A stretch of 64,000 nucleotides of DNA from Deferribacterales bacterium Deferri_01 (GTDB taxonomy: Bacteria; Chrysiogenota; Deferribacteres; Deferribacterales; Geovibrionaceae), in contig LUZY01000010.1 of the NCBI GenBank assembly GCA_001603805.1, forward strand, positions 1-64,000, in the 5' to 3' direction. Positions 1-64,000 of the stretch are shown here, in pieces. The notes under the pieces were generated by a model that saw only the letters and a list, made by a program, of their open reading frames with translations, was not told the DNA's origin and made no database searches. Position 1 is the first letter of the stretch. The number at the start of each line of letters is the position of its first letter. The translations under genes were made by a program, and so were the position numbers.

Positions 1-322
1 TTTTTTAAAAAGTTTTTAACAACCCAAACGACTTATTCTTCTGTCAAACAAACTCTTCTGCTCTCTCCCCCCTCGTGACCAAACCGTTCAAGTTCGTCTC
101 CGCTGGGGAAGGTTGTTATAAAGAAAGTCTTGATTTAAGTCAACAGGTTTTTGTGAAAACTTTTAACTTTTATTTCGTCTTTCTTATCAGGCTCTTAGAA
201 CCTTCCGCTGCGTGGTCTCCCGTGCAGCGGAAGGTAGTTATACGAAAACGGCGGGCATAAGTCAACCGTTTATTTTGATTTTTTTAAAGAATATTATTAT
301 TCCTTATTTATAAAGGAGTTAC
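1..322. other. Non-coding left edge of window
   Basis: No convincing gene is visible. A 61-codon open frame at 75-260 has no ribosome binding site and no family resemblance, so it is not called. The stretch is AT-rich with homopolymer runs at its start and contains one strong perfect inverted repeat (200-235, listed separately). It follows the stop of the minus-strand binding protein gene, so it is either that gene's 3-prime untranslated region or the tail of a unit beyond the window edge. Confidence 0.6.
200..235. repeat. Perfect 12-bp inverted repeat (hairpin)
   Basis: ACCTTCCGCTGC at 200-211 is mirrored by GCAGCGGAAGGT at 224-235, with a 12-nt loop. No run of T follows on either strand, so it is not a canonical intrinsic terminator. 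It lies about 90 nt past the stop of the binding protein gene and could protect or end that transcript. Confidence 0.6.
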
Positions 323-1441
323 TTACTCGGCCAAAACGAATTTACCGTTTTTGATCTCAACTATAACAAAGGCATCCTTAGTAAGACCCGTATGATCAGA
401 TGCAGACATATTAAACTCGCCTGCTATCCCGATAAACCCCTTCACCTTTTCAAGCTCTGCAGGAAGCTTCTTGAAGTCACCCTTTGCATTTTCGTAGGCG
501 ATCTTAAATATATGAAAGGCATCGTATGCGTGTCCGCCGAAGGCACTCACCGGAGCATTAAACTTTGACTCGAAGTTCTTCTTATAATCGATAAGCACTT
601 TCTTATACCTGTCACCTTCAGCAAGCTGGTCAGCCACTATGATTCTGCCTGCTGTAAGCTTGATACCGTCAGCGGCGTCACCTGCAAGTTCAATGAACCT
701 GGCTGATGCTGCACCTTGTGTCATATATATATTATCCATACCCAGAGCTTTTGCATTACGGGCGATTATGGCGGGAGCCGGACCGACACCCCAACAGATA
801 ACAGCATCAACTCCTGCGGCTTTAATCTTGGCAAGCTGGCTTGTCATATCCTTATCCGTATCACGGAACTTTTCCTCTATTACTATATCAACACCGAACT
901 TGGGAGCGACTTCAAGGAGAGCATCTCTTCCAGTTGTGCCGTATCCGCTCTGCTCAGTTATTATAGCTATCTTCTTTTTGCCTTTACTCACCAGATGAGC
1001 AAAAAGCTTTTCGACTACGAGAGTATCTGACTGGGCTGTTTTGAATACAAACTTATTTACAGGAGTAACAATCTGCTGGCTTGTGGCACATGATATGAGC
1101 GGTATGCCGAATTTTCCGGCAAGGTCTTTTATCACGAGTGTTGAGCCTGTCCTTGTGGGTCCGAGTACCACAGCAACCTTATCTTTTGTGACGAGACGTT
1201 TAAAATAACTCAGTGTCCTGTTCTCATCTCCCTGAGTGTCATAAAAAACAAGCTCAACCTTGTCACCGTTAATTCCGCCCGCAGCGTTTACCTGCTCCAC
1301 GAGCATTTCAACCGTCTGTTTTTCGGGAAGTCCGAGATATCCGGCCGGACCAGTGACGGAAAACAACGCTCCCACCTTAACAGTACCGGCAAATGCCGCC
1401 GCAGATGTCAGCAGCAGTAAGAAAACTAAAATCCTCTTCAT
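323..1441 (-). CDS. Branched-chain amino acid-type ABC transporter substrate-binding protein
   Basis: Predicted periplasmic ligand-binding protein of the LivJ/LivK (type I periplasmic binding, Peripla_BP_6) family, 372 aa. Residues 1-18 form a classic signal peptide (basic start, Leu-rich core, AFA cleavage). The mature start VKVGALFSVTGPAG and the segment VLGPTRTGSTLV are typical of the first lobe. A GAGG lies upstream of the ATG. The gene starts 16 nt after the ispF stop, suggesting co-transcription, but no permease or ATPase gene is next to it, so ligand and partners are unknown. Many anaerobes carry several such orphan receptors for amino acids, amides or aromatic acids. Confidence 0.88.
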   Translation of the reverse strand: MKRILVFLLLLTSAAAFAGTVKVGALFSVTGPAGYLGLPEKQTVEMLVEQVNAAGGINGDKVELVFYDTQGDENRTLSYFKRLVTKDKVAVVLGPTRTGSTLVIKDLAGKFGIPLISCATSQQIVTPVNKFVFKTAQSDTLVVEKLFAHLVSKGKKKIAIITEQSGYGTTGRDALLEVAPKFGVDIVIEEKFRDTDKDMTSQLAKIKAAGVDAVICWGVGPAPAIIARNAKALGMDNIYMTQGAASARFIELAGDAADGIKLTAGRIIVADQLAEGDRYKKVLIDYKKNFESKFNAPVSAFGGHAYDAFHIFKIAYENAKGDFKKLPAELEKVKGFIGIAGEFNMSASDHTGLTKDAFVIVEIKNGKFVLAE

Positions 1442-1457
1442 ATCAACCTCAATGAAA

Positions 1458-1937
1458 TTATTTTTTTTCTATAAGAACGGTTGCGGAAGCTGCGATCCCC
1501 TCGCCTCTTCCAGTGAACCCCATCTTTTCGGTGGTGGTTGCCTTTACGCTTACTTCATCTATATCTATATCAAGATCAGCGGCGATGTTTTTACGCATAT
1601 CATATATATAAGGAGCCATTTTCGGAACCTGGGCTATTATAGTGGAGTCGGCATTAACCACACGCCACCCTTTTTCCTCTGCCAGCCGCGCCGCCTCACG
1701 CAGGAGAATCCGGGAATCTATGCCCTTATATTTAATGTCATTGTCAGGAAACAGCCCTCCTATATCAGTGTGCAGCGCAGCACCGGCTATGGCGTCAGTA
1801 ACCGCATGCAGCAGAACGTCAGCGTCACTGTGTCCGTCAAGTCCCTTTTCGTAGGGGATATCAACTCCTCCCACTATAAGTTTTCTGTTGTCCGCAAATC
1901 TGTGAGCGTCAAGACCGCTTCCGACTCTTATTTTCAA
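1458..1937 (-). CDS. ispF: 2-C-methyl-D-erythritol 2,4-cyclodiphosphate synthase
   Basis: Cytoplasmic enzyme of the MEP isoprenoid pathway that cyclises CDP-methylerythritol 2-phosphate with loss of CMP. The 159-aa length is normal. The N-terminus carries the metal-binding motif GLDAHRF (Asp10, His12), followed by the family signature HSDADVLLHAVTDAI and DIGGLFPD. The end has the substrate-loop TTTEKMGFTGRGEGIAA. The start is supported by AAGGAG just upstream. No ispD or other MEP gene adjoins it here. Confidence 0.97.
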   Translation of the reverse strand: MKIRVGSGLDAHRFADNRKLIVGGVDIPYEKGLDGHSDADVLLHAVTDAIAGAALHTDIGGLFPDNDIKYKGIDSRILLREAARLAEEKGWRVVNADSTIIAQVPKMAPYIYDMRKNIAADLDIDIDEVSVKATTTEKMGFTGRGEGIAASATVLIEKK

Positions 1938-2100
1938 TGGATAATCTCCTTAACAGAAATGATACATGATTTTAATCAGAACATCCGGTTCTGTACAATG
2001 TTTTTTTAAAAACCTTTTTTATTCCATGGTTCATTTCCGCTTTATTTTTTCATATCATTTGTGCATAATTATTTAAGAGCATGTGTTCATGGAGACTTTT

Positions 2101-2514
2101 ATGCTGCATAGTTTATTAATCGGGCTGGGCGGAGCCTTGGTTCTTGTATGTTTCTCTTATGTTTACACCAGAATGACCCGAAGTGAAGAGATCGAAAGCG
2201 GCGCTATCGACTTTGACGTTTTGATGAATATGCTCAAAACCAAAAAAAATCTCCGATTAATTGATCTCTCTGACTCGGCGCATTATAAAATGCACCACCT
2301 TAAAGGAGCAGAGAACATACCCCCTGATGCGTTCCGTAAACTGGTTCCTGAATTAATTGATGACCGTATGACTGTTCTCTACTGTAAATCAGGCAGAGAG
2401 TGCAGACTGGCGTATCAGTTTATGAAGGAAAAAGGTTACAAAACAGGTAATTTGTACTATCTTGACGCTCAGATGATTTATACGTCCGTGTATAAACCCA
2501 AGGAGGCTGTATGA
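2101..2514 (+). CDS. Membrane-anchored rhodanese-domain protein
   Basis: Single rhodanese-like domain preceded by an N-terminal membrane segment (about residues 1-18). The active-site loop VLYCKSGREC carries the expected Cys in a six-residue loop, so sulfurtransferase activity is possible; the substrate is unknown. I chose the ATG at 2101 because GGAG at 2091-2094 is well placed; a GTG at 2083 and an ATG at 2089 are in frame but lack a site. The stop overlaps the start of the cupin gene, so the two are probably co-translated. It is divergent from ispF. Confidence 0.8.
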   Translation: MLHSLLIGLGGALVLVCFSYVYTRMTRSEEIESGAIDFDVLMNMLKTKKNLRLIDLSDSAHYKMHHLKGAENIPPDAFRKLVPELIDDRMTVLYCKSGRECRLAYQFMKEKGYKTGNLYYLDAQMIYTSVYKPKEAV

Positions 2515-2855
2515 TAGTGCGTGTAAGTGATATTGAAGCAAAACAAATCGAAAAACCAAGAGGGGGAACGGGAACAGCAGTACAGATACCCTATGAGGCT
2601 GCCAAACAATACGGCGGACAGATAACCGCCTTTGCATTCATGGATCTTCCCCCCGAAGCATCAGTCGGTTATCACACCCATGAAAAAGATATGGAGATAT
2701 ATGTTCTTCTGGACGGTTTCGCAGAAGTGAATGATAACGGAAATGAAGATGTGCTGACACCGGGTGACATGATGATTACTGCCAAGGGTGAAGCTCACTC
2801 AATAGCAAATAAGACTGACAAAAATCTGTCTTTTCTTGCCCTGATACTGGAATAA
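2511..2855 (+). CDS. Cupin-domain protein
   Basis: Small single-domain cupin (114 aa), a beta-barrel probably binding a metal. Cupin motif 1 is visible as GYHTHEKDMEIYVLLDG (two His and a Glu) and motif 2 as PGDMMITAKGEAHSIAN (His). The start overlaps the rhodanese stop by 4 nt, indicating translational coupling. Such proteins may be dioxygenases, isomerases or small-molecule sensors; nothing here narrows this. A GC-rich hairpin follows the stop. Confidence 0.82.
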   Translation: MIVRVSDIEAKQIEKPRGGTGTAVQIPYEAAKQYGGQITAFAFMDLPPEASVGYHTHEKDMEIYVLLDGFAEVNDNGNEDVLTPGDMMITAKGEAHSIANKTDKNLSFLALILE

Positions 2856-2875
2856 AAGAAGATTTACCCATAAAC

Positions 2876-2898
2876 GGGCGGTCTTTTCCGCACCGCCC
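2876..2898 (+). terminator. Possible terminator after the cupin gene
   Basis: GGGCGGT at 2876-2882 pairs with ACCGCCC at 2892-2898 around a 9-nt loop, followed by a weak T-containing stretch. It separates the rhodanese-cupin pair from the ndk operon. Confidence 0.5.
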
Positions 2899-2930
2899 AT
2901 CCATTTTCCCGCAAAATCCGCCTGAAACGG

Positions 2931-2960
2931 TTGATTTTTCTATTCAGTTCTGTTTATATA
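2931..2960 (+). promoter_or_regulatory. Candidate sigma-70 promoter for the ndk-secF operon
   Basis: TTGATT at 2931-2936 and TATATA at 2955-2960 are separated by 18 nt and lie about 28 nt upstream of the ndk start. The location between a hairpin and the first gene of a long same-strand run supports it. Sequence match only. Confidence 0.45.
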
Positions 2961-2987
2961 GCTTGCTTTAGTATATGGAGGTCTGTA

Positions 2988-3404
2988 ATGGAAAGAACTT
3001 TCGCAATAGTAAAACCTGATGCAACAGCAGCAGGCAACACCGGCAACATCCTTGCCCGCATCGAAAAGGAAGGATTCAAAATAGTTGCACTTAAAAAAAT
3101 ATTCATGTCAAAAAAAGAAGCGGAAGGCTTCTACGCTGTTCACAGCGCAAGACCCTTTTTCAATGATCTCACTAATTTCATGAGCAGCGGTCCCTGTGTT
3201 GTTATGGTTCTTGAAAAAGACGGAGCCATCAAGGAATGGAGAAACCTCATGGGCGCCACTAACCCCGCAGAAGCGGCTGAAGGCACACTGAGAAAAGAAT
3301 TTGGCAAAAATATCGACAACAACGCCACTCACGGCTCTGATGCTCCCGAAACAGCAGCTACAGAAATTGCTTACTTTTTCTCCGCTCTTGAGCTTGTAGG
3401 TTAA
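2988..3404 (+). CDS. ndk: Nucleoside diphosphate kinase
   Basis: Cytoplasmic enzyme that transfers the gamma phosphate of ATP to nucleoside diphosphates. The ATG at 2988 follows GGAGG at 2977-2981 and gives a 138-aa protein of normal length, starting [12 protein letters not shown]. The active-site histidine is His115 in NATHGSD. All typical blocks are present. It probably heads the run ndk-thrC-queA-tgt-yajC-secD-secF; thrC begins 4 nt after its stop. Confidence 0.97.
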
Positions 3405-3408
3405 TATT

Positions 3409-4785
3409 ATGAGATACGTAAGCACACGGGGGAAAGTTCCCGCTGTTTCTTTTAAAGATGCGGTCATGATGGGACTTGCCGATGACGGCGGTCTGCTTGT
3501 GCCTGAAAGTGTTCCTTCCTTCACAACGGAGGAACTCACGAAACTTTCCGCACTGGACTATCCCTCGCTTGCTTACGAGATCATAAGCCGCTTCGCCACG
3601 GACATCGAGCCTGCGGAGCTGAAAAAAATAATTGAAAAAAGCTACGCCGCCTTTGACACGGAAGAAGTTATCCCCGTTGTCAAAAAGGGCGGTTTGTACA
3701 TTGCCGAAATATTCCACGGCCCCACCTTTGCTTTTAAGGATATTGCCCTTCAGTTTCTCGGAAACCTGTTTGAGCATATACTGGAGGAAAGGGGAGAGAG
3801 GCTCAATATAGTCGGAGCCACCAGCGGAGACACAGGAAGCGCAGCAATCTACGGCGTACGTGGGCGCAAAAACATCCGCATATTTATCCTGCACCCCAAA
3901 GGCAGGGTAAGCCCTGTTCAGGAAATGCAGATGACCTCCGTGACAGATGAAAATGTTTTTAATCTCGCAGTTCACGGCACATTTGATGACTGTCAGAATA
4001 TCGTTAAAGAAATATTCGGGGATCTCAAATTTAAGCATGATTACTCCCTCGGAGCAGTCAACTCCATCAACTGGGCACGGGTTCTGGCTCAGGTAGTGTA
4101 TTACTTCTGGTGTTCATTCCGAGCAGCAGAAAACGGTAAAAAACCTGTTTTTGTCGTTCCTACAGGGAACTTCGGCAATATCTTTGCCGGATACTACGCA
4201 AAGCAGATGGGTCTGCCTGTTGAGAGATTCATACTTGCCACAAATGAAAACAACATCCTCAGCCGTTTCATAAACGAAGGGGATTACACATCCAAAGAGG
4301 TTGTAGCCACATACAGCCCCTCAATGGACATACAAATAGCCAGCAACTTTGAACGCTATCTTTACTTCTTTTATAATATGGATGCATCAAAGGTTGAACA
4401 GCTTATGAAAACCCTTAAAACCGAAAAGGGGATCACCTTCCCTCCTTCTGATATTGCAAAGGTTCAGGAAGAGTTCGGCACATATTCCGCCTCAAATCAC
4501 GAAACCGAAGAGGTTATAGCCTCATTCTATAAAAGCACAGGCTACATAATAGACCCGCACACAGCCTGCGGAGTCGCCGCAGGGCTGAAACTTGATACAG
4601 ACTCCCCCGTAATCTGCCTTTCTACGGCTCATCCGGCAAAATTCCCTGATGTGGTTGTAAAAGCCGCAGGCAAAGAGCCTGAAAAACCCGCCGGAATCCT
4701 CAAACTGGAAGGTCTGCCCCGCAAGGTTGAAGATATTTCAAATGATACGGAAGCGGTTAAGGAATTCATAAAACGGAACGTTTGA
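3409..4785 (+). CDS. thrC: Threonine synthase
   Basis: PLP enzyme converting O-phosphohomoserine to threonine. Length 458 aa fits the long (E. coli-type) class. The N-terminus MRYVSTRG is typical, the PLP lysine is Lys110 in HGPTFAFKD, and SGDTGSAA is the phosphate-binding loop. The stop overlaps the queA ATG by one base (TGATG). No homoserine kinase gene adjoins it. Confidence 0.97.
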   Translation: MRYVSTRGKVPAVSFKDAVMMGLADDGGLLVPESVPSFTTEELTKLSALDYPSLAYEIISRFATDIEPAELKKIIEKSYAAFDTEEVIPVVKKGGLYIAEIFHGPTFAFKDIALQFLGNLFEHILEERGERLNIVGATSGDTGSAAIYGVRGRKNIRIFILHPKGRVSPVQEMQMTSVTDENVFNLAVHGTFDDCQNIVKEIFGDLKFKHDYSLGAVNSINWARVLAQVVYYFWCSFRAAENGKKPVFVVPTGNFGNIFAGYYAKQMGLPVERFILATNENNILSRFINEGDYTSKEVVATYSPSMDIQIASNFERYLYFFYNMDASKVEQLMKTLKTEKGITFPPSDIAKVQEEFGTYSASNHETEEVIASFYKSTGYIIDPHTACGVAAGLKLDTDSPVICLSTAHPAKFPDVVVKAAGKEPEKPAGILKLEGLPRKVEDISNDTEAVKEFIKRNV

Positions 4786-5801
4786 TGAAGACTCCTGCGG
4801 AACTTTTCGATTTTCCGCTGCCTGAAGAACTTATAGCTCAGTACCCGCCCGAAACCAGAGGCGGTTCACGTCTGCTTCTCGCCGACAGGAAAGGGCTCAT
4901 TAAGGATCTGATGTTCAGCGGAATCACTGAACTTATCAATGATGAATATTTCCTTGTAATCAATAACACCCGTGTGATGAATGCCCGTCTGGAAGGTTTT
5001 AAATCCACAGGCGGACAGGTTGAGATTTTTCTCCTCAACAAGCTTTCGTCAGATTCCTTCACCGCCCTCACAGGAGGCAAGGTAAAGGAAGGCACGGAAG
5101 TCACAGTGGGCGAAGCCGTAATCAGGATAGAAAAATTCCTTGATGAAGGGCTTCGCATGGTGCGTTTTCTCACCCATAGTCCGGAAGATGTTATGGAAAA
5201 GTGGGGTCATGTTCCGCTGCCTCCGTACATCCGCAGGGATGACAGCGCAGAAGACAAGGATCGCTACCAGACAGTTTATGCTAAGGAAGCAAAATCAGTC
5301 GCTGCACCCACAGCCGGACTCCACTTCACTGAGGATACACTCGGAGCATTGAAGGCAAAGGGAGTCGAGGTACTTGAAGTCTCACTGGATGTGGGCATAG
5401 GCACTTTCCGCCCGATGAAAACGGAGAATCTTGAAGATCACCGCATGCACTCGGAGCAGTACCACGTAAGTGAGGAAACTGCTGACAGGATCAACAGCCT
5501 GAAAAGAGACGGACGCAAGCTGATTTGTGTGGGAACCACCGCAATGCGCACAATGGAATCGGTCACTGATGCGAACGGGATAACCCGTTCGGGAAGCGGC
5601 TCAACAGATATATTCATCAGACCCGGATACAGCTTCAAGGCAGCGGATGCACTGATAACCAACTTTCACCTGCCGAAATCGACTTTGTTTGTTCTCGTTT
5701 CCGCATTTGCAGGAAGGGAGTTCATGCTTGATACCTACGCACACGCCGTCAAAGAAAAATACAGGTTTTTCAGCTACGGCGATGCAATGTTTATAAGGTA
5801 A
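4785..5801 (+). CDS. queA: S-adenosylmethionine:tRNA ribosyltransferase-isomerase
   Basis: Adds the ribosyl part of SAM to preQ1-modified tRNA to make epoxyqueuosine. About 338 aa. Family blocks FDFPLPEELIAQYPPE, the VGIGTFRP region and the C-terminal TNFHLPKSTL are visible. The ATG at 4785 overlaps the thrC stop; a TTG one codon upstream is less likely. It is followed by tgt, the enzyme acting one step earlier in queuosine synthesis, a frequent pairing. Confidence 0.97.
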   Translation: MKTPAELFDFPLPEELIAQYPPETRGGSRLLLADRKGLIKDLMFSGITELINDEYFLVINNTRVMNARLEGFKSTGGQVEIFLLNKLSSDSFTALTGGKVKEGTEVTVGEAVIRIEKFLDEGLRMVRFLTHSPEDVMEKWGHVPLPPYIRRDDSAEDKDRYQTVYAKEAKSVAAPTAGLHFTEDTLGALKAKGVEVLEVSLDVGIGTFRPMKTENLEDHRMHSEQYHVSEETADRINSLKRDGRKLICVGTTAMRTMESVTDANGITRSGSGSTDIFIRPGYSFKAADALITNFHLPKSTLFVLVSAFAGREFMLDTYAHAVKEKYRFFSYGDAMFIR

Positions 5802-7269
<1,468 letters not shown>

Positions 7270-7274
7270 ACCTA

Positions 7275-8819
7275 ATGAAAACAAGGACCAGATGGATCAT
7301 CATTTTGATTGTAGCGGTCTGGGCTGTCATTTCCGTTCTGCCTTACGGCAAGAGCATGAAACTCGGACTGGACCTTCAGGGCGGTATGCACGTCATCCTC
7401 GGCGTGGATACCGACAAAGCCGTTGAAGGCAGGCTTGAAGGTTTTGCGGTAAAAATCAGAAAAGAGCTTGCCGCTGAATCTGTTAATTTCGGCTATGTAC
7501 AGATGGATGATAAAGGCAGAATCAACATCGCTCTTAATAACACAGACGATGCAGACAAAGTCAAAAAGATCATCGCTGAAAGATATGACACACTGGAGGA
7601 AGTAGCTTCCTCCGGTAATAATATCCTCAGCTACCGCTTTAATGCCGCGGCTGTGAGGCAGATAAAGGAATACGCAGTTGATCAGTCTCTTGAGGTTGTC
7701 AGAAACAGAATCGATGAATTCGGTGTTTCCGAACCTATAATCCAGAGACAGGGAAGGAATCAAGTTGTTGTGCAGCTTCCCGGTGTCACAGACCCCGAAA
7801 GGGCGATCAGCCTCATAGGAAGAACCGCACAGCTTAAGTTCCATATAGTAAATGAAACTGTAAACCCCGAAGACGCTGTAAACGGCAATATACCCTTTGA
7901 CTCAATTCTTCTTTATCAGAAAATTACAGATAAAAACACAGGTAAGGTTCTCAGCAGCGTACCCTTCGTGCTTAAGAGAGAGGCTGTACTCACAGGGGAT
8001 TACCTTGTGGACGCCAATGTTTCCTTCACGCAGAATAACCTTCCCGCTGTTCAGTTCACGCTGGATTCAGCAGGAAGCAAGCTTTTTGAAGAGATCACAG
8101 GTCAGAACGTAAACAGAAGAATGGCGATAGTGCTTGACGACAATGTTTACTCCGCACCTGTAATCAAATCAAAAATCGCAGGCGGAAGCGCAATAATTGA
8201 CGGTATCGGCACCCTTGAGGAGGCAAAGGAAGTAGCAATTGTTCTCCGAGCTGGAAGCCTTCCCGCTCCTGTATCAATCGAAGAGAACAGAACAGTGGGA
8301 CCTTCACTCGGACAGGACTCCATCAATGCAGGTCTCAAAGCGGCAATTATCGGTGTTGCAGCGATCATTATCTTCATGGGAGTATACTACAGAGTTTCAG
8401 GGCTTGTTGCAAACACAGCTCTGCTGTTCAACTTTCTGCTGATCTTCGCCGTTATGAGCCAATTTCAGGCAACCCTTACCCTGCCGGGTATTGCGGGACT
8501 CATCCTTACTATAGGTATGTCTGTGGATGCCAATGTTCTCATATTTGAGCGAATCAGAGAAGAACTCAGGATGGGACGAACGCCTCTTAATGCCATTGAA
8601 TACGGCTATGAGAAGGCATTCTCCACAATCATAGATGCAAACCTTACTACAATAATCGCAGCTATTGTTCTCTTCCAGTTCGGAACGGGACCGGTCAAAG
8701 GATTTGCTGTTACCCTCTCAATCGGTATTCTCGCATCCCTGTTCACTGCACTGTTCTTCACCAGAACTATTTTCGCCACAATGCTCGGCGGCAGTGAAAC
8801 TAAATCCGTGAGCATATAG
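7275..8819 (+). CDS. secD: Protein translocase subunit SecD
   Basis: Proton-driven accessory subunit of the Sec translocon. 514 aa with one N-terminal membrane segment, the GLDLQGGMHVILGVD motif (D1), the periplasmic P1 region with RNRIDEFGVSEPIIQRQG, and five further membrane segments at the C-terminus including GLILTIGMSVDANVLIFERI. Starts 5 nt after the yajC stop and is followed within about 12 nt by secF, so the pair is surely co-expressed. Confidence 0.97.
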   Translation: MKTRTRWIIILIVAVWAVISVLPYGKSMKLGLDLQGGMHVILGVDTDKAVEGRLEGFAVKIRKELAAESVNFGYVQMDDKGRINIALNNTDDADKVKKIIAERYDTLEEVASSGNNILSYRFNAAAVRQIKEYAVDQSLEVVRNRIDEFGVSEPIIQRQGRNQVVVQLPGVTDPERAISLIGRTAQLKFHIVNETVNPEDAVNGNIPFDSILLYQKITDKNTGKVLSSVPFVLKREAVLTGDYLVDANVSFTQNNLPAVQFTLDSAGSKLFEEITGQNVNRRMAIVLDDNVYSAPVIKSKIAGGSAIIDGIGTLEEAKEVAIVLRAGSLPAPVSIEENRTVGPSLGQDSINAGLKAAIIGVAAIIIFMGVYYRVSGLVANTALLFNFLLIFAVMSQFQATLTLPGIAGLILTIGMSVDANVLIFERIREELRMGRTPLNAIEYGYEKAFSTIIDANLTTIIAAIVLFQFGTGPVKGFAVTLSIGILASLFTALFFTRTIFATMLGGSETKSVSI

Positions 8820-8831
8820 GGGGGAATGACG

Positions 8832-9746
8832 ATGTTTGAGATAATTAAACCCGGAACAAGGATAGATTTCCTTTCCTATACAAAATACTACTTCACTGTA
8901 AGCATCATACTTACCTTAATAGGTGTTGCGGTCATAATGACCAAAGGTTTCAACTACGGCATAGATTTTGCGGGCGGTACAGTTATTCAGGCGGAATTTG
9001 AGCAGGAACCCAACCTTGATGATGTCAGAAAGGCCATGAACGAAATCGGCATGGGTGAAGCAGTCATACAGAACTTCGGCGATGCTCATGATGTACTTAT
9101 ACGCATCGAAAAATCAGAAAGGCAGCTTGACGAAGTCTCCAATGACATAAAAAACACTCTGGTGCAGACTTTCAGTGACGGCAAGGTTGATATAGTTCGT
9201 GTTGAGCAGGTTGGTCCGCAGGTTGGCGAACAGCTCAAAACAAAGGCTATATACGCCGTTATCTATGCCCTTATTGGCATGCTGATTTATATCGCTTTGC
9301 GCTTTAAGCTTGTTTTCGCTGTGGGTGCTGTTGTGTCACTCTTCCATGATGTGATCATTACCCTCGGTATTTTCAGCCTCATGGGTAAAGAGATTAACCT
9401 GACCATAGTTGCGGCTCTCCTCACTATCGTAGGTTACTCCATTAACGATACTGTTATCGTTTTTGACCGTGTCCGTGAAAAAATGAAAACAGAAGCTGAC
9501 AGCTCCATGTCGCTTAAAACAGTGCTGAACATAAGCCTCAACGAAACACTGAGCAGAACAGTTCTTACTTCAGGCACAACGCTCCTTGCGGTGCTTGCAC
9601 TTTTCATATTCGGCGGCGAGGTAATCCACGGATTTGCTCTGGCTCTTCTTGTGGGAATAGGCTTCGGTACATATTCTTCAATATGTGTTGCGGCTGCCCT
9701 TGTTTACGTTATAATGAACAAAAAGGAAGCAAAAGCAATTGCCTAA
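8832..9746 (+). CDS. secF: Protein translocase subunit SecF
   Basis: Partner of SecD in the SecDF complex, about 304 aa with six membrane segments. The GIDFAGGT motif (D1 equivalent) follows the first segment, and VGYSINDTVIVFDRVRE is the signature of the fourth/fifth segments. The run of G at 8819-8824 is too close to the ATG at 8826 but ideal for the ATG at 8832, so I use the latter. It ends the operon; a terminator follows. Confidence 0.96.
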   Translation: MFEIIKPGTRIDFLSYTKYYFTVSIILTLIGVAVIMTKGFNYGIDFAGGTVIQAEFEQEPNLDDVRKAMNEIGMGEAVIQNFGDAHDVLIRIEKSERQLDEVSNDIKNTLVQTFSDGKVDIVRVEQVGPQVGEQLKTKAIYAVIYALIGMLIYIALRFKLVFAVGAVVSLFHDVIITLGIFSLMGKEINLTIVAALLTIVGYSINDTVIVFDRVREKMKTEADSSMSLKTVLNISLNETLSRTVLTSGTTLLAVLALFIFGGEVIHGFALALLVGIGFGTYSSICVAAALVYVIMNKKEAKAIA

Positions 9747-9776
9747 GCACTGCTTAAACTTTTAAAAAATTACCCC

Positions 9777-9810
9777 AAGCCGCTTCCCGTAAAGGGGGGC
9801 GGCTTTTTTT
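9777..9810 (+). terminator. Intrinsic terminator after secF
   Basis: AAGCCGC...CCC pairs with GGG...GCGGCTT around GTAAA, then a run of T. Strong canonical terminator ending the ndk-secF operon. Confidence 0.85.
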
Positions 9811-9839
9811 ATGCACTGCGCTAAAAACGGAGACAAGAA

Positions 9840-10151
9840 ATGACACCAAAAGAGCAAGGTATTAAATACTGTACAGAATGCGGTGAACCCATAAGGCGGA
9901 ATGCTGAAATATGCCCTAAATGCGGCGTAAGGCAGTATCCGAACCGAAACAGGCTGGCAGCGGCATTACTCGCTTTTTTTCTAGGCGGGTTCGGAATACA
10001 CAAGTTTTATCTGGGTAAAGCCGGCTGGGGAATAGTCTATCTTCTTCTTTGCTGGACATTCATTCCGGGGCTGATTGGGATAGTGGAATCAATTTTCCTG
10101 TTTCTTATGAGTGATCAGGAGTTTGATGTGAAATATAATTGCGACAGATAA
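9840..10151 (+). CDS. Zinc-ribbon and TM2-domain membrane protein
   Basis: 103-aa protein with an N-terminal zinc ribbon (CTECGEPIRRNAEICPKCG, two CxxC pairs, about residues 11-29) and a C-terminal TM2 domain: two membrane helices with the GGFGIHKFYLGK motif and a following Gly/Trp-rich turn. The function of TM2 proteins is not established. GGAG at 9829-9832 supports the start. It is a stand-alone gene between two terminators. Confidence 0.85.
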   Translation: MTPKEQGIKYCTECGEPIRRNAEICPKCGVRQYPNRNRLAAALLAFFLGGFGIHKFYLGKAGWGIVYLLLCWTFIPGLIGIVESIFLFLMSDQEFDVKYNCDR

Positions 10152-10153
10152 AA

Positions 10154-10177
10154 AAAGCCCCGCTAGTGCGGGGCTTT
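10154..10177. terminator. Bidirectional terminator between TM2 gene and IclR gene
   Basis: AAAGCCCCGC / GCGGGGCTTT with a TAGT loop; A-rich on the left and T-containing on the right, so it can serve both convergent genes. Confidence 0.85.
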
Positions 10178-10186
10178 GCTTGTATC

Positions 10187-10972
10187 TTACTCGTGAAAAC
10201 CTAAGCGCTTGCTTATCTCACGGGCATATTTTCTTGCCACAGGCAGAATCTGGTTCATGAGTCGTTCATCAGTCATCCTGCATGCAGGTCCGGTAACACT
10301 CAGAGCTGCAACAGGTATCCCCAGATAATCCTTAACAGGGACGGCAACGCAGCGCACCCTCTCCTCAAATTCCTGATTATCAATGGCAAAATCGTTATCC
10401 GCTACGCCTCTAAGCTCTTTCTTGAGAATAGGAAGCGATGTGATTGTGGTATCAGTGTATCTCTTCAGCCTTGCGCCCATGTAAATCTTGTTTATCTCTT
10501 CCTCGGAAGAATAAGCAAGCTGAACCTTACCGATGGCAGTGCAGTAGGCGGGGACATCTTTACCCACACGGGAAACAACTCTCACGGGGAGGTTGGTTTC
10601 AACCATATCCAGATAGATAACATTACCCTCACGGAGTATGCCTATGTAAACAGATTCGTTAACTTCGGCAACTATTTTTTCCATAAAGGGTCTGGAGAGC
10701 TTGAGAATACCGAGTTTGCTTACAAACTTCTGTCCCAGATTAAAAATACCGATCCCCAGACGGTAGTTCTCTGTATTGTAGTTCTGCTCTATATAACCTC
10801 TTGAAGCGAGGGTAGCGAGCAGCCTGAACACATTGTTTTTGTGCAGCCCCAGAGACTTACTAAGCTCGGTAACACCAAACTCGTCTTTGTTTTCAGCAGT
10901 TCTGAACACTTCAAAAAGCTGAAGCGCATGATAAACTGACTGAACAGGCTTTACATCCGGCTTATAAACCAT
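10187..10972 (-). CDS. IclR-family transcriptional regulator
   Basis: 261-aa regulator with an N-terminal winged helix-turn-helix (about residues 10-75; FGVTELSKSLGLHKNNVFRLLATL) and a C-terminal ligand-binding domain (DMVETNLPVRVVSRVGKDVPAYCTAIGK, ending VAALSVTGP). Family members often sense small organic acids or aromatic compounds. No obvious target operon adjoins it. Two palindromes just upstream of its start may be its own operators. Confidence 0.9.
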   Translation of the reverse strand: MVYKPDVKPVQSVYHALQLFEVFRTAENKDEFGVTELSKSLGLHKNNVFRLLATLASRGYIEQNYNTENYRLGIGIFNLGQKFVSKLGILKLSRPFMEKIVAEVNESVYIGILREGNVIYLDMVETNLPVRVVSRVGKDVPAYCTAIGKVQLAYSSEEEINKIYMGARLKRYTDTTITSLPILKKELRGVADNDFAIDNQEFEERVRCVAVPVKDYLGIPVAALSVTGPACRMTDERLMNQILPVARKYAREISKRLGFHE

Positions 10973-10991
10973 AAAATACTCCTTAAATACC

Positions 10992-11006
10992 CATTAGGGG
11001 CTAATG
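10992..11006. promoter_or_regulatory. Candidate operator palindrome upstream of iclR-type gene
   Basis: CATTAG-GGG-CTAATG, perfect 6-bp arms, about 20 nt before the regulator's start codon. Possible autoregulatory site; no binding evidence. Confidence 0.4.
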
Positions 11007-11016
11007 AAACATATAG

Positions 11017-11032
11017 TGTGCAAAACCGCACA
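11017..11032. promoter_or_regulatory. Second candidate operator palindrome upstream of iclR-type gene
   Basis: TGTGC-AAAACC-GCACA, perfect 5-bp arms, about 45 nt upstream of the regulator start and one to three helical turns from the first palindrome. Confidence 0.35.
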
Positions 11033-11160
11033 GGCACAACGTTTATTCTTATAATAACAGGCTAACGTTTGAAAGAATATAAAATATCGTTATAAACAAA
11101 ACAAGTTTTTTCTTTATAATCGGAAAAAATAATTACTGTTTGTTTTAATCAGCCGTTAAT

Positions 11161-12384
11161 TCATTTAATGCTAAGTTTATCGGCAAGCTCCGAAACATCA
11201 TATCCGCTGGGAGACTGAAACACTCTCAAGTCAAATTCTGTAATAACAGCAAGCAAATGATCGAAAATGTCGGACTGAATGCCCTCATAGTTTACCCAGT
11301 TTGTATCATTGGAAAACACATATACCTCAAGGGGCAGCCCTTGGGGCGTAGGAGCTAACTGTCTTACCAGAAAGGTCATGTCCTTGTCTATCTCTTTTTT
11401 CATGCGGAGATACTCAAGAATGTATGCTCTGAAAGTGCCGATATTCGTAAGATGTCTGCCATTTACAACGCTCTGAGAGTTTATATTCTCATTTGCTTTC
11501 CCTATTTCATCCTGCTTACGGCTGAGGTACTCCTTGAGAACGTCGATGGAACTGAGCTTTTTAATATCTTCGTCTGTTAAAAAACGGATGCTTTTTTGAT
11601 CTATCAGGATAGAACGCCTTATCCTTCTTCCACCGGATTCACTCATGCCCCTCCAGTTCTTAAAGGAACCGTCTATGAGCTTGTGGGTCGGTATAGTCAC
11701 GATCGTATTATCAAAGTTCTGCACCTTTACAGTATGCAGCGCCATTTCTATCACTGTGCCGTCTGCATCAGTTCCAGGAACCTCGATCCAGTCACCTACA
11801 TGTATAAGGTCATTAAATATTATAAGAAGACTAGCCACAAAGTTCATGATGGTGTCTTTGAAAACCAGCATGAGGATGGCTGTCATCGCTCCTATCCCAC
11901 TGAGGATAGCCCATGGGGATTTACCAAGGAAGAAGCATATCACCAGTATGGTGCCCATGAAGAAAACAAATATCTCAACAAGCTGGGCATAGCCTCTCAT
12001 GGGTCTTGTGGCGGATATGGGATAACGCTCATAGACCTCAACTACAGAACGCAGAACACGTCTGGCGAATATAACCACCATCAGTGTGATATATACATTC
12101 AGCAGGCGCATGACAGGTGTTTGAACAGAAGGAAAAAACTGAAGCCCGTAATGGATAACAAAAACAGGGGGAAGTGTGAAAATTATATTAAACACCTTAT
12201 GCTTAAGAAGCACATCGTCCCACTGAACCGCACTGCGCTTAACAGCGGCATTAATGACTCTTAGTATAAAAAAACGGGGTATAGCATAAGCGAGGAAAAC
12301 AAAACCTAAAATCACACCCGCTTTAATCAGACTCTCAAGGGGCAGATTTATATAGGAAAGGATCTCAGTTAATTTCTCTTTCAT
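11161..12384 (-). CDS. MscS-family mechanosensitive channel (YbdG-like)
   Basis: 407-aa integral membrane protein. N-terminal membrane helices (about residues 18-170) lead into the MscS core: the pore-lining segment near SGIGAMTAILMLVFKDTIMNFVASLLIIFND and the beta domain GDWIEVPGTDADGTVIEMALHTVKVQNFDNTIVTIPTHKL. The extended C-terminus matches the larger YbdG type rather than minimal MscS. Its start overlaps the stop of the FliK-like gene by 4 nt, so it is the last gene of a motility-type operon, an unusual place for an osmotic channel. Confidence 0.88.
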   Translation of the reverse strand: MKEKLTEILSYINLPLESLIKAGVILGFVFLAYAIPRFFILRVINAAVKRSAVQWDDVLLKHKVFNIIFTLPPVFVIHYGLQFFPSVQTPVMRLLNVYITLMVVIFARRVLRSVVEVYERYPISATRPMRGYAQLVEIFVFFMGTILVICFFLGKSPWAILSGIGAMTAILMLVFKDTIMNFVASLLIIFNDLIHVGDWIEVPGTDADGTVIEMALHTVKVQNFDNTIVTIPTHKLIDGSFKNWRGMSESGGRRIRRSILIDQKSIRFLTDEDIKKLSSIDVLKEYLSRKQDEIGKANENINSQSVVNGRHLTNIGTFRAYILEYLRMKKEIDKDMTFLVRQLAPTPQGLPLEVYVFSNDTNWVNYEGIQSDIFDHLLAVITEFDLRVFQSPSGYDVSELADKLSIK

Positions 12385-13520
12385 GCCGTAGCGTCAAAAC
12401 CTCCTAACTGCTGTGCTGTATCTTTCTTAACTTCGAACACCGATTCATCATCAGGTTCATATTTTTTCCAGCGGATCAGGGCGTTTTCGACTTCTATGCC
12501 TTTTAGCATCTCAGATATATCCGCTTCGCTCTTCACCAGTATATCAAACATATCTTTAATTTGCCTTATAGTTATGAATGTTCTGCCTATTTTGCTGAAT
12601 TCAAGGGAGATATACATTATTCCGCCCCCCTTGTCATCTTTTTTGTATCTGACAAGAGCATCGCTCACATCTTCATTCTGAGTTTTTAAATAGCTCACAA
12701 GTCCGTCTGCCATAAGGACATTAACAAGCTGAAGCCTGGTTATTGCCTCTCTTGCAGGTACATCCCTTTCAGTATAGGCACGGAATTTTTCATCACCCGT
12801 AACCTTTTCTCCTCCTGCAAGCTTGTGTTCAAAGAACACTCCGCTCTCCTTGAGAGCAGCTTTTATGTCATCCGCAGACAGGTTCAGGAGATTTATATTG
12901 GAAAATTTTCCGGTACTTTTTAAAAGGGCTGTGAAATCAAACTTTCCAACTTCTGTTTTAACCATAAGAGGGTCTAGGCTCTCTAGCGGATTTTTCATCA
13001 CCATAAGTTCAAGAAACGGCTCTGTTTTTAAAACCAGAGCCTTGAGGCTGTTCAGCACAGTCTGCCCTATATCAGCCTTAAAAAGATAACCGGCAGCGTC
13101 CAGCAGCTTAAGCCCGTCACCCATGGTTCGGACAATATTCAGATTCAGGCTGTCCCCTTCCTTGGCACTGGGAATAGTCCCTTTCAGCAGGCGGAATATA
13201 ACCGCATCAGCCCCGTCCTGCGTCTGCACACCGGGGGATGTGTTCTTTACCACGGCAGAATTAAAGCCGTCTTCAAAGTTTCTGATTATTTTAAGCTCGA
13301 CCTGTGAACCGTTGCGGACTACCTGCGCCCGAAAACGTGTGCTGTCACCCAGCTCTGTGTCAAGCTGGGCTGTTACCTGACGCCCTTTTAAGTTTATGAG
13401 GTACATTCCGTTGTTCATTCTCCGCACAACAGAACCGCCCAGTTTTTCACCTTCCATAAGTTCAAGGAGTTTGCCGCTCTGATCGGTGAACCCAAACTGA
13501 CCGGAAGAGAATATTTTCAT
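12381..13520 (-). CDS. FliK-like flagellar hook-length control domain protein
   Basis: 379-aa cytoplasmic protein. The N-terminal 80 residues look like small beta-rich repeats (GMYLINLKGRQVTAQL). The C-terminus (about 260-365) contains MYISLEFSKIGRTFITI followed by a helix-rich end, similar in pattern to the C-terminal substrate-specificity domain of FliK (Flg_hook). This assignment is by pattern only. It overlaps both neighbours by 4 nt inside the 92-aa/PilZ/DUF2802-like/MscS operon, which supports a motility role. Confidence 0.5.
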   Translation of the reverse strand: MKIFSSGQFGFTDQSGKLLELMEGEKLGGSVVRRMNNGMYLINLKGRQVTAQLDTELGDSTRFRAQVVRNGSQVELKIIRNFEDGFNSAVVKNTSPGVQTQDGADAVIFRLLKGTIPSAKEGDSLNLNIVRTMGDGLKLLDAAGYLFKADIGQTVLNSLKALVLKTEPFLELMVMKNPLESLDPLMVKTEVGKFDFTALLKSTGKFSNINLLNLSADDIKAALKESGVFFEHKLAGGEKVTGDEKFRAYTERDVPAREAITRLQLVNVLMADGLVSYLKTQNEDVSDALVRYKKDDKGGGIMYISLEFSKIGRTFITIRQIKDMFDILVKSEADISEMLKGIEVENALIRWKKYEPDDESVFEVKKDTAQQLGGFDATA

Positions 13521-13933
13521 GCGTCCATACTGCGGACGATCTTGACCTCTGTAGTGGAGATGCCCAGCTTTCTCGCTATGTCAGAATCAGGCATACCATC
13601 TTCCGCAAGCTCCCTTATTTTTTCTTTGAGGGTTTTCTCCTTCACGGTTTTTTCGGCTGCACGCCCGTAGTCTTCCAGCTTTGAGCCGGCAAGCACGGTG
13701 AGATCTTCCAACACGCTTTCTCTCTCTTTTATAGAATTATCAAGCTTGGTGGCTATCCGTTCGCTCTCGATAACCAGTTCCCGCAGCTCCTCTATAAACG
13801 GATAAAGATCAGAAGGAGTAACTTCTATAAGTTTTTTTTCAAGTCTGCGTACTTTGGCAGCGAGAGCCGCAATAACAAGCACAAGCACAAGCAGCACGAT
13901 GTGGGTAATTATCAAAACAGTTGAATTGCTCAT
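13517..13933 (-). CDS. DUF2802-like protein (membrane anchor, coiled coil, helix-turn-helix)
   Basis: 138 aa. One N-terminal membrane helix (about residues 6-27), a charged coiled-coil stretch (28-95) and a C-terminal helix-turn-helix-like end, IRELAEDGMPDSDIARKLGISTTEVKIV. This layout matches DUF2802 proteins, often found beside flagellar genes with unknown role. Overlaps its neighbours by 4 nt on both sides. Confidence 0.6.
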   Translation of the reverse strand: MSNSTVLIITHIVLLVLVLVIAALAAKVRRLEKKLIEVTPSDLYPFIEELRELVIESERIATKLDNSIKERESVLEDLTVLAGSKLEDYGRAAEKTVKEKTLKEKIRELAEDGMPDSDIARKLGISTTEVKIVRSMDA

Positions 13934-14715
13934 TTATCCCTTGCCTCTTTCAGAAGCTCACGGTCTTTCTCAAAAACATATCTTATAATATTTTCCTTAA
14001 CAGCTTCTTCCATATCTGTAAACTCAAGATCAGCCAGTATGCCGAGTTTCGTTTTTCTTCCGCCGCTTATTTTCCCCACGGCTGCAAAGCGCAGTTTGCC
14101 GCCCGTATCAAAGGCTCTCGCTTCAATAAAAAACAGATCGCCTATTTTGATGGCATCACCTGTGAAAAATCCACAGCCTTCGCTGCTGATATACAGTGCC
14201 TTTGTGGTCGTCAGGTCATTTACCCTGCTTTCAGATTCGGCAAGATATACAAGCTTATCCAGCTTGGCGTCCATCTCTATTAGAAATTTGAAAAGATGCT
14301 GATTACTTATACTTTCATTGGGGATTATAGACTGAATCTTGTTTACGATACTGTTTTTATTGGCGGAATTAAGCCTTTCTGCCCTGCGTGCGTATGATGA
14401 ATACTCATCAGCAGTGATTTTTTTTATATCGAACGAACCTTTGTATTCGACTCTGTGGGCGCAGTCCGCCTTTCCACGCAGATCTTTTACAGCTTTGAAG
14501 GACACGAGGTTGCCTTCAGCCTTTAAAAACTCCACCTGCATACACTTTGAAGCGCCTGCCTCATGCCACTGTAAAGTCATATCAAGACAGTCTTGTGTCA
14601 TAGAAGGTGAGTAAGAACCAAACTGAAGCACAAGAGGTGCTTTTGAGGTTATAAGACCGTAAACGGTTCTTATGTCGTCAGGATATATTATGCTTAGTCT
14701 GGCTCGGACTGTCAC
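13930..14715 (-). CDS. PilZ-domain protein, probable c-di-GMP effector
   Basis: 261 aa. The C-terminal part (about 160-255) shows the pattern of a PilZ beta-barrel ending in VKENIIRYVFEKDRELLKEARDK, the usual closing helix, preceded by an N-terminal domain like those in YcgR-type flagellar brakes. The RxxxR c-di-GMP motif is not certain from eye: KISGGRKTKLGILADLEF lies nearby but the canonical spacing is not clear. Context with FliK-like and DUF2802-like genes suggests motility control. Confidence 0.55.
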   Translation of the reverse strand: MTVRARLSIIYPDDIRTVYGLITSKAPLVLQFGSYSPSMTQDCLDMTLQWHEAGASKCMQVEFLKAEGNLVSFKAVKDLRGKADCAHRVEYKGSFDIKKITADEYSSYARRAERLNSANKNSIVNKIQSIIPNESISNQHLFKFLIEMDAKLDKLVYLAESESRVNDLTTTKALYISSEGCGFFTGDAIKIGDLFFIEARAFDTGGKLRFAAVGKISGGRKTKLGILADLEFTDMEEAVKENIIRYVFEKDRELLKEARDK

Positions 14716-14718
14716 TGC

Positions 14719-14997
14719 TTATGCCTCGATATCTATATAATGACCGGATTTACTCTCCGGCGGTGCTTTTTTCTTCTTTTTCTGTTCACGTTTCTTGCGG
14801 TTTCTGTCATCAATATTGGGATTATCAGACTTCGTGACGTTTGTAACCGAACGGGTATTCTGCTCATTCTGTCTCGCCATTTCAGAAGCCAGATGAGCAT
14901 GGCGCTGTTCTGCGTTTCTTTCCATAACCTCCTGAACCTTCTCAGTCACAGGGGTTTTATTCATAATAACCTGAACATCTATCGGACCGGGAGCCAT
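14719..14997 (-). CDS. Hypothetical 92-aa hydrophilic protein, first gene of PilZ operon
   Basis: No family recognised. A short hydrophobic start (MAPGPIDVQVIMNK) is followed by a helical, Gln/Glu/Arg-rich middle and a strongly basic tail (RNRKKREQKKKKK). AGGAGG sits just upstream of the ATG, so it is probably real. It leads the operon with PilZ, DUF2802-like, FliK-like and MscS genes. Confidence 0.65.
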   Translation of the reverse strand: MAPGPIDVQVIMNKTPVTEKVQEVMERNAEQRHAHLASEMARQNEQNTRSVTNVTKSDNPNIDDRNRKKREQKKKKKAPPESKSGHYIDIEA

Positions 14998-15019
14998 ACA
15001 GACCTCCTGCTAATAAGGG

Positions 15020-15076
15020 TTCAGAAAAGGGAGTTTGCCCCTTCTGAATATGTTCAAGGGGCGGGATTAACCGCCC
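15020..15076 (-). other. Two hairpins in the leader of the 92-aa/PilZ operon
   Basis: On the minus strand TTCAGAAGGGG pairs with CCCTTTTCTGAA (15020-15048), and GGGCGG/CCGCCC (15059-15076) forms a second short hairpin. They lie between the candidate promoter at 15096 and the first gene, so they may shape the 5-prime leader. Confidence 0.4.
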
Positions 15077-15095
15077 TATGATACATGTACCTTTA

Positions 15096-15122
15096 TTATC
15101 GGCTTAAATTCATATTATATAA
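15096..15122 (-). promoter_or_regulatory. Candidate sigma-28 promoter for the 92-aa/PilZ operon
   Basis: The minus strand carries GCCGATAA (plus 15096-15103), identical to the FliA -10 consensus, about 100 nt upstream of the 92-aa gene. The -35 position (plus 15115-15122, minus TTATATAA) matches poorly. The site is also one arm of an inverted repeat (ATCGGCT at 15098-15104, AGCCGAT at 15126-15132). Confidence 0.35.
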
Positions 15123-15174
15123 ATTAGCCGATACGCATAAAAGCGCAACAGAAGCAGGCGATAATTACAGCGCC

Positions 15175-15263
15175 AAACCGCACATCCTGTCGGTTTGACA
15201 CACACGCTCGCGCCGCAATCAATGCGGCTTCGCTTCGCACGGCGCACTCCCATCCTGGGAGTG
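15175..15263 (+). repeat. Three-hairpin element, cheR copy 1
   Basis: Left hairpin AAACCG/CGGTTT with loop containing CATCCTG (15175-15196), joiner with CACGCTCGCG, middle hairpin GCCGCA/TGCGGC (15212-15228), joiner TTCGCTTCGCACGGCG, right hairpin CACTCC-CATCCTG-GGAGTG (15245-15263). The 5-prime leader CTTAATAACG found in other copies is degenerate here. Confidence 0.85.
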
Positions 15264-15317
15264 TTAGGATATCAACCTTATTTCAGGTAGACTATGCCGC
15301 CACCGAAATTCTTCGGT

Positions 15318-15418
15318 CTTAATAACGCCAAACCGCACGTCCTGTCGGTTTGACGTACACGCTCGCGCCGCAATCAATGCGGCTTCGCTTCGCACGGCGC
15401 ACTCCCATCCTGGGAGTG
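15318..15418 (+). repeat. Three-hairpin element, cheR copy 2
   Basis: Same structure as copy 1 with the full 5-prime leader CTTAATAACG (15318-15327). Left loop reads CACGTCCTG. Confidence 0.9.
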
Positions 15419-15472
15419 TTAGGATATCAACCTTATTTCAGGTAGGCTATGCCGCCACCGAAATTCTTCGGT

Positions 15473-15573
15473 CTTAATAACGCCAAACCGCACGTCCTGT
15501 CGGTTTGACGTACACGCTCGCGCCGCAATCAATGCGGCTTCGCTTCGCACGGCGCACTCCCATCCTGGGAGTG
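15473..15573 (+). repeat. Three-hairpin element, cheR copy 3
   Basis: Same as copy 2. It ends 14 nt beyond the true cheR stop codon, running antisense to cheR. Confidence 0.9.
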
Positions 15574-15587
15574 TTAGGATATCAACC

Positions 15588-16418
15588 TTATTTCAGGTAG
15601 ACTATGCCGCCACCGAAATTCTTCATTTGGAATTTTTCGCTTATTTTATTCAAAGTCTCAGAGTGACCAAGGAAAAGATAACCCGGATCATTTAGAGCCT
15701 TGTGGAAAGTTTCTATAACTTTCTTTTTAGCTTCCATATCAAAATATATCAGCACGTTACGGCAGAAGATAATATCCGCCTTACCGAACTTGGAAGCCAC
15801 CAGCGGATTCAGCAGGTTGCCCTGAAAAAACCTCACCTGAGAGGCTATTGCAGGATCAAGCTTAAAAGAAAAGCCGTCTTTAGTGAAATACTTATCCACA
15901 ATCTGCTGCGGTACCCCTCTGAAAGACACGCTGCGGTATACACCCTGTTTCGCCGTTTCCAGCACTTCGGTGTTAATATCTGAAGCGTATATCTCAATAT
16001 TCATCCTGTTCAGAAGCCCTGCCTCATTCAGCAGTATAGCCATTGAGTAGGCTTCCTCTCCGGAGGAGCTGGCGGAAGACCATATCTTGATACTTCTCTT
16101 GCCCTTCGCCTGAAGTTCAGGGATTACTGTTTTAATCATGTAATCCATCTGCGCTCTTTCACGAAGGAAATAAGTTTCGTTAATTGTCACAAGATTAAGG
16201 AGAATCTCCATCTCCTCTTTCTTCTTTATATTGTACTTGAGATAGTAAATATAATCCTTGAAGCTGTTGAAGTTCAGTTCCTGAAGCCTTTTCGTCAGCC
16301 TGTTCTCCAGAAGATACTTTTTGCTGTCGGAAAAAGATATAGCGGAACTGTTATAGATGATATCCTTTAACTCAACAAACTCGTCATCTTTTATTTTTAT
16401 CGTTCCGAGCTGAATCAT
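15588..16418 (-). CDS. cheR: Chemotaxis protein methyltransferase CheR
   Basis: SAM-dependent methyltransferase that methylates glutamates of chemoreceptors. 276 aa. N-terminal helical CheR_N domain (about 1-75), then the Rossmann domain with the SAM-binding block IKIWSSASSSGEEAYSMA, and FCRNVLIYFD. The last 12 codons, FGGGIVYLK and stop, are part of the downstream 155-bp repeat and are duplicated twice outside the gene. Start overlaps the STAS/HEAT gene stop by 4 nt. CheB lies farther up the same strand at 27743. Confidence 0.96.
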   Translation of the reverse strand: MIQLGTIKIKDDEFVELKDIIYNSSAISFSDSKKYLLENRLTKRLQELNFNSFKDYIYYLKYNIKKKEEMEILLNLVTINETYFLRERAQMDYMIKTVIPELQAKGKRSIKIWSSASSSGEEAYSMAILLNEAGLLNRMNIEIYASDINTEVLETAKQGVYRSVSFRGVPQQIVDKYFTKDGFSFKLDPAIASQVRFFQGNLLNPLVASKFGKADIIFCRNVLIYFDMEAKKKVIETFHKALNDPGYLFLGHSETLNKISEKFQMKNFGGGIVYLK

Positions 16419-17833
16419 AACACTTCCAGTATATTCTGAATCTTTTCACGCACATATTTGTTGTCCTCAGCGGTAATCCTGCTGCGGAGAACATCCTTGT
16501 AGCCTTCCGGTTTTATGGTATCGAGAATTTCAACTGCCTTAAAACGCACAAGCCAGCTTTCATCACTGCCAACAAGTTTTTCTGCTGTGGCAGCAGCAGC
16601 GTCCGGCTTGATCTTCATCAAAGCACCGAGAACCTCTTTACGCACATCCTCATTGTCGTCCTTAACAAGCCCCTGCAAAAAAGGAGAAGAGTCATACTTT
16701 ATTTTGCCGAGAGCTTCAATTATAGCCAGACGTACATTTTCCTCAACTGCGGCATACGCCTCAATGAGCCTTTCCGCACTGACTTCACTGTGCATTTCGC
16801 CCAGAGCCTTCACTGCAAAATAACCTACCCAGCTGTCTTTATCTGTAATACGCTTAAGGATTTCCTCGACCTTATCCTTTGCTTTGATTCTGACGAGACC
16901 GCCCGCAGATGCCTCACGCACCTTGATCGACTCATCATCAAAACCGGCAAGAAGAATATCTGCCACACCGGGCTTGTTAAAACCGGCAAGACTTTTCACT
17001 GTGAACGCACGCACATCCTCATTCTTTTCCTTTTTGAGATGTTCAAGGAGAATAGAATAGCTCTGTGAATCGTTTATAAGAGATAAAGCCTGCGCAGCAA
17101 CAATTCTAAGGCGTGGTGAATCTGACTTGAGGAGAATACCTATTTTATCTGCATCGGAATCATCAGCCAAAAGAGCGATTGAGCCCGCAGCGGCTTCAGC
17201 AACATCGCTGACTGAGCTTTTGAGGAACTCATAAAGCCGATCCCTGACGGACACTTCCCCGAACCAGCCGAGAACCAGAATAGCCGCCCTGACAACCGAA
17301 CCTGAATCGCTGTCCAGACACTCTTTTATCTTAGCAGTGGCATCATAGTCATGTGCTTTGCCTATGGTAAGCACTGCATATTCCTTCAGCAGCGGATCAT
17401 CCATGGCAAGAGCGTCATAAAGTCTTGCTTTTATATCATCCGTGTAGTTTTCTGCTATAAAGTCGGAAACCCTGTCAGCCTCTTCGGGGTCAAAAAACTT
17501 TTCCAGAAGCTCATCAGCAGTAAAAGAAGTGTAGTCCTGTGAAATAGTGAACAGCGGCAGCAGATTTGTCATTTCAAAAAGCTGATGCACTTCCTCGCTC
17601 ACGTTTACAAGCAGAAGCTCTGCCTTATTTTTCTGAATCTCTTTTTTAAACGCAAGGATTGTCGCCAGAGATTTGCTCTGCAGGAAAAGACAGTTTTTAA
17701 GATCGAGAATAACCTTGTAAACTCCGCTTTCGCTCCTTACAGCAGCCAGACCTTCATTGAGTCCTTCAACATGATTTTCTGCGCCAATGACGACACGGAG
17801 AGTGTCTTTATTTCTGGTGAGTTCAACGCTCAT
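16415..17833 (-). CDS. STAS-HEAT repeat fusion protein
   Basis: 472 aa. Residues 1-110 form a STAS-like domain (VILDLKNCLFLQSKSLATILAFKKEI, though the usual phosphorylatable Ser position is ambiguous). Residues about 115-472 are a series of some ten HEAT-type helical repeats, e.g. LARLRI-like DSPRLRIVAAQALSLI and DDNEDVRKEVLGAL. It probably serves as a protein scaffold. It sits between a free STAS protein and cheR with 3- and 4-nt junctions, so it likely takes part in the same partner-switching signalling unit. Confidence 0.75.
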   Translation of the reverse strand: MSVELTRNKDTLRVVIGAENHVEGLNEGLAAVRSESGVYKVILDLKNCLFLQSKSLATILAFKKEIQKNKAELLLVNVSEEVHQLFEMTNLLPLFTISQDYTSFTADELLEKFFDPEEADRVSDFIAENYTDDIKARLYDALAMDDPLLKEYAVLTIGKAHDYDATAKIKECLDSDSGSVVRAAILVLGWFGEVSVRDRLYEFLKSSVSDVAEAAAGSIALLADDSDADKIGILLKSDSPRLRIVAAQALSLINDSQSYSILLEHLKKEKNEDVRAFTVKSLAGFNKPGVADILLAGFDDESIKVREASAGGLVRIKAKDKVEEILKRITDKDSWVGYFAVKALGEMHSEVSAERLIEAYAAVEENVRLAIIEALGKIKYDSSPFLQGLVKDDNEDVRKEVLGALMKIKPDAAAATAEKLVGSDESWLVRFKAVEILDTIKPEGYKDVLRSRITAEDNKYVREKIQNILEVL

Positions 17834-17836
17834 TTT

Positions 17837-18157
17837 TTACCCCAGCGCCTGCGCCTCTGTTTCATAAATTTTAAAAACCTTATCAAGACCGGTGAATGCG
17901 AACATTTCTCTGATGTCTGAAGACATTTCGCAGAGACCGAGTTCTTTTTTCATTTTATTCGCATTTTTAAGCAAATCTATGATCTCCCTGAGACCGGAAC
18001 TGTTCATATATACAACGCCTTTAAATGAAAGGACTGCCGCATTGTGAGATGCGAACATATCAAGCACTTTTTTCTTAAGCTCCCCGCCTGTCTGGGCATT
18101 TACTTCGCCCTTGATGTAAACTACCTGCTTCCCGTTTTTACCCTGAACGTCGAACAT
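17837..18157 (-). CDS. STAS-domain anti-sigma factor antagonist
   Basis: 106-aa stand-alone STAS protein of the SpoIIAA/RsbV class. GVVYMNSSGLREIIDLLK contains the conserved Ser-Ser-Gly-Leu motif where an anti-sigma kinase phosphorylates and a SpoIIE-type phosphatase dephosphorylates. The phosphatase gene is 9 nt upstream; no kinase gene of the RsbW type is adjacent. Confidence 0.9.
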   Translation of the reverse strand: MFDVQGKNGKQVVYIKGEVNAQTGGELKKKVLDMFASHNAAVLSFKGVVYMNSSGLREIIDLLKNANKMKKELGLCEMSSDIREMFAFTGLDKVFKIYETEAQALG

Positions 18158-18166
18158 GGCTGCCTC

Positions 18167-19741
18167 CTAAATCTTTTTGAATGCCAGTATGGTTATATCG
18201 TCCTCGAACGGTATTCCGTCGGCGAAGAGCTTCACATCATCCATAATGTTTCTAATCATCTCGCTCACGGGCAGTTCGCTGAACATCATTATTTTTGAAA
18301 TCAGCCTGTCATAGCCGTACTGATCCCTTTGCCCATTCATTGCTTCGTTCAGTCCGTCTGTGTACATGAAAACAATGTCGCCGGAATCCATCTCAAATTC
18401 GCCCTGATCATAGTCCACACTGTCAAAAGCACCGAGGAAAAGCCCCTGTGCTGTCACTTTGCGGACGAGCATCTCAGATTTGTCATAAAACAGCATAGGG
18501 TTATGCCCTGCGCTGGCGAAGTTGCATCTGCCGGACTTTGAGTCAAGCACCACATAAAACATAGTAACAAAGTCGTTTGTGTGTATATTATCGCAAAGGA
18601 TCTCGTTCACCATCGCAAGCGCTTCGGAAGAAGCCACTATGTCATAGGTATAAGATCTCATTATTGCTCTTGTTATAGCCATTATAACAGATGCGGGGAT
18701 TCCGTGCCCGGAAACATCGGCAACACCCAGACCCCAGTATCCGTTGCTCATCTCTATGCAGTCATAGTAGTCGCCGCCGGCATGCTCCGCAGGAGTGTAA
18801 AAAGCGCCGAAGTCATAGTCAGTTATCTTAGGCAGAGTTTCGGGAAGAAGGCTTGCCTGAATTTCCCCCACCTGCCTTAATTCCTCATCAATTATCCTCT
18901 GCGCTTCCTTCAGCCTTTCGTTCATCCGGAGAAGGTCCTTGTTAAGCAGAGACATCTGCCTCTGTTTTTCCTCAAGGACAGCCTGCTGGCTTTTTATCTC
19001 GTCGATGAGCTTAAGCTCTTTGGTTGTGTCCCTTATACTTTCAACAATATACTGATCAAAACGGTTAAAGTTTACCGTAAGCTTTTTGCCGAATGCTTCC
19101 CTGAAAGAGCGTGTAACTTTTTTATCAAGCATAGGGCAGTCTTTACACTGTTCCTTATAACCATACATTTCATAGCATTTTTCCGGTCTGATGTCAGAGC
19201 CGCTCTGTTTTGACATCTCAATCAGATTCTGGTTGGCGATATTTACCGAGAAATCAGGGTTCACCACCATAACCCCCTCGTTGAGTGAGTTGACAGTATT
19301 CATTATGAACTTATGTTCCTTCTCGGTTTCTTTTCTCCGCAGATTCAGGATAACATTGGATGCCTTAAGTTCTTTTGTATGGTGGGTGAGCTTATCTATA
19401 AGCTTCTTTGTGCTTGTGATGTCATCCATTATTTCCGCATACATTCCGTCGGAAAGCTTTTGGAATTTTGAAGAATACAGTTTGCGGAAACCTCTATGAG
19501 TGATGGTGTCATGCTCAATATCAACAGCCATCTTCCCGTTCTTCAGCATCTCAAGCTGGCAGTTGGGGCAGGGTTCCAGTCTGTTGAATATGACAAGGTG
19601 GCATTTCTTGCCCATCAGTCTGTCAGATGTCTTCCCTGTGAGGTTTTTCATAGGGGTACTGCAAAACTGTATCTCGTACCTGTCATTTACTACCATGACT
19701 ATTTCGTTCATGTAGTTGAGAATTTCCTGGTTAAACTCCAT
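18167..19741 (-). CDS. PAS-containing SpoIIE/RsbU-type PP2C phosphatase
   Basis: 524 aa. Two PAS-like sensor domains (about 5-110 and 145-255), a coiled-coil linker (about 255-305), then a PP2C/SpoIIE phosphatase domain with the metal motifs GGDYYDCIE, GVADVSGHGIPA and VFMYTDGLNEA. Each PAS carries a Cys cluster: C..PCPNC in the first and CYEMYGYKEQCKDCP in the second, suggesting metal or redox sensing. It probably dephosphorylates the STAS protein encoded just downstream. No membrane segment is seen. Confidence 0.88.
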   Translation of the reverse strand: MEFNQEILNYMNEIVMVVNDRYEIQFCSTPMKNLTGKTSDRLMGKKCHLVIFNRLEPCPNCQLEMLKNGKMAVDIEHDTITHRGFRKLYSSKFQKLSDGMYAEIMDDITSTKKLIDKLTHHTKELKASNVILNLRRKETEKEHKFIMNTVNSLNEGVMVVNPDFSVNIANQNLIEMSKQSGSDIRPEKCYEMYGYKEQCKDCPMLDKKVTRSFREAFGKKLTVNFNRFDQYIVESIRDTTKELKLIDEIKSQQAVLEEKQRQMSLLNKDLLRMNERLKEAQRIIDEELRQVGEIQASLLPETLPKITDYDFGAFYTPAEHAGGDYYDCIEMSNGYWGLGVADVSGHGIPASVIMAITRAIMRSYTYDIVASSEALAMVNEILCDNIHTNDFVTMFYVVLDSKSGRCNFASAGHNPMLFYDKSEMLVRKVTAQGLFLGAFDSVDYDQGEFEMDSGDIVFMYTDGLNEAMNGQRDQYGYDRLISKIMMFSELPVSEMIRNIMDDVKLFADGIPFEDDITILAFKKI

Positions 19742-19944
19742 CTATTCCAGCCGTTATTTTTTTATTTTCCGCATAAAATACCGCAGACAGTTAGCCTGAT
19801 TATAATATAATGCTCCTTCAAAGTTAACAAATAATACCACTCTTATCAGGAATTTTCAGGTTTTTCACTGCCCAGCGCTAATCTCAGCGTAATTATTGTT
19901 ATAACAAAATTCAGTATCATTAGAAACAGTTAAGGTCATTAAAC
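19742..19944 (-). other. Intergenic region upstream of the phosphatase operon
   Basis: 203 AT-rich nt between the membrane-anchored unknown and the SpoIIE-type phosphatase. It probably holds the promoter of the phosphatase-STAS-HEAT-cheR operon, but I see no convincing -35/-10, sigma-28 or sigma-54 match. Confidence 0.4.
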
Positions 19945-20916
19945 CTAATCGTTCATCATGATCAGGAAAAAAACGCTGAAAAAAGCTATTATGGCAAGTG
20001 ATATATAAAGCAGCTTCCACGCTATCTTCTGAGCCCTTTCCATAAGAGTAACTTTATATTCATCAACGTTGCTTTCCATCCCTTCAAGATATTCAAGATC
20101 CAGCTCCACCTGCTCACGGCTGCGCTTCATCTCGTCTTCCGATTCGTACTCAACGACTGCGCCTATATAGATAAGCAGATACTGCAGCAGAGAGAACAGT
20201 CTTGTTTTTACATCGGTAAATTTATCAGTAAACTTAAAGACTGAGACTTTAAGCACTTCCGGGAGAATATCATGCTGAATTTTCTTGAACTTCTCCCTGA
20301 TCTCAGGGGTTATATTGTTGATATCCTCAAGGAGATCTATCTCATCCAGAATACCTCGTGCAAGCTTGGTGTATTTCTCAGTGACCATTGTCACTTTACT
20401 TGTGGGCACAGTAACAGAACCTCTTTCGGTCTGTCTGGCTTTAAGATAATTTTTCAGGACTGTGTAACCGCTGGGAACACCTTTTGATTTTCTTTTTTTC
20501 TGGTGCTTGTACTTTTTCTTTTTTTCCAGGGCATTTATGGTTTCCATTATATCGGTGGGGGTGAATATATAATGGTCACGGCCATCCAGAACCTCTTTCT
20601 CTTTCTTTTCAAGAGAGCCGTTGGTAAAGAAGAAAAGTTTAATAACATTCTCTTCATTCATGGTACGAAGAACGTCTGTGCTTATATATGGGTCAAGTTC
20701 TTTTTCCCCTTCAACAATCTCGAGCCATACAAGGGCATTATCATTTTCATCCTTTGATGACCGCCATATCTCAATACGGCGTTTCCCCTGTCCGTCAAAA
20801 ACAGATCTGTGTACAGCAAAGTGAAAGTCGTGAAGGATTTCCGTTATCAGCTCATAAAAATTCTTCAGGCTGATATTGTAAAAATCCTCATACCTTATGC
20901 CGTCATTTTCGTTCAT
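19945..20916 (-). CDS. Membrane-anchored protein with nuclease-fold-like N-terminus
   Basis: 323 aa, no named family recognised. Residues 10-130 have the alternating pattern of restriction-endonuclease-like (Mrr-type) domains, with NALVWLEIVEGEK followed by VIKLFFFTNGSL, but a clear D-ExK catalytic set is not evident, so it may be inactive. A basic Lys-rich linker (about 132-146) and helical middle lead to a C-terminal membrane segment (about 299-320). Start overlaps the OmpA-family gene by 14 nt, placing it in the cheA-side operon. Confidence 0.5.
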   Translation of the reverse strand: MNENDGIRYEDFYNISLKNFYELITEILHDFHFAVHRSVFDGQGKRRIEIWRSSKDENDNALVWLEIVEGEKELDPYISTDVLRTMNEENVIKLFFFTNGSLEKKEKEVLDGRDHYIFTPTDIMETINALEKKKKYKHQKKRKSKGVPSGYTVLKNYLKARQTERGSVTVPTSKVTMVTEKYTKLARGILDEIDLLEDINNITPEIREKFKKIQHDILPEVLKVSVFKFTDKFTDVKTRLFSLLQYLLIYIGAVVEYESEDEMKRSREQVELDLEYLEGMESNVDEYKVTLMERAQKIAWKLLYISLAIIAFFSVFFLIMMND

Positions 20917-21625
20917 AAAGATCCGCTCTCCTGTTCATGGGCTGCCCGTTCTTTGTATTTTCCGCAGCAGGCATAAGAGTCCCCATCCCCTGCGCTGCTA
21001 TATTAACTGAAGATATACCGTTTTGCTCCAGAATCGTTTTCAGATAATCCGCTCTTTTTCGGGCAAGGTCGAAGTTGGTGTCAAAGCGGTCATTCTCCAT
21101 AACACGAAGAGTATCCGTATGCCCCAGAATAAGGTACTCTCCTGAGTCCCGCAGTGAGGCTATCTTTGTACCAAGCTGCGCCGGCACCTCAGCATGAAAT
21201 TCACCAATATCAAAATAGAGCGTGCCTATATAAGTATAATTATCATCTGCAAGAAGAGCCGGTGAACCGTCAGGAAGATCTGAATTCTGTGAGGCAGCAT
21301 TTTTCGCATCTGACTGCATATTAGCCGCTTTAGCCGGAGAATTGCCTGTATAGCGGAATTTATGACCGGAGTAATCCGGTTCGGTAAGTTCTTTTTCCTC
21401 TATCCTTATAAGCTTCCACCCGTTGAGAACGATCTGGCTTCTTGCCTCATCAATATCCTCTGCTCTGACGTGCATTGTGGTCACAGCAGAACTCCCCTCA
21501 CGGGTGATGTGGATAAGAAAAAGCTTTCGCCCGTCTGCGGATGCTTTTTCAACGCCACCAGATAAAACGGATATAATTAGAATCGGCAGGAGGAGTCTGA
21601 TAAAGAAGCGGACGGTAGTTTGCAT
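20903..21625 (-). CDS. OmpA-family peptidoglycan-binding outer-membrane protein
   Basis: About 240 aa from the ATG at 21625. Residues 1-30 form a signal peptide (MQTTVRFFIRLLLPILIISV...EKASA). The C-terminus (about 130-240) is an OmpA-like domain: YFDIGEFHAEV, ILGHTDTLR, LARKRADYLKTIL and the closing NRRADL are recognisable. A TTG at 21685 would add 20 residues ahead of the signal peptide and is unlikely. It overlaps the preceding gene by 77 nt. Function in envelope anchoring is inferred. Confidence 0.8.
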   Translation of the reverse strand: MQTTVRFFIRLLLPILIISVLSGGVEKASADGRKLFLIHITREGSSAVTTMHVRAEDIDEARSQIVLNGWKLIRIEEKELTEPDYSGHKFRYTGNSPAKAANMQSDAKNAASQNSDLPDGSPALLADDNYTYIGTLYFDIGEFHAEVPAQLGTKIASLRDSGEYLILGHTDTLRVMENDRFDTNFDLARKRADYLKTILEQNGISSVNIAAQGMGTLMPAAENTKNGQPMNRRADLYERK

Positions 21626-21875
21626 TCCCAAGTCTGTTTTCCTCCAGAGCTTTATTGAAATCTTTTCCGGGATATTTCTGAACAATTTTTAGATTTTTGA
21701 TTATATCGCTTCCGCCGTTATGAAACAGAAAAGCTTTCGGACCGAGCATGGAGGCGGTCTGAAAGCGGCGGCTTACGGTTGTAACCTCGTAGACATACAC
21801 AGCGGAAAGCGCCTCTCCCGTAAAAAGGAGAAGCGCTGTAAAACTAATTAGCAGTTTTCTGAGCAAGCAGCTCAT
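21549..21875 (-). CDS. Small exported hypothetical protein after cheA
   Basis: About 108 aa from the ATG at 21875, which lies inside the 3-prime end of cheA. Residues 1-21 look like a signal peptide (LRKLLISFTALLLFTGEALSA). The mature part is not recognised; it contains KNLKIVQKYPGKDFN and ends IRFIWWR. Long overlap with the OmpA-family start is unusual, so either this end or the OmpA start may be misjudged. Probably an envelope protein paired with the OmpA protein. Confidence 0.55.
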   Translation of the reverse strand: MSCLLRKLLISFTALLLFTGEALSAVYVYEVTTVSRRFQTASMLGPKAFLFHNGGSDIIKNLKIVQKYPGKDFNKALEENRLGNANYRPLLYQTPPADSNYIRFIWWR

Positions 21876-23946
21876 CGATCTTATCAAGCATTGTCTGCAG
21901 GTTCAGAGGTTTAAGCAGGAAAGCGTTTATGCCGGCGGCACTCACCTTCTTTCTGTCCGTAACTTCGGATCTGCCCGAAACTGCAATTATAGGTTTTTCA
22001 TAGCCCCTTTCCCTTATCATTTTGGAAAGGTCATACCCGTCAAGATCCGGCATCATAATATCAGTAACGATGATGTCGGGGTCATTACTCTCAAGATATT
22101 TAAGCGCATCCCTTCCTGCTGAGACTTCATCAACATTTATCCATCCTGTTGAGGAAAGAAGGCGGTTCATTATTTTTCTGTCCGTTGCGGAGTCATCCAC
22201 AACAAGCACATTTACACTGTTGGCGTTTTTCTTAACTGCGCCCGCTTTCTTTTTTTTGCGTGAGCGTCTGGGCATTTTACCGGCTATATCGATAACACCT
22301 GCAACATCAATGATGAGTCTGACACGTCCGTCGCCCATGATTGTCGCTCCGGCTATGCCGACATTGCCGCCGAGGTATTCGCCGAGGGATTTGATAACAA
22401 TCTCTTCCTGTCCGACGAGCTTATCGACAATAAATCCGAGCTTTTTCTCTGCAAGTCCAACGACAACAACATAGATATCGTCTTTGTATGAACCCTCAAG
22501 TTCGTATATTTCATCCAGACGGAGAAGGCTGAGAACTGAGTCTCTGAGTTTAAGAACTTCTCTTCCCTCGAAATTATGTACTTCGCTGAGGTTGATACGC
22601 ACTGTTTCCACAACAGAGACAAGAGGTATCGCAAAAATTTCGCCGGAAACATCCACAAGCAGAGCCTGAATAATAGCAAGCGTAAGGGGAAGTTTGAGGC
22701 GGAATCGTGTACCGTGTCCGAGTTCAGATTCTATATTTATGATACCGTTAAGTTTTTCGATGTTTGTTTTAACAACGTCCATACCCACGCCGCGTCCGGA
22801 GATGCTTGTAATTTTCTCTGCGGTGGAGAAGCCGGGTTTGAAAATAAGGTTGAATGCACCTTCATTATCAAGATTTTTAGCTTCTTCAGGAGTTATGACG
22901 CCTTTTTCGACTGCTTTCTTTTTAAGTTTTGCAGCGTCCATACCATTACCGTCATCCCTGATCTCAACCACAATGTGGTTTCCTTCATGATATGCGGAAA
23001 GATGTACGGTTCCTTTAACAGGTTTACCTGCTTTTCTTCTTTCTTCAGGGCTTTCAACACCATGATCCACTGCGTTTCGGATCATGTGTATAAGCGGGTC
23101 GCCTATCTCTTCCACGACAGATTTATCAAGCTCTGTTTCTTCACCGGTTATAACAAGCTCGATCTCCTTATTTTTCTCTCTGGAGAGGTCACGCACCATA
23201 CGGGGAAATTTATTGAAAACTTTGCCGATGGGAACCATTCTTGTTTTCATCACAGCAAGCTGAAGCTCTGTGGTAATAAGCCCAATCTGTGAAGTGGTTT
23301 CCATAAGCTGTTCTATGAGGAATTCGCCTTCAAATTTCTTTTCAAGCTCGCCTGAAATCTGTCCTATTCTGTTTCTGCTCAGAACAAGCTCTCCCACAAG
23401 GTTCATCAGAGAGTCAAGCCTTGAGACATCCACACGTATAGTCTGTTCTATGGACATTGCGGCTTTTTTCACCTGATTCACATCATTATCAGCACGTTTG
23501 CCTGAAGGAGCCGGTGTGGATGAGCTTCCAGCAGAATCACCGTCTATCTGATCGAAGTTGCCTTCATTTGCAAGCTTAAGCTTTTTAACAGTTTCATCTA
23601 TTTTCACAGTGTCCTTGCCGGCTTTGATATCAGCAAGTATATGTTTGGTTACATCCACAAACTCAAGCAGTATATCCATAATAACTGCATTAACCTGCAT
23701 CTCGTTTTTACGGAGTTTATTGAGAATTTCCTCGGCATGGTGAGTAAGATTCGCCATTTTATCAAAGCCAAGGAAAGAGGAGGCACCTTTCATTGTATGT
23801 GCAGCACGGAAAATCTTGTTCAGCAGTTCAAGATCATTCTTGCTGTTTTCCAGTTCCACAAGGTCGTGGTCAAGGCTTTCTATAATTTCATCTGTTTCGA
23901 GAATAAAATCCTGTACAAGATCCTGCATGTCGCCGATGCCGTCCAT
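21844..23946 (-). CDS. cheA: Chemotaxis histidine kinase CheA with fused receiver domain
   Basis: 700 aa. Domains in order: HPt P1 with phospho-His50 (AAHTMKGASSFL); a linker of roughly 60 residues where the CheY-binding P2 domain normally lies but none is visible; P3 dimerisation helices (from about 165); P4 kinase (HMIRNAVDHGVE, DDGNGMD, GRGVGMDVV); P5 CheW-like coupling domain; and a C-terminal receiver domain (from about 575, VNVLVVDDSATDRK, phospho-Asp in IIVTDIMMPDLDG). Good GGAGG before the start. A sigma-28-like promoter lies upstream. Confidence 0.96.
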   Translation of the reverse strand: MDGIGDMQDLVQDFILETDEIIESLDHDLVELENSKNDLELLNKIFRAAHTMKGASSFLGFDKMANLTHHAEEILNKLRKNEMQVNAVIMDILLEFVDVTKHILADIKAGKDTVKIDETVKKLKLANEGNFDQIDGDSAGSSSTPAPSGKRADNDVNQVKKAAMSIEQTIRVDVSRLDSLMNLVGELVLSRNRIGQISGELEKKFEGEFLIEQLMETTSQIGLITTELQLAVMKTRMVPIGKVFNKFPRMVRDLSREKNKEIELVITGEETELDKSVVEEIGDPLIHMIRNAVDHGVESPEERRKAGKPVKGTVHLSAYHEGNHIVVEIRDDGNGMDAAKLKKKAVEKGVITPEEAKNLDNEGAFNLIFKPGFSTAEKITSISGRGVGMDVVKTNIEKLNGIINIESELGHGTRFRLKLPLTLAIIQALLVDVSGEIFAIPLVSVVETVRINLSEVHNFEGREVLKLRDSVLSLLRLDEIYELEGSYKDDIYVVVVGLAEKKLGFIVDKLVGQEEIVIKSLGEYLGGNVGIAGATIMGDGRVRLIIDVAGVIDIAGKMPRRSRKKKKAGAVKKNANSVNVLVVDDSATDRKIMNRLLSSTGWINVDEVSAGRDALKYLESNDPDIIVTDIMMPDLDGYDLSKMIRERGYEKPIIAVSGRSEVTDRKKVSAAGINAFLLKPLNLQTMLDKIDELLAQKTAN

Positions 23947-24024
23947 ATAGGGACCTCCTTAACAAAAGTATCGCCGTTTAATTTTAATGAACGGCTCTGT
24001 AATTTATTCCGCTTTCTGTTCACT

Positions 24025-24051
24025 TTTGCGGCAATTGTGTCTGAAAGTTAA
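24025..24051 (-). promoter_or_regulatory. Candidate sigma-28 (FliA) promoter for cheA
   Basis: Minus strand: TTAACTTT, 11 nt, GCCGCAAA (consensus TAAAGTTT-N11-GCCGATAA, six of eight matches in each half), about 80 nt upstream of the cheA start. FliA itself is encoded in this cluster. Confidence 0.45.
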
Positions 24052-24104
24052 GATAGCGGATGTCTGAATAACTTCAAGACAATTTAAAGTATAATTTAGC
24101 TGTC

Positions 24105-24204
24105 CTTATAACTGCAAATTCATCATCCTGAGAATTTGACATACACGCTCGCGCCTTGCAAAGCAAGGCTTCGCTACGCACGGCGGCAGTACATCCTGTA
24201 CTGC
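24105..24204 (+). repeat. Three-hairpin element downstream of cheZ
   Basis: Leader CTTATAAC, left hairpin AAATTC/GAATTT with CATCCTG loop (24116-24137), joiner TACACGCTCGC, middle hairpin GCCTTGC-AAA-GCAAGGC (24153-24169), joiner TTCGCTACGCACGGCG, right hairpin GCAGTA-CATCCTG-TACTGC (24186-24204). It ends 4 nt before the cheZ stop codon, antisense to cheZ, as a single copy. Confidence 0.88.
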
Positions 24205-24208
24205 TGTT

Positions 24209-24841
24209 CTATATACCGAACTCTTTGAGTAACTCGTCAACAAGGTTCTGGTTTTCCATTATACCGTCTTTTGTTTTGAGTTTCTCTAAAGTTTCAACGT
24301 CAATCTTTCTATCTTTAACCCCAAGCATAAGCACGAGGTGCGTAAGTCTTTCCTGAAGGTCGTATATGATTTTTATCAGTTTATCAATTTTCTGCTTGGT
24401 AATATCCTGAAATTCGAGGGAGGCAATAATATCAAAGCTGACATCCTGACCTGCCGTGCCTTTGTCACGCAGGCGGTCAAGAATACCGTTTATTTTGCTG
24501 AACTCGCCGTTCTCTACATACGTCCGCAGAGTGCCGAGATTCTCTTTTATGTCGTCAATATTGAAATTGATTTTATCCACACACTCAAGAACGTTCTCGG
24601 ACGCTTCCTTCGAGTCCCCGATGACACTGTGAAGAACGCTCTCAAAACCGGGCAGATCTTCATACGCATCTTCAACCGCAGAGCTTACAGTCTTAAGCTT
24701 ATTTACTGCTTTGCTGAAATATTCTGCAATGTGAAAGAGTTCACTCTCAGGATTGACATCAATACCTACGACATCATAGTTTCCGTTACTGATGTTTCTT
24801 GCAATATCAAGAAGCTCATTAACGTCCTTGAAATTGTTCAT
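24209..24841 (-). CDS. cheZ: Chemotaxis phosphatase CheZ
   Basis: About 210 aa, largely helical. The catalytic block FQDITKQKI matches the CheZ signature FQDLTGQVI, with the Asp and the Gln four residues later both present. The C-terminal NQNLVDELLKEFGI resembles the CheY-binding tail (Q-x-x-V-D-x-L-L). It dephosphorylates CheY-P. The ATG at 24841 is chosen; a GTG at 24847 overlaps the cheY stop. It directly follows cheY. Confidence 0.92.
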   Translation of the reverse strand: MNNFKDVNELLDIARNISNGNYDVVGIDVNPESELFHIAEYFSKAVNKLKTVSSAVEDAYEDLPGFESVLHSVIGDSKEASENVLECVDKINFNIDDIKENLGTLRTYVENGEFSKINGILDRLRDKGTAGQDVSFDIIASLEFQDITKQKIDKLIKIIYDLQERLTHLVLMLGVKDRKIDVETLEKLKTKDGIMENQNLVDELLKEFGI

Positions 24842-24843
24842 AA

Positions 24844-25221
24844 TCACAGACCCAGAAGTTTGTCTATCTTCTCTTTAAGCGTATCAGGGGTAAAAGGTTT
24901 TACCACATAGTTGTTTACACCGCTTCTGAGTGCGGTGAGAATGTCTTCCTTGGCAGCCTCTGTCGTTACCATAAGAATAGGCATAGTTTTGTACTCATCC
25001 TTGGATCTGAGAGTTTTAACAAAAGTAAGCCCGTCCATTTCCGGCATGTTCCAGTCGGTAATAACAACATCAACCTTGTTTTTTGCCATGACATCAAGAG
25101 CTTCCACACCGTTACCAGCCTCAAGGATGTTTGTGAAGCCGAGCTTGAGAAGAGTATTTTTAATTATTCTTCTCATAGTGGAAGAGTCGTCCACTGTTAT
25201 TACAACGTGATGATGAGCCAT
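24844..25221 (-). CDS. cheY: Chemotaxis response regulator CheY
   Basis: 125-aa single receiver domain. VDDSSTMRRI gives the acidic pocket, phospho-Asp is in VVITDWNMPEMDG, followed by the switch Thr in MVTTEAA and Lys in VVKPF. Likely binds the FliM N-terminus when phosphorylated. Its own strong promoter appears to lie at 25252-25281. Confidence 0.96.
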   Translation of the reverse strand: MAHHHVVITVDDSSTMRRIIKNTLLKLGFTNILEAGNGVEALDVMAKNKVDVVITDWNMPEMDGLTFVKTLRSKDEYKTMPILMVTTEAAKEDILTALRSGVNNYVVKPFTPDTLKEKIDKLLGL

Positions 25222-25251
25222 TCAATCCTCCGCCTGAGATGTCATAATATC

Positions 25252-25281
25252 ATATTATTTATATTATAACACCAATGTCAA
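25252..25281 (-). promoter_or_regulatory. Candidate sigma-70 promoter for cheY-cheZ
   Basis: Minus strand TTGACA (plus 25276-25281) and TAATAT (plus 25252-25257), 18-nt spacing, about 30 nt before the cheY start and overlapping the fliN stop. Confidence 0.55.
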
Positions 25282-26207
25282 TCCTTTAATTTCTTCAATC
25301 TCTCTGCCCTGCTTACGATTTCCTTAATGCGAAAACCGAAGTAGCCATCGACGATAACCACCTCTCCGCGGGCTATAACCTTATTGTTTACAACAAGTTC
25401 AACAGGTTCATCCGCAGATTCGTCAAGCTCTACAATGTTTCCTGATCCCATAGTAAGTATATCCTTTAAAAACATCCTTGTTGAGCCCATTTTCACACTG
25501 ACCGGAACATCTATGTCCATCAGCATGTCCATGTTCTGCCCGCCGGAGACGGAACCGCCTCCCATAGAGCTTATGGGATCATTCATTGCATCATCAGGAT
25601 CATCAGGAAAAGTAAAAGCAGTTGCAAAATCTGGTTCTTCATCAGAAGCGGATCCTGCCCCGCCGGAACTTTTACCCGAAAACATGGACAGCAGATCCTC
25701 ATCCATAAAAAAGCGCATAGCTGTTTTACGGTCACCGATTGTAAATTTCATATCGGCTATAAAATAACTTTCTGACTGAAAAAGAGCCGAATTTTCATTT
25801 TTAAGCACATCATCAACTTTGAAGCTGACTTTTTTGCCAAGCCTCTCATCAATCGGTACGGTAAGAGAAGACAAAACCTGCTGACAAAGTTCCTTTATTG
25901 CATCAGGATCATCTTCACCAAGCTCTTCAGTACCCTCGGAATCCATCATGAGCATGAGAGCGGCAAGCATGGTTATATCTTTGGTGTAGAAGAACAATCC
26001 GGCATCAAAACCTGATTTCTCCTCTGTAATGGAGACCGCCGTCTGGGACTCATAACCGTACATAAGCTCATCCGCCCCGCCGGAATAGGCATCAGACAGA
26101 GAAATACTTATTTCCTTATCAAACATGCTGCCGAAGGTTGAGGCAAACATGTCCGTTACAACTCCTGTAAAAGCGGCGTATTTGCCTTTATCCAGATCTT
26201 TCCTCAT
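25278..26207 (-). CDS. fliN: Flagellar switch protein FliN/FliY with N-terminal CheC-like domain
   Basis: 309 aa, far longer than plain FliN. The C-terminal about 85 residues are the SpoA (FliN) domain of the C-ring (DIDVPVSVKMGSTRMFLKDIL, ELVVNNKVIARGEVVIVDG). The N-terminal about 190 residues resemble the CheC/FliY domain, but the active helix reads KELCQQVLSS, with Gln/Cys where the catalytic Asn of E-x-x-N is expected, so phosphatase activity is doubtful. An acidic Ser/Gly-rich linker joins them. Start lies 20 nt inside fliM. Confidence 0.88.
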   Translation of the reverse strand: MRKDLDKGKYAAFTGVVTDMFASTFGSMFDKEISISLSDAYSGGADELMYGYESQTAVSITEEKSGFDAGLFFYTKDITMLAALMLMMDSEGTEELGEDDPDAIKELCQQVLSSLTVPIDERLGKKVSFKVDDVLKNENSALFQSESYFIADMKFTIGDRKTAMRFFMDEDLLSMFSGKSSGGAGSASDEEPDFATAFTFPDDPDDAMNDPISSMGGGSVSGGQNMDMLMDIDVPVSVKMGSTRMFLKDILTMGSGNIVELDESADEPVELVVNNKVIARGEVVIVDGYFGFRIKEIVSRAERLKKLKD

Positions 26208-27198
26208 TAACTTCTTCCGTGATCATTTCATTTATTCTCACAGCCTTACGCACGCCTAACGTACCTATATGACCGAAAAATTTCTTTTTGTTGTTGATAA
26301 ATATACCAGCAGGAGTGCCCGCCTTAACATCCATCATAACCAGATCGCCTTCCTGAAGATTCATTATCTCTTCAATGGTAAGAGTGGTATGCCCAAGGGA
26401 TGCACGCAGAGGAATCTTAATCTCTTCAAGCATATCAAGAATATGCTTTTCATTATCCCCGAACTTGCCTTTCTTGGCGCCTATCAGCCAGTCCTGGCTG
26501 CTGATCTTGCCGAGAACAGGTTCAAGAACAATGGCAGGGATACAGAGGTTCATCATCCCCGTCGCCTCACCGAACTTGATCTCGAAAACCACAAGGATAA
26601 CAACCTCGTTCTGTGCAACAATCTGAATAATATGCGGGCTGTTCTCACTCAGCTCTTTCTTAAAGCGGATATTCTGCACAATCTGCCGCCAGACATCTTC
26701 AAGATCTTTGAGTATCAGGCTTAATATACCCTCTATTATGTGCTGCTCAAGGCTCGTAAGCTCACGGGTTTGAAACAGCGGCTGTCCCGGACCGCCCAGA
26801 AGCTTGTCAACTATGGGAAAAACAAGTGACGGGTTTATCTCCAACACCGCATTTCCTTCCATAGGTATCATACTTATAATGTTAAAGCTGGTAGGGTCTG
26901 GGAGAGACATAAGGAACTCTCCGTATGTCATCTGATCCACACTAACCAGAGTTATGTCTGTGATGGTACGCAGAAAGTTTGAAAGCGAGGATGAAAAGTT
27001 GCGCGCAAACTTATCATGAAGATTTCGGATAGAACGAAGCTGCTCTTTTGATACCCTGTCCGGTCTGCGGAAATCGTAAACCGAAATCTTTTTAGGCACA
27101 AAGTCAAGCTGCTGTATCGAATTATCCGATAAATCGTCCTCCGTGGATACGGTGGACAACAGCGCATCAATCTCTTCCTGACTTAAAATATCTGCCAT
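26188..27198 (-). CDS. fliM: Flagellar motor switch protein FliM
   Basis: 336-aa C-ring protein. It begins MADILSQEEIDALLS, the N-terminal CheY-P-binding segment, followed by the CheC-like middle domain (from about 45, RPDRVSKEQLRSIRNLHDKFARN) and a C-terminal SpoA domain (LRASLGHTTLTIEEIMNLQEGDLV). The first 44 nt are repeated twice upstream, each copy followed by a three-hairpin element. GGAGTAATAGG upstream of the true ATG can serve as binding site and comes right after the stop of the upstream mini-ORF. Confidence 0.96.
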   Translation of the reverse strand: MADILSQEEIDALLSTVSTEDDLSDNSIQQLDFVPKKISVYDFRRPDRVSKEQLRSIRNLHDKFARNFSSSLSNFLRTITDITLVSVDQMTYGEFLMSLPDPTSFNIISMIPMEGNAVLEINPSLVFPIVDKLLGGPGQPLFQTRELTSLEQHIIEGILSLILKDLEDVWRQIVQNIRFKKELSENSPHIIQIVAQNEVVILVVFEIKFGEATGMMNLCIPAIVLEPVLGKISSQDWLIGAKKGKFGDNEKHILDMLEEIKIPLRASLGHTTLTIEEIMNLQEGDLVMMDVKAGTPAGIFINNKKKFFGHIGTLGVRKAVRINEMITEEVNEERSG

Positions 27199-27201
27199 AT
27201 A

Positions 27202-27393
27202 TTAACCTATTACTCCGTTTATGCCTGTAATGTTGTCCACAGATGTTCCCACGGATGGGAACACGCCGTGCGAAGCGAAACCGCATTCTATGCGGTGCGA
27301 GCGTGTACGGGAAAAAGACAGAGATGTACTTTTTTCCGTTATTAAGTCAGACAACAGCGCATCAATCTCTTCCTGACTTAAAATATCTGCCAT
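27202..27393 (-). CDS. Mini-ORF with FliM N-terminal CheY-binding segment (copy A)
   Basis: 63 codons. Residues 1-15 are identical to FliM (MADILSQEEIDALLS); the rest is translation of the inserted three-hairpin element and flank (ending NITGINGVIG). Its stop is 3 nt before the fliM ATG, and its start has the same upstream leader as fliM, so it may be translated by re-initiation. Whether a stable peptide is made is unknown; the non-FliM part looks like read-through of structured DNA. Confidence 0.35.
   Translation of the reverse strand: MADILSQEEIDALLSDLITEKSTSLSFSRTRSHRIECGFASHGVFPSVGTSVDNITGINGVIG
27244..27346 (-). repeat. Three-hairpin element, fliM copy A
   Basis: Minus-strand order: leader CTTAATAACG (plus 27337-27346), A/T-rich left hairpin (27307-27339) with CATCTCTG loop and one mismatch, joiner TACACGCTCGC, middle hairpin ACCGCA/TGCGGT (27280-27296), joiner TTCGCTTCGCACGGCG, right hairpin TGTTCCC-ATCCGT-GGGAACA (27244-27263). 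Confidence 0.88.
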
Positions 27394-27396
27394 ATA

Positions 27397-27588
27397 TTAA
27401 CCTATTACTCCGTTTATGCCTGTAATGTTGTCCACAGATGTTCCCACGGATGGGAACACGCCGTGCGAAGCGAAACCGCATTCTATGCGGTGCGAGCGTG
27501 TACGGAAAAAAGACAGAGATGTACTTTTTTCCGTTATTAAGTCAGACAACAGCGCATCAATCTCTTCCTGACTTAAAATATCTGCCAT
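27397..27588 (-). CDS. Mini-ORF with FliM N-terminal CheY-binding segment (copy B)
   Basis: 63 codons, identical to copy A except Phe for Ser at residue 28. Its ATG is preceded by AAAGGTAGCAA, a leader different from that of fliM and copy A, and AGG is suitably placed as a binding site. This may be the original translation start region of fliM. It is the first reading frame after cheB on this strand. Confidence 0.35.
   Translation of the reverse strand: MADILSQEEIDALLSDLITEKSTSLSFFRTRSHRIECGFASHGVFPSVGTSVDNITGINGVIG
27439..27541 (-). repeat. Three-hairpin element, fliM copy B
   Basis: As copy A, but the left hairpin stem is a perfect 11-bp pairing (ACGGAAAAAAG/CTTTTTTCCGT), suggesting this is the less mutated copy. 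Confidence 0.88.
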
Positions 27589-27624
27589 TTGCTACCTTTT
27601 GTCATTTATTAAAGGTCTATTTAC

Positions 27625-27667
27625 GTGAAAGACCCCTTTTTAGGCAAAAAGTGTTCTTTCACACTTT
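27625..27667 (-). other. Alternative hairpins between cheB and fliM
   Basis: GTGAAAGA (27625-27632) pairs with TCTTTCAC (27655-27662), enclosing a second helix CTTTTT/AAAAAG (27636-27641, 27646-27651). The overlapping pair AAAGTGT (27648-27654) and ACACTTT (27661-27667) forms a terminator-like hairpin followed by T on the minus strand. The two folds exclude each other. Confidence 0.5.
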
Positions 27668-27742
27668 CTCCCCAAAACCCCAATTGCTCCGCAGAAAAGA
27701 AATTCTTTTCAGAAGAATTAATACGGGGTTTAAGCTCCCTGT

Positions 27743-28828
27743 TTACTTACAGTGGAATATTATCCTGTTAAATATATCGTCAAGGGAAACAATTTCATCA
27801 GCTATTCCAGCCTCGACCACAGCACGGGGCATACCGTAAACAATGCTTGATTCCTCATCCTGTGCAATAACGTTTCCACCCTTAAGTTTAAGGAGCTGGA
27901 GACCTTTCTTGCCGTCAGCACCCATACCTGTCATTATTACTCCAAGCGCATCTCTTCCCGCAACTTCTGCAACAGACGCCGCCGTAACATCCACACTGGG
28001 TACATGAAGATGACCACCTGCCTCAGGATTAAGCTCCGTGACGTAATTAGCGCCGATTTTCTTTATCCTCAAATGCTGACCGCCTTTAGCAATATATACT
28101 GTGTTCGGTTCAAGCTTTTCGTTCCCTTGCGATTCTATAACTGTCAGCTTGCTCAGAGAATTAAGCCTCTGTGCGAGAGACTGGGTAAAATTGGGCGGCA
28201 TATGCTGAACCACAACAATAGGAACGCCTAGATCCGCAGGAAGCCTTGGTATAACTTTCTGCAAGGACTGAGGACCTCCGGTGGAAGTGCCGATTATCAC
28301 AATTCTTTTATGACCCGGCTTGGAGATTATTTTTGTTTGTGCAGAAGGAGCCGCAGGACTCTGAACTCCAGCAGCCGTAGACGCAGGTCTTGCAAATGAC
28401 GAAGGACGAAGCCTTCTCATCAGGTTTTTTCTTCTGGCAAACTGTTTTATCTTGTTCCGCAGATCATCTTCTATATTCATAACGCCGAAGCTGGCGAATG
28501 ATTTTTCTTTCGGTATAAAGTCCACAGCGCCCAAATCAAGGGCTTTCATAGTGGCTTCTGCTCCTTCGGTGGTAAGCGAGCTGACCATAATGACGGGCAA
28601 CGGATTTTCGCTCATTATTTTTTCAAGAGCGGTCAGTCCGTCCATTCTGGGCATCTCGATGTCAAGAGTCATGACGTCAGGTTTAAGATTTCTTGCCATT
28701 TCCACAGCATCCAGCCCGTTACGCCCCTGACCGATTATCTCAATCTCGGTATCCTTGGCGAGCATGGATTCAATGGCCTTTCTCATAAAAGCGGAATCAT
28801 CGACAATAACAACTTTGATTTTATTCAT
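27743..28828 (-). CDS. cheB: Chemotaxis methylesterase CheB
   Basis: 361 aa: receiver domain (VIVDDSAFMRKAIES, phospho-Asp in VMTLDIEMPRMDG), linker, and the C-terminal esterase/glutamine deamidase with the catalytic Ser in IGTSTGGPQSL, His in VVQHMPPNFT and Asp in TGMGADGKKG. It removes methyl groups added by CheR. Start overlaps the fliA stop by 8 nt. Confidence 0.97.
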   Translation of the reverse strand: MNKIKVVIVDDSAFMRKAIESMLAKDTEIEIIGQGRNGLDAVEMARNLKPDVMTLDIEMPRMDGLTALEKIMSENPLPVIMVSSLTTEGAEATMKALDLGAVDFIPKEKSFASFGVMNIEDDLRNKIKQFARRKNLMRRLRPSSFARPASTAAGVQSPAAPSAQTKIISKPGHKRIVIIGTSTGGPQSLQKVIPRLPADLGVPIVVVQHMPPNFTQSLAQRLNSLSKLTVIESQGNEKLEPNTVYIAKGGQHLRIKKIGANYVTELNPEAGGHLHVPSVDVTAASVAEVAGRDALGVIMTGMGADGKKGLQLLKLKGGNVIAQDEESSIVYGMPRAVVEAGIADEIVSLDDIFNRIIFHCK

Positions 28829-29558
28829 AGAACTCTTTCAGCCTCCTTTTAAGCTTCGTCACGGCCGCAGAGTGGATTTGAGAAACCCTTGACTCCGTAA
28901 TGTTCAGAACCTCTGCAATCTCTTTCATGGTAAGTTCTTCGTAATAATAAAGAGTTATGGCATATTTCTCTTTTTCGGGGAGACTGTCTATCTCTTCGCC
29001 GAGTCTTTCTATGAGTTTATTCTTCACCGCCTCATCTTCAGGGGTGAGTCCTTTACTTTTAATGAAATCTATAAGATTGTTTTCACCTTCACTGCCGACA
29101 GATTCATCAAGACTCAAAAGTTTGTCATTATCCTGGAGTTCAAGAAGACGGTAAACCTCTTTCGCCTCAAAATCGCTCCCGGCGACTATTTCCTCAACAG
29201 AAGGGCGGGCTCCATGCTCACGGTAGGTTTTCTCGATGAACGCCTCAAGCTGCTTCAGTCTGGTGCGCACATTTCTCGGCAGGAAGTCCAGACTTCTGAG
29301 AGTGTCAAGGATAGAACCTTTGATACGTCTTTCCGCAAATGTATAAAAATTAACGTTTCTGTCTTTGTCAAAGCGGTCCATACTCTCGATAAGACCTACG
29401 CAGGCAGAGGAATACAGATCATCTAGATCCACACTGTCGGGGAGGGACGCACTCATACGGATAACCCATGATTTTATTCTGGGCATAAATTCTGCTATTA
29501 TCTCCTCCCTCTCTTTGGGAGAAAATCTGTTCACTGCGCCGCCTGCCTCGTATTGCAT
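28821..29558 (-). CDS. fliA: Flagellar sigma factor sigma-28 (FliA)
   Basis: About 245 aa. Region 2 (SVDLDDLYSSACVGLIESMDRFD, FYTFAERRIKGSILDTLRSLDFLPR), region 3 (ARPSVEEIV) and region 4 with its helix-turn-helix (LTMKEIAEVLNITESRVSQIHSAAVTKLK). The ATG at 29558 overlaps the previous stop (TGATG) with AGGAAG upstream. It should direct late flagellar and chemotaxis promoters such as the candidates upstream of cheA and of the 92-aa/PilZ operon. Confidence 0.95.
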   Translation of the reverse strand: MQYEAGGAVNRFSPKEREEIIAEFMPRIKSWVIRMSASLPDSVDLDDLYSSACVGLIESMDRFDKDRNVNFYTFAERRIKGSILDTLRSLDFLPRNVRTRLKQLEAFIEKTYREHGARPSVEEIVAGSDFEAKEVYRLLELQDNDKLLSLDESVGSEGENNLIDFIKSKGLTPEDEAVKNKLIERLGEEIDSLPEKEKYAITLYYYEELTMKEIAEVLNITESRVSQIHSAAVTKLKRRLKEFYE

Positions 29559-29761
29559 CAAAGTATCTTCCTGTAGTTAATCATTATCTTGTCTATATAG
29601 AAGAAAAGCTTTTCAGTCACATAATAAATAATGAAAAACATTATAATGTCCCTCGTTACATAAGTCAATTTTACCTCAAGCAGAAAGAACTTGTAAACAA
29701 AGGAAGAGACAAAGGCAATTGTAGCAAGCATCAAAGCGATTTCTCTGTGCAGAAATGTCAT
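29558..29761 (-). CDS. Small two-helix membrane protein between flhG and fliA
   Basis: 67 aa, two predicted membrane helices (about 8-28 and 37-56), no known family. It overlaps flhG by 4 nt and fliA by 1 nt, so it is translationally coupled and very probably real. Its location suggests a role in motility, unproven. Confidence 0.65.
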   Translation of the reverse strand: MTFLHREIALMLATIAFVSSFVYKFFLLEVKLTYVTRDIIMFFIIYYVTEKLFFYIDKIMINYRKIL

Positions 29762-30603
29762 TTGAAAACCCCCTTAAGAAGGCTGTAAAGTCCTTCTCTA
29801 CGTGAATTTTCAGCAGGCAGACCGAGAATATTGCGGGCTATATTATAAATATCCCTTGAATATGAGCCATTCTGGTTAATTTCGCATACAGGCTTCTGAA
29901 ACTTAACAGAGCTGATCACCTGTTTGTCTTCCCGGAGGTGCCCGAGGAGATCAAGCTCCACATCAAGGAATTTTTTAGCAACATTTTTCATGCTCATGTA
30001 GATGTTTTTTACACCGTTTACGTCATCTACTCTGTTAAGCACAAAGCGAATGCGGTTTATGCCGTGGTCAAAGTGAACCACCTTCATAAATGCATAAGCA
30101 TCTGTTATAGCAGTAGGTTCGGGCTGAGTTATAACTATCACAGTGTCAGCGATAGCGGCAAACTTCGTCACCGTTTCGGAGATTCCCGCACCTGTATCGA
30201 ACAGAATATAATCGTAGGATGAGTCAAGATTTACAAAGATTTCCACAATCTTCTCAAAGTCTTCTTCATTCAGATTGGTAAGATCCGAAAACCCGCTTGA
30301 GGCGGGTATAACGTCAAATCCGTAAACATCTTTTTTTATTACGCTGTCTATTTCCACTTCACCCAGCATATATTTTCTTATGGAAGCGGTAACTGTGAGA
30401 TTAAGCAGAATATCAACATTGGCGAGTCCCAAGTCTGCATCAAAAACAAGAACTTTTTTCCCCATTTTGGCAAGCCAGTAGGCAAGGTTTACCACAAAAT
30501 TGGTTTTTCCCACCCCGCCTTTGCCGCTGGAGACGGAAATATACTTCGCTCGCCGTTTTTTATCCCACGCTTTTCGTCTTAAATTGTGCGCCTGATCTGT
30601 CAT
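29758..30603 (-). CDS. flhG: MinD-like ATPase FlhG
   Basis: 281 aa. Deviant Walker A SSGKGGVGKTN (about residues 26-35), Walker-type VFDADLGLANVD and LFDTGAGIS. The N-terminal basic stretch (LRRKAWDKKRRAK) stands where the FlhF-activating helix of FlhG lies. It controls flagellar number with FlhF. Start overlaps the flhF stop by 4 nt. Confidence 0.94.
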   Translation of the reverse strand: MTDQAHNLRRKAWDKKRRAKYISVSSGKGGVGKTNFVVNLAYWLAKMGKKVLVFDADLGLANVDILLNLTVTASIRKYMLGEVEIDSVIKKDVYGFDVIPASSGFSDLTNLNEEDFEKIVEIFVNLDSSYDYILFDTGAGISETVTKFAAIADTVIVITQPEPTAITDAYAFMKVVHFDHGINRIRFVLNRVDDVNGVKNIYMSMKNVAKKFLDVELDLLGHLREDKQVISSVKFQKPVCEINQNGSYSRDIYNIARNILGLPAENSRREGLYSLLKGVFK

Positions 30604-31937
30604 CTTTCACTCCAGAACCCCGGAATATCCTTGAGGATCTGACTAGCAATCTTCCTGCCATCAGGAATTTCCATATCATCAGGGACATTCTGTCCGGTGG
30701 AAAGAAGCAGGACAGGGGTCTTTTTACGGATCGGCAGATTCACCATGGGACCAAAGTATTTTGTTTCATCAAGCTTGGTAAAAACAACATATTCCGGCAT
30801 GAGGGCGCTGTAGTTTTCAAATGTTTCAGCCATTTCAACGTGGTTGCTGCTCATGGACATAACAAGAGCAACAGTCATCCTGTCTCCGGCGCTTAGAAAG
30901 CTGCGGAGGTCGCCTATTTGTTCAGTATCAAACTGGCTTCTGCCCATTGAGTCAACAAACACATAGTCATAGCCTTCGGTGCGGGCGAGTATAGCCTGCA
31001 GTTCTTCCGGGCTTGATGCCACCTGAAGGGGAATATCCACAATTTCAGCGTAGGTTTTAAGCTGCTCCACCGCCCCTATCCTGAAATTATCTATAGTGAT
31101 AAGACTCACCCTTTTTTTAAGTTTAAGGGAGAGGTTGGCGGCTATTTTTGCAACAGTGGTGGTTTTCCCCACTCCCGTAGGACCGACAAAGGCAACTATC
31201 TTCCTGTTTAGGGATGAAAAGTAATCCTTTTCGATGGGGATAAGATCGCCCAGAAGCTGAACGATAAGGTTACGGATCTGGCTTCTGGTAAGCCCCGCTG
31301 TGGCACGTTTTTCTATACGTTTGAGAAATTTATAGGCAATAACATCGTCCACGCCGTTTTTAACCATCAGAGAGTAAAACTCCTTGAGCTGTTCCGGCAG
31401 GTCGACAACAATATTTTCAGTGAGTGCGCTTTTCATCTCAAGCATCTGCTTCTTGATTTCAGCAACGTCGGTTATAAGACTCTCAAAGCGGTTCAGACCG
31501 AGAGTGTTTATCAGTTCGGCCAGCTTATCCACCCCGCCCTGCGGATATGTGTCAGCCTGTGGCTGCCTTGCCTGACGTGATGTTTCCGAGCGGTACACAG
31601 TCTCTTTCTGCGGACGCCTGATGTCTTCAGCGAATGTATCAGGTTTAAAATCCTCTTCCTTTTTAGGTTCTGCTATCTTTCCGAACCCGTTGTATGTTGA
31701 GCCTGCATTATGCGGTTTTGGTCTTGCCGCTTTTGCCTTGGCTGTTTTTTCCATTAATATGCGCTCATCCATGTCCACTGCGGCAGTAACTTCGATGAGA
31801 GGCTTGGAGAAAAGACCGAAGCTGCTGTTTTTCACGACTTTTCTGGTGGAGAGAATAACAGCCTCAGAGCCAAGCTCCTGCTTTATCATCCTCATCGCTT
31901 CCGCCATGTCGTATGCTTCGTACTTTTTTATCTTCAT
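30600..31937 (-). CDS. flhF: SRP-type GTPase FlhF
   Basis: 445 aa: basic N-terminal B domain (MKIKKYEAYDMAEAMRMIKQELGSEAVILSTRKV), variable linker, N domain, and the G domain with P-loop GPTGVGKTTTVAKIAA, SLITIDNFRIGAVEQL, VFVDSMGRS and TKLDE. It sets the polar site of flagellar assembly. Start overlaps the flhA stop by 4 nt. Confidence 0.95.
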   Translation of the reverse strand: MKIKKYEAYDMAEAMRMIKQELGSEAVILSTRKVVKNSSFGLFSKPLIEVTAAVDMDERILMEKTAKAKAARPKPHNAGSTYNGFGKIAEPKKEEDFKPDTFAEDIRRPQKETVYRSETSRQARQPQADTYPQGGVDKLAELINTLGLNRFESLITDVAEIKKQMLEMKSALTENIVVDLPEQLKEFYSLMVKNGVDDVIAYKFLKRIEKRATAGLTRSQIRNLIVQLLGDLIPIEKDYFSSLNRKIVAFVGPTGVGKTTTVAKIAANLSLKLKKRVSLITIDNFRIGAVEQLKTYAEIVDIPLQVASSPEELQAILARTEGYDYVFVDSMGRSQFDTEQIGDLRSFLSAGDRMTVALVMSMSSNHVEMAETFENYSALMPEYVVFTKLDETKYFGPMVNLPIRKKTPVLLLSTGQNVPDDMEIPDGRKIASQILKDIPGFWSER

Positions 31938-34015
31938 ATCTTAATCTCCAGCATGCCTAGGCTCTCTATCCTGACATTCTCGCTTATTTCATTGTGGGAT
32001 ATGACATTAATATTCTTGATAAACTTCTCCGCAAAGCGGCGCATAGCCGAACGGAGCGGAGGTGAAATAACAAGCACGGGGCTGAATCCCTTCTGTGTCA
32101 CCTCATCCACTTTGCCTATCATCTTTGAAAGTATCTTCTGCGCCGCAAGGGGATCTATAAGTATATCCTTTCCTTCGTCTCCCTGCTGTAAGTTTTTAGC
32201 GAGAAGCTGTTCAACCTCAGACGGCAGGGTAAAAACATAAAGCGCTCCGTCCGGTGCAAGGAGGCTTTCCGTTATCTGCCTTTTTAACGACAGGCGCACA
32301 CGCTCCGTAAGGGCCTCCACATCCTTAAGCTGCACTCCGTAAGAGGCAAGAACCTCCAGAATGCTCCGCAGGTTACGGATGGATATTTTCTCTCTCAGGA
32401 GGTTCTGCAATACTCTGTTGACAGTTCCAAGATCCAGTATCGAGGGGACAAGGTCATCCACAAGTTTGGGATATTTTTCCTTAACACCATTGAGCAGCTC
32501 CATTGTTTCCTGCCTGCCGATGAGTTCTCCGGCGTGGGACTTTATAACTTCTGTCAGGTGTGTGGCGATAACCGTTGCGGGGTCAACAATGGTGAAGCCG
32601 TTAAGCTCCGCCTTTTCCTTCTGGCGTTCATCAACCCACTTTGCAGCCAGCCCGAAAGCGGGCTCTTTTGTGGCTATACCGTCTATTTTATCAACACTCC
32701 CTTCGGGGTTCATTACAAGAAATTTATCGGGAAAAATCGTCCCGCCTGCGACCTTGACCCCTTTGAGGAGTATGCTGTATCCGTTGCCGTCAAGTTGAAG
32801 GTTATCCCTTATCCTTACGGGGGGGACAATTATTCCAAGTTCGAGGGCTATCTGCTTGCGTATGGACTTAATGCGGTTCAGGAGCGTTCCGCCTTGCGCC
32901 GAATCCACAAGAGGGATGAGGCTGAATCCGATACCAAGTTCCATGGTATCCATCTCCAGAAGTTCTTTAACCTCTTCCTCTTCCGTTGCGGGTTTGCGTT
33001 CCTCTTCAAGCTCCTCTTCCTCTTCATCCGGTCTTTCCGCACTCTTTTTAACAGAGTAGGCTATGCCGAAAAATATCGCAGAAAGGAACAGGAAAGGGAA
33101 AAAGGGCATTCCCGGAACAACTGCAAAAAACAGAAGTATGCCGCCTGTTATGTAAAGAACCCTTGTACTGCGGAAAAGCTGTCTGGCAAGCTGTCCGCTC
33201 AGGTCTTTATCACCGCCGCCTGCACGGGAAACAATAAGACCCGCCGCAGTGGAGACTATGAGCGAGGGAATCTGGCTCACCAGACCGTCGCCCACTGTGA
33301 GTATGGTGAAAACTCCTGCCGCATCCGCCACGTCCATTCCGTTCTGGAGAACACCGATGGCAAGACCGCCTAAAATATTTATACCTGTGATTATAAGCCC
33401 TGCAACGGCGTCACCGCGAACAAACTTGCTCGCACCGTCCATAGCTCCGTAATAGTCTGCTTCCTGCTGAATCTTTGCTCTTTTCGCCTTTGCGCCTGCT
33501 TCGTCAATGAGCCCTGCGTTAAGGTCGGCATCGATACTCATCTGTTTACCGGGCATAGCGTCCAGTGTGAATCTTGCCGCAACTTCCGCTATACGTCCGG
33601 AACCCTTGGTAATAACCATGAAGTTAATCAGGACAAGGATAAGGAAAATAATAACGCCCACTACATAGTTTCCACCAACTACATACTGACCAAAAGCCTG
33701 AATAACGTGTCCGGCTGCGCCTTCCCCGCTTGAACCGTTGAGGAGGATTCGCCTTGTGGATGCAACGTTAAGAGAGAGCCTGAAAAGCGTAATAATCAGC
33801 AGAACCGAAGGAAAAGTGGAGAATTTTAACGGCTCGTCAGCGTAGATCGCAACCATAAGTATCAGAACAGAAAGGGCAATACTGCACACCAGAAGAAGGT
33901 CGAGCAGTACCGCAGGCATAGGCAGAACCATTACTATGATTATGCCGATAAAAAACAGACCGAAGCCTATTTCCCCCTGCTTTATCATTCTGGTCATCAG
34001 GTTTGATTGAGCCAC
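31934..34015 (-). CDS. flhA: Flagellar export apparatus protein FlhA
   Basis: 693 aa. Eight N-terminal membrane segments (about 15-310) with the cytoplasmic FHIPEP loop containing ARFTLDAMPGKQMSIDADLNAGLID, then a charged Glu-rich linker and the C-terminal domain that docks chaperone-substrate complexes. Normal length. Starts 4 nt after the flhB stop. Confidence 0.97.
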   Translation of the reverse strand: MAQSNLMTRMIKQGEIGFGLFFIGIIIVMVLPMPAVLLDLLLVCSIALSVLILMVAIYADEPLKFSTFPSVLLIITLFRLSLNVASTRRILLNGSSGEGAAGHVIQAFGQYVVGGNYVVGVIIFLILVLINFMVITKGSGRIAEVAARFTLDAMPGKQMSIDADLNAGLIDEAGAKAKRAKIQQEADYYGAMDGASKFVRGDAVAGLIITGINILGGLAIGVLQNGMDVADAAGVFTILTVGDGLVSQIPSLIVSTAAGLIVSRAGGGDKDLSGQLARQLFRSTRVLYITGGILLFFAVVPGMPFFPFLFLSAIFFGIAYSVKKSAERPDEEEEELEEERKPATEEEEVKELLEMDTMELGIGFSLIPLVDSAQGGTLLNRIKSIRKQIALELGIIVPPVRIRDNLQLDGNGYSILLKGVKVAGGTIFPDKFLVMNPEGSVDKIDGIATKEPAFGLAAKWVDERQKEKAELNGFTIVDPATVIATHLTEVIKSHAGELIGRQETMELLNGVKEKYPKLVDDLVPSILDLGTVNRVLQNLLREKISIRNLRSILEVLASYGVQLKDVEALTERVRLSLKRQITESLLAPDGALYVFTLPSEVEQLLAKNLQQGDEGKDILIDPLAAQKILSKMIGKVDEVTQKGFSPVLVISPPLRSAMRRFAEKFIKNINVISHNEISENVRIESLGMLEIKI

Positions 34016-34019
34016 TTAA

Positions 34020-35081
34020 CTACCTTCTCATGTGCTTAAATTTCCCTACAAGGGCAAGTATTTCTGCTACTGCTTTATACAAATTCTCCGGTATTTCCTC
34101 ACCTATGTCAACCGTTTTGAAAAGTGTACGGGCAAGGGGCGGATCCTCATGAATAAGCACGCCGTTTTTTTTCGCCATCTCTCTGATACGCAAGGCAAGG
34201 AGCCTCTGCCCTTTTGCCAGAACCATGGGCGCTTTGTCCTCTCCGGGGCGGTATCTCAGCGCAACTGCAAAGTGGGTGGGGTTTGTTACCACAACATCAG
34301 ATTTCGGCACGTCAGACATCATGCGCTTGCGTGCCATGTCCCTCTGCATGCTGCGTATCTTCTGTTTGATGAGGGGATCCCCCTCCATCTGCTTAAACTC
34401 TTCCTTCACTTCCTGTTTTGTCATTTTCAAGTCTTCGGTGTTCTGCCACTTCTGGTACATGAAGTCTATAACAGCCAGAATAAGCACAAGAACACCTATT
34501 TTGAGGAAAAGCTCAAACATCAGCATCAGAAAAAACATTATGCTGTCAATGGGTTCAGAGTCACCAAGGCGGAGGATTGTGGGTATCTTCCCTTTTATTA
34601 TGTAAAAGGCGGCAAGCCCCACCACAAATATTTTAAAGAGTGATTTAAAAAGCTCCACAAGGCTGCGCTTGGAAAATATTCTGCCGAAACCCTTAATGGG
34701 GTCGAGCCTGTCAAACTTAACAGCAAGAGCCTTGGGGCTGAAAAGGAACCCGAACTGCATAATATTGGAGGCGATGTTCACCACAAACAGCATAACAAGT
34801 ACCGGAGCGAGAATCTTTGTCATGAATATAATAACAAAAACCATCAGTTTGATTGTGCTTTTTTCATCAAGCACATAGGTCAAAGACATAAACGACTCAC
34901 GCATAAAACGCATAAGTTCGTCTGACATTGTGGAAATATAAAAATACATAAAGACAGCCGTAGCCACAAAGGTCACAGCAGCGCTGAGTTCCCTTGTTTT
35001 TGCTACGTTGCCCTCTTCTCTGGCTTTCTGAATCCGCCGCCCGGTGGGCTGTTCGGTCTTTTCCGAATCGTTGTCAGCCAT
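34020..35081 (-). CDS. flhB: Flagellar export switch protein FlhB
   Basis: 353 aa. N-terminal charged ENSEKTEQPTGRRIQKAREEG-like block, four membrane segments, and the C-terminal domain with the self-cleaving NPTH motif in VVVTNPTHFAVAL. It works with FliK-type proteins to switch export from hook to filament. Start overlaps the fliR stop by 1 nt. Confidence 0.97.
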   Translation of the reverse strand: MADNDSEKTEQPTGRRIQKAREEGNVAKTRELSAAVTFVATAVFMYFYISTMSDELMRFMRESFMSLTYVLDEKSTIKLMVFVIIFMTKILAPVLVMLFVVNIASNIMQFGFLFSPKALAVKFDRLDPIKGFGRIFSKRSLVELFKSLFKIFVVGLAAFYIIKGKIPTILRLGDSEPIDSIMFFLMLMFELFLKIGVLVLILAVIDFMYQKWQNTEDLKMTKQEVKEEFKQMEGDPLIKQKIRSMQRDMARKRMMSDVPKSDVVVTNPTHFAVALRYRPGEDKAPMVLAKGQRLLALRIREMAKKNGVLIHEDPPLARTLFKTVDIGEEIPENLYKAVAEILALVGKFKHMRR

Positions 35082-35863
35082 CAGTTACCGCCGAAGATAT
35101 AAAACAATGTGGCAATCCGCATAAAATACTCATGCAGAAGCTTTTCAAAAACTATAAAAAAGTAGTGCAGGCTTATGCTTAAAATAGAAAGCCCCACGGC
35201 AATTTGTAACGGGAAACCCACAATCATAAGGTTAAGCTGGGGAACAAGCCTTCCCATTATCCCCATTATCACATGGGTGCAGAGCATCACCACGAATATA
35301 GGGGCGACTATTTTAAGAGCTGTCAGGAAAGATGCACTGAGCATTTTAGCAATGTACAAAAAGCCCTCCGCCTTGAAGGTGAATATGCCCAGAGGGACAG
35401 CCCGGAAAGATTCGCTCATGGCACCTATCACCATAAGATGACCGCCGAGGGCGATAAAAAAGAGTATCATCGCCACGTTTTTAAGCTGGGCGATGATGGA
35501 AAGCTGCATATTCATGGAAGGATCGAAAGAGTTCACCATGCTGAAGCCCATCTGAAAACCCGCAAGTTCTCCCCCTATCTGCACACCCACAAAAAGAAGC
35601 TGCGCCATCATTCCTGTTGCTATGCCAAGAAGAATTTCCTTGGCTATCAGGAGAATAAGCAGCAGAGGGTTGATATTTGAAAGCCCGATGGACTGCACAG
35701 TGGGAGCAACCACAACGGCAAGCACAAGAGATACGGCAATTTTTACATTATTCGGAATAAGCTGGCTGCTGAACATCGGGGCACTGAAAATAATGCCTGA
35801 AATGCGGAAGAAAACCATAATAAAAGTCAGCAGCGTATCCGTCTGAAAGAGGAACTCAAACAT
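35081..35863 (-). CDS. fliR: Flagellar export protein FliR
   Basis: 260-aa membrane protein of the export gate, with about six membrane segments and the family blocks FFRISGIIFSAPMFSS and GGELAGFQMGFSMVNSFDP. It is the first gene of the block here; fliP and fliQ, its usual companions, are not upstream in this window. Confidence 0.94.
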   Translation of the reverse strand: MFEFLFQTDTLLTFIMVFFRISGIIFSAPMFSSQLIPNNVKIAVSLVLAVVVAPTVQSIGLSNINPLLLILLIAKEILLGIATGMMAQLLFVGVQIGGELAGFQMGFSMVNSFDPSMNMQLSIIAQLKNVAMILFFIALGGHLMVIGAMSESFRAVPLGIFTFKAEGFLYIAKMLSASFLTALKIVAPIFVVMLCTHVIMGIMGRLVPQLNLMIVGFPLQIAVGLSILSISLHYFFIVFEKLLHEYFMRIATLFYIFGGN

Positions 35864-35919
35864 ACGCTGAGTTTAATACGTCCGCACGGTTTACACAAGG
35901 CTAAAGCTGTTAAGCCTCC

Positions 35920-36678
35920 CTACTCACCGGAGGCTTTGGCAACAGTATGGTTTTTCATGTATTCATAAGATGATACGGAGATATACCTCTTCTTCATCCA
36001 GTACACTCCGAAGAGATCTGCTATGCCGACCCAGATACGGCTGTTCAGCCCCAGCCCGTACTTGCTGACGCCCTTGTTTCTTGCTCTGTGGTTCACAGGC
36101 ATTTCTGCGACCTTGTATCCGCCCATCTGCACCAGTGCGGGGAAGAACCTGTGAGCATTGCGAAAAAACCGGAAAGAATCGAGGCATTCTCTTTTAAACC
36201 CTCTGGAGGAACATCCCACATCGCTTATACAGTCACCGAGTATTTTCGCCCTGATCCTGTTAGCCAGTCTGCTTGAAAACCTGCGGAGGCTGCTGTCATT
36301 TCTTTTGACACGCACACCGCAGATCATGCCAACATTAAGCTCCTTCATTTTTTTAAGAAGCCTTGGAATATCTGCGGGATCATTCTGACCGTCGCCGTCC
36401 AGAGTAAAGATGCAGTCACCCTGCGCTGCTGCAAAACCAGCAAAAAGAGCAGCGGACTGTCCACTGTTTTTACAGAGGTGAACCGCCCTGAAAGAGCTTT
36501 TATTTGCCCACCGGTCTATGGCTGCGGCTGTTCCGTCTGTTGAGCCGTCGTCTATGAGAACAACCTCCCAGCTTTTCACAAAACCTGACATAAGAACAGA
36601 AAGAAGCTCCGAGCAGACAGGATCAATATTTTCCGCCTCATTATAGAATGGTATCACTATGGAAATTTCCGGTTTCAT
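35920..36678 (-). CDS. GT2-family glycosyltransferase (dolichyl-phosphate mannosyltransferase type)
   Basis: About 252 aa. N-terminal GT-A fold with SIVIPFYNEAENID, LIDDGSTDG, and the DxD region FTLDGDGQNDP. It lacks the C-terminal membrane helices found in ArnC, though the fold and context are similar. The ATG at 36678 follows AGGAAAGAG and overlaps the upstream transferase stop (ATGA). It likely makes a polyprenyl-phosphate-linked sugar used by that neighbour. Confidence 0.85.
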   Translation of the reverse strand: MKPEISIVIPFYNEAENIDPVCSELLSVLMSGFVKSWEVVLIDDGSTDGTAAAIDRWANKSSFRAVHLCKNSGQSAALFAGFAAAQGDCIFTLDGDGQNDPADIPRLLKKMKELNVGMICGVRVKRNDSSLRRFSSRLANRIRAKILGDCISDVGCSSRGFKRECLDSFRFFRNAHRFFPALVQMGGYKVAEMPVNHRARNKGVSKYGLGLNSRIWVGIADLFGVYWMKKRYISVSSYEYMKNHTVAKASGE

Positions 36679-38270
36679 TGCTCTTTCCTGCTTATTAAGT
36701 AAAAGTTCCATTTTTCATCCGCTCCTGATGAATAAGTTTTCAGGTATTCTGCCTTAAGCCCCATACCGTCCAGTTCATCTGCCTTCAGATTTCTTTTAAC
36801 TATCAGAACAGCGCTTTCTCCGCCGTTTTCAACAAATTCGTTTACAGGGCGCACTTTTCTGCCCACAGCCCGAATCTCTTTAATGCCCAGACTGCCGTAA
36901 AAGCCGCCGCTGTGTTTGTATATTTCATCCTTTCTCACCTGTTCCAGCGCCTTAAATTCACGTTCCGGCATAAATGCCTCAACAGCAGGTACAGCCAAAA
37001 GCACAGAAAGGCAGAAAAGCACTGCAGAAAGAGAGATATATTTTTCCGTTTCCCTGCTGCATATGCTTATTGCAAGCCGAACAGCACAGTATACTGTGGC
37101 TGTGGCGGCAATTATAAAAAGAAGACCGTTGTAAGGGGTAAACCAGATCTGAGCGGCAGCAGAAATCCCAAGTGCGCATAAACCAAAGGAGAAAACCGCT
37201 CCACCCCATACTCCCAGTATAACACTGTCAGCAGATGTGCGGCGCAGCCTGCCCGCAAGGAGGCTCACATATTCGCCTATCATAAGCGATGCGGGAATTA
37301 TAACTGGAAGAAGGTATCTGTCCTTCTTCTCCGGTATGACAGAAAGAAGAACCAGAGTGATAAAAAGCCATGTAAGGTAAAAAGCTGCCCTCCGCTTGCC
37401 GAGGCGTGCGGAAGCGAACCACGGAACAAGCAGAGGGAGCAAAAACACAGACCACAGACCGGACATCAAGGGGAATTTGATGTAGTACCAAAAGGGTTTG
37501 ATATGTCGGTCGGCCCATGCGGAAATCTCCGCAGAGGCAGTATTGAGAGCGGAATGTGTTTCATTAAAATATATATATAAAGGCCACAGGAGGGATAGCG
37601 CGGCCGCAACAGCCAAAAACACAAAAAGTCCGGTATAATTCACAGGTTTGAGCCTGAAATAGTAAAACCCGGCAATTAAAAATGGAAAAAGAACTGTGTA
37701 AAACGCCACAGGACCCTTACTCATAAACGACAATGCCGCAAAAACGCCCGCAGCCGTGTACATACCTACTTTCCCAAGCTGTCTTTTGAGTTGAAAAGAT
37801 GAGCAATAAGAAGCAATTGATGCAGTCATGAAAGATTGTGAATAAATATCCCATGTGTTTCTACGGGTCATATAAAAAAACAGATAGCTGGTGCTTAAAA
37901 CTATTACCGAGTAATAGGCAGCACTTCGTGACTTTGTGATAAATAATGATATAAAGTAAGCGGAAACAAGCAGAAGAAGACCTGCCAGTGCCGATGGAAG
38001 CCTGTTAGCGGACAAGTTGGCGTCTGTCCCGGCTATATTAAAAACAACAGCTGTAAGCCATGTGGGCACAGGCGGTTTTGCTATGCGAAGCTCACCGTTC
38101 AGTGTGGGCTTAAGCCAGCTTCCATCCTGCACAATTTCCCGTGCGGTTATATAGTTTCTTGACTCCATAATATCAACGGACAAAACTCCACGGTAGGCAA
38201 ATGCACCTGTGTAAACTGCAAGAGCAAGGAAAAAAATCATCCATCTGCGGGAAAAACCTGTTTCTTTCAT
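36675..38270 (-). CDS. ArnT/PMT-like membrane glycosyltransferase (GT39/GT83)
   Basis: 531 aa with about 11-13 membrane segments and a C-terminal periplasmic part. The first periplasmic loop has MESRNYITAREIVQDGSWLKP and LRIAKPPVPTWLTA, the PMT/ArnT signature. Such enzymes move a sugar from a polyprenyl phosphate to lipid A or protein in the periplasm. Together with the GT2 gene and the upstream two-component pair this suggests regulated envelope glycan modification. Confidence 0.85.
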   Translation of the reverse strand: MKETGFSRRWMIFFLALAVYTGAFAYRGVLSVDIMESRNYITAREIVQDGSWLKPTLNGELRIAKPPVPTWLTAVVFNIAGTDANLSANRLPSALAGLLLLVSAYFISLFITKSRSAAYYSVIVLSTSYLFFYMTRRNTWDIYSQSFMTASIASYCSSFQLKRQLGKVGMYTAAGVFAALSFMSKGPVAFYTVLFPFLIAGFYYFRLKPVNYTGLFVFLAVAAALSLLWPLYIYFNETHSALNTASAEISAWADRHIKPFWYYIKFPLMSGLWSVFLLPLLVPWFASARLGKRRAAFYLTWLFITLVLLSVIPEKKDRYLLPVIIPASLMIGEYVSLLAGRLRRTSADSVILGVWGGAVFSFGLCALGISAAAQIWFTPYNGLLFIIAATATVYCAVRLAISICSRETEKYISLSAVLFCLSVLLAVPAVEAFMPEREFKALEQVRKDEIYKHSGGFYGSLGIKEIRAVGRKVRPVNEFVENGGESAVLIVKRNLKADELDGMGLKAEYLKTYSSGADEKWNFYLISRKEQ

Positions 38271-38322
38271 ACGCAGGTTATAACAGAGTAAATATGAAGA
38301 TTTTATGAAGGTGAATTAATTT

Positions 38323-39744
38323 TTATTCTGCGGGCAGATTCACCGAAAAAGTTACAGATTCCCCCGCACAGCTTTCTATGGAAACAGTGCCGCCGTGCAG
38401 TTCTATAATACGCTTAACTATGGCAAGCCCAAGCCCCGAACCGCCATAGCGGGAAGCTCTTGACTGCTCAACTCTGTAAAACTGCTCAAAAACCTTACCC
38501 AAAGCGGCAGCGGGAATACCCTCGCCGGTATTAAAAACCCTGATTTCGACCCTGCCGTCTCTGCGTTCTGCGGAAATTTTTATTTCCCCGCCCTTGTCAG
38601 AGTATTTCACGGCGTTATCAAGAATATTTGAAAAAGCCCTGAACAGCTTGTCATAATCACCCATAACATAAAGAGAGCCCTTAAGCTCCATAGTGAGCTG
38701 TATATTTCTGCCGGACGCAAGAAGGGTATAGTCCTCCGTCAAAGGTTCAAGGACACTTTTCAGGTCAACCCGTTCCGAAACCACCGCCCTGTCCAGCTCA
38801 AGTCCAGAAAGGTTCAGTATATCCCTGACGAGCCTCTCCATACGCAGCACCTGATTTGAAAGACGGGAAGCATCCTCAGGTGTGATATTCCCTGCAATAG
38901 TAACGTCATCAGTGATAAGACGCATTATGCTCAGAGGGGTTTTAAGCTCATGGGAAGCATCTGCAATAAGCCTTTTCTGCCTGTTGAAAGCATTCTCCAG
39001 ACGGTCAAAAACACCGTTAAGCGTAATTGCCAGAGTATTAAACTCATCAGAATCGGCACAGTTCTCCTTTATGGGTATGCGAAGGCTGAGATTCTTTTCT
39101 GTAATATTCCTTGTGCGCAGGTTCATGGCTCGCACAGGTTGGAGAATATAACCGGCTATTATATAGCTGATTACGGTAAGAACAATTACAGAGAGCAGAA
39201 GCCCCAGTATCACTACAACAATAAGATCTACAATTTCGCCCTTGATTCTCTCTGCGGATATGGCGGCGTAAACAACATATGACGTTTTATTGTCTTCATA
39301 TCCTTCGTCATCGCCATCGCCGTCATCTTCGTAGGTGCCTGTGGAGTGCTCCTGTTCAATAACCATACGGCGTATTCTGAAAGCGGTAAGCCCATCTGAA
39401 TTATGCTCAACATAAGACACTTCATCAGGAACATAGGCATATGCCAGAGCCTTTCTTTTGTTCTCTTCAGGCAGATTTATGTGGCGGGCAATGTGGGAAA
39501 CATACAGAGGCTCATAAACCCCCGCTTTATATATTTTGATCCAGTAGCGTCTGCTGTCTTTAAGGCTTGCCGCACCTGCCTGATCCAGAGTAACAACCGA
39601 CTCATAAGCAATGGTTTTTAACTCGGCGTCCATCACTCTTATGGGCTGTTCAAGCATCTCAAACAGAACAGAGGCGGAAAAGATAAGAGCTGTCACCAGC
39701 CCGGCTGCGGCTATCAGAAAAGAAAGCTTAAGCCTTATGCTCAT
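38323..39744 (-). CDS. Sensor histidine kinase with acidic periplasmic patch
   Basis: 473 aa. Membrane helix 1 (about 8-29), periplasmic domain (30-170), membrane helix 2 (171-200), HAMP (200-255), HisKA with phospho-His265 (ADASHELKTPLS), and HATPase with NILDNAVKYS, EGIPAAALGKVFEQFYRVEQSR and GSGLGLAIVKRI. The periplasmic domain has a dense acidic run, EDDGDGDDEGYED (139-151), reminiscent in charge of the PhoQ acidic patch. It overlaps the response regulator by 4 nt. Confidence 0.93.
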   Translation of the reverse strand: MSIRLKLSFLIAAAGLVTALIFSASVLFEMLEQPIRVMDAELKTIAYESVVTLDQAGAASLKDSRRYWIKIYKAGVYEPLYVSHIARHINLPEENKRKALAYAYVPDEVSYVEHNSDGLTAFRIRRMVIEQEHSTGTYEDDGDGDDEGYEDNKTSYVVYAAISAERIKGEIVDLIVVVILGLLLSVIVLTVISYIIAGYILQPVRAMNLRTRNITEKNLSLRIPIKENCADSDEFNTLAITLNGVFDRLENAFNRQKRLIADASHELKTPLSIMRLITDDVTIAGNITPEDASRLSNQVLRMERLVRDILNLSGLELDRAVVSERVDLKSVLEPLTEDYTLLASGRNIQLTMELKGSLYVMGDYDKLFRAFSNILDNAVKYSDKGGEIKISAERRDGRVEIRVFNTGEGIPAAALGKVFEQFYRVEQSRASRYGGSGLGLAIVKRIIELHGGTVSIESCAGESVTFSVNLPAE

Positions 39745-40424
39745 TCCTGACCGTCCTTAATAATATATCCCACGCCTCTTATGGTTTTAATTACCGATTC
39801 ACCGTCAGAACCGCTTATTTTCTTGCGTAAATTTTTTATATGAACATCCATAAAATTGGACATACTGAAAGGCTCAAAGTCATCACCCCAGACGTGTTCT
39901 GCAAGGCTGAATCTGGTAACTGCACGGTTTTTGTTGTACATGAGAAACTCAAGAATAAGAAATTCTCTCTGAGTGAGATCAACTTTAGCACCATTAATGC
40001 GAGCCTCCCTGCTCACCGTATCCAGAGAGACACCGCCCGCACGGAGGAGGGAATCATTCTGCCCCCCTTTTCTGCGGAGAATAGCACGAACCCTAGCCAA
40101 AAGCTCATCTGTTGAAAAGGGCTTGGTGAGATAATCATCCGCACCGGAATCCAGACCTTTGATCTTATCATCGGTATCTGTCCTTGCAGTAAGCATTAAA
40201 ACTGGAGAATCCACACCCATTGTGTGTGCTTCACGCAGAACTCCGAAACCGTCAAGCTTGGGCAGCATTATATCAAGAATAACAAGGTCATAAGGCATAT
40301 CCGCCAGCCTGTCCAATGCCTCTTCACCGTCAAAGGCACAGTCCACGGCGTATTTCTGTTCCTCAAGTGTCTTCTTTAGCCGCCCGCTGAGTTCCGGTTC
40401 ATCCTCAACAATAAGTATCCGCAT
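39741..40424 (-). CDS. OmpR/PhoB-family response regulator
   Basis: 227 aa. Receiver domain (ILIVEDEPELSGRL, phospho-Asp in LVILDIMLPKLDG, TARTDTDDKI, Lys in LTKPF) and a C-terminal winged helix (LTQREFLILEFLMYNKNRAVTRFSL to VIKTIRGVGYII). Cognate to the kinase encoded directly downstream. It likely controls its own operon and the ArnT-like pair. Confidence 0.95.
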   Translation of the reverse strand: MRILIVEDEPELSGRLKKTLEEQKYAVDCAFDGEEALDRLADMPYDLVILDIMLPKLDGFGVLREAHTMGVDSPVLMLTARTDTDDKIKGLDSGADDYLTKPFSTDELLARVRAILRRKGGQNDSLLRAGGVSLDTVSREARINGAKVDLTQREFLILEFLMYNKNRAVTRFSLAEHVWGDDFEPFSMSNFMDVHIKNLRKKISGSDGESVIKTIRGVGYIIKDGQE

Positions 40425-40589
40425 ATTTCACCACTGAATAAATATAAACTTTTTTATGAGCTTTTCAAAGATTAAGAAGATCCGGCGACCAAAAGACCGG
40501 AAAATAAAAAACTCTTTTAATTGCTTTCCCGATATGCGATATTTAATATTAAACAGTTTTATAAAAATGAAAAACGGCAGATATAAATA
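40425..40589. promoter_or_regulatory. Divergent promoter region between response regulator and mqnC
   Basis: 165 AT-rich nt. It holds a perfect palindrome TTTAATATTAAA (40542-40553) and a hairpin around CCGG (about 40481-40499). Promoters for both directions are expected but no single best match stands out. Confidence 0.4.
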
Positions 40590-41621
40590 ATGACAAAAAT
40601 GCGCTTAACAAAACAGGACGCTGTTCGGATGCTTGAAACGGCGGATCTTTATGAGCTTGCCATAGAGGCGGACAATATCAGAAAAAGGTTGCATCCCGAA
40701 GGGGTTGTGACTTTTGTTATAGACAGAAACATTAACTACACAAATATATGTACGTGCAAATGCTCATTCTGTGCCTTTTATAAGGAAGTAAATGAGGACG
40801 GAGCATATGTTCTTGATAAAGAACAGCTAAAACAGAAAATTGAAGAAACGAAAGCTCTGGGCGGAACACAGATTCTCCTCCAGGGCGGACTTCACCCCAC
40901 CCTGGGTATTGAATTTTATGAGGAGATGCTCTCCTACATGAAATCCCTTGGAGTATGGCTGCATGCCTTCAGCCCTCCGGAGGTACACCATATATCCAAA
41001 ATAAGCGGTCTTTCAGTAAGAGAGACTATAGAAAGGCTTGTGAAAGCTGGTATGGACTCTATCCCCGGCGGTGGAGCGGAGCTTCTGGTGGATTCGGAGC
41101 GGGTACGCATAAGCCCTAATAAAATCCTCTCTGACAAGTGGCTCGGCGTCATGGAAGAGGCACATAACCTCGGACTGAAAACCAGCGCCACCATGATGTT
41201 CAAGGCTGACGACGAGTATGAAAAAATAGCAGAGCATTTCGACAGAATACGCTCTCTGCAGGATAAAACAGGCGGATTTACAGCGTTCATCCCATGGCCC
41301 TTTCAGCCGGACAACACAGAGCTGGGCGGAAAGAAGGTAAGTCCGGTGGAATACTTGAGGATATTTGCCGCAGCCCGTATATATCTGGATAATATAAAAA
41401 ATCTTCAGGTTTCATGGGTTACGCAGGGTCCCAAGACAGGACAGACGGCACTTCGTTTCGGCGGAAACGACTTCGGCAGCCTGATGATAGAGGAAAACGT
41501 AGTCGCATCCTGCGGGGCATCGTTCCGCATGAGTGTTGAAGAGATTGTCCACAATATAGAGCGTGCCGGTTTCAAGGCTGCCCAAAGAGACATGGAATAC
41601 AACATAGTCAAAAGATTTTAG
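40590..41621 (+). CDS. mqnC: Cyclic dehypoxanthinyl futalosine synthase
   Basis: 343-aa radical SAM enzyme of the futalosine menaquinone pathway. The cluster motif is CTCKCSFC (CxxxCxxC), preceded by VIDRNINYTNIC as in the MqnC/MqnE group, with LHAFSPPEV and GQTALRFGGNDFGSLMIEENVV typical of MqnC. It implies respiration with menaquinone. No other mqn gene lies in the window. The start lacks a strong binding site; ATG at 40599 is an alternative. Confidence 0.92.
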   Translation: MTKMRLTKQDAVRMLETADLYELAIEADNIRKRLHPEGVVTFVIDRNINYTNICTCKCSFCAFYKEVNEDGAYVLDKEQLKQKIEETKALGGTQILLQGGLHPTLGIEFYEEMLSYMKSLGVWLHAFSPPEVHHISKISGLSVRETIERLVKAGMDSIPGGGAELLVDSERVRISPNKILSDKWLGVMEEAHNLGLKTSATMMFKADDEYEKIAEHFDRIRSLQDKTGGFTAFIPWPFQPDNTELGGKKVSPVEYLRIFAAARIYLDNIKNLQVSWVTQGPKTGQTALRFGGNDFGSLMIEENVVASCGASFRMSVEEIVHNIERAGFKAAQRDMEYNIVKRF

Positions 41622-41718
41622 ATAAAGAACCTGTGAAATAATGGCAGGGAATCGGCTCCTTTAGTAAACTAAACATATTGCCGATAATATATTAATTGAT
41701 AAACAAGGGAAGGCTGAA

Positions 41719-42870
41719 TTGAAAAACGATCTGCTGGAAGTTCTTGTGGAAATTTCCGAAAAGATGAACAGTATTTTCGATGTTCATGATCTTCTGCCCT
41801 CGATCATCTCTATCGCAAGGGAATATCTTGGGGTGAAGAGGTCTTCCCTCATGCTCATAAACGGAAACAGGCTGAGTATCTCCGCACATTCAGGCTTTGA
41901 AATCGATCCGGGCAATATAGAGATAGCTCTCGGAGAAGGCATAGCCGGGAAAGTCGCCGAGACGGGCGTTGAAACCATTGTTAACCTTTCCGAAGAATCA
42001 CGGGAAGAGATGGGATACAGAGCATCGTCCTTCATGTCTGTCCCTGTTAAGACAAACAACAAGGTAATCGGCGTACTTAATCTCACAGATAAAGAGCATG
42101 ACTATTTCACGGAAGATGATGTACGTATTGCCAGATACATAGCCTCCCAGTGCGCTCTGGGCATTGAGCGTTTCAATCTTGTGCGTGACATGCGTAAGAG
42201 CGAAAACCTGCGTGTTATCGGCATGCTGAACAGCTCCATAGCCCACGATATAAAAAATCTTCTTAACATTGTGCAGAGCTACCTTGAACTTATAGATATA
42301 ACAGAGCTGGACGGAGAGGTTGCGGACTACATAGAGTCCATTCATTCGGAAGTTAAGCGGATACACGGGCTCACCCTTGATCTGCTGGATTTCTCAAGGC
42401 AGAAAGTCTCAATTAACCTTGTCCGTTTCCATGTTTCGGATCTTTTCAAGGATCTGGGCAAACAGTTTAATGTTCTGACTAAAGACACCGATATCAAAGT
42501 CGTGTTTGTCAATGAGGACGACCCTGAACTGTGCCTTGACCGAGAGAAGATATTCCGCATGCTTTTCAATCTAATAGGCAATGCAGTGGACGCTCTGTGT
42601 GAGGAAGGGCTTGTCCGTGTGACGGCCAAAGCTTCCGGTGACTTTTGTGAATTTGACGTGTATGATAACGGACGAGGCATTCCTCAGGATACAATAAACA
42701 AAATATTCGACCCGTTTTTTACTTCGGGGAAAATAAAGGGAACAGGCTTGGGTCTGGCGATTGTAAAAATGATTGCAGAGGCTCACGCCGGCTTTATATG
42801 TGTTGATTCAAAACCGGATGAGTACACGGTTTTCAAGGTCAGGGTGCCGTTGCGATATGAACCTACTTAA
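41719..42870 (+). CDS. Cytoplasmic GAF-domain histidine kinase
   Basis: 383 aa from a TTG start preceded by AAGGGAAGG. An N-terminal GAF domain (about 20-155; SSLMLINGNRLSISAHSG, NNKVIGVLNLTDK), a HisKA-type helix pair with SIAHDIKNLLN, and HATPase (LIGNAVDALCEEG, DNGRGIPQDTI, GTGLGLAIVKMI). No membrane segment and no adjacent regulator, so it is an orphan kinase. It overlaps the FapA-like gene by 14 nt. Confidence 0.88.
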   Translation: MKNDLLEVLVEISEKMNSIFDVHDLLPSIISIAREYLGVKRSSLMLINGNRLSISAHSGFEIDPGNIEIALGEGIAGKVAETGVETIVNLSEESREEMGYRASSFMSVPVKTNNKVIGVLNLTDKEHDYFTEDDVRIARYIASQCALGIERFNLVRDMRKSENLRVIGMLNSSIAHDIKNLLNIVQSYLELIDITELDGEVADYIESIHSEVKRIHGLTLDLLDFSRQKVSINLVRFHVSDLFKDLGKQFNVLTKDTDIKVVFVNEDDPELCLDREKIFRMLFNLIGNAVDALCEEGLVRVTAKASGDFCEFDVYDNGRGIPQDTINKIFDPFFTSGKIKGTGLGLAIVKMIAEAHAGFICVDSKPDEYTVFKVRVPLRYEPT

Positions 42871-44395
42871 AAACCACACACAAAAAAACGAGACTGAATT
42901 TAAATATCTGCTCTCACAGAAGTATGATCTGACCCCCGCCGATTACATTCTCTCACGGGAGGACGGAGTAATTGTAGCTAAAATCACGTCCCTTGAGTCT
43001 GCAGATTCCATTGTGGAAATCAGCGTTACTGATGACGGGCTGCGTGCATACATTTCACTGTATCCAGTGGTGAATGAAGGCGAAACGTACACTTTAGACC
43101 GCATAATGAGCGTCATTGCAGAGAACGGCATAAGCGTTAATATCAAAACAGAAATAATAAAACAGGCTTACGAGATATATTCCGAAGGTGGAATAATAGA
43201 AAACATGCTGTTTGCTGAAGGTATTAAGCCGATCAATGGTTCGGATGCACAGGTTATGCTTAATTTCGATCCCGTAAACAGCCAGCCCCGCCTTCTTAAA
43301 AACGGCCGTGTTGACTATAAAAATATCGACAACATACGCCTCACCCGAAAAGGGGATCTTCTGCTTACCAAACGCCCCTTCACAAACGGAGTCAAAGGGC
43401 TCACTGTCAGAAACGAGGAAATACCTGCAGAAAAGGGTAAGGATGTCAAAATCGTTCTGGATGAAGGCATCACAACGGATGAGCATGAAAAGGAATATTA
43501 CGCCACAGTTGACGGCTGCGTAACCTTCCACAACAACAAGCTCGGCGTAAGCCCCATATACAGCGTTCCCGGCAATGTGGACTACTCCACAGGAAACATC
43601 GTCTTCAACGGCGTTGTACACATCAGAGGCGATGTCCTCAGCGGTTTTTCAGTTAAAGCTGAAAAAGACATAATGGTTGAGGGCATAGTTCAGGACGGAA
43701 CACTGGTGGCAGGCGGAAGCATAGTTATCAAAACCGGCATAAAAGGCGAAGTCAGCAATAATATAGTTGCTGCCGGAGACGTCACCGTTGGTTATGCAGA
43801 AAAAGGAAACATTTCCGCCAGAGGCAATGTGGAGATCCTGAAATACTCCTATAACACCAATATCAAGTCCGGCGGGTACATTCAGGCGACAGGCGCCCCC
43901 GGAATCATAGCCGGCGGAAAAGTAACCGCATTTTCCGAAATAAACATCAACCAGTCCGGCACGAAGGGGAACACAAACTTTCTTATGTGTGTGGGAACGA
44001 AGTATTACTTTGAAGATGAACTGAAAATTCTTCAGGACAACAAGGATAAATACATTCAGAATCTGGAAAAGGTTGACGAATTTTTAAGTAAGCTAGATAC
44101 TTCCAACAAGGAAATTTTAAAAAACCCCAAGGTGAAGCAGCTTCTCGTCCTGCGTAAGCAGGTCATGGATAATATGACGAAAACCGAAGAACAGATCCAG
44201 AAACTTATAAAATCAGCCCACCACAGGAAGCCGAAGATAAAGATAAACGGCATAATGTTTGAAGGACTGGATGTTCAGATTTTCAGAGAAAAAATTACCA
44301 TGAGAGAAAAAATGCAGAAGGTTGTCTTCATCTATGATGAAAAATATGAAAGGATAATCTCGGTATCTCTGGATGACAAAACACAGTACGAATGA
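42857..44395 (+). CDS. FapA-like DUF342 protein
   Basis: About 512 aa from the ATG at 42857. The middle shows the right-handed beta-helix of DUF342 ([31 protein letters not shown]..., repeated V-x-G patterns up to about 390), followed by a helical coiled region. FapA-type proteins are linked to polymer or cell-surface regulation, but their activity is not settled. It overlaps both the kinase (14 nt) and uvrA (23 nt). Confidence 0.85.
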
Positions 44396-47189
44396 CAATA
44401 TAATCATCAAAGGTGCAAGGCAGCACAACCTAAAAAACATTGATCTCGAAATTCCGAAAAACAAACTGGTGGTCATAACCGGAGTCTCAGGCTCCGGCAA
44501 GTCCACCCTCGCCTTTGACACTCTCTACGCTGAAGGGCAGAGAAGATACGTGGAATCGCTTTCCGCTTATGCCCGCCAATTCCTTGAGCTGATGGAAAAA
44601 CCCGACGTGGATTCCATCGAGTACCTCTCCCCTGCTATCAGCATTGAACAGAAGTCGATCAGCAAGAACCCCCGCTCCACGGTGGGAACAATCACAGAAA
44701 TATATGACTACATGCGTCTGCTGTATGCCCGTGTGGGTGATGTACACTGTCCTTCCTGCGGGAAAAAGGTTGAGAGCTACTCCGTTCAGCAGATAGTTGA
44801 CTTCATAACCTCCCACGCAGACGAATCAAGAGTTGAGATCTACTCACCCATTGTCAGAGGGAAAAAAGGAGAATACAAAAAAGTTTTTGAAAAGCTCCTG
44901 AAGGACGGCTTTGTCCGTGTGATGGTTGACGGTGAGCAGAGACGCCTTGAGGAAGAAATAGAGCTTGATAAAAAAATAAAGCATTCAATCAGCGTTTCCA
45001 TTGACAGACTTAAGCTTAAAGAAGGGCTGAACCGCAGACTGGCGGACTCTGTGGAGACTGCCCTTAAGCTCTCCGAAGGTCTGGCGGAGATAGATATAAA
45101 CGGCGAAACCCGCCTGTTTTCCGAAAAATTTGCCTGTCCTGAGTGTAATATCAGCATCGAAGAGATAGAACCCCGCAGTTTTTCATTCAATAACCCTTTC
45201 GGCGCATGTCCGGAATGCGAGGGTTTGGGCGAGAAATCTGTTTTTGATATGGACGCTGTTGTCCCCGATCCTTCATTAAGCATAAGGGAAGGAGCCCTGA
45301 AACCGTGGGAACAGTTTGATAACTTCCATCATTACAATACACTGGTAGCCATATCGCAGCAGTTCGGCATAGATATGAACAAACCCTTCTCAAAGCTCAC
45401 AGAGGAAGAGAAGGACATAATGCTCAACGGAGCAGAGACGCCCCTCAAGCTGGAAACTTTCAGAGGAGAAAAAAAGGTTCAGTACGAGAAAAAGTTTGAC
45501 GGCGTAATCGGATGGCTCCGTGAAAAGCTTTACTCCGACAACATGCCGGACAGAGAAACCGCAAGAAAATTCATGTCCTCAATGGACTGCCCCGAATGTA
45601 AAGGAGCAAGGCTTAAACCAACCAGCCTTGCTGTTACGGTCGGCGGAAAAAACATATATGACACTTCCGAACTTAACATTACCGAAGCTCTGGATTTCTT
45701 CAATAATCTTTACTTTGAAGGCTTTAAAAAAGAGGTCGCAGATAAAATTAACGCAGAAATCAAGCGTCGCCTCAGCTTTCTGAAGGATGTGGGGCTTGAA
45801 TACATCACACTTTCCAGAAAATCATCCACCCTTTCAGGCGGCGAAGCGCAGAGGATAAGACTTGCCACCCAGATAGGCTCCGGACTCACAGGAGTTCTCT
45901 ACGTTCTGGATGAGCCTTCAATCGGTCTGCACCAGCGTGATAACGACATGCTTATAGCAACCCTGAAGAATCTGCGGGATATAGGAAACTCTGTCCTCGT
46001 GGTGGAACATGATGAGGACACCATAGCCGCCTGTGACCATGTGATCGATATGGGACCCGGCGCCGGACGAAAAGGCGGAAACATAGTTTTCAGCGGGAGA
46101 CCGGAAGAGATACGCCACTGTGAAGAATCGCTTACAGGAGCATACCTCAGTGGCGTGAAGGAAATAGAAGTATCCAAACGCAGAAAGCCAGACAAAAAAC
46201 GCTCTCTGATATTAAAAGGGGCAAAAGAGCATAACCTTAAAGGGATTGACCTTGAAATTCCTCTGGGGCTTATGGTCTGCGTAACGGGAGTTTCAGGCTC
46301 AGGCAAATCAACACTGATAATGGACACGCTCTACCCTGCTCTGATGAAGCGTCTCCACGGAACGGGGATGCGAGGCGGCAGTTTCACTGAACTCAGCGGT
46401 GCTGAACTGATCGATAAGGTAATTGACATAGACCAGAGCCCGATCGGACGCACGCCCAGATCAAACCCCTCAACTTACACAGGCGTCCTTACTGATATAC
46501 GAGAACTGTTTGCACAGACTCCTGATGCCAAAAAGCGGGGCTACAAAGCGGGAAGATTCAGCTTCAATGTCCGCTACGGACGCTGCGAAACCTGTCAGGG
46601 CGAGGGATATATCAAGATAGAGATGCACTTTCTCCCCGATATGTACGTCAAGTGCGATGTCTGCGGCGGAAAAAGATACAACCGTGATACGCTGGATATA
46701 CGTTATAAAGATAAAAATATCTCCGATGTGCTTGATATGACAGTGAATCAGGGATTTGAGTTTTTTGAAAATGTGCCGAAATTAAGAAATAAGCTTGAAG
46801 TGCTTGTAAATGTCGGTCTCGGCTATATCAAACTGGGTCAGCCCGCCACAACCCTTTCCGGCGGTGAAGCCCAGAGAGTGAAACTCGCCAAGGAGCTTAT
46901 GAAGCGCCCTACGGGAAAAACCATGTATATCTTTGATGAACCCACAACAGGGCTTCATTTTGATGACATAAACAAGCTGGTGAAGATTTTCAGAGCTTTG
47001 ACCGAAAGCGGAAATACTGTTATCATCATCGAGCATAACCTTGATGTTATCAAGTGCGCCGACCATATAATAGACCTCGGACCCGAAGGCGGTGACGGGG
47101 GAGGAACAATAATTTTTAAAGGAACTCCCGAGAAATGCGCCGAATGTGCGGATTCATACACGGGAAGATACCTGAAAAGGAAACTGTAG
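44373..47189 (+). CDS. uvrA: Excinuclease ABC subunit A
   Basis: 938 aa, full length. Two ABC ATPase modules with P-loops [15 protein letters not shown] and [15 protein letters not shown], two LSGGEAQR signatures, and zinc motifs CPSC...; CPEC...[15 protein letters not shown]...CDVCGG. It recognises damage in nucleotide excision repair. uvrB/uvrC are not nearby. The start lies within the 3-prime end of the DUF342 gene. Confidence 0.98.
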
Positions 47190-47193
47190 CGTG

Positions 47194-49023
47194 ATGAGAA
47201 AAATTGTCCTACTGATTTTAATTCTGCTTGCGGTGTTCGCCTCAGCATTCGCCGAAGAGCTGATAGACAAATACAACTCAGCAAAGAATGATCTTGCCTA
47301 CATTGAAAAATCGTCCAAAGTCACGAGAAAGTCATACGAAAACGTAGCAGACAGGTTCTTTCAGATATATTCAGTACAGCCCACCGGAGCATTGGCAGAT
47401 GACTCTCTCCACTACACAGCTCAAACATATTACAGAAGCTACAAACGCTTCGGCAGCAGAGACGACCTTCTCAAAACAATACGCCACCTGAACCTTCTGG
47501 CGGTTAACTACAGTACAAGGCTCGCATCCCTCGCCTACATACAGCTTGCGGACATCTACATAGCCAGCAAGGATTATCCGTCAGCACGCTTCACTCTTAA
47601 TAAAATGCTGATAAAGTTCCCTAAATCCGAAGACACTCCTACAGCTAAGAAAAAACTGGAACAGATAAACGAATACATCGCAGCCGCAGAAAGAAAGGAG
47701 CGTGCCATCACTCCGCCGCCTTCTGTTACATCGGCACCTGCTGCACAGGCAGGCACCAACATCCCTCCGGCAGTGCCTGAACTCAAACCTGATCCGGCGT
47801 CCGCTGCCAATGCACCCGACACGCCGCCCTCAAGCACAGACAGCCTTTATGCAGATGATGCCGTAAAAGAAAAAAGCGGTGAAACATATTACGGAGTAAA
47901 ATCCGGCGACCAGACCGATAAAATTGTTAAAAGTATCCGTCACTTTGCCGCAAGCGACTACACAAGAGTGGTAATTGACCTGAATAAACCCACAGAGTTC
48001 ATGAAACACTGGCTTAAGGCAAACCCGGAGTTCAACAAGCCGCCGAGGCTTTTCATCGACCTCAAAACTGATTCCATAGACACATCCATCCCAAAAGAGA
48101 TTGATATAAAAGACGGTCTGCTCCGCTCTGTGCGCTGGGCTCCGAACCGTCCGGGGGTTACCCGCATTGTTCTGGACAGTGATAATGTCAAGGACTTCAC
48201 TGTTTTTGCAATGAGCAACCCAGACAGAATAGTAATAGACGTCAGCAATCAGGACATAGACAGCAAACCGAAGGAAACCCTTGCGGCAGCGGAGAGAAAT
48301 GTCACAAACGACCGTGATCTCTCCAAGGCTACGCTTGCATCAGTTTTCGGGCTTAAGATCCGCCGTATCGTGATAGATGCCGGGCACGGCGGAAAAGACC
48401 CCGGCGCATCCTATTACGGGCTGAAAGAAAAAGACATAGTTCTGGACATAGCTCTGGAGCTTGAGAAGCTCTTCAAGCAGAATACTAATCTTGAAGTACA
48501 TCTCACAAGAAGGACGGATGTTTTCATTCCCCTTGAAGAAAGAACAGCCATAGCAAACAGGCTCAAGGCGGATATTTTCGTCTCCGTTCATGTTAACGCC
48601 AGCAGAAACAAAAACAGCAGCGGGCTTGAAACCTTCGTTCTTAACGTTACCAAGGATCAGACCGCCCTTGAAGTTGCTGCGGCGGAAAACATGGCAACAG
48701 AAAAATCCATGAGCGACCTTCAGGGCATCCTTAAAGATATAATGCTTAACTCCAAGCTGGAGGAATCACTTCTACTCGCGGCAAAAGCGCAGGAATCGCT
48801 GACACGCTCGGTTTACGGCACAGCAAACCACAGAAACAACAGAGGCGTCAAACAGGCTCCGTTCTATGTCCTTGTGGGTGCGAAAATGCCTTCGATACTT
48901 GTTGAGGCAGGCTTTGTTTCCAACAGGGAAGAGGCTAACCTTCTCAAAAGCACTGCTCACAGAAAAAAAATCGCCTACGGTATTTTTCAGGGTCTGCAAA
49001 ATTACATAGAACTGCATAAATAA
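47194..49023 (+). CDS. N-acetylmuramoyl-L-alanine amidase with AMIN domain (AmiC type)
   Basis: About 609 aa. Signal peptide (1-21), TPR-like helical region (25-150) akin to tetratricopeptide modules, a Pro/Ala-rich linker, an AMIN domain (about 245-345; FAASDYTRVVIDLNKPTEF), and a C-terminal zinc amidase_3 domain with IDAGHGGKDPGA, FVSVHVNASRNK and ILVEAGFVSN. It probably splits septal peptidoglycan. It starts 4 nt after the uvrA stop; a GTG one codon upstream is in frame. Confidence 0.92.
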   Translation: MRKIVLLILILLAVFASAFAEELIDKYNSAKNDLAYIEKSSKVTRKSYENVADRFFQIYSVQPTGALADDSLHYTAQTYYRSYKRFGSRDDLLKTIRHLNLLAVNYSTRLASLAYIQLADIYIASKDYPSARFTLNKMLIKFPKSEDTPTAKKKLEQINEYIAAAERKERAITPPPSVTSAPAAQAGTNIPPAVPELKPDPASAANAPDTPPSSTDSLYADDAVKEKSGETYYGVKSGDQTDKIVKSIRHFAASDYTRVVIDLNKPTEFMKHWLKANPEFNKPPRLFIDLKTDSIDTSIPKEIDIKDGLLRSVRWAPNRPGVTRIVLDSDNVKDFTVFAMSNPDRIVIDVSNQDIDSKPKETLAAAERNVTNDRDLSKATLASVFGLKIRRIVIDAGHGGKDPGASYYGLKEKDIVLDIALELEKLFKQNTNLEVHLTRRTDVFIPLEERTAIANRLKADIFVSVHVNASRNKNSSGLETFVLNVTKDQTALEVAAAENMATEKSMSDLQGILKDIMLNSKLEESLLLAAKAQESLTRSVYGTANHRNNRGVKQAPFYVLVGAKMPSILVEAGFVSNREEANLLKSTAHRKKIAYGIFQGLQNYIELHK

Positions 49024-49035
49024 CCGAAAAAGCCG

Positions 49036-49067
49036 GCGTTAATCCGTGCATCAGGCCGGATTAACGC
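49036..49067 (+). terminator. 11-bp inverted repeat after the amidase gene
   Basis: GCGTTAATCCG (49036-49046) and CGGATTAACGC (49057-49067), 10-nt loop, 12 nt past the amidase stop. There is no T-run, so it is a hairpin of uncertain terminator function. Confidence 0.45.
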
Positions 49068-49151
49068 ATCAAGGCGTCACATGTACACAGCTGTGATTTT
49101 TGCCCGACCTCCATACCCATAATTCTATTCACTTTTTCCTTTATTTTTCTC

Positions 49152-49178
49152 TTGATTTTTTTGTGCTTGATCTATAAA
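49152..49178 (+). promoter_or_regulatory. Candidate groESL promoter
   Basis: TTGATT (49152-49157) and TATAAA (49173-49178), 15-nt spacing, directly upstream of the CIRCE operator. Spacing is short, so the exact boxes are uncertain. Confidence 0.4.
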
Positions 49179-49188
49179 AATAACACTG

Positions 49189-49215
49189 TTGGCACTCAAC
49201 ACACCAGAGTGCTAA
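49189..49215 (+). promoter_or_regulatory. CIRCE operator (HrcA binding site)
   Basis: TTGGCACTC-N9-GAGTGCTAA, one mismatch from the consensus TTAGCACTC-N9-GAGTGCTAA, 45 nt before groES. It indicates heat-shock control by HrcA repressor. Confidence 0.95.
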
Positions 49216-49260
49216 TAACTTAAAACAGGCAATTTAATAATAAAATAAAGGAGGAAGAAG

Positions 49261-49551
49261 ATGGCACAGATTAAGCCGCTTCAGGACAGAGTTCTCGTTA
49301 AACGCTTCAAAAGCGAAGAGAAAACTGCCTCAGGAATCATCATTCCCGACAGTGCAAAGGAAAAACCCATGGAAGGCGAAGTTGTCGCTACAGGACCCGG
49401 CAAATACCTTGACAACGGAAACAAGGTAGAACTCACTGTTAAAGCAGGAGACAAAGTTCTTTTCAGCAAATATGCCGGAACAGAAGTTAAACTCGGCGAT
49501 GAAGAATACCTTATCATGCGTGAGGATGACATCCTCGGCATCCTTAACTAA
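49261..49551 (+). CDS. groES: Co-chaperonin GroES
   Basis: 96 aa, normal length. Begins [27 protein letters not shown] with the mobile loop, and ends [24 protein letters not shown] is an excellent binding site. It caps GroEL, encoded 22 nt downstream. Confidence 0.98.
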
Positions 49552-49567
49552 TCACACGGAGGGATAA

Positions 49568-51217
<1,650 letters not shown>

Positions 51218-51258
51218 GCATCTGCTTACCCTTTCACTAAACTTAAATACGCTTAAAT

Positions 51259-51292
51259 AAAGCCCGCAAGCCATATGGTTTGCGGGCTTTTT
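51259..51292 (+). terminator. Intrinsic terminator after groEL
   Basis: AAAGCCCGCAA pairs with TTTGCGGGCTTT through GCC-ATA-TGG, then T residues. It also marks the left edge of the accessory island. Confidence 0.9.
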
Positions 51293-51408
51293 GTTTGATA
51301 TGTTTCTCAGTTAGTTTCATTCTTTTCAGCAAGTTGTGTAGCTTTATGGGTATAATAAGGCAGTGTCAGAGCTTCGGTCAGGATTTGTTCGGGGAGAAAA
51401 CAAAATAC

Positions 51409-51639
51409 ATGAAAAATAAAGTTGAGATTTATAAATCCGGTGATTCATCTGAAATCAGAGTGCAGTTTGATGATAATACCGTATGGCTCAACCAAGAACA
51501 GTTGTCAGAACTGTTTGGACGAGACAGAACCGTTATCTCCCGCCACATTAAAAATATTTTCAATGAAGGTGAGCTAGATAAAAATGTGGTAAGTGCAGAT
51601 TTTGCACATACCACTCATTGCAGAGAGATAGCTGGTTAA
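51409..51639 (+). pseudogene. Truncated RhuM-family protein fragment
   Basis: 76 codons. MKNKVEIYKSGDSSEIRVQFDDNTVWLNQEQLSELFGRD... is the N-terminal DNA-binding-like part of RhuM/virulence-type proteins, which normally run to about 330 aa. The frame breaks after VVSADFAHTTH, just where the family core should begin, so only about a quarter remains. No remainder is seen downstream. The ATG at 51409 is the family start. Confidence 0.7.
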
Positions 51640-51678
51640 TTGTGGGGGATAAAATCATATATTTAAGGAGAAAGTCCG

Positions 51679-52116
51679 ATGATATCATTCAGAGAGTTTT
51701 TTAACGAAAATGGTATAGATTATTTCGTCGTTGAAATCGCAGAAGAATTAGTACCCAGAGGTGCGCTTCTGAATGAAGGCAAATGGGTTAATTCGGAAAA
51801 AAAGGATTACATGCAACGCGTTGATCCAGAGAATCCTTCTATGAATCAAAAAAGACATGTTCATGTTGCAAAAGCGAAGCATATTTCAAATAAAAATATG
51901 CAGGCATCATGGAATGATGATGGAACAAGACACGACAAGAAAACTTTTAATTCAACAATTGGGTCAATATCTACTGTCCAAAATATAGCACGTCAAGCAC
52001 TAGGTTTAGAAAGTGATATCATGCTGGAAAGAGCGGCAAATGTATCAAACTCGTTTGTCCTATTAAGCGAAGCGGTTGATATTGGCATTACGCCAGTTCT
52101 TTTCATTGCTAAATAG
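51679..52116 (+). CDS. Unknown 145-aa protein of accessory island
   Basis: No family securely recognised. It starts ISFREFFNENGIDYFVVEIAEEL and contains a conserved-looking basic/His block NQKRHVHVAKAKHISNKNMQASW and DDGTRHDKKTFN. The end is helical. AAGGAG precedes the ATG. It lies 18 nt upstream of the 226-aa gene, in the same direction, so the pair may act together, possibly as a toxin-antitoxin or defence pair; this is inference from location only. Confidence 0.6.
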   Translation: MISFREFFNENGIDYFVVEIAEELVPRGALLNEGKWVNSEKKDYMQRVDPENPSMNQKRHVHVAKAKHISNKNMQASWNDDGTRHDKKTFNSTIGSISTVQNIARQALGLESDIMLERAANVSNSFVLLSEAVDIGITPVLFIAK

Positions 52117-52134
52117 TTGGTATTAGGTGGTAAA

Positions 52135-52815
52135 ATGAGAGATTCATATTTACGCTTCTTCTCAGAAGGCTACATTAGCAAAGAACAATTCTTTGAGTTT
52201 GGCCTAAAAGAAACCATTTATGCTCCAGCTGACAAAGCTGCAATGGAATGGAATCACCTGAAACAAAGGATTACCTCTGATGAAACTGTCTATATTCGTG
52301 GCTTTGGCAGAGATGCCAATGGAACTTATTTATTCCAAGAGCTTTACAAAGGACTACTTGGTAATCAGAATGTGCAAAAAGATTCTACTAATAATGATAA
52401 ACCAACCAAATTAATTCGTGACCTAACAGGGTATTCTAAGATAAAGAGTGCAAAACATAGGCCTATTAGGAACTATCAAGTCTCACATATATTTGGCCGT
52501 ACTAAAAATGTTTATGCCTTTACCGCACCATGGAATATTGTGTACATGCCAAAAATACTAGACCCTTTTACTGGACATGAGGCAAAAGGTGATATTATTG
52601 ATGAGTATACATTGCTATTTCAAAAGCAAAGTTATGAGCGGTTTAGCTCACTAATAGATGACTTTAATAAGATTATTTCGGCCAACACATTCCAAGAAAA
52701 GCTAAAACATACGTTAGGTTTGTTAGCTGAAAATGCTACATATAGTAATGAAGATATCAATAAGCTAACAAAGGCCATAAATGATGAATTTAAGCCAATT
52801 GAAATACCTAGGTAA
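52135..52815 (+). CDS. Unknown 226-aa protein with HNH-like block
   Basis: MRDSYLRFFSEGYISKEQFFEFGL starts a helical region; the centre (about 115-155) has NYQVSHIFGRTKNVYAFTAP then WNIVYMPKILDPFTGHEAKG, with His, Asn and His arranged somewhat like an HNH nuclease. The C-terminus is helical. AGGTGG upstream supports the ATG at 52135 over a TTG at 52117. It may be a nuclease of a defence pair with the preceding gene; not established. Confidence 0.55.
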   Translation: MRDSYLRFFSEGYISKEQFFEFGLKETIYAPADKAAMEWNHLKQRITSDETVYIRGFGRDANGTYLFQELYKGLLGNQNVQKDSTNNDKPTKLIRDLTGYSKIKSAKHRPIRNYQVSHIFGRTKNVYAFTAPWNIVYMPKILDPFTGHEAKGDIIDEYTLLFQKQSYERFSSLIDDFNKIISANTFQEKLKHTLGLLAENATYSNEDINKLTKAINDEFKPIEIPR

Positions 52816-52905
52816 TAAGTAATGGGTATTATTATGCTTGATATGGTACATTTTGTATAATTAAATTTATAAGAATTATTGTTACTAATCCACAGGGAGG
52901 CAATT

Positions 52906-53414
52906 ATGGCTATGTATTCTGGGCCAGAAGATATCTATAAGAGGCTTGTGGAAGATGTCCCAGAAACGAAGAGTGGCTTTTTGGGCTAGTAGCCTTTGCT
53001 GTCGTCGAAGAACAAAAAATTGAATGGATAAAACATCAAATTCAAAATAATGATAGAGCACCAACTAATGATGAAATTCTGACATGGTACCAACAGCTAC
53101 CTGACGGTGTTTTATTACGTGCTAAAGATACAGCAGAAACTAGGCTACGAGATTATGGTGCATCGGCAATAGAGAATTACTTGGCTGACTATAAGGATGG
53201 ACTGTTAGAAGGCATTATTGTAAGTGAAATCCGAGAAACCAAAAAGTTTTGGCCTCAGTTTGGTGTTAATCTCGCTGGAGGTTTTGTTAGCGCGTTATTA
53301 TTTGCAGCGTTGCTTACACTGGTAGCATTTTTCGTAATAAATGATACTTCTCCGGTACAAATAGTAAAAGAATTACATGGAGACACGGAGGTAATTCAAA
53401 ATGGCAAAAAATGA
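52906..53414 (+). pseudogene. Frameshifted membrane protein gene
   Basis: The ATG at 52906 with GGGAGG upstream reads MAMYSGPEDIYKRLVEDVPETK, then a stop follows. The shifted frame carries on without a stop from 52941 to 53414 (EEWLFGLVAFAVVEEQKIEW...), through a helical part and one membrane segment (GGFVSALLFAALLTLVAFFV). A one-base change near 52966-52972 would restore an about 169-residue protein. Family unknown. It could be a true mutation, a programmed shift or a read error. Confidence 0.65.
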
Positions 53415-53655
53415 AGTTACAAGCAAAAAAGCTGCTACTGCTGCTTCAAAAACGCTAAAAAATTCAGGTGCAAGCAAGGCAGCAAAATCTGCTGCTGGTT
53501 CAGCATTAAGCCAAAGAAATGCACCTGAAAAAGTAACTCAAGCGAAAGCTGGTACAGCGGCATCTAAAGCATTAAGAAATCCTAGTTCGAGCAAGGCAGC
53601 CAAAACTTCCGCTGGCTCAGCACTTACACAACGACCAACTAAGAAAAAAGGTTAA
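53401..53655 (+). CDS. Small basic Ala/Ser/Lys repeat protein
   Basis: 84 aa built from two repeats of about 37 residues: KAATAASKTLKN...ASKAAKSAAGSALSQR and KAGTAASKALRN...SSKAAKTSAGSALTQR. Similar small proteins of unknown role occur on mobile DNA in many bacteria. The start overlaps the end of the frameshifted gene by 14 nt and has GGAGG 10 nt upstream, so the two are coupled. Confidence 0.65.
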   Translation: MAKNEVTSKKAATAASKTLKNSGASKAAKSAAGSALSQRNAPEKVTQAKAGTAASKALRNPSSSKAAKTSAGSALTQRPTKKKG

Positions 53656-53793
53656 TAACACTAACCTGTAGAACTACAGAGCTAGTGAAGAAGATTTCGG
53701 TTTTAAGTGCACTCTTTTAGTATTTTGTAGAAAATCATTAACATATAACAACACAGGCGCCTTAACCCGCTGACTGTTCTCAATTAACCACAC

Positions 53794-53825
53794 AAAGCAC
53801 CCTGCCTCTCAAAAGGAGGGGCTTT
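53794..53825 (+). terminator. Terminator at right edge of the island
   Basis: AAAGC-CCCT-CC pairs with GG-AGGG-GCTTT with two single-base bulges, followed by a T run, 33 nt before mpg. Confidence 0.65.
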
Positions 53826-53857
53826 TTTTCTTTTGCTGATTCGGCTATTATTATCCC

Positions 53858-54472
53858 ATGAAAAAGCTTGAAGCATCGTTCTTTGACCGCACCCCCTGCG
53901 AGGTTGCCCGTGATCTTCTGGGCAAGGTGATATTCCGCCTTTATGAAGGGATATGGCTCAAGGCGCAGATAATAGAGACAGAAAGCTACTACCTGCATGA
54001 AAAAGGAAGCCACGCTTCCCTTGGCTACACAGAAAAACGCAAGGCGCTGTTTATGCCCGCCGGCACTATATACATGTATTACGCCAGAGGCGGAGACTCC
54101 CTGAACATGAGCTGCCACGGGGAAGGGAACGCTGTGCTTATAAAATCTGGCTATCCATACGGAAATGAAGAAGCCATGCTCCAGATGATGAAGCACCTCA
54201 ACCCATATAAGAGTGACGGGCGTGAAAGGGAAACAGAAAAGCTGTGCAGCGGGCAAACCCTTCTCTGTAGATCGCTTGGGCTGAAAGTTCCACAATATGA
54301 CGCCAAAACATTTGACGACAGCCTGTTCATGGCAGATATGGGCTATGTTCCTGAAAAAATAATTCAGACAACCCGCCTCGGCATACCGAAAGGACGTGAC
54401 GAGCATCTGCTGTACAGATATATTGATGAAAAATATATGAATTCCTGTACAAAACCGGTCAGGAATACTTAA
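53858..54472 (+). CDS. 3-methyladenine DNA glycosylase (AAG/MPG type)
   Basis: 204 aa. Family blocks FFDRTPCEVARDLLGK, the catalytic Glu in AQIIETESYY and MPAGTIYMYYARGGDSLNMSC are clear. It removes alkylated purines in base excision repair. It sits at the right edge of the accessory island with normal base use. Confidence 0.92.
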   Translation: MKKLEASFFDRTPCEVARDLLGKVIFRLYEGIWLKAQIIETESYYLHEKGSHASLGYTEKRKALFMPAGTIYMYYARGGDSLNMSCHGEGNAVLIKSGYPYGNEEAMLQMMKHLNPYKSDGRERETEKLCSGQTLLCRSLGLKVPQYDAKTFDDSLFMADMGYVPEKIIQTTRLGIPKGRDEHLLYRYIDEKYMNSCTKPVRNT

Positions 54473-54512
54473 AATACGGTATAATTTTACAAAAAACTTC
54501 AGCGGTGAGAAA

Positions 54513-54995
54513 ATGAAAAAATTTCTGGCTTCGGTTCTTCTGCTGCTTATGTTTGCGGCGGCGGCAATTGCCGATGAAATCCCATCTGAACCCTTGGCGG
54601 GACTAAGCACAGTCAAAGCGGTAATCGATCTGAATCAGGGCAAGGCAAACCTTCTGGATCTCCGCCTTGTATCCATCAGAAAAACCTATGAAACCCTCAA
54701 AAGCGCAGGTATCAAGCCCATTTTTATTGTCGTTGTACGGGGCGACGCTTCCGCTTTTATGACTGAGACAGATAAATATATCAGCGCTATGGACACAGGG
54801 CTGAAAAAGATAATGCACAAAAGGGTGCATGAGCTTATGGATATGGGAATCCGCTTTCAGCAGTGCGGGCTTTCACTATCAAACATGAAGGTAGACAGGG
54901 CAGACGTTCTGCATGACATAGAGATTGTTAAAAACGGATACGTAAGCCTCATAGCCTACCAGAACAAAGGCTACGCTCTCATACCTATGGATTAA
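54513..54995 (+). CDS. Exported DsrE/DsrF-like protein
   Basis: 160 aa. Signal peptide (1-20, LASVLLLLMFAAAAIADE). The mature domain has the DsrE pattern: VKAVIDLNQG, IRKTYETLKSAGIKPIFIVVVRG, and FQQCGLSLSNMKV with one Cys in the position of the DsrE-type cysteine. Periplasmic members of this group are thought to act in sulfur handling, unproven here. GGTGAG precedes the ATG. Confidence 0.75.
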   Translation: MKKFLASVLLLLMFAAAAIADEIPSEPLAGLSTVKAVIDLNQGKANLLDLRLVSIRKTYETLKSAGIKPIFIVVVRGDASAFMTETDKYISAMDTGLKKIMHKRVHELMDMGIRFQQCGLSLSNMKVDRADVLHDIEIVKNGYVSLIAYQNKGYALIPMD

Positions 54996-54997
54996 AA

Positions 54998-55022
54998 AAA
55001 GCCTCCCGCTTGGGGAGGCTTT
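54998..55022. terminator. Bidirectional terminator between DsrE-like and ferritin genes
   Basis: AAAGCCTCCC / GGGAGGCTTT with a 5-nt loop between two convergent genes. Confidence 0.85.
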
Positions 55023-55027
55023 GAAAT

Positions 55028-55546
55028 TTATTGAGCCGTGGTGTCCGCCGGTGCGGTGAATACCCTTGTGGCAAGCTCCGCATCCAGAAGGAAAATACCG
55101 TTTCCATTCCCCTGAACAAGCTTGAGTTTGTCGATAATCTGGTTGACAGAAGCTTCCTCTTCAACCTGCTCGGTCACAAACCACTGGAGGAAAGCGTTTG
55201 TTCCGTGATCTCTTTCATCAAGAGCGAGATCCACAAGCTTATATATTCTTTTAGTAACCTCCCTCTCGTGTTCAAGAGTTTCTTCAAATATTGAGAGAAG
55301 CGTGTCGTAATCTTTTTTCGGTTTTTTAACAGCTTCAAGCTCAACTTCAGAACTCTGATCAAGTATGAAGTTATAAAATTTCATAGCGTGCATCATTTCT
55401 TCCTGATACTGAACATAAAACCAGTTTGCAAAGCCTTTAAGCCCTTTGCTCTCGCAGTGTGCGCTCATGGCGAGATACACATAAGCGGAATACATCTCAA
55501 AATTAAGCTGTTCGTTTAGTGCTTTTTCCATCTTCTTGGAAATCAT
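55028..55546 (-). CDS. ftn: Ferritin
   Basis: 172 aa non-heme ferritin. The four-helix core with ferroxidase residues is visible: EQLNFEMYSAYVY, YQEEMMHAMKF and EQVEEEASVNQI. It stores iron as ferric mineral. AGGAAACGAT-like purine-rich sequence precedes the start. It begins 16 nt after the stop of the GH57 gene, so it may be read partly from that operon, although no functional link is clear. Confidence 0.95.
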   Translation of the reverse strand: MISKKMEKALNEQLNFEMYSAYVYLAMSAHCESKGLKGFANWFYVQYQEEMMHAMKFYNFILDQSSEVELEAVKKPKKDYDTLLSIFEETLEHEREVTKRIYKLVDLALDERDHGTNAFLQWFVTEQVEEEASVNQIIDKLKLVQGNGNGIFLLDAELATRVFTAPADTTAQ

Positions 55547-55562
55547 CGTTTCCTCCGTTTCT

Positions 55563-57137
55563 TCAGGAATATACCCTGAAATCTATTTCGGGAAATATAC
55601 TGTTTTTCGTTTCCAGTTTCATTAGAAAATCGTAGTCAAAGTCTCTGTTGTCCACAAGCTCTCTAAGCCGGAGAAAATTATGTATATGTTCCTTAGTTCT
55701 TCTTACTGAATACTCTGTGGCTGTTTCAGTTGTCATAAGGAAAGCCCAGTCACTGCTCTGTGCCAGAAAAAGCTCTCTCGCCATCTGGTTAAGGGCACGG
55801 TTGAGGAAGTCTTCCTTTGTGCCGCTGTGCATGCGGGCGAGGCTCACCATCGCATCTGCCATAAAATGCAGGTGGCGGTAGATCCACTCATTACCGCTGT
55901 TCAGCCATACATCATAGTACCCCTTATCACCCCATGACGAGGGGTTCACCTCAACCATCTGATTGGTTGGGAATTCTGCGAGGTACTCCATCGGCGTCAC
56001 TGCTGTTATCTCCGGATTTTTATCTATCTCACGGAAAACGTTTGCGAGGAAATCAGGTCCCTCAAACCACCAGTGCCCGAAAAGCTCTGCATCATAAGGT
56101 GAAACCACAAGCGGTTTCCTGTCCATCAGCCCGTTAAGCTCCTTAATCTGCTTTTCTCTCTCCGCAGCAAAGTGTGCTGCATGTTCAACCGTTTTACTTT
56201 TAGCTGCTTCGGGGTCATATATCTCTTTGTGTTCGCTGTTGCCGGTGATCTTGTGATACTTCATCCCCGTGAAAACCCGTGTTCCGTCTGGGCTTATATA
56301 CGGAGCTATATATTCTGAATCGAGATCATAACCTATATCACGATAGAAATCCCTGTAGCATGTATCCCCCGGATAGCCTTCCTTGCTGCTCCAAACCTGC
56401 TTTGAGGAGTAGTAGTCACGTCCGAAGGCTGCGACTCCGTTTGAAGTGTACACAGGAGCATACACACCATAGCGGGGTCTTGGCTTGGCGTATAGAACTC
56501 CGTGGGTATCAACGAAGAAATAACGTATCCCGTAATCTGCAAGCACTTTTTCAAGCCCTGCATAATAGGCGCATTCCGGCAGCCATATTCCTTTGGGCGG
56601 CGTGCCGAATTTCTTCTCATGGCTTTTCACGGCAAGCTCAATCTGCGCCCTTACAGCATTATCACCATTCATCAGCGGCAGAAAACCGTGGGTAAACCCG
56701 CAGGTGATTATTTCAAGGCTGCCCTTGTTCATGAAGTATTTATAGCCGTTAAGAACATTCCTGCCCAGAAAGCCGTGATAAAACTCTTTAAGACGCTCAA
56801 AACGTTCAAGATACATCCAAGCAACACGGTTCTGCGCACGATCGCCGGATGTTCTTTCTTTCTCTTTATTTGCAAGCTCAATTAGCCTGTCCAGATATTT
56901 TTCAAACCTCTGCATAAGCATGCCGTCTGAAAGCATATCAGCAAGAGGAGGAGTCACGGAGACTGTAACACGGAAAGGAACTCCCTCCTCCTCAAGCTTT
57001 TTCATGTTCATCAGAAGAGGCAGATAAGTTTCGCTTATCGCCTCATAAAGCCAGTGTTCTTCCAGAAAATAGTCAAATTCAGGATGCTTCACAAAGGGAA
57101 GGTGCGAGTGAAGAACCAACATCCAGCAGCCGGACAT
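55563..57137 (-). CDS. GH57 1,4-alpha-glucan branching enzyme
   Basis: 524 aa. GH57 barrel (about 1-400) opening with WMLVLHSHLPFVKHPEF, catalytic Glu in GIWLPECAYYAGL and catalytic Asp in VVSPYDAELFGHWWFEGP, followed by the DUF1957 C-terminal domain with WGDKGYYDVWLN and SSDWAFLMTTETATEYS. It introduces alpha-1,6 branches into glycogen. The start overlaps the DUF4912 stop by 1 nt. No GH13 GlgB is seen, so this likely is the branching enzyme. Confidence 0.92.
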   Translation of the reverse strand: MSGCWMLVLHSHLPFVKHPEFDYFLEEHWLYEAISETYLPLLMNMKKLEEEGVPFRVTVSVTPPLADMLSDGMLMQRFEKYLDRLIELANKEKERTSGDRAQNRVAWMYLERFERLKEFYHGFLGRNVLNGYKYFMNKGSLEIITCGFTHGFLPLMNGDNAVRAQIELAVKSHEKKFGTPPKGIWLPECAYYAGLEKVLADYGIRYFFVDTHGVLYAKPRPRYGVYAPVYTSNGVAAFGRDYYSSKQVWSSKEGYPGDTCYRDFYRDIGYDLDSEYIAPYISPDGTRVFTGMKYHKITGNSEHKEIYDPEAAKSKTVEHAAHFAAEREKQIKELNGLMDRKPLVVSPYDAELFGHWWFEGPDFLANVFREIDKNPEITAVTPMEYLAEFPTNQMVEVNPSSWGDKGYYDVWLNSGNEWIYRHLHFMADAMVSLARMHSGTKEDFLNRALNQMARELFLAQSSDWAFLMTTETATEYSVRRTKEHIHNFLRLRELVDNRDFDYDFLMKLETKNSIFPEIDFRVYS

Positions 57138-57868
57138 TATCTTCCCTCTCTTTTAGCTGTTGTACCGGAGGAAGAGGCGTTTGTTTCAAGAAAACGCATT
57201 ACCTCCTGAAATATACGGACGCTTCCCGGAACGGCTGAGTCAAGCTCGTTCACACCGGAAAGGCGGTATATGTCTTCAATTTTTTCCCCTACTGTCATCC
57301 ATGTTTCCTCATCAATCATTTCACTTATTTTGTCAGACGGCATACGCACTTTGCGTGAGTGAGCCACTGCAAAGTAGTTGCCTTTATTATCCATGAGCCC
57401 TATTTCAGCCCAGATCATTTTGTCCGGCACATAGAGGTCGAAAAACCAGTTGCCGTATCTGCCCACACGGACACTGGCAAGCTCCTCTCCTGAGTCTGTT
57501 TCATTTCCGCCGAAGACCTTCAGCACAAATGAAATCTCAGGGCTCTCATGCTGAACCTTAAATCGGTTTACAGTGTTGTCCGCCACTTCCCAGTACACGT
57601 ATTCCTTACGTGGGTTGACGGGAAGCAGAACCGCCGTATCTATCTGATACCTGTCGGGTATGGGATATTCCGGAGGGCTTATTTTTTCCGGCAGAACAGG
57701 GGAAGGATGAACCTTGTGCTGCTCCGTGCTGGAATGTGTCTTATTATCGGACATAGCCTTATCAAGAGCTTGTTCAAGCTCTTCCTTGGTCATTTTGGAC
57801 CTGTTTGCCAAATTAAGCTCCACAGCAAGCCTGTAAAGCTCTTTCTTAGTCATTTCAGAGAGATTCAT
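57137..57868 (-). CDS. DUF4912 domain protein
   Basis: About 243 aa from the ATG at 57868, which follows GGAGGAAC. An N-terminal Rho-N-like helix pair (LSEMTKKELYRLAVELNL...SKMTKEELEQAL, 1-40), a Ser/Pro linker, then the DUF4912 domain (about 60-190; YVYWEVADNTVNRFK, FFDLYVPDKMIWAEIGLMD). Such proteins often accompany GH57 enzymes and may bind glucan. Overlaps glgA by 4 nt. Confidence 0.85.
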   Translation of the reverse strand: MNLSEMTKKELYRLAVELNLANRSKMTKEELEQALDKAMSDNKTHSSTEQHKVHPSPVLPEKISPPEYPIPDRYQIDTAVLLPVNPRKEYVYWEVADNTVNRFKVQHESPEISFVLKVFGGNETDSGEELASVRVGRYGNWFFDLYVPDKMIWAEIGLMDNKGNYFAVAHSRKVRMPSDKISEMIDEETWMTVGEKIEDIYRLSGVNELDSAVPGSVRIFQEVMRFLETNASSSGTTAKREGR

Positions 57869-59283
57869 GTTCCTCCTCCGTCCGGTGACTGGTAAATTTC
57901 GAGGTACTGTGCCGCTGCTCTCTCCCATGAAAAATCAGCGCAACATGAGGATTCCATAACCTTCTGCGTTAAATCGCCCGTGCTGTACAGCCTGATAGCT
58001 TCATCAACCTTGTTCAAAAGTTCCGCTACTGTATATTCATTCATAACCAGTGCGCACCCGTTATCCGTGAAGCACTTAACCGTATCCTCGGTTCCGCCTG
58101 AAGGGTTTACCAGAGGCACGGCTCCGTACCGTGTTCCTATGAGATGAGAAGAGCCGAAAGGTTCATAAACCGAAGGCGCCAGTATAAAATCCGCTGCGGC
58201 GAACAGTCTGTGCGCCAGTGCATGATCATACTTAGTGTGGATAAAAAAATTGCCGAAACTGTCAGCAAGTTTTTTGATAATCCGCACGTATGATTTGTCG
58301 CCGTGACCGAGGATGAAGAAATCAGCCTCTTTCTGCGCCAGATCCGCAGCAGCATCAAGCACAAGCTCCAGACCCTTTCTGTTGCTCATTCTGCCTATCA
58401 TAACAAAAAGAGGTCTGTCAGGGTGGATGCCGAAGCTTTCCGCCAGCCCCTTTTTGCACTCTTTTTTCCAGTTGTTCCCGCCGCCGGTTCTGCATTTTAT
58501 ATATGGATCAGCGGCGGGGTTCCATACATTATAATCTATTCCGTTGAGTATTCCTTTCAACTTATATGAATACTTTGCGATTATTCCTTCCATACCTCCG
58601 GCAAATCCTTCGGTCTGGATATCTCGTGCATAGGCGGGACTCACGGTGGTTATGAAGTCAGCGTAAACTATGCCCGCCTTGAGGAAACTTATCTGCCCGT
58701 AGAACTCAATACCTTCAATGTCATAAACCTCCCACGGGAGATTAAGCTCTTCCAGATCCATACGCTGAAAAAGTCCCTGACACTGAACATCGTGTATAGT
58801 AAAAACTGTCTTCCACTTCATATCCCTGAACAGCAGTGAGGTATAAAGAGGAACAAGCCCCGTCTGCCAGTCATGGCAGTGGATCACATCAGGGGAGGTG
58901 GAGCCTCCTGCAAAATAGAAAAGGCATGCCTGAGAAAAGGCAGCATATCTTAAGTCATTATCTGCATAGTCAAAATCTCCGGAACCGTATATACCCCCAC
59001 GTCCGAAAAGCTCAGTATTGGAGAAAAAAAGATACTCAACGCTGTTTACAAGAGCCCTGTGTACGGCAAACTCGTATTCCCGCTCTCCGGCGCTGACATT
59101 TATACGTACTTCGGTATCTGTTATTTCACCGGCTTCTCTGTCCGTCAGCAGATAAAGAGGAACGCATATCCTCACACTGTGCCCCGCCGATGCCTGAGCT
59201 GAAGCAAGCTTTTCTATGAATGTGCCCAAGCCGCCGGTCTGGACAAACGGTGCGGCTTCACCTGCAATGTGCGCTATGTTCAT
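57865..59283 (-). CDS. glgA: Glycogen synthase (GT5)
   Basis: 472 aa GT-B enzyme elongating alpha-1,4 glucan from ADP- or UDP-glucose. N-terminal HIAGEAAPFVQTGGLGTFIEKLA and HCHDWQTGLVPLY, C-terminal VMIGRMSNRKGLELVLDA and VYEPFGSSHLIGTRYGAVPLV are clear. The motif usually K-[TV]-G-G-L reads QTGGL, so the sugar-nucleotide-binding Lys is replaced by Gln. Overlaps galT by 4 nt. Confidence 0.92.
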   Translation of the reverse strand: MNIAHIAGEAAPFVQTGGLGTFIEKLASAQASAGHSVRICVPLYLLTDREAGEITDTEVRINVSAGEREYEFAVHRALVNSVEYLFFSNTELFGRGGIYGSGDFDYADNDLRYAAFSQACLFYFAGGSTSPDVIHCHDWQTGLVPLYTSLLFRDMKWKTVFTIHDVQCQGLFQRMDLEELNLPWEVYDIEGIEFYGQISFLKAGIVYADFITTVSPAYARDIQTEGFAGGMEGIIAKYSYKLKGILNGIDYNVWNPAADPYIKCRTGGGNNWKKECKKGLAESFGIHPDRPLFVMIGRMSNRKGLELVLDAAADLAQKEADFFILGHGDKSYVRIIKKLADSFGNFFIHTKYDHALAHRLFAAADFILAPSVYEPFGSSHLIGTRYGAVPLVNPSGGTEDTVKCFTDNGCALVMNEYTVAELLNKVDEAIRLYSTGDLTQKVMESSCCADFSWERAAAQYLEIYQSPDGGGT

Positions 59284-60320
59284 GAGCCGCCCGCCTGTCT
59301 TAAATATTCCGCCGCCTCTTCAGGGCGTACGGGATTTATATGAAAACCTGTCCCCCACTCAAAACCGGCATATCCGGTGAGTCTTGGAGCTATTTCTATG
59401 TGCCAGTGGTAGTCAAACTTTATGCTGTGCCAGAAATCAGGCTTGCCGGGGCGGTAGTTCAGCGGGGGTGATGTATGCAGAACCATGTTCAGAGGCGGGT
59501 CTTCCAGCACCCTGTCCAGTCTGTGAAAAATCTCTGTTATCATATCAGCCAAACTGGTCAGCCCGCTTTCTGTTATCACCGCAAAGCTGTGGCTGTGCTG
59601 TTTAGGATATATGGACAGTTCAAAGGGAAAGCTTGAAGCATATGGGCAGAAAGCTATAAACTCCTGATTTTCATACACTATGCGGCTGTTATCCTTATGC
59701 TCCTGCTCAAGTATATCGCAGAAGATGCAGCGTTCCTTGCGCCTGTAATGCTCTTTTGCACTGCGGAGCTTGGTTTTAAGCATATTCGGTACCACAGGCA
59801 GGGCTATAACCTGCGAATGTGGATGAATAATATTAGTTCCGAATCCAAGTCCGTAGTTTTTAAAAGGCATGATATAACGGAAGCGGGTATCGTTAGAGAG
59901 ATCCCGCACCCTTTCCCTGAATGTGTAAAAAAGGTTGTAGACAGTCATTCTGTCATAAGTTTTAAGACGCATGGAATGAACGGGAGTATCAATTATAACC
60001 TCATGGGCACCGATACCCGTCACTGTGTCATATATTCCGCTGCCGCTCCGTTTAAGCTCACCCTCTATGCCGAAGGCAGGATATTTGTTGGGAACCACAC
60101 GGGTAAGCCAGTTGCCGTCATTCTTTTTGCCAAAGGGGCGCAAGGCATAAATCTCATGAGGAGTATGAACTTCGTTTCCGTAGCAGAAGGGGCAGTTTAT
60201 CTGCGCTTTTTCACTGTGAAAATCATGCCGCTCCACAAGGAAATCATGGGGTCTGCGGCTTCTTTCAGTGGCGATTACACTCCATTTTTGTTTAACAGGG
60301 TCAAACCTCAGTTCTGACAT
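59280..60320 (-). CDS. galT: Galactose-1-phosphate uridylyltransferase-like protein
   Basis: 346 aa from the ATG at 60320, preceded by AAGGGAG; a TTG at 60335 is less likely. HIT-superfamily nucleotidyl transferase with the active motif IIHPHSQVIALP, zinc cysteines CPFCYG and CIFCDI, and MSELRFDPVKQKWSVIATERSRRPHDF. In a glycogen cluster without other Leloir genes, it may act as a hexose-1-phosphate nucleotidyltransferase or ADP-glucose phosphorylase rather than in galactose use; substrate uncertain. Confidence 0.88.
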   Translation of the reverse strand: MSELRFDPVKQKWSVIATERSRRPHDFLVERHDFHSEKAQINCPFCYGNEVHTPHEIYALRPFGKKNDGNWLTRVVPNKYPAFGIEGELKRSGSGIYDTVTGIGAHEVIIDTPVHSMRLKTYDRMTVYNLFYTFRERVRDLSNDTRFRYIMPFKNYGLGFGTNIIHPHSQVIALPVVPNMLKTKLRSAKEHYRRKERCIFCDILEQEHKDNSRIVYENQEFIAFCPYASSFPFELSIYPKQHSHSFAVITESGLTSLADMITEIFHRLDRVLEDPPLNMVLHTSPPLNYRPGKPDFWHSIKFDYHWHIEIAPRLTGYAGFEWGTGFHINPVRPEEAAEYLRQAGGS

Positions 60321-60388
60321 TCTGCTCCCTTCCAATCATTAATTGTATAAATATAATAATATACCTGTAGTTTCAGCCGATCAACCGA

Positions 60389-62404
60389 TCATTCCACAGT
60401 AATTCTGCCGGAAAATCTTACATTTCCCTTAAATTTCATCGGAATGAACAAAGACAAGCCCTGCGCAGTCAGATCCACCCCTTTTTCCGATTGGGAAACA
60501 GTGGAAAAAACATAAGATTCTGCGCCTTTGGAATTAGTATTAAGGATGATTTTACCCGTGATGCCGTCAGTTATTTCAAAGTTTCCGCCCTTATGGCAAA
60601 CTCCGCACGCCTCACCATTTACCGTAATGCCTGTCATGTCCCAGAGGTGAAAATTCATCTCGCAGACATACACAAGCTCCGCCGGACAATCGGTTCGGAT
60701 ATCTATCTCAAAGTCTATACCGTTATCTTCAAAGGAGTATTTCTTCACAATCTCTGCCTTGTGGGCTCTGCCGTCATGGTATATACCGCCCGAACGCTTA
60801 AAGGTCAGGGTTCTTTCCTCTGCTGTCATCTCCGCAGGCTGATTGGTGAAATCGGACATTTCACCGAAAGCACATAATGCAAACTGTTCAGCGTCAAATT
60901 CCTCTGTTACATGGTCTATGAATGAATTTTTATTGTACCAGTCATAAACAAGGAGGCTGCGCATTTCATCTGTTATCTCCACATTCAGATCATGGATTGT
61001 GGAGATACCGCTCTTATCGTCACCCGTCTTTTCTTTCAGGAGAGCTGCATGGTATGCCTCTTTCCTTCTGGCGATGGTGTTTACAAGGTTTACATTATTC
61101 CGCTTCAGTTCAAGGGTGGTCATCTGCCCGCAGTCCCTTGAGGTGAATGAGGCGTTGAAGTTTTCCATGCGGATGTAGGCATCATCATAACCGTCATAAT
61201 CGAGATCCGCTGTTTCCACGCCTGCATTCTGTTTTCCTGCGATGCGCTCGTACTGCTTTTCAGCCTCTATTATGAAGCTCCATGAATTATTTCTAAGGTT
61301 AGGCAGATAAAGCCCGCCGAATATCCCGTGCCAGAGGGCATCATTGCACTGCGCCTTGTAGAGTGCCTCGGTAAGAGCCTCATCATCTGCTTCAGCAGCA
61401 TATGCACTTAATCTCAAAGCCCTTTTATGAATACGGTTGCTCTCCGGATATTTTGAGAAGAAGTTTTTCCATATTCCGCCTTTGACGAATACTTCTGCCG
61501 TATCTTCCAGCCCCTCTTCCTTAAGATGCTCCTGAAGCTTTTCCATTTCGGCTATTCTGCCGGTAAAAAGCGACCATTCGCCCATTTCGTAATATGATGT
61601 CAGGGGCAGATACGCCAGCCCGGAAGGCTTCACGCCGCCTGCGACCTCGCCGAAAAAAGCAAATTCGCATTTTTCAGATGATATAACGGAATCCAGAAAC
61701 CTTTCAAGCCAGCCATCTTCATATACCCATTCGTATGTATGCGGCCATACGCCGAACTTTTCTCCGTCATCGAAAATAACAGAGCATTTTCCGCCGCTGT
61801 CTGCTGTTTTTTCCAGATATTCAACAATCCCGCCCTCTTCCTTAAAAGGAATAAGGTACCGCAGATTTTTATCTATGGGAAAAAGGTTTACCCTTTTGCC
61901 GTCCTGTTCGGTTATGTAGTAACCGTTCAGCATCTCTTTGTAGTATCCTGCAGAAATGAAGTGGTAGTCATCCACAATCATGTTCCGCACACCAACCTCT
62001 GCAACATCGGTGATAATGGCAGGATCCCAAACACGTTCTGTAAGCCACAGTCCCTCCGGCATCTGCCCGAAGTGGTTGTTTATATACCGGCTGAGTTTCT
62101 CTATCTGCCCTTTTCTGTCTCCTGAGGGTATTGCTGACAGCACAGGCTCATAATATCCGCCTGTGAAAAACTCAATCTGGTTATTGTCAGTGAGTCTCTT
62201 CATGTTGTTGAATACAGCCTTATGGTTCTGTCTGATATAGTCCAGAAGCCATCCGCTGTAATGTGCGGCAAAACGAAATTTCGGATACAACAGCGCTGTC
62301 TCCATAAAAGGTGCGTAGCAGCGTTCCACTGCCTCATCCACCACATGACTGAAGTTACCCACCGGCTGGTGGCAGTGTATTCCGAAAAGAAAAGGCATTT
62401 TCAT
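60389..62404 (-). CDS. GH57 4-alpha-glucanotransferase / amylase
   Basis: 671 aa with GH57 catalytic barrel (about 1-290), a helical DUF1925-like part (300-390) and a beta-rich DUF1926-like C-terminal domain (400-670). Catalytic residues match the Thermococcus litoralis enzyme: Glu123 in WLTERVWDP and Asp near 212-213 in VIFDDGEKFGVW. It probably trims or rearranges alpha-glucan chains. It is cytosolic (no signal peptide). Confidence 0.9.
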   Translation of the reverse strand: MKMPFLFGIHCHQPVGNFSHVVDEAVERCYAPFMETALLYPKFRFAAHYSGWLLDYIRQNHKAVFNNMKRLTDNNQIEFFTGGYYEPVLSAIPSGDRKGQIEKLSRYINNHFGQMPEGLWLTERVWDPAIITDVAEVGVRNMIVDDYHFISAGYYKEMLNGYYITEQDGKRVNLFPIDKNLRYLIPFKEEGGIVEYLEKTADSGGKCSVIFDDGEKFGVWPHTYEWVYEDGWLERFLDSVISSEKCEFAFFGEVAGGVKPSGLAYLPLTSYYEMGEWSLFTGRIAEMEKLQEHLKEEGLEDTAEVFVKGGIWKNFFSKYPESNRIHKRALRLSAYAAEADDEALTEALYKAQCNDALWHGIFGGLYLPNLRNNSWSFIIEAEKQYERIAGKQNAGVETADLDYDGYDDAYIRMENFNASFTSRDCGQMTTLELKRNNVNLVNTIARRKEAYHAALLKEKTGDDKSGISTIHDLNVEITDEMRSLLVYDWYNKNSFIDHVTEEFDAEQFALCAFGEMSDFTNQPAEMTAEERTLTFKRSGGIYHDGRAHKAEIVKKYSFEDNGIDFEIDIRTDCPAELVYVCEMNFHLWDMTGITVNGEACGVCHKGGNFEITDGITGKIILNTNSKGAESYVFSTVSQSEKGVDLTAQGLSLFIPMKFKGNVRFSGRITVE

Positions 62405-62452
62405 ATTATTTTCCCTGTTTATAAATGCGGAGCTTGCAGCAACGCAGAGTTT

Positions 62453-64000
62453 TTATACTATCCAGTCGTCTCCGAAGTTGTCCCAGAGATCGACCTCGAC
62501 CATATTGTACTGTGGCGCACGCTCAACGGCCTCACCGTCTTTAATCAGACGAAAAACTATATATATACGTCCGGTGTTGTCAGGCATATTTTTGTGAGGC
62601 AGGGCAATTTCTGCTATGCGGTTGATTCCCCAAAGAACACCGCTGCCGTTTCCGCCTGTGCCTGTATCCAGAGGAATCCGGTATTTTGCAGGGCTGCTTC
62701 CCGTAATCTCCGCCTCTATTTCGTAGCCATTATCCAGTATTCCGTTGAAACTGCCCTCAATGCGGAGATAAAGGTTTTCTTTGTCATACCCGAAAAAGAG
62801 TCTGCGGAGAATATTTGATGAAGCGTGCATGGCTCCGGCGTCAAACTTGAGATCGAACTCCCCTGCACTGAGCCACTCAAAAAAACTTGTTACCTCGCCG
62901 TCCGGAACTGCAGTAAGGTAATATTTAGGCTTCCTTATAAGTCCGGATTTGTATGAGCGTTTTATTGGGATGTAAAGTTCCTGCGGAATTTCTGTCCCCA
63001 GTATTTTATATGCATTAATGAGATAGCCTCTGAAAAGTTTGTCAAAAACATCCGCCTGAAGGCTGAAATGGTCATCTCCGAACCACCAGAACCAGTCGCT
63101 TCCTTCTGCTATATGTATCTCATTCATTGCTTTTTCTTTTATTTCAGTTTTTTCTTCCCTGTCAACCGCCAGACGTGCCGCATTAAGCAGACGCCACGCC
63201 TCGTTTTTTTCCCTGTGACCGAGCCAAGTTGTAAAATTGCCGTATATCCATGAACCTGCACGGATTTTATCAAGTTTGCTCTCCGGCACTTCCTGAAGAT
63301 TCATCGCCTCTGACATGGTCACGGTGCTTATCCATTTTTCTTTCTGTATCCTTTCATAAAGGGCACGGAAAAATCTTTCTCCGTTTTCGGGGTAATATTC
63401 CCATGCGTTTTCACCGTCCAGAATTACCGGAACAAGGGTTGACTCATCCACTGACTCATAAATTACTTTCAGCTTCGCCACAAAATCATTCGCAGCCTTA
63501 TCAGCATCCTGACCGCTGTATGTGAAGCCTATGAGGTCACTCAGCAGTTTATCACGGAAGAATATATCAATCCGCCCGCTTTGAGTTCCGTAGTAATGCC
63601 GCCTGTAAAGCTTTTTTCTTTCGGACGATACGGAGAAATTGAACCCTGCGGAACCTGCGAGGACATCCTCATCGCTGGCTATCCATTTTATACCGTTTCC
63701 GGCAAACAATTCTGCCGCCCGTCCGCTTATACTTCCCTCCGCAGGCCACATGCCCGAAGGTTTGCGTTCAAATATCTTTTCATAATACCTGACCGCTTCC
63801 TCCACATGCCACTGCGGATCACGTCCGAAATCGCCGAACGCCGAAGGCATAGGTATCTCCGGCAAAGCTTCCTTTGCAGAGTCCAGATCTATCAGAAGAG
63901 GCAGAATAGGATGGTAAAACGGAGTAACAGATACCTCGATAATCCCTTCATTCTGCAATTCGCTGTAGAGGGGGACAATACGTTTAACCGCCTCGCATAA
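62453..64000 (-). CDS. GH57-family glycoside hydrolase (5-prime part beyond window)
   Basis: At least 515 codons; the frame continues to the right window edge (LCEAVKRIVPLYSELQNEG...), so the start is missing. SVTPFYHPILPLLID, GMWPAEGSIS (probable catalytic Glu) and VILDGENAWEYYPENG (probable catalytic Asp) fit the alpha-amylase-like GH57 group; the C-terminal part (about 400-515) is a beta-rich domain resembling a glucan-binding or accessory module. Gap to the next GH57 gene is 48 nt, so likely co-transcribed. Confidence 0.88.
   Translation of the reverse strand, partial: LCEAVKRIVPLYSELQNEGIIEVSVTPFYHPILPLLIDLDSAKEALPEIPMPSAFGDFGRDPQWHVEEAVRYYEKIFERKPSGMWPAEGSISGRAAELFAGNGIKWIASDEDVLAGSAGFNFSVSSERKKLYRRHYYGTQSGRIDIFFRDKLLSDLIGFTYSGQDADKAANDFVAKLKVIYESVDESTLVPVILDGENAWEYYPENGERFFRALYERIQKEKWISTVTMSEAMNLQEVPESKLDKIRAGSWIYGNFTTWLGHREKNEAWRLLNAARLAVDREEKTEIKEKAMNEIHIAEGSDWFWWFGDDHFSLQADVFDKLFRGYLINAYKILGTEIPQELYIPIKRSYKSGLIRKPKYYLTAVPDGEVTSFFEWLSAGEFDLKFDAGAMHASSNILRRLFFGYDKENLYLRIEGSFNGILDNGYEIEAEITGSSPAKYRIPLDTGTGGNGSGVLWGINRIAEIALPHKNMPDNTGRIYIVFRLIKDGEAVERAPQYNMVEVDLWDNFGDDWIV

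Follow-up and report, generated by a model that had tools for sequence, protein, structure and literature searches.

A mobile three-hairpin element with paired GGANG loops and long target duplications in genomes of the Deferribacterales

The window analysed here, a 64,000-nucleotide stretch of contig LUZY01000010.1 from a Deferribacterales bacterium, carries beside its motility genes a short sequence of three hairpins whose stems differ from locus to locus and yet stay paired. An earlier note on this DNA described the arrangement as a dispersed element and concluded from the covarying stems that the folded form matters. This raises the questions of what kind of element it is, how it reached these sites and what its hairpins might bind.

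Copies in the window and anatomy of the element

Covariance matches place all six copies within a few bases of the positions originally assigned to them; the title of the earlier note spoke of five, while the three sequence types that it distinguished are indeed present. The features are as follows.

15160..15263, + strand: element copy 1 of the cheR array (covariance match 15159-15271), with its GGANG loops on the - strand
15315..15418, + strand: element copy 2 of the cheR array (covariance match 15314-15426; folding)
15470..15573, + strand: element copy 3 of the cheR array (covariance match 15469-15581)
15264..15314, 15419-15469 and 15574-15624: host flank after each cheR copy, holding the cheR end and stop codon
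24101..24204, + strand: single element copy (covariance match 24100-24212; folding)
27155..27198, - strand: 44-nt target duplication (ATGGCAG...GTTGTC, the first codons of fliM), in the intact gene
27199..27243, also 27394-27438, - strand: 45-nt extra sequence that separates hairpin 3 from the duplication
27244..27349, - strand: element copy nearer the intact fliM (covariance match 27236-27350)
27439..27544, - strand: element copy farther from the intact fliM (covariance match 27431-27545; folding)

The unit is 155 bp long in the cheR array, which has three, and 195 bp long in the fliM array, which has two; these lengths indicate that what is repeated is host DNA plus element. The host flank at 15574-15624 is the one joined to the intact cheR. 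Identical copies of the 44-nt fliM duplication lie at 27350-27393 and 27545-27588, and the 45-nt extra sequence equals today's region upstream of the fliM start. The single copy is located directly past the stop of the gene previously labelled cheZ (ORF 24209-24847, - strand), before cheA.

The element is about 103 bp long and holds its hairpins in fixed order. In the orientation used by the earlier note, it reads TGWCTTTATAA leader, hairpin 1, YACACGCTCGC, hairpin 2, TTCGCTWCGCACGGCG and hairpin 3, which bears out the order proposed there (hairpin 1, ACACGCTCGC, hairpin 2, TTCGCT(T/A)CGCACGGCG, hairpin 3). The leader said to be common to all copies fails in cheR copy 1, which has GATAATTACAG in place of CTTAATAAC. 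Hairpin 1 is composed of 10 bp, one bulged nucleotide, 3 bp and the loop CNTCC, hairpin 2 of 6 bp, and hairpin 3 of about 8 bp with the same CNTCC loop. As had been remarked, loops and joiners are conserved and the stems are variable yet paired; the present analysis adds that target duplications flank the element and that, on the other strand, each of the two terminal loops reads CANGGANG. In some copies (G002 L151:5437-5596 and L133:10595-10746; the G000 array L034:1800-2100), a hairpin or joiner contains an additional 20-50 bp, suggestive of nested insertions or of a longer element variant.

The covariation is confirmed. In 34 distinct copies, the number from which covariance model R1 was built, 24 of the 27 pairs show two-sided change, and the 250 doubly changed cells far exceed those in shuffles (77 +/- 7) or with a slid partner (43-82). 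Folding energies are low on both strands (z = -3.4 to -5.4), and in the predicted fold of the GGA strand the joiners pair mutually (CGCCGU with GCGAGCG), so that the middle hairpin would become longer. Mismatches among 1693 paired cells comprise 31 G.T and 27 A.C; since these are equally rare, neither strand has an RNA-type wobble bias, and selection on the stems as RNA only is unsupported by the wobble counts. DNA-level copying of palindromes could contribute to the covariation. Together with the apparent exchange of whole hairpins described below, the lack of a wobble bias weakens the step from covariation to a folded form that matters.

Distribution, insertion and turnover

The genome-wide covariance search that the earlier note had suggested returns 146 matches at E<=1 in the own genome (G000, 2.85 Mb), or about 145 copies in some 70 clusters, so the element is by no means confined to the window; these own-genome statistics rest on covariance matches plus individual sequence stretches. 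By covariance model, at least 150 copies are found in the complete genome of a congener (G002) and at least 62 in another (G001), two congeners being comparably rich in copies, and further families of the order harbour related versions. Matches were obtained in 22 of 60 relatives searched, all of the same order; by FliM, Seleniivibrio and Denitrovibrio are near relatives and Mucispirillum is farther. A sister version in the complete genome G023 numbers 109 copies, with other joiners and a different leader. Copies elsewhere lie beside genes for, among others, a histidine kinase, SCO1, PurH, ribosomal protein L20 and an OpuAC binding protein; the motility loci of the earlier note are an accident of the window, and a link to motility is not supported. 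The statement that no named family has this layout agrees with the lack of any Rfam match at gathering score in the window; at E<=10, nine element loci gave only three weak Rfam matches, all unrelated. An exact-pattern scan of GTDB contigs and IMG/VR, which possibly do not include the own and nearest genomes, produced no match, and literature searches found no description of the element.

Flanking direct repeats scoring >=15 accompany 20 of 105 clusters, as against 3 of 597 mispaired flank pairs, and some 18 of these 20 have the appearance of true target duplications, 28 to 91 bp in length. The 5' junction is precise, with target DNA often ending in pyrimidine plus C followed by the TGWCTT leader, and 0-45 extra nucleotides are present at the 3' junction. 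Comparison between genomes reveals both states of a site. At fliM, G003 has a single-copy target and no element (L135), and three congeners have one or two elements. The L041 site is empty in G000 and reads 29-bp duplication, element, duplication, element, duplication in G002, and at L099 both G000 and G002 have the element, with a 53-bp duplication, where G001 has an empty site. Around the 3' end of the gene labelled cheZ, G000, G001 and G002 have insertions at differing exact positions, and at L094 the insertions in G001 and G000 are independent. Element sites lie mostly at gene ends, where the duplication often leaves the gene intact; the differing and independent insertions at the same gene ends imply that end insertion is recurrent, or is selected since the duplication can spare the gene. 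In two copies (L116:3165-3278 and L134:10006-10120), the target duplication begins within the 3' arm of hairpin 3 (AGATGC and TGTGCC, respectively), and this 6 nt match between target and hairpin arm may represent microhomology used in insertion.

Arrays are tandem repeats of the element with flanking DNA, up to seven units long; in G002, they make up 37 of 73 clusters, with 2 to 7 units, each some 93 to 281 bp long. At fliM, the flanking repeats of any one genome are identical to each other but differ from those of other genomes, hence the arrays appear to be homogenised. Furthermore, the three hairpins are unassociated between loci (Mantel p 0.15, 0.22 and 0.82), and the full set of three stems does not recur in any pair of the 59 loci. 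When orthologous loci are compared, hairpin 1 can usually still be recognised, but hairpin 2 is of another type, as hairpin 3 often is too. To judge from these comparisons, the hairpins appear to behave as independent modules that are exchanged whole between copies, and the conserved joiners would plausibly serve as homology patches for the exchange. At the level of sequence comparison, insertion at new sites, target duplication, array growth and hairpin turnover are thus demonstrated, and mobility of the element is supported.

GGANG loops and the case for CsrA

GGA(N)G is the recognition core of CsrA/RsmA, and the repeats of CsrB read CAGGA(U/A/C)G, the base after GGA being variable there too. 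On the strand opposite to that described above, hairpins 1 and 3 both display a near-invariant GGANG loop (ACAGGATGT-like and CCANGGATGG-like). In the CsrA SELEX consensus, RUACARGGAUGU, the GGA likewise sits in a hairpin loop (PMC7652899). Among GGA-bearing apices, GGANG is found in 94 of 94 for hairpin 1 and 92 of 95 for hairpin 3, with varying adjacent stem letters, conservation that is partly ascertained among the matches of R1 because the loops belonged to that model. Copies found by the joiners alone control for the R1 bias within the genus; they have the loop motif in 38 of 43 (hairpin 1) and 35 of 43 cases (hairpin 3). In the G023 sister version, where the same caution applies to model R2, GGA is kept in 12 of 12 and 11 of 12 non-redundant copies at the two loops. 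In addition, csrA is present once in each of the 22 element-bearing genomes, a co-occurrence confounded by relatedness. The element therefore shares with CsrA/RsmA-binding RNAs a GGA(N)G in more than one hairpin loop and a host with csrA.

In 77 of 99 clusters (p 2e-8; simple ORF calls on individual sequence stretches), the gene on the hairpin-3 side has the GGANG strand as its sense strand. In G002, orientation also correlates with replichore (54 of 73 clusters), and it follows gene direction in all three clusters in which both flanking genes are on the lagging strand. Insertion guided by the replication strand was demoted as an account, since the 54/73 bias is confounded with gene direction and better explained by it, although only three clusters discriminate between the two.

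The most likely reading, moderately probable, is that of a non-autonomous mobile element dispersing paired CsrA-type hairpins into mRNA tails, with CsrA binding predicted from the loops. The element inserts beside genes, duplicating 28-91 bp of target, and read-through transcripts of the abutting gene would fold into hairpin 3 (GGANG), the extended middle hairpin and hairpin 1 (GGANG), both apices being putative CsrA sites. In this manner, mRNA tails and intergenic leaders could be seeded with paired sites for local control, and the roughly 145 copies could add up to a distributed CsrA sponge. A broader proposal, made tentatively, is that the family carries global-regulator binding hairpins as cargo and, by long-duplication hops, tandem growth and hairpin swaps, rewires the CsrA network throughout the order or buffers it, with no known transposase or reverse transcriptase. 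If CsrA does bind the loops, sites for an RNA-binding global regulator would here be spread by a transposable element, just as transposons spread transcription-factor sites, but at the post-transcriptional level. The element would then also be a candidate for a distributed CsrA sponge in a group other than Gammaproteobacteria; outside that class, according to PMC4333381, no dedicated CsrA sponge RNA had been identified at the time of that paper.

Several observations count against CsrA. Hairpin 2 has no GGA, the long invariant joiners are unexplained by CsrA, the G.T and A.C counts lack a wobble bias, and about a fifth of clusters, fliM included, are in reverse orientation. The two GGA motifs are 67-69 nt apart along the chain, slightly beyond the 10 to 63 nt spacing over which a CsrA dimer bridges two sites (PMC7652899), unless folding of the middle hairpin shortens the distance. 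Most ligands of the CsrA SELEX had stems of four or fewer contiguous pairs (PMC7652899); the terminal stems of the element are longer than these.

Some of the same observations favour purely selfish DNA, whose hairpins would be recognised in single-stranded form by a transposase or by replication or repair machinery, with the CATCC/GGATG loops as recognition site and the CsrA likeness due to chance. Absence of wobble bias on both strands, clear mobility, a leader and invariant joiners that CsrA does not need and the replichore correlation in 54 of 73 G002 clusters are all in keeping with this alternative. However, orientation tracks gene direction where it differs from replichore (3/3, few cases), no Y1 transposase is found in the own genome, G002 or G023, the CsrA core is matched by the loops of two separate hairpins, and the base that varies after GGA is the one that varies in CsrB repeats, hence we consider selfish DNA rather unlikely.

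Routes of movement and relation to known systems

The RAYT-type gene that the earlier note proposed to look for is not found in the own genome; RAYT/Y1 proteins (PF01797) are likewise absent from G001, G002, G003 and G023, and the same search was positive in five control genomes. A RAYT/REP origin was rejected for the lack of a Y1 transposase in these genomes. Reverse transcriptase (RVT_1, PF00078) is absent from G001, G002, G003 and G023, of which G002 and G023 are complete and rich in copies, and was rejected as the driver on that ground, although such a gene may once have been present and later lost. The own genome has a single reverse-transcriptase gene (G000:C3:114810-115451, L158), which has no counterpart at threshold in two congeners and is thus an unlikely partner. 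Target duplications of 28-91 bp in complete genomes with neither enzyme pose the question of how the element moves; lengths so large and variable are more in line with template switching during replication, or with nicks that are widely staggered and then filled in, than with a DDE or Y1 transposase.

Such duplications, with one precise and one variable end, would also fit a SINE-like retroelement, an RNA copy of which is inserted by target-primed reverse transcription. The missing RVT_1 protein in G001, G003 and the complete genomes G002 and G023 despite abundant copies, so that no reverse transcriptase acting in trans is seen there, and the lack of donor-identical pairs between loci make this improbable. 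Least probable of all are static structured 3' UTR elements, immobile processing or termination signals arising by local duplication, which would account for the location mostly beside gene 3' ends and the common tandem duplication, but conflict with the filled and empty sites and their duplications, which reveal insertion at new sites, and with the absence of a T-run after the terminal hairpins on either strand. On the GGA strand hairpin 1 is followed by ATTATAAAGACA and on the other strand hairpin 3 by variable host DNA, so the hairpins, read by eye and not by a terminator scan, are unlike intrinsic terminators.

The mobile CsrA-hairpin reading calls for comparison with established systems. 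CsrB, CsrC, RsmX, RsmY, RsmZ and CsrA/RsmA target hairpins resemble the element in the apical GGA(N)G, in several sites per RNA and in a csrA gene in the genome, whereas CsrB-type sponges are dedicated sRNA genes and the element is a dispersed insertion beside unrelated genes with no Rfam match. TwoAYGGAY (RF01731) and Bacillaceae-1 (RF01690), proposed on motif evidence as CsrA-binding RNAs outside Gammaproteobacteria in a section of PMC4333381, similarly have two GGA-loop hairpins each; neither gives a covariance match at the element loci even at E<=10, and mobility, a trait of the element, is not part of their description in that section. REP/REPIN sequences are likewise short, dispersed, palindromic extragenic repeats with more than 100 copies and some tandem arrays, yet the element has no RAYT, and it differs from them further in its long target duplications, in the set order of its three hairpins, and in variable stems with conserved loops and joiners in place of conserved stems. 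MITEs, too, are short non-coding mobile DNA able to fold, but the TGWCTTTATAA leader and the hairpin 3 end are not complementary, leaving the element without terminal inverted repeats, and its variable 28-91 bp duplications differ from the short, fixed-length ones of MITEs of DDE insertion sequences.

Other sequences accompany the copies. The first 15 codons of fliM occur three times (window 27155-27588), and the two upstream ghost starts keep their ATG and enter the element, so that short fliM-leader peptides might be made from them. Upstream of fliM (window 27600-27700), a second repeat type combines G/A-rich and T/C-rich tracts in an imperfect hairpin (GAAAGAACACTTTTTGCCTAAAAAGGGGTCTTTCAC); similar tracts (GAGAAACCCTTTTTTAACG...GGGTTTCTC) are also present in L116, L133, L134 and L151, and the repeat is possibly related to the intrastrand-triplex repeats of PMC4666352. 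The target duplications of G023 are not cleanly readable, its flanks holding another dispersed repeat. A dispersed repeat of the type GTCATTGCGAAC...GAAGCAATCTC or GTCATACTGAGCCTGAAAGGCGAAGTATCT often adjoins elements in the congeners (L178 in G001; L147 and L151 in G002), and almost always does so in G023 (L201, L211 and L218).
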